Assembly (NCBI RefSeq): GCF_037975245.1
Contig: NC_092562.1
Span: 10,269,001-10,333,000, forward strand
Direction of reading: 5' to 3'
Origin: Apostichopus japonicus
Taxonomy: Eukaryota; Echinodermata; Holothuroidea; Aspidochirotida; Stichopodidae
DNA length: 64,000 nucleotides
The translations under genes and the position numbers were made by a program. Numbering within the stretch: the first letter of the stretch is position 1; each line of letters starts with the position of its first letter. The notes beneath the pieces were generated by a model, which saw only the letters and a list, made by a program, of their open reading frames with translations, was not told where the DNA came from and made no database searches. This document shows positions 1 through 64,000 of the stretch, piece by piece.

Positions 1-33
1 GTCCAAAGTTGTTTTCATGTTTCTGTTTGACAG

Positions 34-3000
34 GAAGCTGGTCTCAAGGCAGCTGCTACCTATGGGGTTGGAAGCTGCGGACCAAGGGGCTTCTATGGAA
101 CGATAGGTGAGTCTACTATCACATATATTGAGATGTATGTAGAGGTAAGTCTACTATCACCTATATTTTAAATGTATGTATAGGTAAGTCTACTATCACA
201 CATATTTAGATGTATTATAGGTAAGGCTACTATCACCTATATTTTAAAATGTATGTATAGGTAAGTCTACTATCACATATATTTAGATGTATATATAGGT
301 AAGTCTACTATCAAATATATTTAGATGTATGTTTATGTAGCTCTACTATCACATATATTTAGATGTATTTATAGGTAAGTCTACTATCACATATACTTAG
401 ATGTATTTAAAGGTATGTCTACTATCACAAATATTTAGCTGTATTTATAGGTAAGTCTACTATCACATTTTTTAGATGTATTTATAGGTAAGTCTACTAT
501 CACATATATTTAGATGTATGTATAGCTAGCTCTACTATCACATATATTTAAATGTATGTATAGGTAGCTCTACTATCACATATATTTAGATGTATGTATA
601 GGTAGCTCTACTATCGCATATATTTAGATGTATGTATAGGTAAGTCTACTATCACCTATATTTTAAATGTATGTATAGGTAAGTCTACTATCACACATAT
701 TTAGATGTATTTATAGGTAAGTCTACTATCACATATATTTAAATGTATGTATAGGTAGCTCTACTATCACATATATTTAGATGTATGTATAGGTAAGTCT
801 ACTATCACCTATATTTTAAATGTATGTATAGGTAAGTCTACTATCACACATATTTAGATGTATTTATAGGTAAGTCTACTATCACTTATATTTTAAATGT
901 ATGTATAGGTAAGTCTACTATCACATATATTTAGATTTATTTATAGGTAAGTCTTCTATCACATATATTTTGATGTATTTATAGGTAAGTCTGCTATCAC
1001 ATATATTTAGATGTGTTTATAGGTAAGTCTACTATCACATTTTTTTAGATGTATTTATAGGTAAGTCTACTATCACATATATTTAGATGTATGTATAGCT
1101 AGCTCTACTATCACATATATTTAAATGTATGTATAGGTAAGTCTACTATCACCTATATTTTAAATGTATGTATAGGTAAGTCTACTATCACACATATTTA
1201 GATGTATTTATAGGTAAGTCTACTATCACCTATATTTTAAATGTATGTATAGGTAAGTCTACTATCACATATATTTAGATTTATTTATAGGTAAGTCTTC
1301 TATCACATATATTTTGATGTATTTATAGGTAAGTCTACTATCACATATATTTAGATGTATTTATAGGTAAGTCTACTATCACCTATATTTTAAATGTATG
1401 TATAGGTAAGTCTACTATCACATATATTTAGATTTATTTTTAGGTAAGTCTTCTATCACATATATTTTGATGTATTTATAGGTAAGTCTGCTATCACATA
1501 TAGTTAGATGCATGTATAGGTAAGTCTACTATCACATATATTTAGATTTATTTTTAGGTAAGTCTTCTATCACATATATTTTGATGTATTTATAGGTAAG
1601 TCTGCTATCACATATAGTTAGATGCATGTATAGGTAAGTCTACTATCACATATATTTAGATGTGTTTATAGGTAAGTCTACTATCACATATATTTAGATG
1701 TATTTATAGGTAAGTCTACTATCACATATTTAGATGTATTTATAGGTAGCTCTACTATCACATTTATTTAGATATATGTATATAGGTCAGTCTATCACAT
1801 ATATTTAGATGATGGTGTAGGTAAGTCTACTATCACATATACTTAGATGTAGTATAGGTAAGTCTACTATCACATGTATTTAGATGTGTTTATAGGTAAG
1901 TCTACTGGGATAATATATTAGTAAGTCTAACATCACATCCTTTCATAAAAATAGATCAGTGAGCCATCCCAGACATCTGTATCTAAGTAAGTCTACCATT
2001 TCATACATTAACAAATACTTTAAATGTCTACCATCAAATACATAATTCGATAGGTAAGTTTCTCAACACAAAGTCTAGTCCAGTAAGTTAATCTACCCAT
2101 CACATAATGTAAGGAGGGCAGGAGATATTAAGTTAACTCTACCATAACATATGCAATTCACTAGGTAAGCCTACCATCATATGCATGCTTCAGTATTAAA
2201 GTAAGTCTGTTATAACACTTGTGTATTTACAGTTACTTCTACTGCCTCCCCCCCTCCCACAAAAATTAGAAGAAGCAAAAGTAAATATGTCATTAAAAAT
2301 GTCTGCAACCACATTCAATATCCAGATAATGCAGTTGTAAGTGTATCTATTACAGTATGCATCCATACTGTTTTCATATACCTTGCATGCCGCATTCAAT
2401 ATCTAAATTTGTTTCCTCTTTGCAGATGTTCATTTATTCTTAGAGGAGAAATTGGCTCAGTTCTTTGGTGTCGAGCAGGCCATTCTATACTCGTATGGGT
2501 TTTCAACAGTTGCCAGTGCCATACCGGCCTATGCCAAGAGGGGTGACATCATTTATTGGTATGTCTGTAACAAACATTTTTCTACTGACAAGATATTCTT
2601 TTCTTTGCCTTGCCTTTGTTTACTAAGCCAAGTCAGTTAATTATGATCATTATTTTTGGGTTCATAAGCCATCAGTCAAATGAATTTGATTCGATCTGCA
2701 ACATTTCATTGCCAGGACACATTCCGTAACAATTGTGAACGGCATCCAAAGATTGAATGGGAAATTTTCATCAATTTTGATTTTAAATTCATTTTTTGAA
2801 AATGGAACATCTTTAATTCAGCATAACGCATTGCTTCTCAGAATTGTTACAAACATTTTCAAATATTAGTAATCTGTACATCATCTCTAGGTGCCAAGCA
2901 AACCATTTAACAGAGATAAAGGTTTCTGATAAAACATGGAAGATAAGTCGGTAACATATTATTGATCGTGTTTGATGATAGAAATATTGTGGCCCAGATA

Positions 3001-3464
3001 TTAGAATTAATCACAAGCAAAGTGGATATCTCCAAATAGTCAACTTTTTCGAGATGCTGCTTTAATTCAAATGCAGGTTGTAGATTCAGGATTTGATAGG
3101 GGGAAGATCGAAGGGAGGGTTGGGAGTGGCCAAGGCTTTGTTGAAGCAGATTTCCAAGCCTCCCATGGATGGATTTTGGATATCAAACAGGTGCACACTA
3201 TTCTAAGAGATCTTTAAACTTAGCTTAAAGTGCTATGTGCTGCTAGTAATGATAAATCTTCTATGTGAGGTAAAACAAAAGGGGCGGGGGGGGGGGGTGT
3301 CCCCCTTGTATATGTGCCTGAAAAAGTGACTGTACAAGTTAATATACTTTATTATTGACTGAAAAGTATATATATATATATCTATAAAATGAAAATCGTA
3401 ATGAGTTGGAAAATCAAGAACAGTGAAAAAACTTCCAGCCTCCACAGGGATTCAAACCCAGGCC

Positions 3465-3496
<32 letters not shown>

Positions 3497-6400
3497 CACA
3501 CACACACTAATAAACTATCAAATAGATACCTCCCTCTAGTTACAGACCTCAAGATGACCTATGGTGTGTGAAAGGTAATGTTGTTTCGTTCACTCTGATC
3601 TTGTTGCAAGTCACCACCTCAAGTCTCATCTCATATTACTGTACGTACCATGCCGCCTGTACACGGTTACGTATATTATAGGTATCGTTGGTATCCAGGT
3701 TTTATCATTGATATCAAGTGACACTTCACATTAAAATTTAGATGAACTTTTTTCGAGAGATCAGATACAGACCTGAAATGATATATAAACCCTGGGGTTT
3801 TGTAGTGACCTCATAACTGTAGAGACTAAATATTCTTACACCCTCTGCAATAATTAGTGAAAACTACAAATTTCCATGAATATTCTCATGATTTTTCAAA
3901 CCTACTGTGTTGGCGGCTGTTATGTAACGAGGGAGCTTCAAAAGTGACGTCAGCCAGCCACGTCGTAAGCTAAACAATTCCCCTCTCTGCATATGAATTG
4001 TACACTCGCTCTGGGAGATTGTTCGGAAGTCGTTGCAAAATGCCGGACTGCCAAGCAGTTGGTTGTGCAAACAGGAGAGGGAAGAGGAAGAAGGATTATG
4101 GAAGGGAAAATTGATATTTTGTTATTCCCGACAGGAAAGGGTTTCCAGAGAAAAGAGAACATACAAAAGTCACAAAGAGCGTACTGCAAATTAGATTTAA
4201 ATGTAACATAAACCCAATCAGTGTTATATGCAAAAGTTTTCAACTTTGATGAAAAAATTAGTGTACAGTACAAATTGTAAATAATGGACTCAAGTTTGCC
4301 TGCAAAGAAGCCCAAAACTGGCTTGTTTCCTCAGGAGACAGGTTGCTTATTGTCGCTTCAAATAAAAATTTAAATTTAACTGCTCATATTTTCATACATG
4401 ATTAACAATGCCATGCTACATGGTATTGCATAAACACAATATGAACGGATTATTTTTAACAAATTTGCTCTGCGGGTGGTTCTGAAGCTGTTCAAATGAT
4501 AGACCGGTCAACGGGTGCCACCATAGTCCTTCCATACCACATTTGAGCGATACTCTCAGTAATGAGTTTCTGAGTGATGGATGCAAGCCTTGAGGCTCGT
4601 ATTGGGCTTTTAGTTTTATTTTACATGAGAGAGTCTGTCTTTGGTTGTAGTTCTGTTTGAGGTTAAAAGAAACCTGTATGATTGTATGATCGAGAGGGTT
4701 GTGGTCAAGTGGTTAAGGCAGTGGACTTGTGATCTAAGGATTGCAAGTTCGAGTCCTGGCCAGATCATTACGTTGTGTCCTTGGGCAAGGCACTTTATCT
4801 CTATTGCCTCTCTTCACCCAGGTGTATAACTTGGGACCTGTGATTCTGTGAGATAAATTGTCAGCTGGGCGCTGTTTAGCTGCTGCCATGTGGAGGGAAT
4901 GTCTCTTTGTTTGACCGAGGTAATATTGTGAGGTACCTTGAGCACCGATATTGGTGGATATGTCTGCGCTTCATAAATCCACAGTATTATTATTATTATT
5001 ATTAATAATATGTTTCTTTGTCACCTCCTCCCCCCTCCTCTTCAGTGATGAAGGGGTGAGCTTTCCTATCCAGATGGGTCTTCTAGCATCTCGCAGCAAG
5101 CTCAAATTCTTCAAGCAAAACGACATGGACGATCTCCAACGACTCTTGGAGGATCAAGAAAGTCTAGACAAGAAGGTGAGATGTAACAGAGGAAAGGAAA
5201 TGAAAAGAAAAGACAAAGCCCACAAAAAACAGAAAAGAAGGAGAAAATTGATTAAAATAGTAATGTTGTTTTTAAGTTGAAGAGGATTAAGCAAAAAGTG
5301 TTAATAGTGAAGAGGATGATCTCCAAACAAATTTGTTTTTTATATTATGCCAAATGACCACTAGTATGTGGGATCAAGGGGTAGGATTTTGAGCCATAGG
5401 CTAACATTTCTACAATATGAGATATTTTACAGTGCCAGGAAAGTAAAGACCTAGATTGCTGATTGGACAGTTTGGGGACATGTGTGTCTGGGGTATTAAG
5501 GATTTCAAGGTAGGGTCAAAGTTGGGGGAATGGATGCAGGCTTTTGTGTCAAAACTGAAAAAAAAAAATCAATATTATCATTGGCCACTATTTTCTTTAA
5601 GTTTTAAAAAATTATCGTCGCTATGTTTACAGAATATCATTATTGTCTGACGGCCAGTTGTGACAAGTTTGGAAGGTAAAGAAAACGACTTGCCCCCTCT
5701 ATCAGTTCATGTCACATCGTTTTGTAACAATTTTGCCGTCCATTTCTTTCAATCTATCATCGACAGAACCCGAAAAAGGCTAAAGTGACAAGGAAGTTTC
5801 TGGTGGTCGAAGGCCTGTACGGTAACTATGGCACCATCGTTCCGATTGCGAAACTAGTAAGTCAAATTTCTGTTTTCAGTACTATCGGTTGTGGTTATCA
5901 GTACTTGTTACTGCAGTATGGAGTATTTTACAAGGAGTCTTTGTTGTTAATGGAGACCCAAAGTAGTACCATAAATCTGCGAACTCACTTCGCTAATGAC
6001 AGACTTATTTCCGAAACAAAACCTCTGGTTTGCAAACCATAACATCATAAATTACCTATATGTGATAGAGGTGGTAAGTTAGTAACTGTCATGTACAACT
6101 TACCCCAAACAGCTAAGGAAAATCTTACTCCACTTGGGAGATTTAATGTTCTTTCACATGCAAGGAATTGATCAAGTCTAAATATGACATCATCCAGCCA
6201 CATGTGCTTCAATGCTTCTTTCTTTTTCTTGATTCTTTTTACATTGTCTATTTTCTATCATGGCGATTGGGTTTTGCTAATACTATGTCTACAAATATTG
6301 AAATTGATGACATTATGATAATGATGACATTGGTTTTAGGGTCGAAGCTGTCAACATTCCATCCTGAAAAATATGAAAAGAGAAACAAAAACAAAGAACA

Positions 6401-9400
6401 ATGTTTCAGATCCCAGCGGATCACAGGTTTACAAAGTGACAGCTTTCAGACAGGACCTTAAAACTAGAATATCTCCCATCCGGCACATATTTTGTTTTGT
6501 TTTAGCTGTTGAAGGTTAAGTAGTTCTTCACAAAGATTTTTGTCATATAAGTTATATATAAAATTTTAGATCTCATGGCTTAGAAATTTAGTTTGGGGAA
6601 ATACATGGGCGTCTGCAGAAATAAAATCAGGGGACAAATAATCCAAGTAGACTTTTGTATACCATGGGTCTGGGGTCCTCTCCCAGAAAACAATTATAGA
6701 CTGCCGCAAATGGGATTTCCGTCCAATATTTAACAACTGTGGATAAATATAATAAAATGAGAACTGCTGTATTTCATTTGCACAACACTGGATCAAACTG
6801 CAGGGGAATTTGAAATGCAGCGTTTGGTCAAGACAAATTGGTGGGGACACGGTATATCATATCCCCACCACTGAAAAAATTGGTGGGGACGCGTCCCGCT
6901 GTCCCCACCAGGATCTGCGCCCATGCCAGTGTTAGTAGCTTTGATACAGTTGATTGGTGTAATTATTGCACCAGTTGAGAAGCAGTTAGGATTAAGTTCA
7001 CAGTAGTTGTCATATTTGTTAGTATTCAAAATAAAGTTTGTATTCAAACTTTGTTAGTAGTCGAAGGACAAAAAAGAGAAAATATAAACATTTTAATGTT
7101 CTGGAACAAATGCTTATGGAAACTTTAAATCTTAATTTAAATATCTTAAATAATCATTAATTTAATCTTAAATATCTTATATTATATAAATATAATTTAA
7201 ACCTTAATATACTTATACAAGAAACAAGTTACATCATACATGATTGATAGAATGAGAAGATAATTTTCAAGGCCTCAAGCTATTTATTGGTTCTGCTGTT
7301 ATCGGAATCTAACTTTATGTTAAGATAAAATTTAGTTTATTCTCTGTGTTTTTCAGATTATCAAGGTCTGCTGGGATCTACCTTTATGTAAAGATAAAAT
7401 TGGAGAGTACTTTTCTGCATTCTCTGATTCCAGAATTGAAGTTTAAAACTTAAAATTGTCTCTAAAATTACATTGTTCCACTTGATTCATCCTTCATGAT
7501 TGATCATGATGAATATTCATTGCCAGTGTATCTACCTCAAACGTCACTTTCATGTATGTACTCATGTTTCTTTTCAGATCGAATTCAAGTACAAATACAA
7601 AGTTCGCATTTTTATGGACGAAAGCTACTCCTTTGGAGTCCTGGGAGCGACAGGTCGTGGTGTCACAGAATATGCTAACGTGAAGGTTCGTATAGGGAGT
7701 ATCAGTGTAGGGAGTATCGTTTAGGGAGTATCAGTGTAGGGAGTATCGTTTAGGGAGTATCAGTGTAGGGAGTATCAATGAGGGAGTATCAGTGTAGGGA
7801 GTATCAATGAGGGAGTATCAGTGTAGGGAGTATCGTTTAGGGAGTATCAGTTTAGGGAGTATCAATGAGGGAGTATCAGTGTAGGGAGTATCAATGAGGG
7901 AGTATCAGTGTAGGGAGTATCAGTGTAGGGAGTATCAATGAGGGAGTATCAGTGTAAGGAGTATCAGTGTAGGGAGTATCAGTGTAGGGAGAATCAATGA
8001 GGGAGTATCAGTGTAGGGAGTATCAATGAGGGAGTATCAGTGTAGGGAGTATCAATGAGGGAGTATCCGTGTAGGGAGTACCAATGAGGGAGTATCAGTG
8101 TAGGGAGTATCGTTTGGGAGTATCAGTGATTTTCAATGCGAGTGTTGATCCATTTGTGAGTGGATCAGGAAATCGGTAGTGTGAACCCAACAATGCAGGC
8201 CAGTGTCAAAACATTCCATTTTAATGGAGCAAGTTGATCGCATATTCAAACAATTGCCTGTATATTAGAATATTTAAATGAGGGTAAACAACCAACGTAC
8301 TCTGAGTAATAAATGTGATGCTGGTGAATTTCACAAAACAGAATCTTCACCATATTTGTATGGTCTTGTTTGTTGTTATATGGATTTAGCTTAAAAAAGT
8401 GGAAGTTGTGGTACAAACAAAACCCATGTTTCATTTAACTTTGTAGAGCGTTGTGGTCAAGTGGTCCAGGCAGTCTAAGAATTGCAAGTTCCAATCCTGG
8501 TCATATCATTATATTGTGTACTTGGGCCAGGCACTTTATATCCATTGCCTCTCTGCACCCTGGTGTATAAATGGGGACTCGGAAGGTGACTTGTAAACAT
8601 AGTGGAGTGCGCCCTGTGGGAAGTCCCCCAGAGGACATGTGGATTTTGTGTGCTGTAGTACCCCAGGAGGGTTTGTTTGAATTGTACACACTATGGTGTG
8701 TGTGTGTGTGTGACAAGTTACCAATGACCAGGAGTTAAGTGTTGTAAAGTAGTGTGTTGGGGGGGGGGTGGGGGTGCCTGGCCTCAAACAAGACTGTAAA
8801 CCTTCAACTTAAACTTTTACTTAAAAAGAGGTAACCATGCTGCATATCAGGGAAGGTATCAATTTGATTAATGGAGAATTGAAAAACTTGTTAACATTGA
8901 ATCAAATTCAGCAAATCCAAAGTTTGGGATCAGTAAAAAAAAAAAAAACCCAAAACCCAGACTTATCTGCAATGAGACTGTGGTAAGCCTCTGTTAAGTG
9001 CTGATATCTGCTTTTCGTTAAGTTGCAAACTTTCCTCACATTATTAAACATATGTTGTTATGCTAATGCAGCCAGCTGAAAATATATATTCTTCATTTGC
9101 AAGTACTGTATGCAGGGAACAATTGATTCAGTCTTGCACTGCAACAATGCTACACGAAAAGATCAATTTGCTATGCGAGTGCAAAGATTCATAGCAGTTT
9201 CTTGTTAAAAACAGGAACCATAGTATCTTATGAGCCTGGACAACATTCAGAACCTTCTGAACTGCTACACAAAATTTGAAAAACTAAATCATTCCCTTTA
9301 CATCTATACTTTGTGAGTGTTGCCATAATATGACCAACATCATCTGCTGTAAAGTACTACTGGAATGAATATGAAATGCACTGAATTGTTTTGTGAAATT

Positions 9401-12400
9401 CCAAGTCTCTTCAGATTATTTTGTTTGTTTGTATGTATTTGGGTGTGTGTGCGTAAATTTATATCTGCATATATGTAACAATTAGGTAGCTTTGTCATTA
9501 ATTGGCGTTTTTAATCTTACAGATTGAAGATGTTGATCTAATTACCATTTCCATGGAGATGGCGCTAGGCACCATGGGAGGATTCTGTCTGGGTACACAG
9601 TATGTCATTGATCATCAGGTGAGCTCAGTTTATTTAGCTATTGGTTATCTAAAAGTTGAAGTATAATGTTTCTATAGCCAATGCTGTTTACTTTGAAGTT
9701 GTTCCTGTTTGATGTGTATCCTACAGCACGTTGTCGGCTATTCTACAGATATTGTTGGCTATTTTACAGGATGTTGATGACTTTTCTACAGATATTGTTG
9801 GCTATTCTATAGCACATGGTTGGCTATTCTACAGATGTTTTTGGCTATTCTACAGATGGTTTTGGCTATTCTACAGATGTTTTTGGCTATTCTACAGATG
9901 TTGTTGGCTATTCTACAGATGTTGTTGGCTATTCTACAGATGTTGTTGGCTATTCTACAGCACATTGTTGGCTATTTGCTATTTTACATCATGTTGTTGG
10001 CTGTTTGCTAATTTACATCATGTTGTTGGCTATTCTACAGGATGTTCTTGACAATATACAGCATGGTGTTGGCTACTCTATGGCATGTTGTTGGCTATTC
10101 TACAACATGTTGTTGGCTATTCTACATCATATTTCTTAGCATATAAGAAATACAATAGTATCTTGTTACCTACACTACATGATGTTATATAATCTACAGT
10201 TTCTTGTTACCTATTCTACAGCACATTGATACCTATATATTAGCACATCGTAGACTACTTCTCATCATAGTGTTACCAGTATACTACACTATCTTGTTAC
10301 CTATTCTACATGATCTTGTTACCTATTCTACGTTATCTTGTTGCCTATCCTACATTATCTTGTTACCTATCCTACATTATTTTTTTACCTATCTTGTTAC
10401 CTATTCTTCACTATCTTGTTACCTATCCTACATTATATATTTACCTATCCTTACATTATGGTTTACCATAACCTACATTATCTTTTTACCTATTCTTCAC
10501 TATCTTGTTACTTATCCTACACTAACTATTTACCTATCCTTACATTATGGTTTAGCATATCCTACATTATCTTCTTACATATTCTACAGTATCTTGTTAC
10601 CTATCCTACATTATTTTTTACCTATCTTTTGACCTATTCTTCACTATCTTGTCCCTATCCTACATTATCTATTTACCTATCCATACATTAGGCTTTTGAC
10701 TATCATACATCATATTGTAAACCTATGTCACAGCACATTGGTACCTGTTTGTCAGCATGTTAGCTATTATACAGTACACTGTTTCTTACCCTGCAGTATG
10801 TTGTTACTTATTCTACAGTTTGTTGCTACCTATTTTTACAGCAAACTGTAACTTTTCCAAATCTGTTATGAACCTTGTATTATAACCTCTTCTGAATCAC
10901 ATTGCTTAGAATATTGAAAGTGAGAGTAGATTTACACTACCTAAATAAATGTAACATTTGCCAGATTTAAAGGGTGTGCAGACTCGCGCAAAAAGAAACG
11001 TCTAATGCCGGTAATCTGACCTAGTTTTGAATGAGGTGTAACAGAAGTGTTAGACACCACCATCGATCCCAGAAAATTCACACACAGCTTGCTACCATCG
11101 GTAATTAGACACTAGTGTACAGTCAATACATACAGCTACGGTCAATACCCACAACACAGTGTATATAGCAGCGATGGACATCTCAGGTCTAGATAAAAGA
11201 TAACAAGGTATCATGTTTCATTACTGTCTGCATTTTGTAGCAACAAGAAGAAAATGTCATTTGCAAGCAACGGAAAGTTAACTTTTTCAGTGCGCGGCAC
11301 GCGGTTTGGGGCGAGTCTTCAATGCCTTTTAATGTATGTTTTGTGCATTTCTTTCAGAGTCTCTGTGGACTGGGCTACTGTTTCTCAGCCTCACTGCCTC
11401 CTCTGTTAGCCTCAGCTGCCCACGCTGCTATAGACTGTCTGGAAGAGGACCCCGGCATGTGTGAACGTCTTCGCAATAAAGCCAGCTATGTTCATGAAAA
11501 ACTGAATCAGTAAGAAGCAAGATGGCAGATTTATTATTTAGTCTGTTTGTGTCAGGGATCTATATTAAAGGCTGGTTTGGTCATTTTTTCGTTTCCTTCT
11601 TAGACAAAGATGCATCAAATGTTATTCTTGATTTCAAGTGATTTAAGTCTGATAGCTGATAGCTAATGTCACTGGTATCTTGAGGGCATGTGTAAATTTT
11701 GTTTCATTTGAAATGATTCTGTGTAGGATTTTGCATAATATTTCCACATAACCATTCTTCACATAACAATTTTTCAACATTGTGAAGTTAATTCATCATT
11801 GCATATATGATAATTATGTCATTGACCTAAAATAGAGAAACATATATTTGGATGTTGGAGTAACTTAAGCAGAATTCTCTTTTCTTTTTTTTTTTTTGGG
11901 GGGGGGAGAGGGGAAATTGGTTGCATACTTGGTAGAAAGAGAAAGTTGGATAATAGAGAAGTTGTTGTATCCTTTTCCCATCTTTGGAGTGAGGGGGGGG
12001 GGGGGGAGGACAGGGGAGGTGGAGTACTCCAGAAAGAGGTACATCTCATCACTTCATTCCAGGTGGTTTACACTGTGTCATTATCTGTCTGTGTGCCTGT
12101 AAACCCAACCCCTGTGCAACCTATACATGGCCATTTGCATGGCTGGTTTTTGCACTGTCCTGAACGTGTTTTGCGGTGCAAATATCCATGATCATTACTA
12201 TGCGACATAGTTGGACATTGTTTACGCCAAACGTGACAAGGATTTTGACTCTACTGACAGATATGACACCCATTCCATTGAGTAAGGAGTAACGAGTTTT
12301 GTGAACTCATGCAAAATTTAGATATTCATTTAATAGACATGTGACAGAGTAGCAACATTGACAGAAATTACAATATTCTCAAAAGAAGAGGCTGATTGAA

Positions 12401-15072
12401 CTGGGGATAATATCAAGCAGAATTAGAAGAGAGACCAGGTTAACTCTCTTTTCCCCCATTTAATAGTACAGCTTGCCTTAGTTGCTCTGTGTCTGACCTT
12501 GTCTGACCTTGTCTGTCTTTTCTGTGGGTTTAAATCTAAAGCTCTCCCACTGGTTTTTCATCAGGATTGATGGTATTACAGTCTCTGGCGCCCTCATATC
12601 GCCTGTGAAGCACGTTAGATTAGCGGAGTCTATCGGTGACATTGAGTCGGATAAGAATCTATTGCAGAGCGTGGTAGATAAGGTAAGTAAGGGAGGTTAT
12701 CATCTCATTAATATTGTGTCAAATTGTACAACCATCTTTGACTCCTGACAAAAACTATGGGCATGTCTTGGTCAAAAGACCACTTACAATTGATGGTAAG
12801 TCTTAACAATTCATGGCAATAAGAATCCTGTTCTTCATTTGCAAAACCAGGCCAGACTTATTTAATTTACTCTGAAAGCGCTAGAGGCATAATAAACCAA
12901 TTATTAGTGAAGGTTGTTTTTTAAAAATAACAGAATTTACTAAATTGTCTTTAACAGCATCTTGTTATATTAATGCAAGAAACCTAGTATAAGTAAAAGA
13001 AAGCAAGCTTGTGTGAAGAGGACTGCTACAGTACCTTGATCATGTATACAAAGGAAAGTCTTGCCTATGTATACCGGTTTAATATCAGAGCGGTATAACT
13101 TAAACTGCATTGCCACCTTGATCATGTATACAAAGGAAAGTCTTGCCTATGTACACCTGTTAAATATGAGAGCGGTATAACTTAGACTGCATTGCCACCT
13201 TGATCATGTATACAAAGGGAAGTCTTGCCTATGTATACCGGTTTAATATCAGAGCGGTATAACTTAGACTTCATTGCCACCTTGATCATGTATACAAAGG
13301 AAAGTCTTGCCTATGTACACCTGTTTAATATAATAGCGGTATAACTTAGCCTGCATTGCCATCTTTATTATATAAACAAAGGGAAGTCTTGTCAATGTAC
13401 ACCTGTTTAATATGAGAGCGGTATAACTTAGCCTGCATTGTCACCTTGATCATATGTACAAAGGGAAGTCTTGCCTATGTACACTTGTTTAATATAATAG
13501 CGGTATAACTTAGCCTGCATTGCCATCTTTATTATATAAACAAAGGGAAGTCTTGCCTATGCACACCTGTTTAATATGAGAGCGGTATAACTTAGCCTGC
13601 ATTGTCACCTTGATCATATGTACAAAGGGAAGTCTTGCCTATGTACACTTGTTTAATATAATAGCGGTATAACTTAGCCTGCATTGCCATCTTTATTATA
13701 TAAACAAAGGGAAGTCTTGCCAATGTACACCTGTTTAATATGAGAGCGGTATAACTTGGCCTTATCTTTTCTCACAACGTTACAGGCTCTCGACCGAGGG
13801 TTGGTTTTATCCGTTGCTAAGTACTTAGAGGATGAGGAATCTTTTCTTCCACCGCCGAGGTAGGTCTAATATCTCTGCTCTCTTTTAATCATAATTTAAG
13901 CCAAATTTGATACAATCAATCAGTGTTTTAGGTGATGAAGATTCATTATGGATTGAGATTAAATGGTTGAAATCAAACTTGTTTGGAGGGTTTCCTTTCA
14001 TATCCATTTTTTATGTACGTTGTCTCAAATCACCGACAATGTGGTTCCCTTAAGCAGAGGTGAGGGTCAATTAGTGTGAAATTACTTTTTTTTGGAAGGC
14101 CAAGGGAGGGGGAAAAGACCTCAAGAATTTAGGGTCCTCAATAAATGTAAAACAGACAGTACAGTGAATGATTAAATGTATCAATGTGGTCTTTATTTTT
14201 TTAATGGAATGTTATGAATGACCGAGTGGACTGGTTTGGTAGACATCCACATGCTGGACAAGTGGAGAGATAATGGGTTGGTTAGGGGAAGGAAGGGGAA
14301 GGTAGGGGGTGGAAATTGAAGGTCGGAGGACGGAGAGGGGAAGGTATGGGGAGGGGGGGGGGAGAGAGAAGGAGAAGGAAGGTAGGGGAGGAAGAAGGAA
14401 GGTTGGGGAGTAAGAGGGAAGGTGGGGGAGTGAGAAGGGTCAGTAGGGGGAGGGAGAGGTAGGAGAAGGGAGAGGGGAAGGTATTGGGAAGGGAGGTAGG
14501 GGAGGGAAAGGGAAGGTGGGTGGAGTGAGAAGGGGAGGGAGAGGGAGAGGGAGAGGGAAGAAGAGGGGAGGGAGAGGGAAAGGTATGAGAAAGGGGAGGA
14601 GAAGGTAGGGGGTGGGAGATGGAAGGTCGGGGGATGGGAAGGTAGGGGGATGGAGAAAGGTAGGAGAGGGAAAGAGAAGGTCAAGGGAGGAGTGGAAAAA
14701 GGGAAGGGAGGGGCTTGGAGGGGAGAGGGAGGAAAAGACGGAGTGGTAGAGGAGGAAGTATGTCTTCTTTCACTGTCTTAATGGTATTTTCTGTTTCATC
14801 AGTAAAAGAAAATTTACAACCTTCGCCTTTACGTAATGCTATAGAGGTGCTTGCTATAAGTGAATACTTCAAGCATATCAAAATCCCCAAATCACCCACA
14901 CGGAATACGATTTATGTGATCTGTTTGGGGTAGTTGTTCATGTTGGTTGTTTCTCTCTTTAACTTTCAGCATCAGGGTGACAGTGAATACTGAATTAACT
15001 GAAGAAATGCTGGACAAAGGAGTGTCCATCTTGAAAGATTTACTAGAGGAAGCTACACAAGCAAGTAGTTAA
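34..15072 (+). CDS. SPTLC1: Serine palmitoyltransferase subunit 1 (partial, last ten coding exons)
   Basis: This is the regulatory, non-catalytic subunit of serine palmitoyltransferase, the ER enzyme that joins serine and palmitoyl-CoA in the first step of sphingolipid synthesis; it pairs with SPTLC2/3. Coding exons, all phase-compatible: 34-106, 2426-2558, 5046-5175, 5767-5856, 7578-7685, 9523-9618, 11358-11509, 12565-12682, 13786-13859, 14970-15072 (TAA). They encode 358 residues, matching human SPTLC1 from about residue 118 to the end; earlier exons lie outside the window. Visible family motifs are [13 protein letters not shown] (its Cys codon at 76-78 corresponds to human C133, mutated in HSAN1), [46 protein letters not shown] and [14 protein letters not shown]. 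The fold is the alpha-oxoamine synthase type, whose catalytic PLP lysine is supplied by the partner subunit. The donor after 7685 is weak (AAG|GTTCGT); AAC|GTGAAG at 7679/7680 is an alternative that would drop two residues. Confidence 0.96.
107..2220 (+). repeat. Minisatellite of about 38 bp seeded at the SPTLC1 splice donor
   Basis: A tandem array fills most of the first visible SPTLC1 intron. Units of about 37-38 bp read roughly AGGTAAGTCTACTATCAC followed by an AT-rich ATATTTAGATGTATTTAT part. Units are close to one another from 107 to about 1900 (about 47 copies) and degenerate to about 2220. The real exon/intron junction (GATAG|GTGAGTCTACTATCAC) matches the start of the unit almost exactly, so the array begins at the splice donor and most units contain an AG|GTAAGT donor-like sequence. 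Variant forms (GTATGTATAG against ATTTATAG, CACCTATATTTTAA against CACATATATTTAGA) recur in order, which suggests higher-order amplification. Confidence 0.95.
2559..4039. other. SPTLC1 intron sequence with simple repeats, no gene seen
   Basis: This is the first part of the 2559-5045 intron. I see no coding segment. It contains a G-run near 3283-3297 and TA/CA dinucleotide tracts near 3367-3382 and 3463-3506. A short segment near 3440-3460 read on the minus strand resembles a Pol III box B (GGTTTGAATCCC) and could be a worn SINE fragment, but no matching box A was found. Confidence 0.5.
4040..4138 (+). pseudogene. THAP-domain remnant with an internal stop
   Basis: Starting at the ATG at 4040, the frame reads [18 protein letters not shown], then DYGREN, a TGA stop at 4112-4114, then YFVIPDRKG. 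This is the pattern of the first half of a THAP (C2CH) zinc-binding DNA-binding domain: M-P-x-C, then GC-x-NR, then an aromatic-x-IP block. THAP domains occur in P-element transposases and in host proteins derived from them. The rest of the domain (the later Cys-x-x-His pair) was not found downstream, so this is a broken first exon or a truncated copy inside an SPTLC1 intron. A perfect TGACGTCA CRE-type site lies 88 bp upstream (3945-3952), which would fit a promoter end of a former gene or transposon. The identification rests on motif spacing only. Confidence 0.5.
4690..5008 (+). mobile_element. tRNA-derived SINE, copy 1
   Basis: The head resembles a tRNA with internal Pol III promoter elements: a box A-like TGGTCAAGTGGTTAAGG and a box B-like AGTTCGAGTCCTGG about 40 bp further on. 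A tRNA-unrelated body follows (TTGGGCAAGGCACTTTATC and onward) and the element ends in an (ATT)n tail at about 4988-5008. It sits in the SPTLC1 intron, and its tail ends about 37 bp before the acceptor of the exon starting at 5046. A second copy is at 8449. A clear target duplication was not found. Confidence 0.85.
5176..7577. other. SPTLC1 introns around the short exon 5767-5856
   Basis: Apart from the exon at 5767-5856 and the repeat fragment near 6600-6930, no coding or RNA feature was recognised. The stretch 7080-7210 is very AT-rich with TTTAAAT and AATATCTTA palindromic pieces. Open frames here (for example 5785-6042, which extends the exon through its donor) are intron read-through. 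Confidence 0.5.
6609..6934. repeat. Dispersed DNA-transposon-like fragment (CATGGGCG ends)
   Basis: The left edge reads CATGGGCGTCTGCAG and the right edge, on the opposite strand, CATGGGCGCAGATCC, giving short inverted ends. The right part contains GGTGGGGAC-type blocks and GGGGACGCGTCCC-like sequence that recur in the hAT element at 40714-42561. No matching 8-bp target duplication is visible at the flanks, so the limits and class are uncertain; a worn hAT derivative is the likeliest reading. Confidence 0.4.
7688..8131 (+). repeat. Minisatellite of 14-15 bp next to the SPTLC1 donor
   Basis: About 30 tandem units alternate between GGGAGTATCAGTGTA (15 bp) and GGGAGTATCAATGA (14 bp), with a GGGAGTATCGTTTA variant. 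The array begins within 10 bp of the splice donor that follows the exon 7578-7685. Unlike the array at 107, the unit does not itself contain a consensus donor. Confidence 0.95.
8449..8640 (+). mobile_element. tRNA-derived SINE, copy 2 (divergent)
   Basis: The same architecture as the SINE at 4690: TTGTGGTCAAGTGG box A region, a box B-like AGTTCCAATCCTGG, then TTGGGCCAGGCACTTTAT and TGCCTCTCTGCACCC. It lacks about 14 bp between the boxes and the box B carries substitutions, so it is probably inactive. The 3' end is not sharply defined. Confidence 0.75.
8641..9522. other. SPTLC1 intron, nothing recognised
   Basis: Holds a short TG tract near 8695-8712, a G-run near 8759 and an A-run at about 8935. 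No exon, RNA gene or bounded repeat was recognised before the exon at 9523. Confidence 0.5.
9733..10138 (+). repeat. Minisatellite of 21 bp with acceptor-like units
   Basis: About 19 tandem units of GTTGTTGGCTATTCTACAGA type fill the start of the SPTLC1 intron after 9618. Most units contain TATTCTACAG, which resembles a 3' splice site. Open frames across the array in all three frames are products of the repeat period (a multiple of three) and are not genes. Confidence 0.93.
10150..10870 (+). repeat. Minisatellite of about 22 bp
   Basis: A second array directly follows the one at 9733. Units of about 22 bp read CTTGTTACCTATCC plus TACATTAT, with about 24 recognisable copies to 10700 and degenerate copies to about 10870. 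It shares the TTxCTATTCTACA-like core with the upstream array, so the two may have a common origin. Confidence 0.9.
10971..11328 (+). mobile_element. TTAA-flanked MITE, copy 1
   Basis: The element is bounded by TTAA at 10967-10970 and 11329-11332. The left end reads AGGGTGTGCAGACTCGCGC and the right end GCGAGTCTTCAATGCCT, imperfect terminal inverted repeats. Its body contains ATCGATCCCAGAAAA and GATGGACATCTCAGGTC. Three further copies lie at 52422, 58277 and 59026. A TTAA target duplication is the hallmark of piggyBac-class transposition, so this is most likely a piggyBac-type MITE; it has no coding capacity. Confidence 0.85.
12683..13032. other. SPTLC1 intron, nothing recognised
   Basis: Unique-looking AT-rich intron sequence between the exon ending at 12682 and the 82-bp repeat array. 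Confidence 0.5.
13033..13757 (+). repeat. 82-bp tandem repeat with a higher-order pattern
   Basis: About nine units start with ACCTTGATCATGTATACAAA and continue through AGTCTTGCCTATGTA and AGAGCGGTATAACTTA. The first copies begin at about 13033, 13115 and 13197. From about 13360 two variants alternate (TTGATCATATGTAC and TTTATTATATAAAC), giving a dimer of about 165 bp. The array ends about 28 bp before the acceptor of the exon 13786-13859. Confidence 0.9.
14240..14760 (+). repeat. Polypurine (G/A-rich) tract in the last SPTLC1 intron
   Basis: About 500 bp are almost entirely G and A on the plus strand, in irregular GGGAAGGTAGGGG-type units. The long open frames on either strand are composition artefacts. 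Such tracts can form triplex or G-quadruplex structures. Confidence 0.9.
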
Positions 15073-15956
15073 ATCCAGCGTCAGCCGTGCAGGCTCAGAG
15101 AGGCTAATTCAGATAACAGTGTGCTCAAGTTGTTTCATATCTTCCCAAATTCCAAGTTTTCTGCGAAGAAACTGTGGGCTTGTGGAGTCTTGCTGTCTCA
15201 TATGAATTAGTGGTACGGTTTCTTGAAATATTTCAGAGACTATATCACTTAATTTAGGGAGTGAATGAAAATAAACAGAAAAACTGCCAAAGATTTTGGT
15301 ATTTTACTCTACATGATAAGAATGAAGCTTTTTGGCCAGTAGCTGCTTCATTTTACTATGTAGGTTCGCTGAGGTTATAAGGTTGACTTATCTTGTTTTG
15401 TAAAAAAATATCTCTGAGATGGTAGTTGCTAATGAAGAAGCTGATATCTTATTTTAATTAACTGCTCTATTAATTACAATGTTTGATGTTATGATATTGT
15501 AATGCAAGAAATATCCTACATTTTATGCATAAGTATCAGGCATGTTAAATATTAGAATGGCATGCTAATCATAATAACCTTTACAGGGGGGGGGGGGGGG
15601 GTTTGGGGGATTTGAGATTCAACATCTATGAAATTTTCTTATGTCATTTCCTTGAGCCTGCATGGAGCTTTCAGATTACCGTCTTGCAGTGAAAGGGACG
15701 ATGGTTTTGTACTAGCAATTATAAATATCTTTAATTACTAATTTGTTAATATTTTTCATTCTCAATCAAGCACTTCAATTTTCCCATTTGTGTGCAATGT
15801 TGTTTTTATGTTACCATGGTTGTTTGAATTGTTTTGTCTTTATTGGTTTGTACCGACCACCTTGTTATTACCAATTATAAGCTACTTCAAACTCTTCTCC
15901 TCAGTAGGATAACTTATGATGAGGTGGAATGGAGAAAAGTTTGGGAAAATGGTGCT

Positions 15957-16331
15957 CAAGGGCGGCGGGGCACAGGGGGCATGTGCCCCCCCTCACTTTT
16001 TTTCAGGTTAAAAATGTGCCCTTTTTCTACATAAAAATTGTACTCTTGATCACGGGCACAGAAGCAAAAACGAATAAGAGAGAAACTGTTAAAAGAAACA
16101 GCAACAAAAATTCCAAAGCCCACATACTTTTTCAATAAAGTAACTAAAGAACAGGAACCAGAGTGTGAAACACCTCAGTGTAGTAACATTGTGTATACGC
16201 AAATAAGATAATACAAAAAGAGTTATAAAGTGTACTAAATATCAGGCTGCATTAGTCCAATCGAATTTCTGCAAAAGGCCCTTCGACTTCGGTGCCCCCC
16301 CCCCCAGATTAAACGTGCTTCCGTGCCCTTG
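15957..16331 (+). mobile_element. Small non-autonomous hAT-like element
   Basis: The element begins CAAGGGCGGCGG and ends TGCCCTTG, with short inverted ends CAAGGGC. It is flanked by near-identical 8-bp sequences, ATGGTGCT (15949-15956) and GTGGTGCT (16332-16339). Length is 375 bp with no transposase. An 8-bp target duplication and CA(A/G)GGGC ends are typical of hAT elements; the single mismatch could be a later substitution. Confidence 0.65.
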
Positions 16332-17744
16332 GTGGTGCTCCCAATGGAGGTTCAAAGAGCAAATTACTTCGGTTCCATCACAGAAATCGTAGATAAAATT
16401 GATTGACTGACATGTTTTCTCAGTGAGCGATGTTACAATGCCAAGGAAAACTCTCTTTTTACATTCTTTGTTCAAATCCCTCATCTTTTGATATTCTCCA
16501 TCTTGCAATAGTAGACCAAGGTGTTTAATCACTTTCTGATATATGTAGCTACTTCAATGATTGGAGAGAGAAGGGATAGTGTGAAAGACAAGGGAAGAGA
16601 TTGCAAAAACAGGAAATTATTTGTAAGCAGTAAATTTTTCTAATGTAATTTTAACCTACAAGCCTGGAGAAGCTAGCCACCACCTGGCTCTCTTCATAGT
16701 ACCAGACTTCAAAGTTGCTGTAATTTATGCATGTAATAATAATGTAACCAATTAATAAGCCTGATTCTGTTTATTTTTCTTTTATAAACTGTTTTGTGAT
16801 TTAAGATGAGGTAGACGGTTAAATTTCATCAGTTAAATGACTATGAATCTATCACGAACAATCCTTAGAAAAATGGTCACCGAAAGTATCATATTGCTTG
16901 GAATTTATTTTAACCCTTTTTATGATTCATGAGGATCTTCAAAGTAACCTGCTGTCTGAGAAACATGAAAGAATGATTTAAGACGAAGACTAATGAACAC
17001 TCTTTTATGTGACAAAATGTAAATTTCAACGTTTTTTTTACGTCAAACCCAAGTTACTGATGTCATTGATGTGGTAGGGTTATGTGAGATGTATTCAATT
17101 GTCAATATACAGTTTTGTTTGTTCTTCAGACAGGTATCATCTTTCTTTTGTAAACTTGCAAAAATAAAACATGGATTAAGGTGAAATTTAAGTGTTGTTT
17201 TGTCATTATGTCAAATTTCAAGTGGTTCGGTTCGAAATGTCTGTATACTTTGTCAACAAGGCTTGGCCAACTATGAACTCCCAGTTATGTTAAGCTGGAA
17301 TTGTGTAATGATGTGCATAATTGTATTGTTTGTAGGTGTAAACAGGCTAAAAGAGAATTGGGTTTATCAAATTAAATCAGTTTAAACAATAGGGTTTCAA
17401 GTTAAATCGATCATATACCTGCATTTATTTCCCATTGCTAGGCATCCTATGGGAATTATCGAGGAAAAGAAATAAATTGTTTCCATCAAGATATGAAATA
17501 TAACAGGATAGTTTAATGAAATACAAATAACATGTTCTGTAAATAACTTGTTAAATACAACCTGGAATTAGTATCATTAAAAGACAGTCAACTGCAGATG
17601 GCAGTGACGAGTAGAGATTCTGGAAAAGAAACAATTCTAGCTAGAATATGATTGGAACCAGTCAGGTGCGTATTGCGGAATTTGACAAGGGAGGGGCCAA
17701 ACTGTTGGCAAACTATCAGAGACGTAGATACGGCTTTGCAAACT

Positions 17745-17830
17745 ATTTAAACGTAGCGCCACCATGGGTTGGCACGAAACATACAAGAAAATTTTGGCTG
17801 AAAATGCCTCCCATATTGGTGGAAATGGCA
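17745..17830 (-). repeat. Dispersed repeat motif shared with the hAT element at 40714
   Basis: Read on the minus strand, this segment (GGGAAGTGCCATTTCC, then CGTGCCAACCCATGGTGGCG) matches blocks inside the hAT element at about 41706-41810 and 42437-42530. It is probably an old fragment of a related transposon family. The open frame across it is not supported as a gene. Confidence 0.5.
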
Positions 17831-18600
17831 CTTCCCAGGCCTTGTAACTTGCATCTTAGCATTTTCTCTTTTGAAATTACTAGCGATATAAAAAAAAAAC
17901 ATACAAAAAAATATGCCCAATGGGGGGCAGCTCTCCCTTTCGCCCCCCCCAACCTTGTCTATGCACCTGAAACCAGTGACCTCTGGGTTACAAGTCCATC
18001 CATTGTTCCCTTTACCGCATGTGCGGGGGGGGGGGGGTGGGTGGGCACACAATAAGGATTTTGGGCACTTATCTTGTTAGGGCTGGTTTATAAAGGTTAG
18101 GGACAACTTCTCTATTAGGAAGTTGATTTAGATCAATAGTGAACAAAATTTGGAATTGAAAAAAAATATGCAAATTTATAGTATGCAAATTAGGCCGCCA
18201 TTTTGTTTTTCATGGAAAACAACAAAATACCCAATAAAATCTCTAATGACTTCAAAATATATGATAAAGGTTCTTTTGGTGTTGCTCTTTCAGATGATAC
18301 CTGTTGAAGATTGACAGAGTTATGACTGATTTCATATTTAGTACACGTTTATGACCCAATGTGGACATCAAATCATGTATACATTTGAACATGATACATT
18401 TGTTGGAAGTGATTTGGAGGAGTTGGGTACTGTCTCTATTAGGAATATAATTAGGATATCATAAATTTACAAGTATCAAATATTGAGTATGCAAATCTAT
18501 GCATATTTATGCAAATGAGGCTGCCATTTTGTTTATCAAAAATCCCCCCAATTGTTATATATTCAAATCTTATCTGTATGTTACCTATCAATGTGCGATA

Positions 18601-18705
<105 letters not shown>

Positions 18706-18842
18706 CATTTATGACATATACTATATTATATATCATAAAATAAAGGAAGAAAAGATCAATTTTGATTGTTCACTAATTTTTATTCCTCATTTTTGTGAAT
18801 AATTTTATGTAAGACTGTAATGTAAATAATGATAGTTCAAAA

Positions 18843-18975
18843 ATTCCCCCAAGTTCTAAATCCCCCTCCCCTCAAGTTCTAAACCCCCTCCCCCAAGTTC
18901 TAACCACCTCCCTCAAGTTCTAAACCCCCTCCCACAGTTCTACCCCCCAAGTTCAAAATCCCCCCAAGTTCTTTT
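18843..18975 (+). repeat. CCCCAAGTTCTAA tandem repeat
   Basis: Seven to eight imperfect units of CCCCCAAGTTCTAAAT type. The same motif reappears on the other side of the LINE at 22251-22275 and, in the second duplicated unit, at about 31462-31482. This suggests that the LINE inserted into this array before the duplication. Confidence 0.8.
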
Positions 18976-18992
18976 TTTTTTTGGGGGGGGGG

Positions 18993-21900
18993 TTTCCTTT
19001 TTTTATTATCATTCCAACAAGAGTCCAAACAATGTACAATTCATAATAACATATACTTTATGACCAATAGTCAATATTAATGACAACAAAAAATAAATCA
19101 TTTAACTTCAAATAAAGATTTCCACTTAATGCCATCTGATATCAAAAGCATTTTGCTTACAACTAGTTTGATATATAAACTTTTCCTTTAGATAAAAATT
19201 CTTTAAATCAATTTTACCATAGTTAAAGGAAGGTTTCTCATTTTTAACCTTACTTTTGTAGACACAAAATTTCAGAACCAGAAGGATGTTATTAAACACA
19301 TAGTCTTTGTACAAATAATTTCCAAACAAAACAAGCTCTTTACTAACTACAATATTAATGTTCAATTTAATTTGAACCCAGATTTGAAAATCCCTCCATA
19401 CTTTCTGAGTGAAGCTGCATTCCCAGAATAAATGAATTAAACTCTCATCTGCTACCCCACAAAAAGTGCACAATGGATCAATGGTTTTGCCAATTTTAAC
19501 CATAAGAGTATTTGTCCCTAAAATTCTGTTAAGCAGACGAAATGGGAACCAACGGAGCTTCACCTCAGAAGTACATTTCCAATTGTATGTGCACACCTTA
19601 TACCAATCTACTTCAGACAAAATTGGGGACAAGAGCATGTTCCATTTGTGAATACATTTATATTGGACCTTATTATTTGTTAATAGAATATTATAAAACC
19701 TTTTACACCCTTTTGGATCCATAAAAACAGTTTTAATATGAAAGCCTTGAAATGGGAGTGCAAGAGAAATATTTATATGGCCTAATAGACCAGAAAAGGA
19801 TTTCTCTATTGCTTTTTTAATACCATGCACGTGAAGAAAATTTGTTCTCACATCATATTTTGTATAAATCTCATCGGCAGATAAGAACTCACCGTTACAG
19901 TTTACCAGATCATTAACATATAATATACCATGTCTTTGCCAATCTTTATACACTAGAGCACCAATGGTGCAGAAGCTCATACCTTTTCGAGCTTAAAAAT
20001 GTAGGGCCCACAAAACCAATTTTTTGGGCCTATGAGGGATACCCCCCCCCCCTCAGTTAGCAGAATCCTGGCCACACCACTGGCTATAATTCCTATTTTC
20101 CCCTTTAAATCCTATTTTACCCACTCTCTCAAACAATACCACTGACCTACTGTTCCCTATTAAACCTTCTCCCCTCTACCTTAGCAGACATAACTTCACA
20201 AGCACTCCCTATATAACTTCACAAGCTGCCTACATACCTCAGGCTCAAAGACTTCTAAGAATCGGCAAGTGCTGATTGGCTATAGGGCTCTCATGCTTAC
20301 AGTTCAACAGTTAATAACAACTCCCAGTCCTGCTTTAATTCCACTAACAGCTTCTGCAGAGCTTAACCACAAATGTAAACAAACAATGCAGAGATTGGGA
20401 GACAAATTAAAGGAGCTTTGGCAAAAAGTGAAGGCTCAGATTTTTTTTAAACAATGGGGATTAATTGTAATTAATTAACTTTTGACCAAAAATTATTATG
20501 CATCACCTTATTCATACACAATCCAACAATCATCAGTTCAACTTTGAATATGATCCATCAAAATCTTGAGGAGATTGAGATATTTGAAAATATTACAAAG
20601 AATGACCCCCGATGACCCCCTAAATGACATTTGACCTCAATTCTCTGAACACCCCTCGTAACTCTCATCCCGAGGAACATTGTGACCAAGTTTCATTATA
20701 ATTGGCCATACACTGTACGAACAGGAGCAATTTGAAAATATAGGGCCGCAGCCCGGGCCACAAAAGACCCATAGTTGATCTTTGATCTCAAATTCATGAA
20801 CACCCTGAAGGTAAAACTACCGTAGTACTATCGTGACAAACCCTCAACATTGTACCATGGAATCTGTAGGAGAAGAAGCATTTTGCGTATTTCCACAAAA
20901 TGGCCCATTACGGCCCACAGGTGACCTTTGACCCCAAATTTTGGACCATCTCTGATGACCCTATACCCAATGGTCCTTGTGTCCAAGTTTCATGAAATTC
21001 CATCAAACACTGTGCGAGTGGCAGCGGTTTTACCAATTGTTGACGGATAGAGTGATAGACGCCGCACTGTAACAATAGCTCACACCAGCATGCTGGTATG
21101 AGCTAAAAATGCATACATGTATTACCCACCTTAATATTTTCGTTGTGCCAAATACTGGAACTTAAAACATCATGAATATTTTGGGGCTTGAGCGAAACGG
21201 TGAAATCTTTCCAGGCTGAAAAAACACCTTTCCAAAAGGTATTTTTACTTTCTTTAATAACTCTATCCCAATAAGTACCAGAAGAGTAATCAAAATTACA
21301 ATTAGGAGTATTCACTTTATATAAATTATACACCTTACTGTCGATGTTATATTTAAGTAATCTACGAATCCAAGTAATCTTAAGTGCCTTCTAGAAAGGT
21401 TCAAATTGGATCATACCAGCACCTCCCTTTATAACAGGAAGTGCCTTTTGATTTCTACTGATCCTATCTACTTTACCTCCCCATACAGAGTTATAAAACT
21501 TGGAATTAATCTCCTTGATAATTTCTTTACTTGGGGTTGGAAGTGAAAGAACGAGATGGTTCAACTTTGGCAACAAAAGGGATTTTACCACAACTATTCT
21601 ACCTAAAACTGTCAAAAACCTCTTTGACCAGTGGTGAATTTGTTTTGTAATAGCCTGCATCATAGTTACATCATTTACATTCACGATAACATCCAGTTGT
21701 GTACAAAATGTTACCCCAAGATAACTGAATATATTATCGCCAACCCAAGATAAGTTATAATTCTTACATAAAACATCATCACTACCTTTTTTGGATCCTA
21801 TCCAAACAGCACTAGTTTTATCCATGTTAATTTTCAAACCAGATATATTATGGAAGTTTTCCAGAAGCTTGAAAGTTTGTGAAAAGAGAATTTTCAGTGC

Positions 21901-22250
21901 CATCTAAAATAATAGTTGTGTCATCGGCATATTGTAAAACTTTATATTCCATATCACGTATGATAATACCCTTAATATCCACACAATTATTAATGGCAAT
22001 ATTTCAAATCTGAGAACACAGAAGAAAAATATAAGGCGAAAGACCATCCCCTTGACGGCATCCTGAATTAATATAAAAAAATCGGGTCATGTGGCCGTTT
22101 ACCAAGACTGAAGATTGTGCATTGTTGTAAAAAACTGAGATCCATCTTTTAAAGCCTTCCCCAAAATTAAACAAATCTAGCGTTTTGAAAATAAATTCAT
22201 GTGAAACTGAGTCGAATGCTTTTTCAAAATCAATTAAGAGTAAGAGACCT
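18993..22250 (-). mobile_element. 5'-truncated L1/Tx1-like LINE, copy A, split by another element
   Basis: On the minus strand the LINE starts within the reverse transcriptase at 22250 (GLLLLIDFEKAFDSVSH, motif A with its Asp), continues through GCRQGDGLSPYIF and LQYADDTTIIL (the YADD catalytic motif, about 21915-21940), and ends with a zinc-binding C-terminal domain (CTFCG, then HLFWEC, about 19400-19480). The 3' tail is an AT-rich UTR ending near 18993. The upstream endonuclease region is missing. The frame is damaged: a frameshift before YADD and a TAG at about 21391-21393 where copy B has a Glu codon. The LINE is interrupted at 19951-21103 by the TA-flanked element. It cannot be active. 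Confidence 0.88.
19951..21103. mobile_element. TA-flanked 1.15-kb element, copy 1 (inside LINE A)
   Basis: The element starts CACTAGAGCACCAATGG and ends TGCTGGTATGAGC, with TA on both sides (19949-19950 and 21104-21105). Removing it with one TA rejoins the LINE reading frame exactly (CMHF to YKDWQRHG), which fixes its limits. It has no long terminal inverted repeats, but GCTCATACC near the left end and GGTATGAGC at the right end are inverted, and the right end forms a hairpin (AGCTCACACCAGC with GCTGGTATGAGCT). There is no transposase; a 69-residue open frame near 20269 is conserved between copies but unrecognised. TA duplication suggests Tc1/mariner-type mobilisation; a Helitron-like reading (CTAA after the hairpin) was considered. 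Confidence 0.8.
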
Positions 22251-22275
22251 GGAATCCCCCCCCCCCAAGTTCTAG

Positions 22276-22795
22276 ATCTCCTCCCCCCCTCCTTTCTAAA
22301 TAATAATAATCGTTTCCAGTTGGTGATGAGGCGGATTCTTCAGTTGGTTGAGGAATTTCAAGAGCAGCAAGAAACAAAGCAGACTTATCTGTATGCTCAA
22401 CAAAGAAAGGGGAGAAGCATCAAAGTATTGGTATGGACTTTAATAACAAGGACAAAGTCCATCACAATACTTCTGGGTTGTTATTGCCATTTTAGAAAAC
22501 TAAAACTCTCTGAGAAACAAATGGTTTCAATTGTAATCTATCATCATCAATCAATGATACTACCTCCCATCAGTAGTATCAAGTACAAAAAAAAAGGGGT
22601 TCAAACTTCCAAGCTTTCACACAAGTGTAAAGTTCAAGAGAATGTATAGTGTTTATCATAGCCAAAATGGGAACACAGTGAATTTTATTGTTGAAATAGA
22701 AGAAGGTGTACAAACAGCATTTATTCGATTGCTAGATATGAAACTTATGATTTTGGAAGTTGAAGCAGTCAGGAGAGAGATCGGAGGGACAGCTT
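22276..22795. other. piggyBac 3' flank / 3'UTR
   Basis: Sequence between the truncated LINE and the piggyBac stop codon. On the minus strand it contains AATAAA-type polyadenylation signals at about 22718 and 22684 downstream of the transposase stop. The far end probably includes the piggyBac terminus, but I could not place a TTAA with matching inverted ends. Confidence 0.45.
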
Positions 22796-25700
22796 TCAGC
22801 CTGTGTAATCATGTTTGGTATGATATTTGGCAAAGCATGACATTTGGCCATCATCGTTGCAGAAATGCAGGCGGATGGTATCACCGCAGTTCCTACAACC
22901 ACTAGTTGTTTTGCGGTTGTCATCTTGGCAGACTGCACATTTTTTTCGAGGGGTGTACGAGGTTGGATCAGAGACGTGTTTCATTCGGTTTGGTATCTGT
23001 CGACTCTGAAGTGGGCGGGCATATCTCTCTCTGTAGGGGGCAACCAATTGCTCAGCAAGTGCAATTCTAAACTTTTTGTGACTGTTCTTTGGGGGGGGAT
23101 TGACCTGCTTCAACTTCCAAAGAGCATAGGAATTCACAACTGTCATATCTATCAATCGAAAAAATATTTTTATCCACCAGCGCTTGTACCGGCGTTGTAA
23201 AGGATTGTAGGACAGAAGCTGATCATACACATCTACACCACCCATGTGGGTGTTGTAGTCTAAAACCATCTTTGGTTTCTGAACATCTTCCATTTCACGA
23301 GTACCCCTCTTTCTACGAGTAATCGTATCCAACGTGTTGCCATGAACTGTAGACAGACAAAACACATCTCTCTTGTCCATCCACCGACAAACTGTCATTT
23401 TGTGGCTACTGTAGAAAACAGATTGACCCGGCTCGAAGACTTCCACAGATGTCCTCAATCGCATTGGCATACTGAGACGATCCTGGCGAACCGTTCCAAC
23501 AGCCAATGTGTCGTGAGTGAGCAGGTGAGCTAGTAACTCTGGAGACGTGTAAAAATTATCAGTGTACAGGTGATGAAATTTACCCAGGTACGGACTCATC
23601 AGCTCATTCACGACACGGAAGCTCAATCCTTTTTCTCCTGTACCACCTGTGTAAATTTGGAAATTCAAACAATAGTGAACTTGTGAGTCACAGAGGACCC
23701 ACAATTTCACCCCTCTCTTTGTGGGCTTGTCCTTCATGTACTGGATGAAGCTGCAACGGGCCTTGGTCCCGAGCATCTGTTCATCCAGACTGAGGTTCTT
23801 ACCCGGATGATAGTGCTGAGGGAAAGATATGAGTAAGGAATCAAGTAAGGGGCGTACTTTGTACAACTTATCACAGAGCTTCCCATCAGCAGTCAAGTCA
23901 GCCCTAGTGTTATCCGCAAGATGCAAATACCTTTGAATCATGGCGAAACGATGACCTGACATTACAGAAGGAAACCATGGTGTTTCTAAGAGTGGTGTAG
24001 TTGACCAGTATTCTCTCAAGTCACCTTTGTGGACAATACCCATGGCAATAGCTACCCCAATGAAGGCCATTATCTCCTCTCTAGTAACGGGCGACCAGCG
24101 CTCATTACTACCTCCTTCCTTGGCCCTTTCTTGCATTGCATACAGATTCGTCTGCTTCACCAAATTTGTCAAGACTGCTTCGGTGAGAAACAGTCTCAAC
24201 AAATCTAGCTCAGTCACTGCCCTCCGGGCCGCTCCTGAAATACCTCGGGGATCCTCTCCCTCCCTGGCAAACTGCCCCTCTTCGTTGATGTAAGGCTGTT
24301 GAATAAAAGGAAAATTGAATGTATAAATACAAAAAAAATATCAATATTTTATTTTGTAGATAACTAAAACTCAGGTTTACACAGTTGGCAGGTTTTCCGG
24401 TCCATAGTAGGCTTCAAAAAAAATATTGGTTAGTAAAGTAACAGAAATATGATTACTCACTTTGTTTTCAGTGAAACTCTCCCACTTCCAGTCCCCGCAG
24501 CAGTTGTGACGATCCTCTTCGTCTTCCACCAGAAGATCCATCTTCTGCTGCAGATCAGCTTTCTTCCCAAGAGCGGAGAGGGTGGCTTTTCGTTGTCTCA
24601 CCCTTTCTCTGAAAGCCTTCCGCTCCTGGGCCGAGATGGTTGGTGGTGGTGTTGATGGCCTCTTTGGTGGAGGTACTACCACTGGTGCACCAGTGGCTTC
24701 AGGCACAACTGCTGCGGGTGCCTCATCTGGCAGTTCCTCAAAGGCTGGTGCCAGTTGAACAGTATTTCCCTGAAAACAAAAGGCATGACAGTTTTGTAAA
24801 ATCACTAGGCCCAAAAAAAGAAATGCCAATTGTTCCCCCTATTTTGTAAATTCATTTGCTAATATCATATTTATTCCAAGAATTGACTTTGTTTACATTC
24901 TAAAATTACATACATTTCTTTACAATGGGATTAGCTTAGCATTATAACATTAGGCCTATTCTTTGTTCATTTGGCCATCCCCCAAAATGATACAAATATA
25001 CAATGGATTTCCCTTTTTCGCAATTTTATTTGGCCTTCTTGTTTTATTTTTCGTACAGTATGTAACAATAATTATTGGTTTTCATCATTATTCTAAGTTG
25101 TTTCTTTCTTAACATTCTACAATTACAGCCAAATGTTGGCATAACCTGAGGCCTGGCCTAGGGACAAACTAAAACGTATGACAGCGAATGACAATTGACT
25201 TTGTACAGGGTTAAATATCATTCGCGAATGACAGCGAATGACAACGAAGGAGAGTGGTGAGAAGAGATAGAATGAGTGGGTGGAGTAAATGCGGTTATTA
25301 GTTTTCGGCCAAAAATGATTTGAGGAAAATCGCATGTTACGTGGTTGCAGGGTTTTGGACATAATTTACAGATAGAAACCACAGGGAAAGATTTTGTGTG
25401 AGAATGTGCTTGAGTGCTGTGCTTTTTACCTCTGTAGATTTATATAAAAAGATAACTGAAGCCGTTTCAAGATTAAATAGTATTGTTAGTTTCTAACAAT
25501 TAAAATCGGAAAAATAACGTTAAATTTACTTTTTAACATCAGACTTACAATTTCGCTTACTATAAGGTGCGTTAGTATCTTGTCCGTACTTTACTAGATC
25601 TGTAAGCCACGCACTTTGCGTCCACTCGGTTTGCGTGGCTTTAATATAACCACGAAGTCTGAACTGTGATATCCGGTTGAAGTAAATGTCTGTGCTGTCA

Positions 25701-26574
25701 CAACTGTCATTTGTTTTAGTCAAACGCAATGTTTTAGTGTGTATAGTAAAGGCTTCATAATTGACGCACCCCTGAAATTGACGCACCTTCAATTATTAGC
25801 AACGATACAGCATGTCACCTTAACTTTTTGCAGTCAAGCAGAATGACATAGTTCATGAGTTTGAATCAATTTCAGCTATTTGCTGACCAAATTGTGGTAT
25901 TTTTTAAGCTTTTAACACCCTCCCACCAGTTTTGCACTTTTCTTGGGCATTTGGAAGTCTTACTCCCTAAAAATAACCACACTATCTCAATATGATAACA
26001 CTGCTCTTTGGAACCTGACCAGTCTGAGCTTTGAGGCTCAGAGCATAGCAAACAGCATCTTAAGTCAATTGATGTATACTAAGGCCTACACTACAGTTAG
26101 CTTTACAACGAATGTGTCAATTTAGGGGTATGAAAGAACTTGACACGGCAGACATTTTGTGGTAAAATTCTGCTCAATTGTACGGTGCATAAGCACAGAA
26201 CTTTAAATATTTTGAGATCATAACATTTCTGAGGAATTACACGTATGAAAAACACATACAGTCGAGTGATTAGGACTTTTCCTTGATAGATATCGTTGAT
26301 CAAATCCTTAAGTGCGTCAATTATGAGCCCACCATGCTACAACATAAATCATTCGTTATGTGTAATGCAATTGTCATTCGTTTTAGTAAAACCCCTAGCC
26401 TAGCCTTTGTTGTAAACAACGCTATCGACTTACAATTTCTGAATCCTCAAAAAGGACCGAATCTTGATAAACTGGTTCGACCAGAGCGTCCTGGTCCTCT
26501 ACATTAATGGTATCGGTATCGAACAAATCGTCCCACATCTCTTGGGAGTGACAGCGTGGTACATTTGTAGCCAT
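22796..26574 (-). CDS. piggyBac transposase, copy A (three exons, intact frame)
   Basis: A DDD transposase of the piggyBac/PGBD4-like group, which excises and inserts DNA at TTAA. Exons on the minus strand: 26574-26434 (47 codons, ATG at 26572-26574), 24769-24461 (103 codons), 24295-22796 (499 codons plus TGA). Introns are GT-AG and phase 0 (GAAATT|GTAAGTC; TTTTCAG|GGAAAT; AACAAA|GTGAGT; CAACAG|CCTTAC). The product is 649 residues with an acidic N-terminus and a proline-rich linker. Catalytic segments in exon 3 are LSLDEQMLGTK, HLYTDNFYTSPEL and THMGGVDVYDQLLSYN. The C-terminus is a Cys/His cross-brace finger (CAVCQDD, SGCRNCG, HFCNDDGQMSCF). No frame break is seen. The 1.66-kb first intron contains an unexplained open segment conserved in copy B. 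Terminal inverted repeats were not identified, so a domesticated or immobilised copy cannot be excluded. Confidence 0.92.
24770..26433. other. Large first intron of piggyBac copy A
   Basis: Contains several CGAATGACA 9-mers (about 25190-25240, inverted near 26374) and, on the minus strand at 25548-25665, an open segment FRLRGYIKATQTEWTQSAWL followed by TDLVKYGQDTNAPYSK and bounded by splice-like CAG and AATT|GTAAGTC. Its phase (0 in, 1 out) does not fit between the exons, so it is not included in the CDS. It could be an alternative 5' exon or a remnant. Confidence 0.4.
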
Positions 26575-26881
26575 ATTTGAATTTTTGCAAAAGTAAAGTG
26601 CGCGATCATCGAGCTAGGTAAATTAATCTGAAGGGTTCACGTCAAATTGGCGCGCATAACCATGCATGGAGGGTCATGTGATGTGTTCCAGGGTGGTACC
26701 AAACTGATATTTCTCTGTAGCAGTTCGAGAAAAGTGTTAGTGACTTCGTGAAAGATTTGCACCAAGACGGATCGGACATGGGAACTAACGGCGTAAGAAG
26801 GTACTGGTACTTCAGGCCTACGAAATAGTGCTAATATGCTAACGTTCAACCTTATTCTCTTGAATGAAGGCAAGCCTTCTA

Positions 26882-28067
26882 CACTAGAGCACCAATGGTG
26901 CAGAAGCTCATACCTTTTCGAGCTTAAAAATGTAGGGCCCACAAAACTTTATGGCCCACCAAATTTCAGGTCATTTTTCAGATTCCACCAATTTTGGGCC
27001 CATGAGGGATACCCCCCCCCCCTCCCTCCGTAAGCAGAATCCTGGCTACACCACTGGCTATAATTCCTATTTTCCCCCTTTAAATCCTATTTTCCCCACT
27101 CTCTCAAACAATACCACTGACCTACCCTATTTAACTTTCTCCCCTCTACCTGAGCAGACCTGAAGCACTCCTTGTCAAAATTTTGGCTGGCTGCCTACAT
27201 ACCTCAGGCTCAAAGACTTCTAAGAATCGGCAAGTGCTGATTGGCTATTGGGCTCTCATGCTTACAGTTCAACAGTTAATAACAACTCCCAGTCCTGCTT
27301 TAATTCCACTAACAGCCTCTGCAGAGCTTAACCACAAATGTAAACAAACACTGCAGAGACTGGGAGACAAATTAAAGGAGCTTTGGCAAAAGGTGAAGGC
27401 TCAGATTTTTTTAAACAATGGGGATTAATTGTAATTAATTAACTTTTGACCAAAAATTATTAGGCATAACCTTATTCATACACAATCCAACAATCATCAG
27501 TTCAACTTTGAATATGATCCATCAAAATCTTGAGGAGATTGAGATATTTGAAAATATTACAAAGAATGACCCCCGATGACCCCCTAAATGACATTTGACC
27601 TCAATTTTCTGAACACCCCTCGTAACTCTCATCCCGAGGAACGTTGTGACCAAGTTTCATTATAACTGGCCATACACTGTACGAACAGGAGCAATTTGAA
27701 AATATAGGGCCACGGCCGGGGCCACAAAAGACCCATAGTTGATCTTTGATCTCAAATTCATGAACACCCTGAAGGTAAAACTTCCATAGTACTATCGTGA
27801 CAAACCCTCAACATTGTACCATGGAATCTGTTGGAGAAGAAGCATTTTGCGTATTTCCACAAAATGGTCCATTACGGCCCACAGGTGACCTTTGACCCCA
27901 AATTTCGGACCATCTCTGATGGACCTATACCTAATGGTCCTTGTGTCCAAGTTTCATGAAATTCCATCAAACACTGTGCGAGTGGGAGCGGTTTTACCAA
28001 TTGTTGACGGATAGAGTGATAGACGCCGCACTGTAACAATAGCTCACACCAGCATGCTGGTATGAGC
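26882..28067. mobile_element. TA-flanked element, copy 2 (1.19 kb)
   Basis: The same ends as the copy in the LINE (CACTAGAGCACC to GGTATGAGC), with TA at 26880-26881 and 28068-28069. It carries an extra stretch of about 45 bp near the left end (TTATGGCCCACCAAATTTCA) missing from the LINE copies, so it is a distinct subfamily member. It contains TGACCTTTGACCC at 27886-27898. Confidence 0.8.
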
Positions 28068-28196
28068 TAATAATAGATCTTACTTATTAATACAGCTCTA
28101 GGGGCAAGCTTTGTCTCATATGGACTAACGTAATTATTACTCGCTATAAAGTGAATGTAGAAATGTGGGGAAATGTTTAGTTCAGTGCAACCACGG

Positions 28197-31100
28197 GGTT
28201 TTCCTTTTTTTATTATCATTCCAACAAGAGTCCAAACAATGTACATTTCATAATAACATATACTTTATGACCAATAGTCAATATTAATGACAACAAAAAA
28301 TAAATCATTAAACTTCAAATAAAGATTTCCACTTATGCCATCTGATATCAAAAGCATTTTGCTTACAACTAGTTTGATACATAAACTTTTCTTTTAGATA
28401 AAAATTCTTTAAATCAATTTTACCATAGTTAAAGGAAGGTTTCTCATTTTTAACCTTACTTTTGTAGACACAAAATTTCAGAACCAGAAGGATGTTATTA
28501 AACACATAGTCTTTGTACAAATAATTTCCAAACAAAACAAGCTCTTTACTAACTACAATATTAATGTTCAATTTAATTTGAACCCAGATTTGAAAATCCC
28601 TCCATACTTTCTGAGTGAAGCTGCATTCCCAGAATAAATGAATTAAACTCTCATCTGCTACCCCACAAAAAGTGCACAATGGATCAATGGTTTTGCCAAT
28701 TTTAACCATAAGAGTATTTGTCCCTAAAATTCTGTTAAGCAGACGAAATGGGAACCAACGGAGCTTCACCTCAGAAGTACATTTCCAATTGTATGTGCAC
28801 ACCTTATACCAATCTACTTCAGACAAAATTGGGGACAAGAGCATGTTCCATTTGTGAATACATTTATATTGGACCTTATTATTTGTTAATAGAATATTAT
28901 AAAAACCTTTTACACCCTTTTGGATCCATAAAAACAGTTTTAATATGAAAGCCTTGAAATGGGAGTGCAAGAGAAATATTTATATGGCCTAATAGACCAG
29001 AAAAGGATTTCTCTATTGCTTTTTTAATACCATGCACGTGAAGAAAATTTGTTCTCACATCATATTTTGTATAAATCTCATCGGCAGATAAGAACTCACC
29101 GTTACAGTTTACCAGATCATTAACATATAATATACCATGTCTTTGCCAATCTTTATACACTAGAGCACCAATGGTGCAGAAGCTCATACCTTTTCGAGCT
29201 TAAAAATGTAGGGCCCACAAAACCAATTTTTTGGGCCTATGAGGGATACCCCCCCCCCCCTCAGTTAGCAGAATCCTGGCCACACCACTGGCTATAATTC
29301 CTATTTTCCCCTTTAAATCCTATTTTACCCACTCTCTCAAACAATACCACTGACCTACTGTTCCCTATTAAACCTTCTCCCCTCTACCTTAGCAGACATA
29401 ACTTCACAAGCACTCCCTATATAACTTCACAAGCTGCCTACATACCTCAGGCTCAAAGACTTCTAAGAATCGGCAAGTGCTGATTGGCTATAGGGCTCTC
29501 ATGCTTACAGTTCAACAGTTAATAACAACTCCCAGTCCTGCTTTAATTCCACTAACAGCTTCTGCAGAGCTTAACCACAAATGTAAACAAACAATGCAGA
29601 GATTGGGAGACAAATTAAAGGAGCTTTGGCAAAAAGTGAAGGCTCAGATTTTTTTTAAACAATGGGGATTAATTGTAATTAATTAACTTTTGACCAAAAA
29701 TTATTATGCATCACCTTATTCATACACAATCCAACAATCATCAGTTCAACTTTGAATATGATCCATCAAAATCTTGAGGAGATTGAGATATTTGAAAATA
29801 TTACAAAGAATGACCCCCGATGACCCCCTAAATGACATTTGACCTCAATTCTCTGAACACCCCTCGTAACTCTCATCCCGAGGAACATTGTGACCAAGTT
29901 TCATTATAATTGGCCATACACTGTACGAACAGGAGCAATTTGAAAATATAGGGCCACGGCCCGGGCCACAAAAGACCCCTAGTTGATCTTTGATCTCAAA
30001 TTCATGAACACCCTGAAGGTAAAACTACCGTAGTACTATCGTGACAAACCCTCAACATTGTACCATGGAATCTGTAGGAGAAGAAGCATTTTGCGTATTT
30101 CCACAAAATGTCCCATTACGGCCCACAGGTGACCTTTGACCCCAAATTTTGGACCATCTCTGATGACCCTATACCCAATAGTCCTTGTGTCCAAGTTTCA
30201 TGAAATTCCATCAAACACTGTGCGAGTGGCAGCGGTTTTACCAATTGTTGACGGATAGAGTGATAGACGCCGCACTGTAACAATAGCTCACACCAGCATG
30301 CTGGTATGAGCTAAAAATGCATACATGTATTACCCACCTTAATATTTTCGTTGTGCCAAATACTGGAACTTAAAACATCATGAATATTTTGGGGCTTGAG
30401 CAAAACGGTGAAATCTTTCCAGGCTGAAAAAACACCTTTCCAAGAGGTATTTTTACTTTCTTTAATAACTCTATCCCAATAAGTACCAGAAGAGTAATCA
30501 AAATTACAATGAGGAGTATTCACTTTATATAAATTATACACCTTACTGTCGATGTTATATTTAAGTAATCTACGAATCCAAGTAATCTTAAGTGCCTTCT
30601 CGAAAGGTTCAAATTGGATCATACCAGCACCTCCCTTTATAACAGGAAGCGCCTTTTGATTTCTACTGATCCTATCTACTTTACCTCCCCATACAGAGTT
30701 ATAAAACTTGGAATTAATCTCCTTGATAATTTCTTTACTTGGGGTTGGAAGTGAAAGAACGAGATGGTTCAACTTTGGCAACAAAAGGGATTTTACCACA
30801 ACTATTCTACCTAAAACTGTCAAAAACCTCTTTGACCAGTGGTGAATTTGTTTTGTAATAGCCTGCATCGTAGTTACATCATTTACATTCACGATAACAT
30901 CCAGTTGTGTACACAATGTTACCCCAAGATAACTGAATATATTATCGCCAACCCAAGATAAGTTATAATTCTTACATAAAACATCATCACTACCTTTTTT
31001 GGATCCTATCCAAACAGCACTAGTTTTATCCATGTTAATTTTCAAACCAGATATATTATGGAAGTTTTCCAGAAGCTTGAAAGTTTGTGAAAGAGAATTT

Positions 31101-31461
31101 TCAGTGCCATCTAAAATAATAGTTGTGTCATCGGCATATTATAAAACTTTATATTCCATATCACGTATGATAATAACCTTAATATCCACACAATTATTAA
31201 TGGCAATATTTCAAATCTGAGAACACAGAAGAAAAATATAAGGCGAAAGACCATCCCCTTGACGGCATCCTGAATTAATATCAAAAAATCGGGTCATGTG
31301 GCCGTTAACCAAGACTGAAGATTGTGCATTGTTGTAAAAATTGAGATCCATCTTTTAAAGCCTTCCCCAAAATTAAACAAATCTAGCGTTTTGAAAATAA
31401 ATTCATGTGAAACTGAGTCGAATGCTTTTTCAAAATCAATTAAGAGTAAGAGACCTGGAAT
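28197..31461 (-). mobile_element. 5'-truncated L1/Tx1-like LINE, copy B
   Basis: The duplicate of LINE A, with the same truncation point, the same 3' tail and the same nested element (29158-30311). The codon that is a stop in copy A is intact here (PFEKALKITW), so the 3' part of the reverse transcriptase frame runs on to CMHF. The frame still breaks at the frameshift before YADD, shared with copy A and thus older than the duplication. Confidence 0.88.
29158..30311. mobile_element. TA-flanked element, copy 3 (inside LINE B)
   Basis: The counterpart of copy 1 at the homologous LINE position, with TA at 29156-29157 and 30312-30313. It was therefore duplicated with the block and is not an independent insertion. 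Confidence 0.8.
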
Positions 31462-31994
31462 CCCCCCCCCCAAGTTCTAGATCTCCTCCCCCCCCTTTCT
31501 AAATAATAATAATCCTTTCCAGTTGGTGATGAGGCGGATTCTTCAGTTGGTTGAGGAATTTCAAGAGCAGCAAGAAACAAAGCAGACTTATCTGTATGCT
31601 CAACAAAGAAAGGGGAGAAGCATCAAAGTATTGGTATGGACTTCAATAACAAGGAAAAAGTCCATCACAATACTTCTGGGTTGTTAATTGCCATTTTAGA
31701 AAACTACAACTCTCTGAAAAACAAATGGTTTCAATTGTAATCTATCATCATCAATCAATGATACTACCTCCCATCAGTAGTATCAAGTACAAAAAAAAGG
31801 GTTCAAACTTCCAACTTTTCACACAAGTGTAAAGTTCAAGAGAATGTTTAGTGTTTATCATAGCCAAAATGGGAACACAGTGAATATTATTGTTGAAATA
31901 GAAGGTGTACAAACAGCATTTATTCGATTGCTAGATATGAAACTTATGATTTTGGAAGTTGAAGCAGTCAGGAGAGAGATCGGAGGGACAGCTT

Positions 31995-34900
31995 TCAGCC
32001 TGTGTAATCATGTTTGGTATGATATTTGACAAAGCATGACATTTGGCCATCATCGTTGCAGAAGTGCAGGCGGATGGTATCACCGCAGTTCCTACAACCA
32101 CTAGTTGTTTTGCGGTTGTCATCTTGGCAAACTGCACATTTTTTTCGAGGGGTGTACGAGGTTGGATCAGAGACGTGTTTCATTCGGTTTGGTATCTGTC
32201 GACTCTGAAGTGGGCGGGCATATCTCTCTCTGTAGGGGGCAACCAATTGTTCAGCAAGTGCAATTCTAAACTTTTTGTGACTGTTACGTGGGAGATTGAC
32301 CTGCTTCAGCTTCCAAAGAGCAAAGGAATTCACAATTGTCATATCTATCAATCGAAAAAATATTTTTATCCACCAGCGCTTGTACCGGCGTTGTACAGGA
32401 TTGTACGACAGAAGCTGATCGTACACATCTACACCACCCATGTGGGTGTTGTAGTCTAAAACCATCTTTGGTTTCTGAACATCTTCCATTTCACCACGAG
32501 TACCCCTCTTTCTACGAGCAATCGTATCCAACGTGTTGCCATGAACTGTAGATAGACAAAACACATCTCTCTTGTCCTTCCACCGACAAACTGTCATTTT
32601 GTGGCTACTGTAGAAAACAGATTGACCCGGCTCGAAGACTTCGACAGATGTCCTCAATCGCATTGGCATACTGAGACGATCCTGGCGAACCGTTCCAACA
32701 GCCAATGTGTCGTGAGTGAGCAGGTGAGCTAGTAACTCTGGAGACGTGTAAAAATTATCAGTGTACAGGTGATGAAATTTACCCAGGTACGGACTCATCA
32801 GCTCATTCACGACACGGAAGCTCAATCCTTTTTCTCCTGTACCACCTGTGTAAATTTGGAAATTCAAACAATAGTGAACTTGTGAGTCACAGAGGACCCA
32901 CAATTTCACCCCTCTCTTTGTGGGCTTGTCCTTCATGTACTGGATGAAGCTGCAACGGGCCTTGGTCCCGAGCATCTGTTCATCCAGACTGAGATTCTTA
33001 CCCGGATGATAGTGCTGAGGGAAAGATGTGAGTAAGGAATCAAGTAAGGGGCGTACTTTGTACAACTTATCACAGAGCTTTCCATCAGCAGTTGAGGCAG
33101 TCCTGTTATTCGCAAGATGCAAATACCTTTGAATCATGCAGAAACGATGACCTGACATTACAGAAGGAAACCATGGTGTTTCTAAGAGTGGTGTAGTTGA
33201 CCAGTATTCTCTCAATTCACCTTTGTGGACAATACCCATGGCAATAGCTACCCCAATGAAGGCCATTATCTCCTCTGTAGTAACAGGCGACCAGGGCTCT
33301 TTACTACCTCCTTCCTTGGCCCTTTCTTGCGTCGCATACAGATTCGTCTGGTTGACCAAATTTGTCAAGACTGCTTCGGTGAGAAACAGTCTCAACAAAT
33401 CTAGCTCAGTCACTGCCCCCCGGGCCGCTCCTGAAATACCTCGGGGATCCTCTCCCTCCCTGGCAAACTGCCCCTCTTCGTTGATGTAAGGCTGTTGAAT
33501 AAAAGGAAACTTGAATGTATAAATACAAAAAAAATATCAATATTTTATTTTGTAGGTAACTAAAACTCAGGTTTACACAGTTGGCAGGTTTTCGGGTCCA
33601 TAGTAGGCTTCAAAAAAAATATTGGTTAGTAAAGTAACAGAAATATGATTACTCACTTTGTCTTCAGTGAAACTCTCCCACTTCCAGTCCCCGCAGCAGT
33701 TGTGACGATCCTCTTCGTCCTCCACCAGAAGATCCATCTTCTGCTGCACATCAGCTTCCTTCCCAAGAGCGGAGAGGGTGGCTTTTCGTTGTCTCACCCT
33801 TTCTCTGAAAGCCTTCCGCTCCTGGGCCGAGATGGTTGGTGGTGGTGTTGATGGCCTCTTTGGTGGAGGTACTACCACTGGTGCACCAGTGGCTTCAGGC
33901 ACAACTGCTGCGGGTGCCTCATCTGGCAGATCCTCAAAGGCTGGTGCCAGTTGAACAGTATTTCCCTGAAAACAAAAGGCATGACAGTTTTGTAAAATCA
34001 CTTGGCCCAAAAAAAGAAATGCCAATTGTTCCCCATACTTTGTAAATTCATTTGCTAATATCATAATTATTCCAAGAATTTTCTTTGTTTACATTCTAGA
34101 ATTACATACATTTCTATACAATGGCATAAGCTTAGCATTATAACATTAGGCCTATTCTTTGTTCATTTGGCCACCCCCCCAAAATGATAAAAATATACAA
34201 TGGATTCCCCTTTTTCGCAATTTTATTTGGCCTTCCTGTTTTATTTTTCTTACAGTATGTAACAATAATTATTGGTTATCATTATTATTCTAAGTTGTTT
34301 CTTTCTTAACATTCTACAATTACAGCCAAACGTTGGCATAACGTGAGGCCTAGCCTCTAGGGACAAACTAAAACGAATGACAGCGAATGACAATTGACTT
34401 TGTACAGGGTTAAATATCATTCGCGAATGACAGCAAATGACAACGAATGACAGTGGTGAGTGGAGATAGAATGAGTGAGTGGAGTAAATGCCGTTATTGG
34501 TTTTCTGCACAAAAATGATTTGAGGAAAATCGCATGTTACGTGGTTGCAGGGTTTTGGTGTAATTTACAGATAGAAACCACAGGGAAAGATTTTGTGTGA
34601 GAATGTGCTTGAGTGCTGTGCTTTTTACCTCTGTAGATTTATATAAAAAGATAACTGAAGCCGTTTCAAGATTAAATAGTATTGATAGTTTCAAACAATT
34701 AATATCGGAAAAATCATGTTAAATTTAATTTTTAAAATCAGACTTACAATTTCCCTTACTATAAGGTGCGTTAGTATCTTGTCCGTACTTTACTAGATCT
34801 GTAAGCCACGCACTTTGCGTCCACTCGGTTTGCGTGGCTTTAATATAACCACGAAGTCTGAACTGTGATATCCGGTTGGATGTAAATGTCTGTGCTGTCA

Positions 34901-35769
34901 CAACTGTCATTTGTTTTAGTCAACGCAATGTTTTAGTGTGTATAGTAAAGGCTTCATAATTGACGCACCCCTGAAATTGACGCACCTTCAATTACAACGA
35001 TACAGCATGTCACCTTAACTTTTTGCAGTCAAGCAGAATGGCATATTTCATGAGTTTGAATCAATTTCAGCTATTTGCTGACCAAATTGTGGTATTTTTT
35101 AAGCTTTGAACACCCTCCCACCAGTTTTGCACTTTTCTTGGGCGTTTGGAAGTCTTACTCCCTAAAAATAACCACACTATCTCAATATGATAACACTGCT
35201 CTTTGGAACCTGACCAGTCTGAGCTTTGAGGCTCAGAGCATAGCAAACAGCATCTTAAGTCAATGGATGTATACTAAGGCCTACACTACAGTTAGCTTTA
35301 CAACGAATGTGTCAATTTAGGGGTATGAAAGAACTTGACACGGCAGACATTTTGTGGTAAAATTCTGCTCAATTGTACGGTGCATAAGCACAGAACTTTA
35401 AATATTTTGAGATCATAACATTTCTGAGGAATTACACGTATGAAAAACACATACAGTCGAGTGATTAGGATTTTTCCTTGATAGATATCGTTGATCAAAT
35501 CCTTAAGTGCGTCAATTATGAGCCCACCATGCTACAACATAAATCATTCGTTATGTGTAATGCAATTGTCATTCGTTTTAGTAAAACCCCTAGCCTAGCC
35601 TTTGTTGTAAACAACGATATCGACTTACAATTTCTGAATCCTCAAAAAGGACCGAATCTTGATAAACTGGTTCGACCAGAGCGTCCTGGTCCTCTACATT
35701 AATGGTATCGGTATCGAACAAATCGTCCCACATCTCTTGGGAGTGACTGCGTGGTACATTTGTAGCCAT
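31995..35769 (-). CDS. piggyBac transposase, copy B (three exons, intact frame)
   Basis: The duplicate of the gene at 22796-26574. Exons on the minus strand: 35769-35629, 33965-33657, 33491-31995 (TGA), with the same splice sites and phases. The product is 648 residues. The three catalytic Asp segments and the C-terminal Cys/His finger are all present. Differences from copy A are scattered substitutions (for example VKQTNLYAMQ against VNQTNLYATQ) and small in-frame indels such as the extra Gly in KRGTRGEMED. That two copies both keep a full frame after these changes suggests youth or selection, though time since duplication may be short. Confidence 0.92.
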
Positions 35770-35869
35770 ATTTGAATTTTTGCAAAAGTAAAGTGAGCGA
35801 TCTTCGAGCTAGGTAAATGAATCTGAAGGGTTCACGTCAATTTGCGCGCGCAACCGTGCATGGAGGGTC

Positions 35870-38302
35870 CACTGATCTGTACACTAACTGGATTGGCGGC
35901 TCGCCGCTTCTGAGCGCTAGCTGGTCTATTCCCTGTGAAGCTACCGGAAGTGGGTTTGCGGCCATCTTGAATCACCCAAAAAGACGCCAAACATTTCTTG
36001 TTCTGTTGTAGCTAGGTACGGAATCGGCAGTCAGCACTTCGCATTATCCTAAAAGAAATAACTTTACCTCACTCGTTTAGTAACTTTACCTCACTCGTTT
36101 AATATCTGATGTTTTGAAAAGAATGCCTGTTCAGCCTATGGATGCACAAACCGGGATGTTCGTGGAAAACGAGAAAAGGGGTTAACCTTTCACAGGTAGG
36201 CTATGCCGATTACTTGGGATGAATTCTAGTTAGTCTTTTGTACTACGTTGTATGCACTGGCGAGAATATGGACGTGTTTCGCGAAAGAAATAAGTTACAT
36301 GATAAGTAACATTAGCTTTTCGACATATTTGGGTCTACTTGCATCAAAGTACAGTTTTCAGTACACTGCGTGACGTACTGAATACATAAGGAGTTATGTG
36401 TAGCTTAATAATTGAAAGGGTATACATAGGCTTACCACCTAACTCAGTTTTGAAAACAGAGAGTTGTTGCCTAACTCAAGGCACAAGCCTAAGCTTGACT
36501 TATTTGGAAATTTGAAGCCTCTCCTTTTATGAATGAGTATTACTAAGGACAGGTTACAATTCAATTGATCTGCTGCCTACAGGTGAAATTATTTCGTTTC
36601 TACAGATGAATTTTATATTTATATTAAAAATTTCGATGTTTTGTTTATGTAATTTGCAGATTACTCCAACTCGTAAACCACCATCTGCAAGACGATCCAG
36701 CCCAATCCCATGTACAAAACATGAATTACCAAATGCGGAGTGCAGTGAACATGGAGTACCCCTGGAGATCCTACATATGCTATAATGGAGTCTCCTAGAA
36801 AGCTAAAGTGCAAAATACCCGACATCACATACATTTTCATGCATACTGGGTTGAAACTATTTATCTTTTCATTCTTTTTATGTCAAGAGACATGTTCAAG
36901 GGCATAAGAGACCATAGAGAAAGTTTCATGAGAGCAATATAAGCAGAAAGACATGGCAGTAATCACACATGGGGGAACATGGGGGATGTGGCTGAACATT
37001 CCAAGTGTAAAAATGATAGAACTTATAGTAAAGATTTGTCAGTACTTTTTAGGCTCTGTTGCCATCATAATTATCACAGTTCTGCCATCCAATCATACAG
37101 TTAATGAAGAAGAAGTTTAAGTTTCATTATGTTTTTAAACAATATGGAAACATTTCTCTGACCTCTAGTGGCAAAACATCTCGTGATTTCATATTGTTTG
37201 GTGTTAAGTTCTTGCCGGAATTTGTTTTTGTATAGGTTAAATGATAATTTGCAAGCACTAGAAGCATTTCATGGATTTGCAGGTTCCACCCTATGTATCG
37301 TTTTACTTTTTATACATAAGGACCTTACCTTTATAGTCTTTTTGGAAAGTTTCATGACATTTTTAACCACCAGAAGCATTGCACTGACTTCCTCTGCCCA
37401 TACTGTAATGTTTTAAGATTATGAAATGTGAAGTTCTTACCATTATACATTTCTTAACAATATTTTTATAATATTCTTTTATATGTGAAGTTCTTGCTGA
37501 TTTACTTATATTTCTTTTTATAAATTTTAACCACCAGAAACATTGCATTGACTTCCAGGGTCCCGAGTGTAATGATTTTAAATTTTCTGGAAATGAAGTT
37601 CTTGTTGGACTTTGTAAGTGCTAACAAGTCACTACAATCAATATTCTTACAACTGTGTCACTTTAACTGAATATATTTAAAGAAAAGGATATTTGTTTCC
37701 ATTATGTGCTTTCATAGTTTACCTTGTCGGTTCTCTATTTGTAATCATTTAAGGGTGAAGCTGAAACTGCAAGCACCCAACCAGTAAAGACAATAGCATT
37801 ACAGCATAAACATGAAATACCACAGTTTATGACTCACGAGATTGCTCTTAGACTACAACTGTTTGAAAACTTCGAATTTTTGAGTCCCCCCACCTCCCCC
37901 CTCCCGCCACACCAACCCCTCAATGTTGCTTTCGACCAAGAATATATTCGGAAAGGCTTTTGAGTTGTCCATATTGATCTGCTTTTGCAACCCTCATTTT
38001 ACTTAGTCAATTAACCGCAATAAAAAAATCAATCTAATATTGAGTACGGGGGCACGTCTCCCGACCACCTCCCCCCCCCACCACCTCAGTGACACACACC
38101 TAATATCAGCGCCCCTTCTCTTGTCTTGGATACTTTCTGTCTACAAGAAAACACTCATTAAATCAACGTTCAAATATCGCTAGCATACAAAATCAGTGAA
38201 CCGTATCGCTCTTCTTGGGTGAACAAACATGGCGGACAGTAACTTCCGGTGACTTCACAGAGTAGGCCTGTTGCTCCAATCCAGTTAGTGTACAGATCAG
38301 TG
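35870..38302 (+). mobile_element. P-superfamily DNA transposon (non-autonomous or degenerate)
   Basis: The ends are perfect 27-bp terminal inverted repeats starting CACTGATCTGTACACTAACT; weaker similarity extends about 100 bp inward. The 8-bp sequence GGAGGGTC is duplicated at 35862-35869 and 38303-38310. Unit A keeps the undisturbed site with one copy (26668-26675), so insertion happened in unit B only. An 8-bp duplication, CA...TG ends and an internal THAP-type exon (36128-36196) fit the P superfamily. No RNase H-like transposase core was found in the 2.4 kb. A pyrimidine-rich stretch (37887-37920) and C-runs (about 38070) are also present. Confidence 0.85.
36128..36195 (+). pseudogene. THAP-domain first-exon fragment inside the P element
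   Basis: The frame reads CSAYGCTNRDVRGKREKG then LTFHR, the classic beginning of a THAP C2CH domain, and meets a donor-like CACAG|GTAGGC at 36195/36196. No in-frame ATG precedes it (an upstream TGA lies in frame; the nearby ATG at 36123 is in another frame), so the 5' end is broken or an upstream exon is missing. The continuation of the domain was not found. THAP domains bind the terminal DNA in P-element transposases. Confidence 0.7.
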
Positions 38303-38516
38303 GGAGGGTCATGTGATGTGTTCCAGGGTGGTACCAAACTGATATTTCTCTGTAGCAGTTCGAGAACAGTGTTAGTGACTTCGTGAAAGATTTGCACCAA
38401 GACGGATCGGACATGGGAACTAACGGCGTAAGAAGGTACTGGTACTTCAGGCCTACGAAATAGTGCTAATATGCTAACGTTCAACCTTATTCTCTTGAAT
38501 GAAGGCAAGCCTTCTA

Positions 38517-39704
38517 CACTAGAGCACCAATGGTGCAGAAGCTCATACCTTTTCGAGCTTAAAAATGTAGGGCCCACAAAACTTTATGGCCCACCAAATT
38601 TCAGGTCATTTTTCAGATTCCACCAATTTTGGGCCCATGAGGGATACCCCCCCCCCCTACCTCCGTAAGCAGAATCCTGGCTACACCACTGGCTATAATT
38701 CCTATTTTCCCCCTTTAAATCCTATTTTCCCCACTCTCTCAAACAATACCACTGACCTACCCTATTAAACTTTCTCCCCTCTACCTGAGCAGACCTGAAG
38801 CACTCCTTGCCAAAATTTTGGCTGGCTGCCTACATACCTCAGGCTCAAAGACTTCTAAGAATCGGCAAGTGCTGATTTGCTATTGGGCTCTCATGCTTAC
38901 AGTTCAACAGTTAATAACAACTCCCAGTCCTGCTTTATTTCCACTAACAGCCTCTGCAGAGCTTAACCACAAATGTAAACAAACACTGCAGAGACTGGGA
39001 GACAAATTAAAGGAGCTTTGGCAAAAGGTGAAGGCTCAGATTTTTTTAAACAATGGGGATTAATTGTAATTAATTAACTTTTGACCAAAAATTATTAGGC
39101 ATCACCTTATTCATACACAATCCAACAATCATCAGTTCAACTTTGAATATGATCCATCAAAATCTTGAGGAGATTGAGATATTTGAAAATATTACAAAGA
39201 ATGACCCCCGATGACCCCCTAAATGACATTTGACCTCAATTTTCTGAACACCCCTCGTAACTCTCATCCCGAGGAACGTTGTGACCAAGTTTCATTATAA
39301 AACTGGCCATACACTGTACGAACAGGAGCAATTTGAAAATATAGGGCCACGGCCCGGGCCACAAAAGACCCATAGTTGATCTTTGATCTCAAACTCATGA
39401 ACACCCTGAAGGTAAAACTTCCATAGTACTATCGTGACAAACCCTCAACATTGTACCATGGAATCTATTGGAGAAGAAGCATTTTGCGTATTTCCACTAA
39501 ATGGTCCATTACGGCCCACAGGTGACCTTTGACCCCAAATTTTGGACCATCTCTGATGGACCTATACCTAATGGTCCTTGTGTCCAAGTTTCATGAAATT
39601 CCATCAAACACTGTGCGAGTGGGAGCGGTTTTACCAATTGTTGACGGATAGAGTGATAGACGCCGCACTGTAACAATAGCTCACACCAGCATGCTGGTAT
39701 GAGC
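38517..39704. mobile_element. TA-flanked element, copy 4
   Basis: The unit-B counterpart of copy 2, with TA at 38515-38516 and 39705-39706 and the same extra left segment. It contains TGACCTTTGACCC at 39533-39545. Confidence 0.8.
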
Positions 39705-39832
39705 TAATAATAGATCTTACTTATTAATACAGCTCCAGGGGCAAGCTTTGTCTCATATGGACTAACGTAATTATTACTCGCTATAAGTGAATGTAGAAAT
39801 GTGGGGAAATGTTTAGTTCAGTGCAACCACGG

Positions 39833-40713
39833 AATTCTCCGTGGAACAAAGCCTAATGCTGCTCGACGGGAATATAGCTATCACGTTAGGCTACAGGCAC
39901 GGTTATTGCTAGGTAACGGGTGTCGTCTGCTGCTCCAAGACGTTTTTACGTTAATTTTACGTTCTATACTGAAGATAGTAAGAAGTGGCGGTACACAGTA
40001 CCTACATAGTGTAACATATTTGTCTACATGCAAGATACGTACACCACAGAAGTCAAGCTTATACTTAACTAAAAAATGCTGGAGACAGACAATTGGTACG
40101 TTCGTTCGACTAACACCACAGGAAGGTCTGTGCCTAGGCTTGCCACAATATAAAAATCTCCACATCCACAATGTCTGAATGTTCCATGCGATACAAGAAG
40201 AGGCTCCTCAGAATGCGTCTGAGATGTCTTTCGCCTAACTATTATCAGATGCTTTGCTGTCAAAGTAATAAAGGATCTCCTTCTGGCTAAAACCTAAATT
40301 AATGAACATACAAACAAGTTCATCCCTCTCCATCTTTGATATGAGGATGTATCACCCGCAGTATATGGCAAATTTGTAAGTCTTGTGTTAGGAATATGTG
40401 TCATTAATGATTTTGACTTTTAGTCTCCATACAGTATTTTGTGATCCCATTATAAAAAATAAAGAGAAAAAATTAAGCGGTCGAAATGTCTCAATTGCTA
40501 TTCTCAGTGCACGCTTTAATGTTAATCCATCGTTTTATAAATCCTAATTTACTCTACTAAAGCATGTTCTGTTCAATTCATATCAACAGAGTACAATTGA
40601 ATGCCATTCAACACCTTTTGTCCTTGAAAAAATTTGAGGCCATTAAAATTATCTTGTCTTGCCATTGAGTTTTGTGTTGCATCTGAGCAAGTGTCCTAAT
40701 GGTCTGTGTATTT
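39833..40713. other. Right flank of the duplication, no gene seen
   Basis: The boundary contains an imperfect palindrome CCACGGAATTCTCCGTGG at 39827-39844. Open frames of 60-125 codons on both strands overlap one another and show no recognisable domain. Confidence 0.45.
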
Positions 40714-42561
40714 CAGGGGCGCCGTTTCCCGCAGGGTCACGGGGACGCGTCCCCACCAAAATTTTCAGAGGTGGGGACATGATATACCATGTCCCCACCA
40801 TCTTTTGAGTGAATTTTGGGAGTCCGACAATCCATGATATCCTGCTATACCGCGTTAGTCGTAAAGATCTCAAGTACCCATTAGGCGTTATCAAAATAAG
40901 CAACAAAACTAATGAATGAGCGAATGCAAAAGATGGAAACAAGTCTGATACGTTAATTGGCGTCCTTACAAGTTGCTTGTTTCATTTGATGTATGCTACC
41001 CGGTGGTGCTAACTTCAACCATGTCTTCAGCAGCCAAAAACAGCACCAGCCGTTGTTGAAATTGCGTTGCTGACATCAGCCCATTGACACAGTGTAGGAG
41101 AGATCGAACTCAAACGTCGCTGTCCTTACGTCGCTACAGATTACTGATAGTCTTGGGTTGAATGGGTTCCCCGTATGTAGTCCATGAGCTAGCAAACATT
41201 TATTGCACGTCTCAAATACAAAAAGTTTGACTATATAAATGGATAGGGGTGGTTTGAGAACGCTGAAATTAACAGTTAAAACAAATTTGGAAAAAAAAGT
41301 TTCCAAAATGCTGCGTGTAGCCGCGTGGTCCCTCAGACGAGGACGTTAAATGGAAGTCCTGATGGTAGGCAGTGGCGGCGGAACCGGGGGGGGGGGGGGG
41401 CTTGGGGGGGGGGGGGGGGGGGCTCAGACCCCAATGAAAAAGTTCAAGGGGAAAATGCATGATAAGCCCCCCCCAATATTAACCAAGGCTCCGAAACATG
41501 CATCTGCCCATTTTTCAATGCATACTTGTCGATCTGTACGATGCACACGTATATACTATATAGGTGTAATAATTTTATTAAAAGCAGGGGGACACCATCG
41601 AATATACAAATGACAATGTTTTTACAGATTTTTACGTGCAGTCTGAGAATTTGGAGGCTTAAGACCCATATTTTAGGGCTAGGTATTCGTAGCATAAAAC
41701 ACTCGGGAAGTGCCATTTCCGGCCATCTGGGGGTTTGAAAAACCCAAAATGTTCTTGTAACGCTCCGCGCCAACCGATGGTGGCGCTCCGCTTAGATAGT
41801 CTCCACACATTAGCCCCTCCCCCCAAAAAAAATTTTACCGTTCCGCCTCGCCTGATGGTAGGATAGCCACCCCTACCTGGTCTCTAAACTTTTAGATAAG
41901 AGTAGCGTGTAAACACGATATTTATTCACTTTCGTACCGGTTTTCCTAAGTTCACACTTGCCACTTTCTCACCTTCCACTGGCTGATTTTGCACTACAAC
42001 GACTGTTGCTGCTCATCATACCTCTTGTTGACCCTGTTCGCCTTTCTCCAGCACAATATTCTATTCATCTGCTTTATTTGTTGTTATCTGTTTGTCTGGG
42101 AGCTAATGCAGAACCCAGCGGTCAAACCAGGAGGGCATGCAGGACTCCCTTTTCAGTCTTGTTTGTGTATTCCGTTGTTGTTGTTGTTGTTGCGTCAACT
42201 TGCGTGTAGCTCCCAGCACATATTAATGGGACCCCACGCCCTACTGCCCAAAGGGCGGTGAAGGAAGGTGAAGATGGACTAATTTCTTGTTTTATATCGG
42301 CTTATTATGATGTTTGTATTTGATAAATTTATCATCAGTAACTCTTATTCTTGTATTTTTTAATTACTATTTTTCATGAAACATTTAAAACAGTGAAATA
42401 TTAAAATGAATGACCCATTTTTGATCATAATTGTGTCTGGGAAATGCAATTTCCGGCAACCTGGGGGGTACATCTGTCAAACCCATCCTTGCGAACCCAT
42501 GGTCGCGCTCCGCTTAGATAGTCACGTCCCCACCAATTTTCAAAACAAAACGGCGCCCTTG
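40714..42561. mobile_element. Non-autonomous hAT element (1.85 kb)
   Basis: The ends are inverted (CAGGGGCGCCGTTT at the left; CAAGGGCGCCGTTT on the minus strand at the right) and the element is flanked by a perfect 8-bp duplication GTGTATTT (40706-40713 and 42562-42569). Both subterminal regions contain GGTGGGGAC-type blocks. Inside are long G-runs (about 41387-41421) and two copies of a CGCTCCGCTTAGATAGTC block (about 41784 and 42504), suggesting internal duplication or nesting. No transposase was found. Confidence 0.85.
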
Positions 42562-42877
42562 GTGTATTTAGACTATATAATCCAAACACTTTAACTGATA
42601 AACCAAATCTCTAAAGGATCATTTCTTAAAACTTAAAAGTTTGTAATGAAAACACAAGCTAGACTGGTAGCTATGTTTTTTTTCAACACTCATCAATGTA
42701 TATAACATCACTTAGGCGTGCACCTAAAGTCGTCCTGTATGCAAAAGTATGCCTAATCAACAGATGTCATGACACAAAAAAAAGTAAAATGGAAACAACA
42801 GAGACTTGATTTTCTTATTCCTCTATTCTTGATCATTACATTGTCATGGTAACAAGCATTGAAAAACAATCTCCGAT

Positions 42878-45800
42878 CTATGGCTTCGCTGTGCCTGCTG
42901 CTGCGGGACCCCTCTGCTTGGGTTTGGCCTTTGTGCCTTCACGGAAACCATTCCTACAAAAGAAAAGAATGAAAAGGAAGATATAATTAATTGTTCATCA
43001 ATTTAGCAATCTTCAAAGTGAAAACTAAAAAAAATCCCTACATTCTAATGGGTCTAGGTGACTGTGCCTACAGAGGACATCAGAAATGTCAAAGTTTACA
43101 TTCTCCAATTTGCATATCATAAGACTACAACAGTATGAAAGCAGAGAGAATTTATACAATAGACAGGTAGTGTGCTTTTGTGGTAAATGCAACTTTGATA
43201 ATTAATTCATAATTCCTGTCTGAGTCAAATTTGACTCAGACAGGAATTATGCATCTCAAGAACGTCAATTTCTTTATTTACACAGCAGTTGATTGGGGGG
43301 GGGGGTTGCAAACAGGATCCTTGAGGATTAAGATGGCAATCCAAATTAGGAACAACATCAATAATATTTTCCCTTCTGGTTGACCTCTGAGGTCACAAGT
43401 GTTGTATGAATGAATTTATAGCCAGTACATCTATACCATCACAAAAATGATCCTACCTATTACTTGTGATTAAGTTACAGTTTGACCCAACATAATGTTC
43501 CTGTAGCAGACAATATTACACTTGCGTGAATGGCAAAAGACTCTACAATGTTACTCCAAAAGTCCATTTCAGTATTTTGATCCCAACTCTTGATAAAGAG
43601 TTGTTGGAATATTCACTACAGTAACCAGATAGACTCTTCCTTACTCCATGTGGGTTAGGGATGCACTGGATCCAAATTTTTGGATCTGGCCGGAACCGGA
43701 TTTTGCCGGATAGTACATGAAATCCGGCCGGAACCGGATTTTTTCATTACACAAAAGAAAATCATTAATAAAAAGTAGAAGTATGAAACAAGGAGTATTA
43801 TTTGGTTGACCTTTAGAAACAGTGGGTCAGACCATTGAGAAAATTAAATTAAACATGTTAAACCTAATTTTTCCTTACTTTGAATGTTTTGGAAATAGTT
43901 TACATTGATTTAAGTTAATACCAACAACTTTTTAAGGAATAATTCAGGCCAGATTTTGAAAAAGATCCTTCCAGATTTTGAAAAATATCCGGCCGGAACC
44001 GGATAATTGCTCACTATCCGGCCGGATAGTCCAGCCGGACCGGATATCCGTTGCATCCCTAATGTGGGTGGTCAGGGTGGATCACTGTAGGTGGTCTGTG
44101 ATGTCATCATGGTAAATGGAACTTGATTTGTGCTTGGTATGTGATGCATTTGGAAGTAAAATTTTTGATGATCATTTACAGTTTCCTCACATTTGTAACC
44201 TGTTTGGAATAATCATTACTCTTCCACAGGGGGTTCCCTCAACTGTACATTTTTGGAGAAGGACAAAGACCTATTTCAGCTCAACTGCCATGATGACATC
44301 TCACATCACCCATTGTGAGATAAATATAAAATTGCACCAGTTATTAACAATTTGATATCTCCATCACAAAGAAACCATATATGATATAGTTATCATAATT
44401 TTTTTTTTTTAGACTTTGACATATGCTGACCTCATGTGACCTCTACCAATTTCAATAGGATTCTTGCACTCACCAAGCTGGATCTACATACTAAGTATGG
44501 AGATCAAGAAAGATGTACTACTTCCGTTATTATGTTTTCAAGATTTTCAGTCCTCCGTTGACCCCAAATGACCATTGAACTTCCAAGAAAAGAACATGAG
44601 GGTTCTTGTACTCAATAAGACAGATCCACCTACCAAGTATGAAGTTAACCTACCATGTACATTTTGAGTTATAGTGTTCACAAGCAAGTGTCACATACAC
44701 ACCCAAACACACATGCCATCACCATCGCCAAGACTCCTTTTACCTCTGGCAAGGAATCAAAGAGAGAGAGAGAAAACCCCTCTACTTACTTAAATCGCCT
44801 CTGCACCAACTTGAGATGCCTCATCCTACCAGTGCCAGTAGTCCTTCTTCTGATAGCCTTAAAGCTCCAGTTGTCTGTGGGGATATAATAACATCTTTGT
44901 CATGCACAAGATACACACTCCTCTATTCAGTCAATGTGATATATATCCATTGTCTGCTAAAGCTAAACAAGAGGACACAGAAAGTAAAGAATATGTATTT
45001 ACAGAGTGAAAATATTGTCTGTATTCACACCAATAATGGAATCTCACCCTATTATTCGTACATCCCCCCTCCTTTTTCAGCAGTAACTACTTATATACCA
45101 CTATAATCATACTGGCTTCTGGCCAGAACTTTCAATTAAAATGTTAGGGACATTTGTAATTTCAAGAACTCATAAGTACAATCATGAGCAATTTATCTCT
45201 TGAACAGCCTTCTGTGTGTAGTAATTTATATAACAAGCAGTAAGTTCCAAGTTAGCTGTGAAATTTTCTTCAATTCAGTAAATATCAAACTACTTTTTTA
45301 ACCAAAACTTTCTTTAAACCTATAAATGCTCATGTAGAAATGTTGTAACAACATTTGCCACTGTTGTATATGCAGCTTTGATATTTCCTGGAGTAGAAAG
45401 TTTGCATGATTATGCCTAATAGAAATCCAGCTTGATTGGTTGAGACCAGTTTACAATAAAATAACAAATTGATAGTTACACAAGACTAGCTATGAATACT
45501 GGGGTTGTTCCCATTCACAGCTTTCTATATATCGATATATCATAATTTTGATTCTGTCCACAAATTGTATCTTAATATATCATGCAGCAAGGAACTGGTA
45601 TTTCACATCAAATCCAAATCAAGGAATGATTCCCCTCTGTAAAATGTAACTTGGGTTAATTTTTCAGTCTTTAATAAGACCTAAACTTGATCTCAGATTC
45701 CAATTTTCTGACAATCCATGTAAGTTCCCAATCAAAATAAAAGGAATCAGATGAAACAATTCAGCATCCCCTCCCCCCCCCCAAAAAAAACATCTGAACC

Positions 45801-47067
45801 AGTACAAGCAAACGTATGACAGTCTTACGAAAGACATGAAAATAAATTTACTCATTTTCATTTGATGGCAAGAAATCTGGGATTCACTATGGAAATTACT
45901 TGTATTTTATTGCAAAATACTGAAACAAGACTAACGAATACACTAGTGTATTTGGAAGATCATGCATGTATTATAGCCTATATCTTTAATGTTACCGGAA
46001 AAAAAAAGGTTGAATAACACATGTCTTTTAGTGATGTGAACAACTTATCTACAGCATGAAATGGAAAAAAGACTCACATCTCCTCTTCTTTTTAGCGGGA
46101 TATCCACAACTTGAACATCTACTTTTTTGTATGTGGTAGCTCCTTCTGCCACATCGTCGGCAGAAGGTATGAGACTTGTTGTGCCTCTTACCAAAACTGG
46201 ATGTACCTTTCGTCTGTCAAAAGAAAAGTTTCAAATCATCATTTAATGGAATATGAAATCTGTCAGTGACTTCCAACACAGTTAAAAAAGGAATGCACAA
46301 ATCAGAGGGGCAATGTGTACTGTAAAGACCATTTACTTGGGATGAGAGCAATTTTCTTGTTGAATACTTCAGCAAGGAGCCAGAGGTTGAAGACTGCAAA
46401 GCTCTTGTGGGGAAATCATAACTTGGCAATTGATGTTCAGACAACTTACAAATACAAATCTTGAATGAAACAGGGAAATTGATCAACACAAAGTTCATGT
46501 TATGCCTATGTATAACGTACATTCAACCCTGGGCTGGTCAATGTCATACTTGATAATAAGTACTCATCGTTCAGTCACACAAGGCGTACTTAGGCTAGGC
46601 CTAAATACAGTTAGGCCTACATCAGTTCCCATGATGTAGCTTACTGTAGCCAACAATCATACATGTATCACATTTGCTGTGCATGAATGAAACAATCAGA
46701 TTACGCACGTCCTTAAAAAAAAAAACTATACGCTATTAAGAAGAAAATGTGCGCAATTATGTAAAGCTAGTACTCAACGTTATGAGGGAATGATAAACTT
46801 GGAGACTACTACGAGTACGAGCCTAGTAAAACGGCCCCATGAAGACAACGTAGGTTAGGCTATGCTATTTGTACTGCAGTCATACGTTCATGGTGGTGGA
46901 GTAAATGTTTTAGATCTACCATTATATAAAGGTAAAGCGAAAAAAATTGTTCTCACAATTCAATTTTCATTCTGATTTACTGCAGTTTTCCTAATCTCAC
47001 AGTAGTCTAAACTGAGCTTATCGAGATATTTCAAGATGCAAAATAGCATCAAATGACTACCTACCAT
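42878..47067 (-). CDS. RPL37: Large ribosomal subunit protein eL37, complete
   Basis: A structural protein of the cytosolic 60S subunit. Minus-strand coding exons: 47067-47065 (ATG only), 46213-46078, 44874-44790, 42953-42878 (TAG), giving 99 residues against 97 in human. The protein starts [18 protein letters not shown] and carries the zinc-binding Cys19, Cys22, Cys34 and Cys37 (CRRCG, CSSCG), followed by [12 protein letters not shown] and [10 protein letters not shown]; the tail is [12 protein letters not shown]. Splice sites are consensus and phases agree. Placing the start codon alone in the first exon is common in ribosomal protein genes. The introns hold a 44-bp palindrome and a hAT MITE. 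The human orthologue hosts a box C/D snoRNA (SNORD72); I found no convincing counterpart here. Confidence 0.96.
43208..43251. repeat. Perfect 44-bp palindrome in an RPL37 intron
   Basis: Two 22-bp arms meet without a spacer; one arm is CATAATTCCTGTCTGAGTCA plus AA. Each arm contains an AP-1-type heptamer (TGAGTCA or TGACTCA). No flanking transposon ends were recognised. Confidence 0.95.
43656..44061. mobile_element. hAT-type MITE (406 bp) in an RPL37 intron
   Basis: The inverted ends TAGGGATGCA and TGCATCCCTA are flanked by a perfect 8-bp duplication ATGTGGGT (43648-43655 and 44062-44069). The interior repeats GGCCGGAACCGGAT-type blocks near both ends. No coding capacity. Confidence 0.92.
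44400..44650. repeat. Dispersed repeat with TGACCT direct repeats
   Basis: Contains TGACCT at 44427 and 44437 (10-bp period) and a related TGACCC-CAAA-TGACCA pair near 44563. It shares phrasing (ACTCAATAAGACAGATCCACC, TACCAAGTATGAAGTT) with the repeat at 57640-57960, so both look like copies of one old family. Confidence 0.5.
44875..46077. other. Second RPL37 intron, nothing recognised
   Basis: Searched for box C/D motifs on the minus strand and found no properly spaced C/D pair. A C-run followed by an A-run lies at about 45770-45790. Confidence 0.45.
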
Positions 47068-47380
47068 CTTGGCTAAAAGGTACCATAAAGAGGGCGATAT
47101 ATAAAAACGCCACAAATGATCTCTGATGGGTTATGGTAATCACAAAGTAACGTCATGAGGGTTATATGTAAATGACGTAAACAAACCTCCACGTGGAAGT
47201 TTCAACGTTAGACGAATACAACTTTCTGTACGTGTTAAACAGACACTTTGATCACTTGAGGACCAGCCTTTCAACACAGAACATTATCTATTACACCTGT
47301 TGCTTCATTCGGTGACGGTCATCGAGCAAAACGAAAAGTTGGCATAATTCAAGACTAGTAACGAGTCAAATAGTCTGAAA
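47068..47380. promoter_or_regulatory. Divergent RPL37/FBXO4 promoter
   Basis: About 310 bp separate the two start codons. On the RPL37 side, a pyrimidine-rich candidate TOP start (CCTCTTTATGG, minus strand, about 47090) lies downstream of a TATA-like TTTTTATATAT (about 47098-47108). Between the genes are a canonical E-box CACGTG (47190-47195), a TGACGTAA CREB/ATF-type site (47173-47180) and an inverted TAACGTCA (47148-47155). Transcription start sites are inferred, not observed. Confidence 0.65.
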
Positions 47381-50300
47381 ATGTTTGGCGACGAAAAGAC
47401 CATTAGTGAAGTCAGTGCACTCATCGAGAAGCAAAACAACTCATCTACGTTTCAAGATTTGTACGCTGCGTTGCCCTTGGACTGGCAACTCTTCAGGTTG
47501 TCGGAGAAAGTAACACAACCGCACGAAGCCGAGTATCACTGTAGTACAGAAATGGGGCATCGAACAATGAATCAACAATCGCCTGTTTTTAATACACCAG
47601 TGAGTAACTTTGTGTACGCCTATATTTTTCTTTATATCACACAGTAAATTAACACACGTACGTGTGTGTACAATGTACCTTGTCAGAACGCCGTAGCTAG
47701 GCCTTTATGCAAATTCTATGCTAAGTAGTTGAACTAGCAAAGAATATAAAGTATAGGCTACTGCAGATGTCAACATTTGTGGGTTATGTCAATGTGTGAA
47801 TAAATGTCAGTCATTTTATTCACAGCCGTCTACTCCTTTCCAATAGCAAGGTATTGGGGAATTATGTCAAATTATCTTAACTTGTATAATGGAACTTTCA
47901 TTAAAAATAAATGGACTGTAGGTCAACTTCTTTAAGTTCTTTATATGTGACTAGCCTAATATGCCTTGGACACTAAGTTACTTGATTCTTTCTTTTTTTC
48001 TATACAAATCTTTAAATACTCTCATATTTTCATCTACAAGGTCCATGTGCTGTTAACCATCCTGTCTCACTTGGATGCAAAATCTCTCTGTAACCTCAGC
48101 CAGACTTGTTGGTTATTCCATTCTCTTTGTGAGGACCACCTTCTGTGGAAACAGCTTCTTAGTAATGATAAATTAAAGTGGAAGGAGGTGGGACATGCAA
48201 CTAATCCAACATCAGCCTTCCATGCAGATATGACCTTCAAGAGCATGTAAGTGTATCAAGCTTTCTATATTACTTAAAAAAAATGAGCATTTGAAGGTGG
48301 ATGAGATATGGGCATCTAATCCAAACTGTTCTTTTGCATATAGTCTAGACCCAGGGTTGTTGATTTTTTTGATTTTTTTAAAAAAATCAAAAAAATCGGA
48401 TTTTTTTTATTTAAATCAGATTTTTTTGATTTAAATCGGATTTTTTTGATTTTTTTAAAACCACATTTCAGTTGGACCCCATTGTTGCCTACATTATCAC
48501 ATATATGCACCCATATCCACCCAGATCATTATATCCCCACATTGGGGATATTATGGTGTTGATCACTTTCAATTTGACCACATGTGACCCACTGCAGTGG
48601 CCATTTAATTCATCCAATTTGAACAAAACAAATGAGAGCAACGTATGGTGGTACCAAAAGTTGGTGGTGATCTCATATAGTTCCTGATATTCTCCCATTT
48701 GGCTTTTAAACACACTGTGATTGCTATGATGTGGGGATATACGTTGGCGGTTTAACGCCAGCTGATGTCTAGTTTTAATATATAAGCCTTATAGGCCTAT
48801 AATATATTCAGAATACTTTGCAGGCTAATTAAACCTGGGCCCTGGGCCTCAATCAATTTCCCATTGAACACACATGACCTAAGGCTACTGCAAGTCTAAG
48901 AATACCAATTCCAGTCATTCACTTGGGGAGCTTGTTTGTGCAAGCACTGTGGGCCTAACACTTCATAGTTTATCCATCAATATACACAGGAAATACATTC
49001 TGGTCCACTCCACTAGTGATAATTGGAGATTACACTAACACCTATTGTATTCTGGGGTGTTGTTTGAGCACTTGACTTATGAATTGAAGTGTCATGACTC
49101 ATATATCATATGCATGCATACAACTTTCATGGCATCAAAATATAGCAAACTACATTCCTGATTTTGTAGGGTTTAGCTACAAATTCCAGCGTAATGAGTA
49201 TGGAAATTTAGTGTGTGAACGAACTACAGTGTACAGTATGTCTGGTTCAAGTAATCTAGGCCTAGTAATTCTGGTACCACAGAGACTGGAAATAATGAGG
49301 GGGGTAGCCTGAATGTCTTACAATAAATTATTGTGTGTACTCTAATATAGAATTGGTGATTTGCAATGATTTCAAGCAACTATTCACATAAAAAATGGAA
49401 AAGTAGTAAAAGTGATTTAAATCAGTGATTTTTTTGAAAAAAATCATCTGATTTAAATCGCGATTTAAATCAGTGATTTTAATCAAGGTGATTTAAATCA
49501 AACAACCCTGTCTAGACCTAACCGATCATGTACCTGATCAGTAAAGAGAGATTAAAACAAATCATCAGACTCCTTGAAATGATTGTGTCTGTGAGATATT
49601 GCCTCAGGGTAATTGTATTTTATATCAGTGTTCATTGTAAGGAATTGTTAAGCCTAGATGTTTGTTGAAGGATAATTAGTCACCAACTTACACTAAAGAT
49701 CTAATAAAACACTACAACACTGTAAGAAGGAAAAGAACGATAAAGAATAAGAAGCTGTTTAAATTAGTTTTTAAAATTTTAATCCCCCCCAGCCCCCCCC
49801 CCATATTATTGACAGATCATGAAATTCTCCAGAATCTTCCCCATCACCAACTTTATTCATATATTTAAATGAACTATAAACATGACCATAATTAGCTAAT
49901 ATTATGCATTATGAGCTTTACCAGCATACAGCTACTGTACTGGTGTATTAGTTGCTGTCCAATACTTATACACTCACTTAATACTTCCATTCATTAGATA
50001 TTTACGGTGCAGCCCAGACATCAGAAGGAAAGAGAAGTTCAACTTTCTGCAAATACCACGTCTCATCAAATCGTACTTCCCGGTGCAATCCCCAAAGGTT
50101 GCCGTGTTTGGCCCTGGTTTGGACTCGGATACTTCCGTCATTGTCAGGAAAATGTTAAACACACATGAGAATGAAGTATTTTGCAATAAAGGACCATTTC
50201 CAGCTATGTTTCCGGGAAGTAAGTGTAACATCTAGATCAACAGCTTAGTTAACCAATGTGGTAACAGAGATCCACGCTGTTGTTCTTCCTTGCACATGTA

Positions 50301-52995
50301 CATTGTAACCAGCACAACAGAGATAATTTCAAAGTTAAGAATAATGATGGAAAATAGTCATTATAAGGAAGTGGTTACGTATGCAGCTTACACCGTAAAT
50401 GTTAGTTATATGTTAAAACCGTTCATAGCATATCCAATTCTCGTCTTTGGGAAAGCTTATTCACATTCAAAGAACAGGTTGTTCTCACAGCTCCTGTATA
50501 TGAGCAAAAACTGTACAGTATTGCATGTAGCCTTTGCATGTTTTTTTGCCTACATTGACATAGCTTAACTTCTGCTTTGAAAGTTACTGGTTTGAATATG
50601 TACATAACCCCCCCCCCACCCGTCCTGTGTAGAGATGGTGTATATATGTTTGTTTTTATGCAATACCATCTTAAATCTTTTCAAAATCATCTCATCATTG
50701 ACCTGATTTTGATGTGCCAACTATGAGGAATTTACATATTTGGGATTTGTTGGGTATGGCGGACATAGGTGCCATATTCTCTAAAATCACCTTTCTCTCT
50801 ACCCTGAACTTTAACAAAGTTTTTATCTTCCAGGTGTAGGAACTGGTTTTACTATCTCTGTGTCTGATGGAGCAGCCTCCCATGACATGAGGATGATAAC
50901 ATTGTACAGTGGTACAAAGTAAGTAGCTAAACATTCCTTGAATAAGTACTATTTGTAGTCGAGCAAGGAAAATATAATACACAGAAAGATGACACTTTGA
51001 TGATGCCAATTTGACGGAACTTGCATTAAAAATGGCAAAAACTTTGAGGATCCGCTGGTTTGATCTTTTTTAAAACAAAGCATTACATGTCAATAATTCT
51101 ACCCCATCCCCGTACTCAATGATACCTTAATCTTTAGATTTGGCTATTAATTAAAAAATTGAATTGTCTTCTTTTAGAAAATCCCGAGAAATTTCTCCTT
51201 TGGAGAATCGGTCACAGAGAAGCAGGTTGCTAAGGAGAGTCGCAGAGGATGGGGAGTACGAACCGACTCCAACTATTAAACAGCTCTGTGGAAACGTAAA
51301 TGCTTTTATTTGTGTCGTGGAATCATCACAGGAACTGCAGTCAGGTTTGTGAAGTTTGAATTGAATTACTTAAACAATTCAGTTAGTAATCTGTAATGGA
51401 GAAACATTCAATAATTGATAATAATGAATTATTGCCTAATTACAATAAAATACTTTGAATAGTAAGATAATTGCGATAGGGAAAATACTTTCCAGAAGGC
51501 AGTAAACTACAATTTGAAATTTTAATATGAATGAACAATATTTGATTTGCTATCATAGTTTATATATATTTAGGACGAGGGTTGGGGGGGGGAGGTGTGC
51601 GTGTGGGAGGGGTTGTATCGACGCCCTTCTATTTCTGACAAAAAACTTTGTATTCAGGAGTAATTCAGAGGCCAAGCCTCTTGTCCTGCTATACCATAGT
51701 AAATTCCCAGCACGAAGTAACTCATTAGTTTGCTTGGTCAAGTTTCATTTCAAGTAGTGAAGCAAACGTCAAAAGTTTTGAAATTTGCCTTTCACATGTG
51801 TTTTGAACTAGTATGAAATGTGTCCGGCAGACCAAACTCATTAATTACTCACAAAATTGCATTTCAGTTGGTAAAAAAATTAGAAAAAAATCTTCAAGGT
51901 TTAGTTAATTGCAATCTTTGTTCAAGCAATGTTCATATATTTGGAAAGATTTCTGGCCAAACTCAAAAAACTGTTTAAACTGCTAGCTTCTGTGAACCAG
52001 TTCATCACAATAAATTTTGCAAAGTTCTTTTTCATTCCTTTCTCCCTTCCTTCATATAGTATCTGGGTGCATGGAAGAACTACATTGTCTAATGGATCTG
52101 AAATGGACACCCCATACATCCCCACTGCTGGTCCTGTCCTGCATACCTAACCATGACACCACACGGATACCGTGCGTAACTATAGCAGAACAACTGAAAC
52201 TTAACCAGCTTGTTAGGCAGTGGAAGGTGAGTGCAGTAATTATCATATTTATACATTCAAAACAGAAGTGAATTATAAACTAATTGCATCCTATGGGTCA
52301 TGTACCTGAAAGTGACAAAATCTGGAGTTTGGACCCTTCAAATCTTCCCTGCAAGCCAAAAATTCTCTACTGTGCAACAAACAATCCAGAGTGCATAGGC
52401 TACGCTGTTCTCACAGCTTAAAGGGTGTGAAGACTTACGCAAAAAGAAACGTCTCATGCCAGTAATCTGACCTAGTTTGGAATGAGGTGTAACAAAAGTG
52501 TAAGACACCACCATCGATCCCAGAAAATACACGCACAGTTTGCTACCGTCGGTAATAAGACACTAGTGTACAGTCAGTACATACAGCTGCGGTCAATATC
52601 CACATCATAGTGTACAAACGATACAGCGATGGACATCTCAGGTCCAGCTAAAGATAACAAGGTATCACGATTCATTACTCTCTGCATTTTGTAGCTACAA
52701 GAGAAAAACTTCACTTGCAAGCAACGGAAAGTTTACTTTTTAAAGATGGCGGCACGCTGTTTGGGGCGAGTCTTCAATGTCTTTAAATAGCAGGACAGCC
52801 AACATGGTTATTAAAACTATGGCATGTGGACAATTGTGTGATCTTGTTCGCTCATGTTCAAAAGGTTGGAATATTCTCATGTTTTTTTTTTTCTGTTATC
52901 TCTCAATTCAGGTAGTAGATGGTGTAGTGTCCGATCTCCAAGGAATCAGTTCCGGTGTAAGATGGTTGATTGACACAGCTCATGGGCGGGCTTGA
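47381..52995 (+). CDS. FBXO4: F-box only protein 4, complete
   Basis: A substrate receptor of SCF (SKP1-CUL1-F-box) ubiquitin ligases; the human protein dimerises and acts on targets such as TRF1. Exons: 47381-47599, 48041-48246, 49998-50218, 50834-50918, 51178-51344, 52060-52226, 52912-52995 (TGA), all GT-AG and phase-consistent, 382 residues against 387 in human. The F-box is in exon 2 (VLLTILSHLDAKSLCNLSQT, then the conserved LLWKQLL). The C-terminal GTPase-like domain shows VAVFGPGLDSDTSVIVRKML, VGTGFTISVSD, MITLYSGTK, VNAFICVVESSQE and PLLVLSCIPNHDTTRIPC, closely matching human FBXO4, and ends GISSGVRWLIDTAHGRA. The intron after exon 2 holds a hAT element and the last intron a TTAA MITE. 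The start was chosen as the first ATG of a frame open through exon 1, 314 bp from the RPL37 ATG. Confidence 0.95.
48352..49510. mobile_element. hAT-type non-autonomous element (1.16 kb) in an FBXO4 intron
   Basis: The inverted ends CAGGGTTGTT and AACAACCCTG are flanked by a perfect 8-bp duplication TCTAGACC (48344-48351 and 49511-49518). Both subterminal regions are rich in GATTTAAATCA/GATTTTTTTGA runs in inverted orientation. No transposase reading frame was recognised. Confidence 0.92.
50219..50833. other. FBXO4 intron, nothing recognised
   Basis: No bounded repeat or RNA gene. A short C-run lies at about 50610. The overlapping open frames on both strands are not supported. Confidence 0.45.
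52422..52782 (+). mobile_element. TTAA-flanked MITE, copy 2
   Basis: Same family and orientation as the copy at 10971. TTAA lies at 52418-52421 and 52783-52786. Ends are AGGGTGTGAAGACTTACGC and GCGAGTCTTCAATGTCT. Located in the last FBXO4 intron. Confidence 0.87.
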
Positions 52996-53079
52996 TTAAC
53001 TTCTCCTGGAGATAATGGAATGGTATTAGATGACTCACCAAGACAAGTTATAGGTGGAAGCCATACCATTGCTACCAGA

Positions 53080-53625
53080 TGACTTAATCCAATGGACTCG
53101 TCTGAATCATTCCCAGGGGGGAGGACAAACTGGTATCAGAGAAAGATGGAAACAATTCTACGATATAAAGATCAATCACTGTTGTCAGGAGACTCAATTT
53201 AAGGGATAGCTTGAAAGCTGACCAATAGAGGGAACAGAATGTTGTCAGGTGACTCAATTTAAGGAATAGTTTGAAATCTGACCGATGAAGGGAACAGACT
53301 GAAGACGGATTACTCAGTCTAAGGGATAGTTTGAAATCTGACCAATGGAGGGAACAGACTGTTGTCAGGTGACTCAATCTAAGGGATAGTTTGAAATTTG
53401 AACAATGGAGGGAACAGACTTGTCGCGATTGATCAAGTGACTCAATTTAAGGGATAGTTTGAAATCTGACCAATGGATGGAACAGACTGTTGTCAGGTGA
53501 CTCAATTGAAGGTATAGTTTGAAATCTGACCAATGGGGGGAACAGACTGTTGTCAGGTGACTCGATTGAAGGTATAGTTTGAAATCCGACCGATGAAGGG
53601 AACAGACTATCGTCATGTGGCCCAT
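53080..53625 (+). repeat. 60-bp tandem array downstream of the FBXO4 stop
   Basis: Units such as GACTCAATTTAAGGGATAG plus TTTGAAATCTGACCAATGGA and GGGAACAGACTGTTGTCAGG start at 53191, 53251, 53311, 53371, then about 53440, 53500 and 53560; one unit carries a 9-10 bp insertion. More diverged copies extend left to about 53080. The array begins within 100 bp of the stop codon and is probably transcribed as 3'UTR. Minus-strand open frames across it come from the 60-bp period. Confidence 0.9.
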
Positions 53626-56600
53626 TCAGACAATTGGAGCAATTCATTTCCTTTATAATGTGTGCCTTGCCTTTTATATCACACAAAGTGAACTTTGTGA
53701 AAATAATATTATAACAATGCTTTTCCTTTTATCTGTCAATTTTACCAAAGATTTCCTTTTCTATCACAAATTTATTTAAAATGTTACATTTTTTATTAAA
53801 TTCAGAATGAGCGATATGACAGTGTAAGTGTATGATTAGTTGAAGTTATCATTTAACAATGTCTTAAAATTAAAAGAAAAACAAACAGGTATGCAAGCAT
53901 CCTTATAGATTAAACAGATGAGTTCATCTTCACTTTATTATTGTACATGTTGGTCAGCACATGAATGCAATTGTTTTAACTTAAGAATCATTACCTCACA
54001 GATCTATGCAGAATATAGCTAATTCTGAAACTACAAACATTAATAATTAATAATGCTTGTGTATGACAGACTTTTACAGTGGTCCTTTGCAGCTGTAACT
54101 GTACTTGCCTACTGTTTTCACCTACAGATAACACATGGGTTTGTATTTGTACTTATATTCATAGGAACTAATAGAAGTCATGTACTCATGGGTTTAGACC
54201 TTGTACTCACATTTTTATCGGGACATTGTACTCGCACTGAAAATCTATTGTACGTACTCTACACACAGGATTGTTATGTTGTAGGAGCATATCGCTGTCT
54301 ATTTTAGAATCACTGCACATACCTGTTTGGGTTTTGCCTTTTCATGAGAATGCAAACAGATTATTTAATAAAAATAAATGTATTAATGAAAACCTAACTG
54401 GTGTGTAGAAATTCATGATATGTTAAGATTTAGGAATGTGTAACTACAGAAAATTTATTACACAACACTGAAGTTGCTTACATGTCCAATTGTAGAATGG
54501 ATATAAAACTAAGAAGTTGATTACACCATTAAAAAAAAAAAAAAAAAAAAAAATCAATCTCTTGTCTGAGGTACTGCCTATAGAGTATCATGTTAATCAC
54601 CATTCCATAGTTTTAAGTTTGTTAAAAGTGTACCATAAGATTGTACAGATTATATATTTTGTTGTATAAAATGTAATTAAAGTTTTCTTGAAAGAAGGAA
54701 CATTCCATTCTTTACTGTACTGCTATGCTTCTTTAGTCCTCATTTTATCCAACAGGGTCTTATGCAGGCTTAAATTGTGTTAATGGTGGCAGCTGATTTT
54801 CTAGGGCTTTTGAGCATAAACCAAAAAATTGAACCCTGCATCACCCTTACAAAAATAACTAATACACTTGTCTCTAACATTTGTTGTTAGGCAAACGTTA
54901 CTGGGGACCCTAGCTGTATCTAAATTTAACACACCAGTGGATGGTTCTCCTAGTTATCAAAATGATCATAATAGACAATGTCAAGTAACTGGGGATCCTA
55001 GCTGTATCTAAACTTGCTTTATTTGTCTACAAGTAACACAACAGTGGATCACTCTCCCAGTTTATCACAATGATATGTCACTCCGCAAGATCTGGTATAG
55101 GGTTCCTAGATCGCCTCGAGCGGGTTCGTTAGTCCTGTCTGGATAGAAGGGGTAGGAAAGCTATCAGTTGGGTCATTCAGGTCCTGACCTCTTCCAGCAT
55201 ACTTGTCCCTACAGGCTTACTCTGTCACCTTCTACGACTATTGGCGGATTTCTCTATTCTTGTCCGTAGAAGAAGAGTAATATGATATGGAGTGAACTTT
55301 GAATTAAGTGAGTTACATTTTCTCCAGCTGTAGTAAATTCTCTGCCAGGTAATCTTGCAAAAAAAATGCCTAAAAGCGGATCGACTGACTAGTTGACAGA
55401 TCGTCAGTCTGTCTGTTACAATTGCCCATCAATATCTGCACGTCTCAAGTGAAATGGATAGATCACTTCTCCAGCACAATCATTCACCCATGTCTTTCTA
55501 TTCAATGCTATTGTAACGATACTTCACTTATCAACCATTCCCTGGCTCAACAAAGACAACTGATCCTCAAAAAAAACAACGTTGTCTTTTCTTTGATAAC
55601 AAATCTATTATCACACGCAGGAACTCTTGCGAGGTCGATCAGGGGTAAAACTTCTTCACTACCGACCAGCACAATCAGACGCTAAGCTTGCCATAATGCC
55701 ATTAGCGATACTTCTGATACACACTTCCATGGATTGCTAAGTTCAGTCACTTCAGACTTGAACCTTCCAGGTGGACATGTCAGAAGTTATTCTCTGTCTT
55801 CAGCATTTTCAGGTTCTGTCAGGATGGTACGATTCCTTGATTTGTTTCGTCGTCGGGAGTTTCCTTCAGATACCTGCGTCTCTGTTCGGCTGTACAGCAA
55901 TCCTAGAGGAGTAATAGATAGATTTATGAGCTACATATTTATTCTGTCCTATGTAAAAATTCTGCAGAAGCCCTCACATTTGCCTCATTTCAGTATGTGA
56001 AGTGACACAGGGAGTGACTCACACAATAAGAAGCTCATGCAAACCCTTAGCAGGTTTTTTAACACACACATATATTCCACTTGTCCCTGTCTTTAAACAT
56101 TAACCTTTTTTAAGGGATCGTTGTCTGGGTCCAGCTGGTTTTGTCAACTCTACAGAACGGACAAGGAGTAGGAGAGAGAGGCCTTATATAGCCTTGGGCA
56201 GAATAAACATGACCTCGGTAGTAAAGTGTTTTTATTTTCTAAAAAAACTAATCACATGTGATGTGTCTGAGATATGTGAATATTAGTAAGCTTAGTAAGC
56301 TTAAAAATTCTGCTGTCGTTCAGTATTCAGAATGTTGCATTTTATTCTTTCTCAGTTCCTATGGCTCACCCTAACTTCTGGAGTTCTAGCTACAGTGCTA
56401 GTGTGTTTTGCACCCATTTGTAGTTTGCTGGTGGGACGATACATTTTCATTGCAAAAGCGGGCCAATCTTGATTAATCAGGACGTATGGTAACCCTAATA
56501 TCATCAGAATAGTCCATTCATTCTGGATCCACAAGGAAGGGAAGAACAATTTAGAATGTGGGGTGGAGGGTGGGGGGGGGTTGGGTGGGTGGAGGGTGTC

Positions 56601-57194
56601 AGATGTTTCTGCACAAATATCTTAATAATCTGGCACCAGTAGGTGTAGTTTGAGAGAAGCCAAAAGCTCAACATTCTGCAGCATTTAGTGACCGTACTTC
56701 ATGCTCTTCTAGCTAAACTTCATTCTATTCTAGCTAAACTTCTGCATATTCGGAAGAAGGAAAACTGCAGTGTCGGCATCATAAACAGCCAAGGTTATTA
56801 ACTACCCCAGAATATGCTAGCTTGTATCTTGTGAATACTGCTAAGAGGCCTCAGAGACCATGCACATAAACTTGACCTTTGGGGTGTGTAATTCAGAATG
56901 GAACTTTAATGGAGTATGGAACTTTCATGGTTGTTTTTTTCTGTTCATGAAAGTAGAAATAAATCTCGTAATCTTCAAGGTCGATCACTATAGCTTCTAA
57001 ATCTGCTAGAAAATTAAATAATGGTCACTGATGCTGATAACTTCCTCCCTTTAAGCATTTTTACTGCTTCATCAAAGCAAACTTAGAGGCTCAGTACCTT
57101 AAGGTACATGAATACGTGTGAAAAGTTAAATATTTTGATTGCAAGCTCTGAAGGCAAAACTGATGACGTTTGAATAACTGGCATTGGAATAATA
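53626..57194. other. FBXO4/ARMC7 intergenic region
   Basis: No coding gene was recognised. Candidate polyadenylation signals for FBXO4 lie near 54368 (AATAAAAATAAA). An A-run is at 54531-54553. A roughly 92-bp segment with ACTGGGGA(C/T)CCTAGCTGTATC is repeated at about 54898 and 54989. Open frames at 55422-56000 show no known domain. A G-rich segment lies at 56570-56600. Confidence 0.5.
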
Positions 57195-60100
57195 CTAAAC
57201 TAGAAGATCAATATATTGACTTACTTGAAAGAAAACATGCGCCAGATTTCTTAACCGTCTATCTTCTGATTCAGAGAAAGCTGCTATTTTGGAGAGCGTC
57301 TCAGAAGAACATATTTCTGTAAGAAAGCAAAACGTAAGTCTTTCTTTCAAACGTTCAAAACTCCCTGCAAGTATAGGAAACAGCGAAAAAATCCTGAATT
57401 TCACACACAAACACATGCATGCACCCTGGTGATACAGAGAAATTTCACCGAACAGAATAACTAGAGAGTAATCCCTTGCCACATTTAAGGTATATGAAAA
57501 CATTGACTGTGCACAGAGAGTTGCTACACTTAATAAGCTGGCTCCACATGACAAAGTGTGAGGTTCATCCAAGTTTTTACTTTGGAGCTAAACTTGTGAT
57601 TACAAGGTGTGACTACAGTGATTACAAACTTTCACATTTCTTGACCTGACATTACAGTTTGAGTACCCGAGATGGATCCACATATCACAGTACTTCCATG
57701 CTATGTTTGAGTTTTTCACGTTTACAAGATTGTCAGACTTTGACCTCTGTTGACCTCAAATGACCTTTGTCCTCCACAGAAACCCACAGGATCCATGTAC
57801 TCCATAATATCCATCCAGTTATCACGTACGAAGTTCATTCCAGCTTCACTACGTGAGTTATCATGTTTAAAAGGTTTTTCAGACTCTTTTGACCTCAAAT
57901 GACCTTGACCTCTGCAGTAAACAACAGGATTCTGGCAGACAGTAATTGTGTATCCATAAAATACTGGTGTTCATCAGCATAGTGTAAAGCTCGTTTGGTT
58001 ATAGGTTGGCATTGTACCCATCCCAAGTAGAAAACATTAGTGATAAACAAAGGGATACAAAACATTTCTTGCCAATGTGCATGAAATTACATCACACCTG
58101 ATCATTTCAGCTCCACTTCTGGTACAAAAAGGTATAAACCTCGAATGAACATATCACGAAAAGCAGCACGTAGGAATTGAGTGGAAACTTCACCGGCAAA
58201 GTCAAAGCTGCAAGGAAAATTTTCTACTGGACTATAAAGGTCGGTGTGAGTTCCTTACAAATTTCAGTTTGCTTAAAGGCATTGAAGTTTCGCCCCCAAA
58301 CCGCATGCCGCGCTCTGAAAAAGTTAACTTTCCCTTGCTTGCAAGTGAAGTTTTCTGCTTGTCGCTACAAAATGCAGACAGTAATGAAACGTGATACCTT
58401 GTTATCTTTAGCTGGACCTGAGATGTACATCGCTGTACCGTTTGTACACTGTGCTGTGGGTATTGACTTCAGCTGTATGTACTGACTGTACACTAGTGTC
58501 TAATTACCAAAGGTAGCAAGCTGTGTGCGTATTTTTCTGGGATCGATAGTGGTGTCTAACACTTCTGTTACACTTCATTCGAAACTATAGGTCAGATTAC
58601 CGGCATTGGACGTTTCTTTTTGCGCGAGTCTTCACACCCCTTAATAGTGATTATCATATCACACCCACCTCCTCCCCTGGGGATACAATAGCAGAAATTT
58701 CTGACTCACCTTTCTTCGATGATGGCGTCATCAGAAACATAAGACATGTAATTGCTGACAACACCGTTTCTGGAGTTTTGCTGTTTAAAGAAAAACACGG
58801 AAGAAAGTCAAACCAGTTGACATAGCAACAGCTAACATCATAGGCCATCCATGTACAATCTTTCCAATGGTTTAGAAATTTGTTAGAAAAAAATTTGATT
58901 TGACGTAATTTTGAGTTAATAATCAAGAAACGAATCCTACTAATCTGGTAAAAAGAAAGAAGTAAACACCACCCCAAATATGCTGTGACATTGTAATTAG
59001 CAGTCACATCCAAATTGATACTTAAAGGCATTGAAGACTCGCCCCACACCGTGTGCTGCCATCTGAAAAAGTTAACTTTTCTGTTGCTTGCAAGTGACGT
59101 TTTGTTTGTGTCGCTACAAAATGCAGACAGTTATGAAACATACCTTGATATCTTTAGGTGGACCTGAGATGTCCATCGCTGTATCGTTTTTACACTGTGC
59201 TGTGGGTATTGACCGCAGCTGTATGTACTGACTGTACACTAGCGTCTAATTACCGACGGTAGCAAGCTGTGTGTGTATTTTCTGGGATCGATGGTGGTGT
59301 CTAACACTTCTGTTTAACCTCATTCGAAACTAGGTCAGATTACCGGCATTAGACGTTTCTTTTTGCGTCTTCACACCCTTTAACCTAATACAGTCCCTAC
59401 TCAATTATTTGGTGAGTAATACTTTTGTCAAGTGCTTGTCTTTATATTACTTCCAGGATCATATAAAAGACCCCCAGCCATTCCAACCCTCCCTTTACTA
59501 TCTACATTCATTACCCCCATTACTAATTACCTGCCAATGTTACACCCCTCAGAGTTTTTTCTCCACAGCCCTTTTTTTGATGTTGCTCTATTCATTGGTT
59601 CAGTTGTTCAATTTATCTATCTGTCCATCTGTGTCTATTAACATATTCTTAGTTTTTTATCGTTTCCAGTAAGCCTATGAAGAAGATCCTGCTAGGATGA
59701 AAACATCACACCCTCTAGCTTTACATAAACAGAGACAGCAAACATTAACAGCATTATGTTTTAAGTATAGTCGATGTACCCACTATGACACGGTACCCTT
59801 TCGTGACACACTTTCTGAAATTTCATGATTTGACCATAGCGATGGAAAGTAATTTAAACAATGATGTAAATTTGCCAAAGCTGTGTCCAAATCATCATCA
59901 TCAATTAACTTCTTTTGTGCAATAGCTAACTTACATTTGTAAGACCGTTTGATGCTTGTGTCTAATATAAAGAATGAAGAAATCTCCATAAATTATTCTA
60001 TCCAGAACTTTCTTATTGTTCTTGTAGTATTTGCATTTAAAACAAAGTAGAGTAGCTGTAAATTCACTTAAGGTCATCTAAAAGAATTCAATGTGCATTC

Positions 60101-62249
60101 CATTTTTGTTTATGTAGACTGTGCCACAGTAAGTACAGCTACAGTAACGTCATTACTGAAACTACTGCTACAGAGATTTCACAAGAAATTTGTCAAATTT
60201 TGTTCAAATTCCATAAAATGTACATCTGCAAGTTTGTTAAAACATTACCAAAAGCAAGATACGTAGAAATTAAGAGAAATTTGTTCGACAGTAAGTAAAA
60301 TTTGTCTTAAGTGTGTCACAACTGAATCCACCATCCTGAAACTTTTTTTCCCCATTGTATTTCTTACATACATGTTGTATTTCTTACATACATGTTGTAT
60401 TTCTTACATACATGTTGTATATCTTACACACATGTTGTATTTCTTACATACATGTTGTATTTCTTACAAACATGTTGTATTTCTTACAAACATGTTGTAT
60501 TTCTTACATACATGTTGTATTTTTTACATACAGTACATGTTGTATTTCTTACATACAGTACATGTTGTATTTCTTACATACAGTACATGTTGTATTTCTT
60601 ACATACAGTACATGTTGTATTTCTTACATACATGTTGTATATCTTACATACATGTTATATTTCTTACATACATGTTGTATTTCCTATATACATGTTGTGT
60701 TTTTTACATACATGTTGTATTGCTTATATACATGTTGTATTTCTTACATACATGTTGTATTTCTTACATACATGTTGTATTTCCTATATACATGTTGTAT
60801 TTCTTACACACATGTTGTATTTCTTACCTCAATAAGCACTGCTGAACTTGGCCAACGCCATCATTCTCATTGATGTATGACTTTAACTCTTTATCTATAT
60901 CAAAAGAGGACAAAACAGAACTGGCAGTTTTACTACATTTTCTAAATTCATATTATTAAATCATTCCTACAAGGCAACATTGGTTTGATGAAATTTGGTA
61001 TCAAAACTGATAAGGCTAAGGCTACATAGAGATGACAATTCTTTGCTACTGAAGACAGAAAGAGAGAGAGAGGTGGAGAGAGAGAGATGGATAGAGATAT
61101 TGAAAGGAGGATGGGGAGGAAGGCTGGGGGCCTGCAGGGTATGTCAACAGACTCAAAGAGCACCACAGAAACGTTGATTTAATACTCACCCAAGGCCAGG
61201 TTACAAAGCCCAGATACTCCAAACTCTACAAGTTTGTCATCATCCTCTGTTAACATGTCTAGTCAAAAAAGAAAACAAAAACGTGGAATCTGATTGTTTT
61301 AATAGCCTAAATGAAAAAATAATATTTAGTTGTACATTGATTCAAAGCTAATCAGTCCAATTTCTGTACTACAAGGCATGTACTGAAATGTCAGACAGGG
61401 TTTCAAACTTCTCTTTTGAACTGGTTCTTATTCCTTCTATGCCTGGATCATGCCAATTAAAAACCCAGAGTATCAAACGCTCTCTCTTATATCCCAGAAA
61501 AATTATTACACTGTGCATTCAGAGCAGTTATTCATTTCACAAACATTTATTGTACTTGTCTAAAATCTGACCAACTTTACCAAAATCTGAGACTACTATT
61601 CGCGAGTTCCTGCTTGCGGGAAGATCACATATACATACATACATACTATTAAGGGTAGGTATCCTCAATAAATTAATAATAATAATAAATTACACTTATA
61701 TAGCTCTTAATACAGCGTTTCAAAGTATTAATGTATTTTCACAAAACTTACCAAGAAATAAGTCTGCCACATTTAACCGCCGAAGATTATCAAAGTTCAT
61801 TGGGTCGTAGGCAAAGTTTCCCAAGTTAGCCAATACCTCCTGTTTGCAAACTACAAAGCAGAAAATAAATAAATAAATAAATAAATAAAAATAAATAAAT
61901 AAAGGAGAAAAAGAAGGAGACTTTAATGTGATGTCGTAATTTTCACTTGTTAGTGAGAGATGAAGGGCCATACCGTTGTTGCTACTGTAGGCCATTTACT
62001 GCATGATACAAAGCTTTGCCTAGAGCTGGAAGCTTACAGGATAACAACAGCCAAGTAGATATGTAGAGACACTTCTGACTGCGATATATATGCAAAAAAT
62101 GTCAATCTACAGGCATGACTAAATAAGATAAATTGTTTACCTTTACTGTCAGTTGTTTGAAATTCGGTAACAAGTTGTTGAAGGTAGGCAAGTCTATCTA
62201 AAGATCCTCTAGGGGTACGCCTCTTCATTTCTTCCTCCGTTTGAAACAT
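57195..62249 (-). CDS. ARMC7: Armadillo repeat-containing protein 7
   Basis: A small armadillo-repeat protein; the human one has been reported with spliceosomal components, but its role is little defined. Minus-strand coding exons: 62249-62141, 61850-61752, 61258-61190, 60894-60828, 58780-58710, 57316-57195 (TAG). Phases agree and give 178 residues (human 198). Matches to the human protein include [72 protein letters not shown] and [11 protein letters not shown]. The last exon contains a good internal donor (CAA|GTAAGTC at 57225/57224); if used, the protein would continue in an unseen exon, which could explain the short C-terminus. A donor-like CAG|GTAAGAATT at 63418/63417 suggests an upstream noncoding exon. 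Confidence 0.9.
57640..57960. repeat. Dispersed repeat with clustered TGACCT half-sites
   Basis: TGACCT occurs at 57741, 57751 and 57761 (perfect 10-bp period), and again at 57890, 57900 and 57906. The segment shows two related halves and resembles the repeat at 44400-44650. It lies in the last ARMC7 intron. Confidence 0.55.
58277..58640 (-). mobile_element. TTAA-flanked MITE, copy 3 (inverted)
   Basis: TTAA at 58273-58276 and 58641-58644. Ends AGGCATTGAAGTTTCGC and GCGCGAGTCTTCACACCCC are the family ends in reverse orientation. Located in an ARMC7 intron. The open frame 58177-58485 overlaps it and is not supported as a gene. Confidence 0.87.
59026..59379 (-). mobile_element. TTAA-flanked MITE, copy 4 (inverted)
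   Basis: TTAA at 59022-59025 and 59380-59383. Ends AGGCATTGAAGACTCGCC and TGCGTCTTCACACCCT. Lies about 385 bp from copy 3 in the same orientation. Confidence 0.87.
59384..60357. other. ARMC7 intron, nothing firmly recognised
   Basis: A segment at about 59680-59700 (GAAGAAGATCCTGCTAGGAT) resembles one at about 62717-62737 (GAAGATGTTGCTAGGATC), suggesting a worn dispersed repeat, but boundaries were not found. Confidence 0.4.
60358..60827 (-). repeat. 20-bp minisatellite seeded at an ARMC7 splice donor
   Basis: On the minus strand, about 23 units of GTAAGAAATACAACATGTAT start exactly at the donor of the ARMC7 exon 60894-60828 (TTGAG|GTAAGAAATACAACATG). The first 17 intron bases are identical to the repeat unit, and most units contain GTAAGAA. 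Some units carry a CAGTA insertion (60531-60610). Long open frames in all three frames are repeat artefacts. Confidence 0.95.
61599..61646 (+). repeat. Left arm of a dispersed inverted repeat
   Basis: TTCGCGAGTTCCTGCTTGCG, then GGAAGATCACATATACATAC; its reverse complement is at 62861-62912. The arms flank ARMC7 coding exons 1 and 2. Confidence 0.85.
61861..61902. repeat. (TAAA)n microsatellite
   Basis: About ten AAATA/TAAA units just upstream, in transcription direction, of the ARMC7 exon 61850-61752 acceptor; the tract lies within 15-50 bp of the acceptor. Confidence 0.9.
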
Positions 62250-62860
62250 GCTGCTAACTTCTCTCTGGCATGTACCCTGGAAACCTTCGATGATAAGAAG
62301 TATCATGAAAAGAAGTTGAACATTAGATTGTAAAACATCTACATCTTGCTCAGCTAAATACCGATAATTTAAGTAAGCTTTCAACATGTAACTCGTTCAG
62401 CAATTTTTTATCTCATGAAAAACAAATGTTGCATAGGCCATGCATCTACAATAGACGACAGACTTTTTAAACTCTGAGAGAAACATCTATGTATTGAATA
62501 ATGATCATAATACTAGCTGATATGTGGCTATACATTGCAAGGTGGCTACTGGGGATGTGTATCCTAGCACCTGGATGTGCAGCTGCCCATTCGACTGTTC
62601 CCCCCCCCCCCAATTGAGAGACATAGTTGGTCAGACAGTTGCCCAATTTAACTGTATGTTCATCTGTATCTCTTTCTCAATGTGTTCTTAGGTGTTTTCA
62701 TTTCAGTTAGCCACTGAAGATGTTGCTAGGATCTATCGCGAAACCTGCCCTACCCATCCCACAAGGTACTGTGCAGTATGTATTGACAAATTAGAATCTA
62801 ACGTTAGAATAGACCTAGCCTAAGGCCAGGGTACAGTATGTTATGCTATAGTGTTTCTTT

Positions 62861-62912
62861 GTATGTATGTATGTATGTATATGTGATCTTCCCGCAAGCA
62901 GGAACTCGCGAA
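62861..62912 (-). repeat. Right arm of a dispersed inverted repeat
   Basis: GTATGTATGTATGT followed by GATCTTCCCGCAAGCAGG and AACTCGCGAA, the reverse complement of 61599-61646. The two may be opposite-orientation copies of one element or the ends of one. Confidence 0.8.
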
Positions 62913-63780
62913 AGAAGCCATGAAGGCTTATAGAGGCTTTGTAAATTAATGTTTCACTTTTCGAAATAAATGCAATCACACCCACAGTACATGTTTCGTT
63001 CAAAATATTGGAATACCTACTCTTGTCAGTTGAGAATGGACAAAGCTTTCCTTCGTTTATTCTTATGCTGCATTGGACTGTCAATGTCACTTATAAATAC
63101 TCCAGAGTATAATGGCTGAGTATCTGCTGTGCCAATACTGCTAGTGCTATAGTACGAGCATGCAGAATTAGTGATCGAGGTCCTTGACAAACAACTTTTA
63201 TTCGTAAACAAACACACGTGCTAATTTTCTCAGTGAAGTCCAAGCATAGGAAAGCAGAGTTGAATAATTTTGTTATGACAATTTTCTGTCAAAATATTTT
63301 ACCAAAAATCATTAAAACTTTAAAAATAGGTTAAATATACTACTGATATTGATTTCTTCTTATGAAAGCAGTCATTGTAAGTATTTCAACTGTCACCTAA
63401 AAGGAAAGAATTCTTACCTGGTCACATTACAGTTAGAGGTCACGGGGTCACTGTAAGTTCATGTTCACCATAGCCTAGCCGTCGACATGGAACCATTCCC
63501 AATTTCACTGTACATGTTCAACACGTACAGTCACTAGTGTTCTTCACTTTTCGGTCATATGCACGTAGACAAATGGTACACACTGTGTACTGAAGGTAAG
63601 ACAACCTAACCCAAACTCCACAGCTTGAACTTGGAAGGAGCTGCTTTGCATCAACTTCATAGCTTATTAAGTTGGTAAACTATAAACTTTTAGAGAAATC
63701 GCCAGTTCTTTACAGAAGAACTAATAGAAATCTTCCCAGTTCCTGCCATTGCCGTTGTTTACGTCACTCTTGTGCTCAAA
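62913..63780. promoter_or_regulatory. Divergent ARMC7/PRKAA upstream region
   Basis: Lies between the ARMC7 5' end (minus strand, possible noncoding exon ending at 63418) and the PRKAA start codon. A TTACGTCA site (63759-63766) sits about 15 bp before the PRKAA ATG, the same CREB/ATF-type octamer that occurs in the RPL37/FBXO4 promoter. No TATA box is evident. Start sites are inferred. Confidence 0.45.
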
Positions 63781-63859
63781 ATGGCCAGCCAACAGATGAA
63801 AATTGGGCACTATCTGCTGGGAGAAACCATCGGAATGGGTACTTTTGGCAAAGTAAAAA
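63781..63859 (+). CDS. PRKAA: AMP-activated protein kinase catalytic subunit alpha (first coding exon)
   Basis: The catalytic alpha subunit of AMPK, the heterotrimeric kinase that senses low energy. The exon encodes MASQQMKIGHYLLGETIG followed by MGTFGKVK and ends at a consensus donor (AAAA|GTGAGT, phase 1). The glycine-rich ATP loop (G-x-G-x-F-G-x-V) and the KIGHY start of the kinase domain match metazoan AMPK alpha closely. The ATG context is AAAATGG. The rest of the gene lies beyond the window. Alpha-1 and alpha-2 cannot be told apart, and invertebrates often have one gene. Confidence 0.9.
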
Positions 63860-64000
63860 GTGAGTATTCATTTCTAATGAGTACTACAGCTCAAGTTACG
63901 TGTAGGACTTAAGTGAAAGCTAAATTTGGCCCAGACCTAGGCCTAAGTTCCTAACCTAGACCTTTTGCAAGTTTATGCAAGTATCAATATTTTGCAAGTT

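Follow-up and report, generated by a model that had tools for sequence, protein, structure and literature searches.

The closest known system to the locus described here, and the precedent for its layout, is intron 7 of the human factor VII gene (F7), which contains several 37-bp repeats and has its true 5' splice site within the first of them (PMC6627357, citing Borensztajn 2006). The most upstream of these repeated 5' splice sites is the only one reported to be used (PMC6627357). Splice sites residing in repeats are also found among the dual-specific splice sites in tandem repeats of UBC and other genes, for which 792 human introns in 262 tandem repeats are reported (PMC10809524). For potato RdRp, the gain of an intron through a tandem duplication that crosses an intron-exon boundary has been described, according to the AGGT model (PMC4974935), and direct repeats have been reported near intron borders (PMC11782384). 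In the available portion of a study on intron repeats of earthworm metallothionein genes, no link to a donor is seen (PMC12783039). A literature search based on titles and abstract beginnings found no donor-spanning minisatellite class, which is weak evidence of absence as subscription papers were thinly covered.

The window, i.e. the whole stretch of 64,000 nucleotides analysed here (G000:C2:10269001-10333000), belongs to a genome of 671.6 Mb in 35 contigs and contains an ARMC7 intron which, like F7 intron 7, carries an array inside the intron with the true 5' splice site in the first unit. The features of this locus are as follows (the slash marks the splice junction):

61190..61258, minus strand: preceding ARMC7 exon, 23 residues, included in the protein match to human ARMC7
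60828..60894, minus strand: ARMC7 coding exon with acceptor TATAG at 60899-60895 and donor at 60827; its last bases ..TTATTGAG adjoin the array
58781..60827, minus strand: ARMC7 intron, 2047 bp, with donor AG/GTAAGA at 60827 and acceptor TTTAAACAG/C at 58781
60355..60827, minus strand: 20-bp minisatellite of 23 units, covering the first 473 bp of the ARMC7 intron (TRF and unit split)
58710..58780, minus strand: next ARMC7 exon, 24 residues, included in the protein match to human ARMC7

TRF describes the array at 60355-60827 with a period of 20, 22.6 copies and 89% matches, and the unit split on the minus strand yields 23 units which begin with GTAAGAAATACAACATG or a variant and have the sequence GTAAGAAATACAACATGTAT or a variant thereof. 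Four units are 25 bp long owing to a 5-bp insertion, three start with ATA instead of GTA, and the final unit is incomplete. The first intron base (60827 on the minus strand) is at the same time the start of unit 1, directly following the exon end ...TTATTGAG at 60828. Spliced across 60827-58781, ARMC7 gives a gap-free alignment with human ARMC7 (PDB 7dvq_K, E 9e-27); hence, it is the first donor that makes the conserved protein, and read-through beyond this donor immediately leads to a TAA. A Pfam search with the joined ARMC7 piece (the query carrying three extra residues) gave no armadillo match. TRF, unit split and exon match thus bear out the claim of an earlier note on this DNA that the ARMC7 intron opens with a 20-bp array of approximately 23 units, the first of which includes the 5' splice site. 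A family shared with the ARMC7 array was rejected, the respective search having returned the array itself and four weak matches with 67-73% identity, one of which is an AT-rich array (L002).

The comparison with F7 concerns the layout and not the repeat sequence, as F7 has a 37-bp unit in one human gene, whereas 20-bp units in ARMC7, 38-bp units in SPTLC1 and arrays in several more genes are found here. Moreover, use of only the most upstream donor has been reported for F7; in ARMC7, it is the first donor that gives the conserved protein. Of the donor, the ARMC7 unit includes just the intronic part, and the bases preceding GTAAG in the inner units are TAT, TGT or TTT, resulting in weaker predicted U1 pairing: -9.6 kcal/mol are obtained for the true donor compared to -4.3 kcal/mol for 16 of 21 inner ones and even weaker values for the other five. 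Comparable downstream donors of the F7 type are a feature of SPTLC1 (36 of 48, see below), while ARMC7 retains GTAAG in most of its units though U1 pairing is weak. With the dual-specific repeats, junction arrays (arrays whose unit spans an exon-intron junction) share a repeat unit with AG/GT splice sites that has spread by repeat expansion. In dual-specific repeats, however, a single site serves both as donor and as acceptor, and introns are multiples of the unit, whereas here the array follows the true donor within one intron; in ARMC7, the inner units carry no AG before GT, and 2047 bp is not a multiple of 20.

Applying a TRF score of at least 100, a period of at least 10 and at least three copies, nine arrays were obtained in the window, and three of them begin at donors. 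Besides ARMC7, these are found in SPTLC1, for which the following features were assigned:

34..106, plus strand: SPTLC1 exon; joined to the next exon it matches SPTLC1 in PDB (E 3e-26), and its last four bases ATAG lie within the array unit
103..1906, plus strand: SPTLC1 38-bp minisatellite, 47 copies, the first unit spanning the donor at 107 (ATAG/GTGAGT)
7578..7685, plus strand: SPTLC1 exon, 36 residues; three joined exons match Pfam Aminotran_1_2 (E 1e-10)
7686..8129, plus strand: SPTLC1 29/15-bp minisatellite beginning at donor AAG/GTTCGT (TRF start 7688)
13033..13762, plus strand: 82-bp array in SPTLC1 (TRF), ending 23 bp before the acceptor at 13785; comparison case at an acceptor

Decayed donor units of the first SPTLC1 array (103-1906) extend to approximately 2165, so that the array makes up most of the intron (107-2425). 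In the earlier note, this array had been given the same architecture as the one in ARMC7, which holds insofar as the first unit contains the 5' splice site in both; the ARMC7 unit is intronic only, however, whereas the SPTLC1 array begins four exon bases upstream of the junction. Predicted U1 pairing of 36 of the 48 inner SPTLC1 donors is about equal to that of the true one (-10.5 to -10.7 vs. -10.6 kcal/mol, i.e. within 0.1 kcal/mol or better). Hence, strength cannot choose between these donors and position would have to decide. For the third array, previously noticed at 7688 as lying near a donor, the start indeed coincides with a later donor of SPTLC1, at 7686; the last 24 residues of the exon 7578..7685 alone gave no Pfam match. 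As to further arrays in this gene, the 82-bp array at 13033-13762 ends as if branch point and pyrimidine tract had halted it. Additionally, two neighbouring decayed arrays (approximately 21/43 bp and 22/44 bp) are located at 9717-10710 within a single SPTLC1 intron, the first of which consists of acceptor-like units CTATTCTACAG, for which no link to a true acceptor was established.

Outside the window, exons were assigned on the basis of open frames, splice signals and Pfam. In the genome, 628 matches (386 + 242) to three GGTAAGT words spaced by 15-40 bp were obtained. By eye, the first 99 were assigned to 14 array loci, which are located on C1, C2 and, as far as 17.2 Mb, C3; 13 of these lie outside the window and were examined, the fourteenth being SPTLC1. 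For AGGTGAGT, 512 matches (223 + 289) were obtained and approximately 100 of these were grouped by eye into nine loci. Among the matches listed, eight of the 14 GGTAAGT loci (SPTLC1 and the first seven below) and four of the nine AGGTGAGT loci (L054, L059, L060 and L062) are junction arrays:

L036: firm junction array, TIL exon (Pfam E 1e-9)
L038: firm junction array, based on an open frame only
L042: firm junction array, VWC-type exon (E 2e-4 to 2e-3, below family cut-offs)
L043: firm junction array, Glyco_transf_21 (E 1e-10, alignment 3-56 of 59)
L044: firm junction array, tyrosine phosphatase (E 6e-10, alignment residues 3-50 of 50)
L045: firm junction array, based on an open frame only
L047: firm junction array, TLD (E 4e-4, below cut-off)
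L046: weak case, possible first exon ATGGCGGATGAAAG, unit with 3 exon bp
L054: firm junction array, Yju2 (E 3e-12, alignment residues 1-44 of 44)
L059: firm junction array, based on an open frame only
L060: firm junction array, SPT16 (E 7e-23, alignment 1-75 of 76)
L062: firm junction array, M18 peptidase (E 3e-16, alignment 1-38 of 38)

With SPTLC1 of the window included, 12 firm cases and one weak case result from 23 donor-word arrays among the matches listed; outside the window, these are 11 firm and one weak of 22 examined. An automatic ORF-plus-donor criterion, applied to 22 unselected arrays (37 minus 15 with a donor word), yielded seven candidate donor sites at six arrays, several of them plainly non-exonic, and therefore cases were judged by eye and by Pfam. 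L041 and L048, the three loci L037, L039 and L040 forming one dispersed 18-bp family, as well as L055, L056, L057, L058 and L061 were judged not to be junction arrays. At L037, L039 and L040 (all on C1), an 18-bp AATGGTAAGTATATGGAC array together with common flanks constitutes a dispersed element with its own array of donor-like words. In case of L057, the donor GTAAGTTCAGT of a DUF92 exon is found approximately 290 bp ahead of an array with the unit GTGAGTTCAGT, possibly a junction array that was later parted from its donor. In L042, different donor-edge arrays (2806-5295 and 7897-8029) open two introns of what appears to be a single cysteine-rich VWC-type gene, and the former seems to be interrupted and then taken up again by a 47-bp array of related units, as judged by eye.

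Exon bases are part of the unit in each of the 11 firm outside cases (8-35 bp, compared to four in SPTLC1); in L044, TRF sets the start 16 bp past the donor and the eight shared exon bases CATTGTAG were recognized by eye. Several Pfam alignments (Yju2, SPT16, M18 peptidase, tyrosine phosphatase and Glyco_transf_21) extend into the repeated part. Since coding sequence that is conserved throughout a family cannot derive from an array, the exon-intron junction is the template. Array edges are scattered between -35 and +7 relative to the donor, a distribution that random breakpoints would also give, and this, along with exon bases in all firm outside cases, gives the rule that a unit spans the junction, not that it starts at the donor. 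Inner decoys equal to the true donor in predicted U1 pairing occur in several of the other arrays, from few to dozens (47 in the TLD gene L047, 23 in L046), and in others there are none. Extrapolated from the firm cases (eight in approximately 11% of the genome and four in approximately 16%), these counts suggest that arrays of GGTAAGT and AGGTGAGT in the genome are on the order of a hundred.

The origin of these arrays is probably an ordinary tandem duplication across or at the junction, which was tolerated through use of the 5'-most donor and later expanded inside the intron. As the seed, this duplication would be short, either straddling the exon-intron junction or lying directly at it, with the extra copies ending up on the intron side. 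If the spliceosome takes the 5'-most adequate donor beside a defined exon, added donor copies would be silent and the duplication could survive. Minisatellite instability, i.e. unequal exchange and slippage, may then multiply the unit within the intron in presumably neutral growth. A duplication on the acceptor side, in turn, would create an AG ahead of the true one that competes with it, and would be expected to survive less frequently. The ARMC7 unit took the intron side alone, and hence the true donor is there also much the strongest. The duplication reported for potato RdRp likewise crosses a splice boundary, with the exon part becoming intronic, but it is reported as a single duplication on the acceptor side that created a new intron (PMC4974935), whereas here many copies extend an existing intron at its donor.

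The course of growth was followed by the edit distance to the junction unit along the array, for which no significant trend was found in any of 11 arrays. In ARMC7, similarity tends to be lower close to the exon (rho -0.42, p 0.06), the SPTLC1 array at 7686 leans in the opposite direction, towards the model of the earlier note (rho 0.30, p 0.11), and in L043 the most different units are the two farthest from the junction. With no significant gradient, growth looks internal, following one seeding duplication.

Among the alternatives, the one that survives best, though we consider it unlikely, regards 5' splice sites as hot spots of array birth, at which R-loops, U1 binding or slippage duplicate DNA from the donor onward. 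It draws on a crowding of arrays at donors. Assuming 0.2-0.5 donors per kb, uniform placement predicts 0.04-0.09 donor starts for the window, where three of nine were counted post hoc. Outside the window, two of 24 non-donor-word arrays (one of them by eye) are located at a donor edge compared to 0.10-0.25 expected uniformly (p 0.005-0.03), which is approximately 8 to 20 times uniform placement at the same assumed donor density. Tolerance as such does not predict this crowding, and a modest preference for donors is possible. The first of the two cases comes from the control word TGAATGG, the composition-matched, non-donor reversal of GGTAAGT, for which ten arrays were examined, nine of them with flanks (L064 has none and L048:4-135 only one); the donor-edge array is L067, at intron position +7 next to a PDZ-like exon (E 3e-4, below cut-off). 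The other one, L042:7897, was found among 14 non-donor-word arrays in the loci examined, one more being possible (L046:512, approximately +10). The TRF start of L042:7897 is at +27, a decayed unit is visible by eye from approximately +5, and the preceding cysteine-rich exon alone is without Pfam match.

Other results speak against the idea of donors as hot spots. Array edges lie up to 35 bp within exons, there is no significant similarity gradient, and the donor word shows no excess in arrays over its reversal. TGAATGG gave 861 matches (572 + 289), about 100 of which were grouped by eye. In the same stretch, ten TGAATGG minisatellite loci face 14 GGTAAGT array loci (12 if the dispersed family is counted as one), whereby the TGAATGG count sets aside six places in the compared stretch that are microsatellite-like or doubtful or not clearly tandem, as well as later arrays on C3 and C4. 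Outside arrays, single words number 30 for GGTAAGT and 25 for TGAATGG in 186 kb of gene-biased DNA; hence, GGTAAGT is not concentrated in arrays. In the opposite direction, matches of AGGTGAGT exceed those of its reversed word (512 vs. 261), a comparison of matches and not of arrays, in which a few long arrays dominate. At least three of the seven single donor words outside arrays in the window are true donors. The binomial p for 13 of 23 is 0.14 at a true-donor share of 0.43, 0.007 at 0.30 and 0.001 at 0.25. At a share of approximately 40% true donors among the donor words, 13 of 23 is by itself no excess and is expected from seeding at random donor words. Of the recurring process put forward in the earlier note, the architecture does recur (in three of nine window arrays and in the 11 firm and one weak of 22 cases outside), while initiation of growth at 5' splice sites was not upheld in view of the scattered edges, the lack of a significant gradient and the missing excess of GGTAAGT over its reversed word.

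Next in rank, and likewise doubtful, is the possibility that arrays are born anywhere in introns and that their expansion is halted by purifying selection at splice signals. The acceptor side would be constrained by branch point and pyrimidine tract and the donor side by a few bases, so arrays would approach donors more closely than acceptors. Such a limit would agree with L042:7897 (approximately +5 by eye) and L067 (+7), whose units contain no exon bases, and with arrays ending 23 bp (SPTLC1 13033-13762) and 48 bp (L049, in front of the acceptor of a FAM60A exon) before acceptors. It fails, however, for units that hold exon end and donor, as their copying needs the junction as template. Concerning acceptors, a search for the acceptor word TTTTCAG was evaluated for approximately 99 of 1338 matches, mostly belonging to one dispersed family; of six other places, five were examined and the sixth is not a tandem array. 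In these five acceptor-word arrays, no true acceptor was found inside (0/5), compared to 13 of 23 for donors (Fisher p 0.04), though true acceptors may be rare among acceptor-word sites. Together with the arrays ending 48 and 23 bp short of acceptors, this fits the asymmetry between donor and acceptor that is expected from tolerated duplication at the junction, but it is only suggestive, the sample being too small for proof. Separately, TTTTCAGTCCGAAAATGAAATACACG arrays were observed at many loci on C2 and C3, e.g. C2:11040635 (plus strand) and C2:11041276 (minus strand), often as inverted pairs approximately 0.5-3 kb apart, an arrangement that resembles subterminal repeats in a dispersed mobile element. 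TTTGCAGGGCTGCCCTGC repeats represent another dispersed family (C2:13373249, 13508778 and 14313108, C8:36240191, C9:21281361).

It is improbable, too, that the extra donors have been selected in order to strengthen exon definition or to block premature intronic polyadenylation by rows of U1 sites. Many inner donors do match the true one in strength (SPTLC1, L047 and L046, see above), but within the units, donor bases show no higher conservation than the remaining ones: in SPTLC1, changes amount to 22 of 294 in donor columns compared to 40 of 735 elsewhere (p 0.25), and in ARMC7 donor bases are slightly worse kept with 7 of 110 compared to 5 of 264 (Fisher p 0.047, towards decay). The weak U1 pairing of the inner ARMC7 donors (-4.3 kcal/mol or weaker vs. 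-9.6) argues against such selection as well. Coincidence or ascertainment, i.e. common donor-like words, dense exons and a reader who notices matches, could invoke the true donors among single donor words of the window (at least three of seven) but is very improbable in view of the exact +1 start in ARMC7 (chance of approximately 0.0006 for a 473-bp array placed uniformly in the 2047-bp intron), the exon bases in 11 of 11 firm outside units and the several Pfam-confirmed exons. Tandem duplication at the junction, tolerated and later expanded, hence remains the preferred reading, and repeat growth looks like tolerated junk growth and not like a special process.

The class of junction arrays is real, and the point of interest is the recurrence of a layout already known from F7. 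Tentatively, junction-copy minisatellites might represent a recurrent, genome-wide route of intron growth in which introns expand from their own exon-donor boundary, at donors and not at acceptors. A hundred or more genes would then carry ladders of equal-strength donors, up to dozens in number, with position alone to tell them apart, donors perhaps being moderately favoured birth sites. No new mutational mechanism is required for this. If the class holds genome-wide, exon DNA would be turning into intron DNA through tandem duplication, and gene finders as well as RNA aligners would have to be warned that some exons are followed by dozens of equal donors. To our knowledge, choice among identical donors is so far known from one human gene; a class that holds throughout this genome would provide numerous natural experiments on this choice by the spliceosome.
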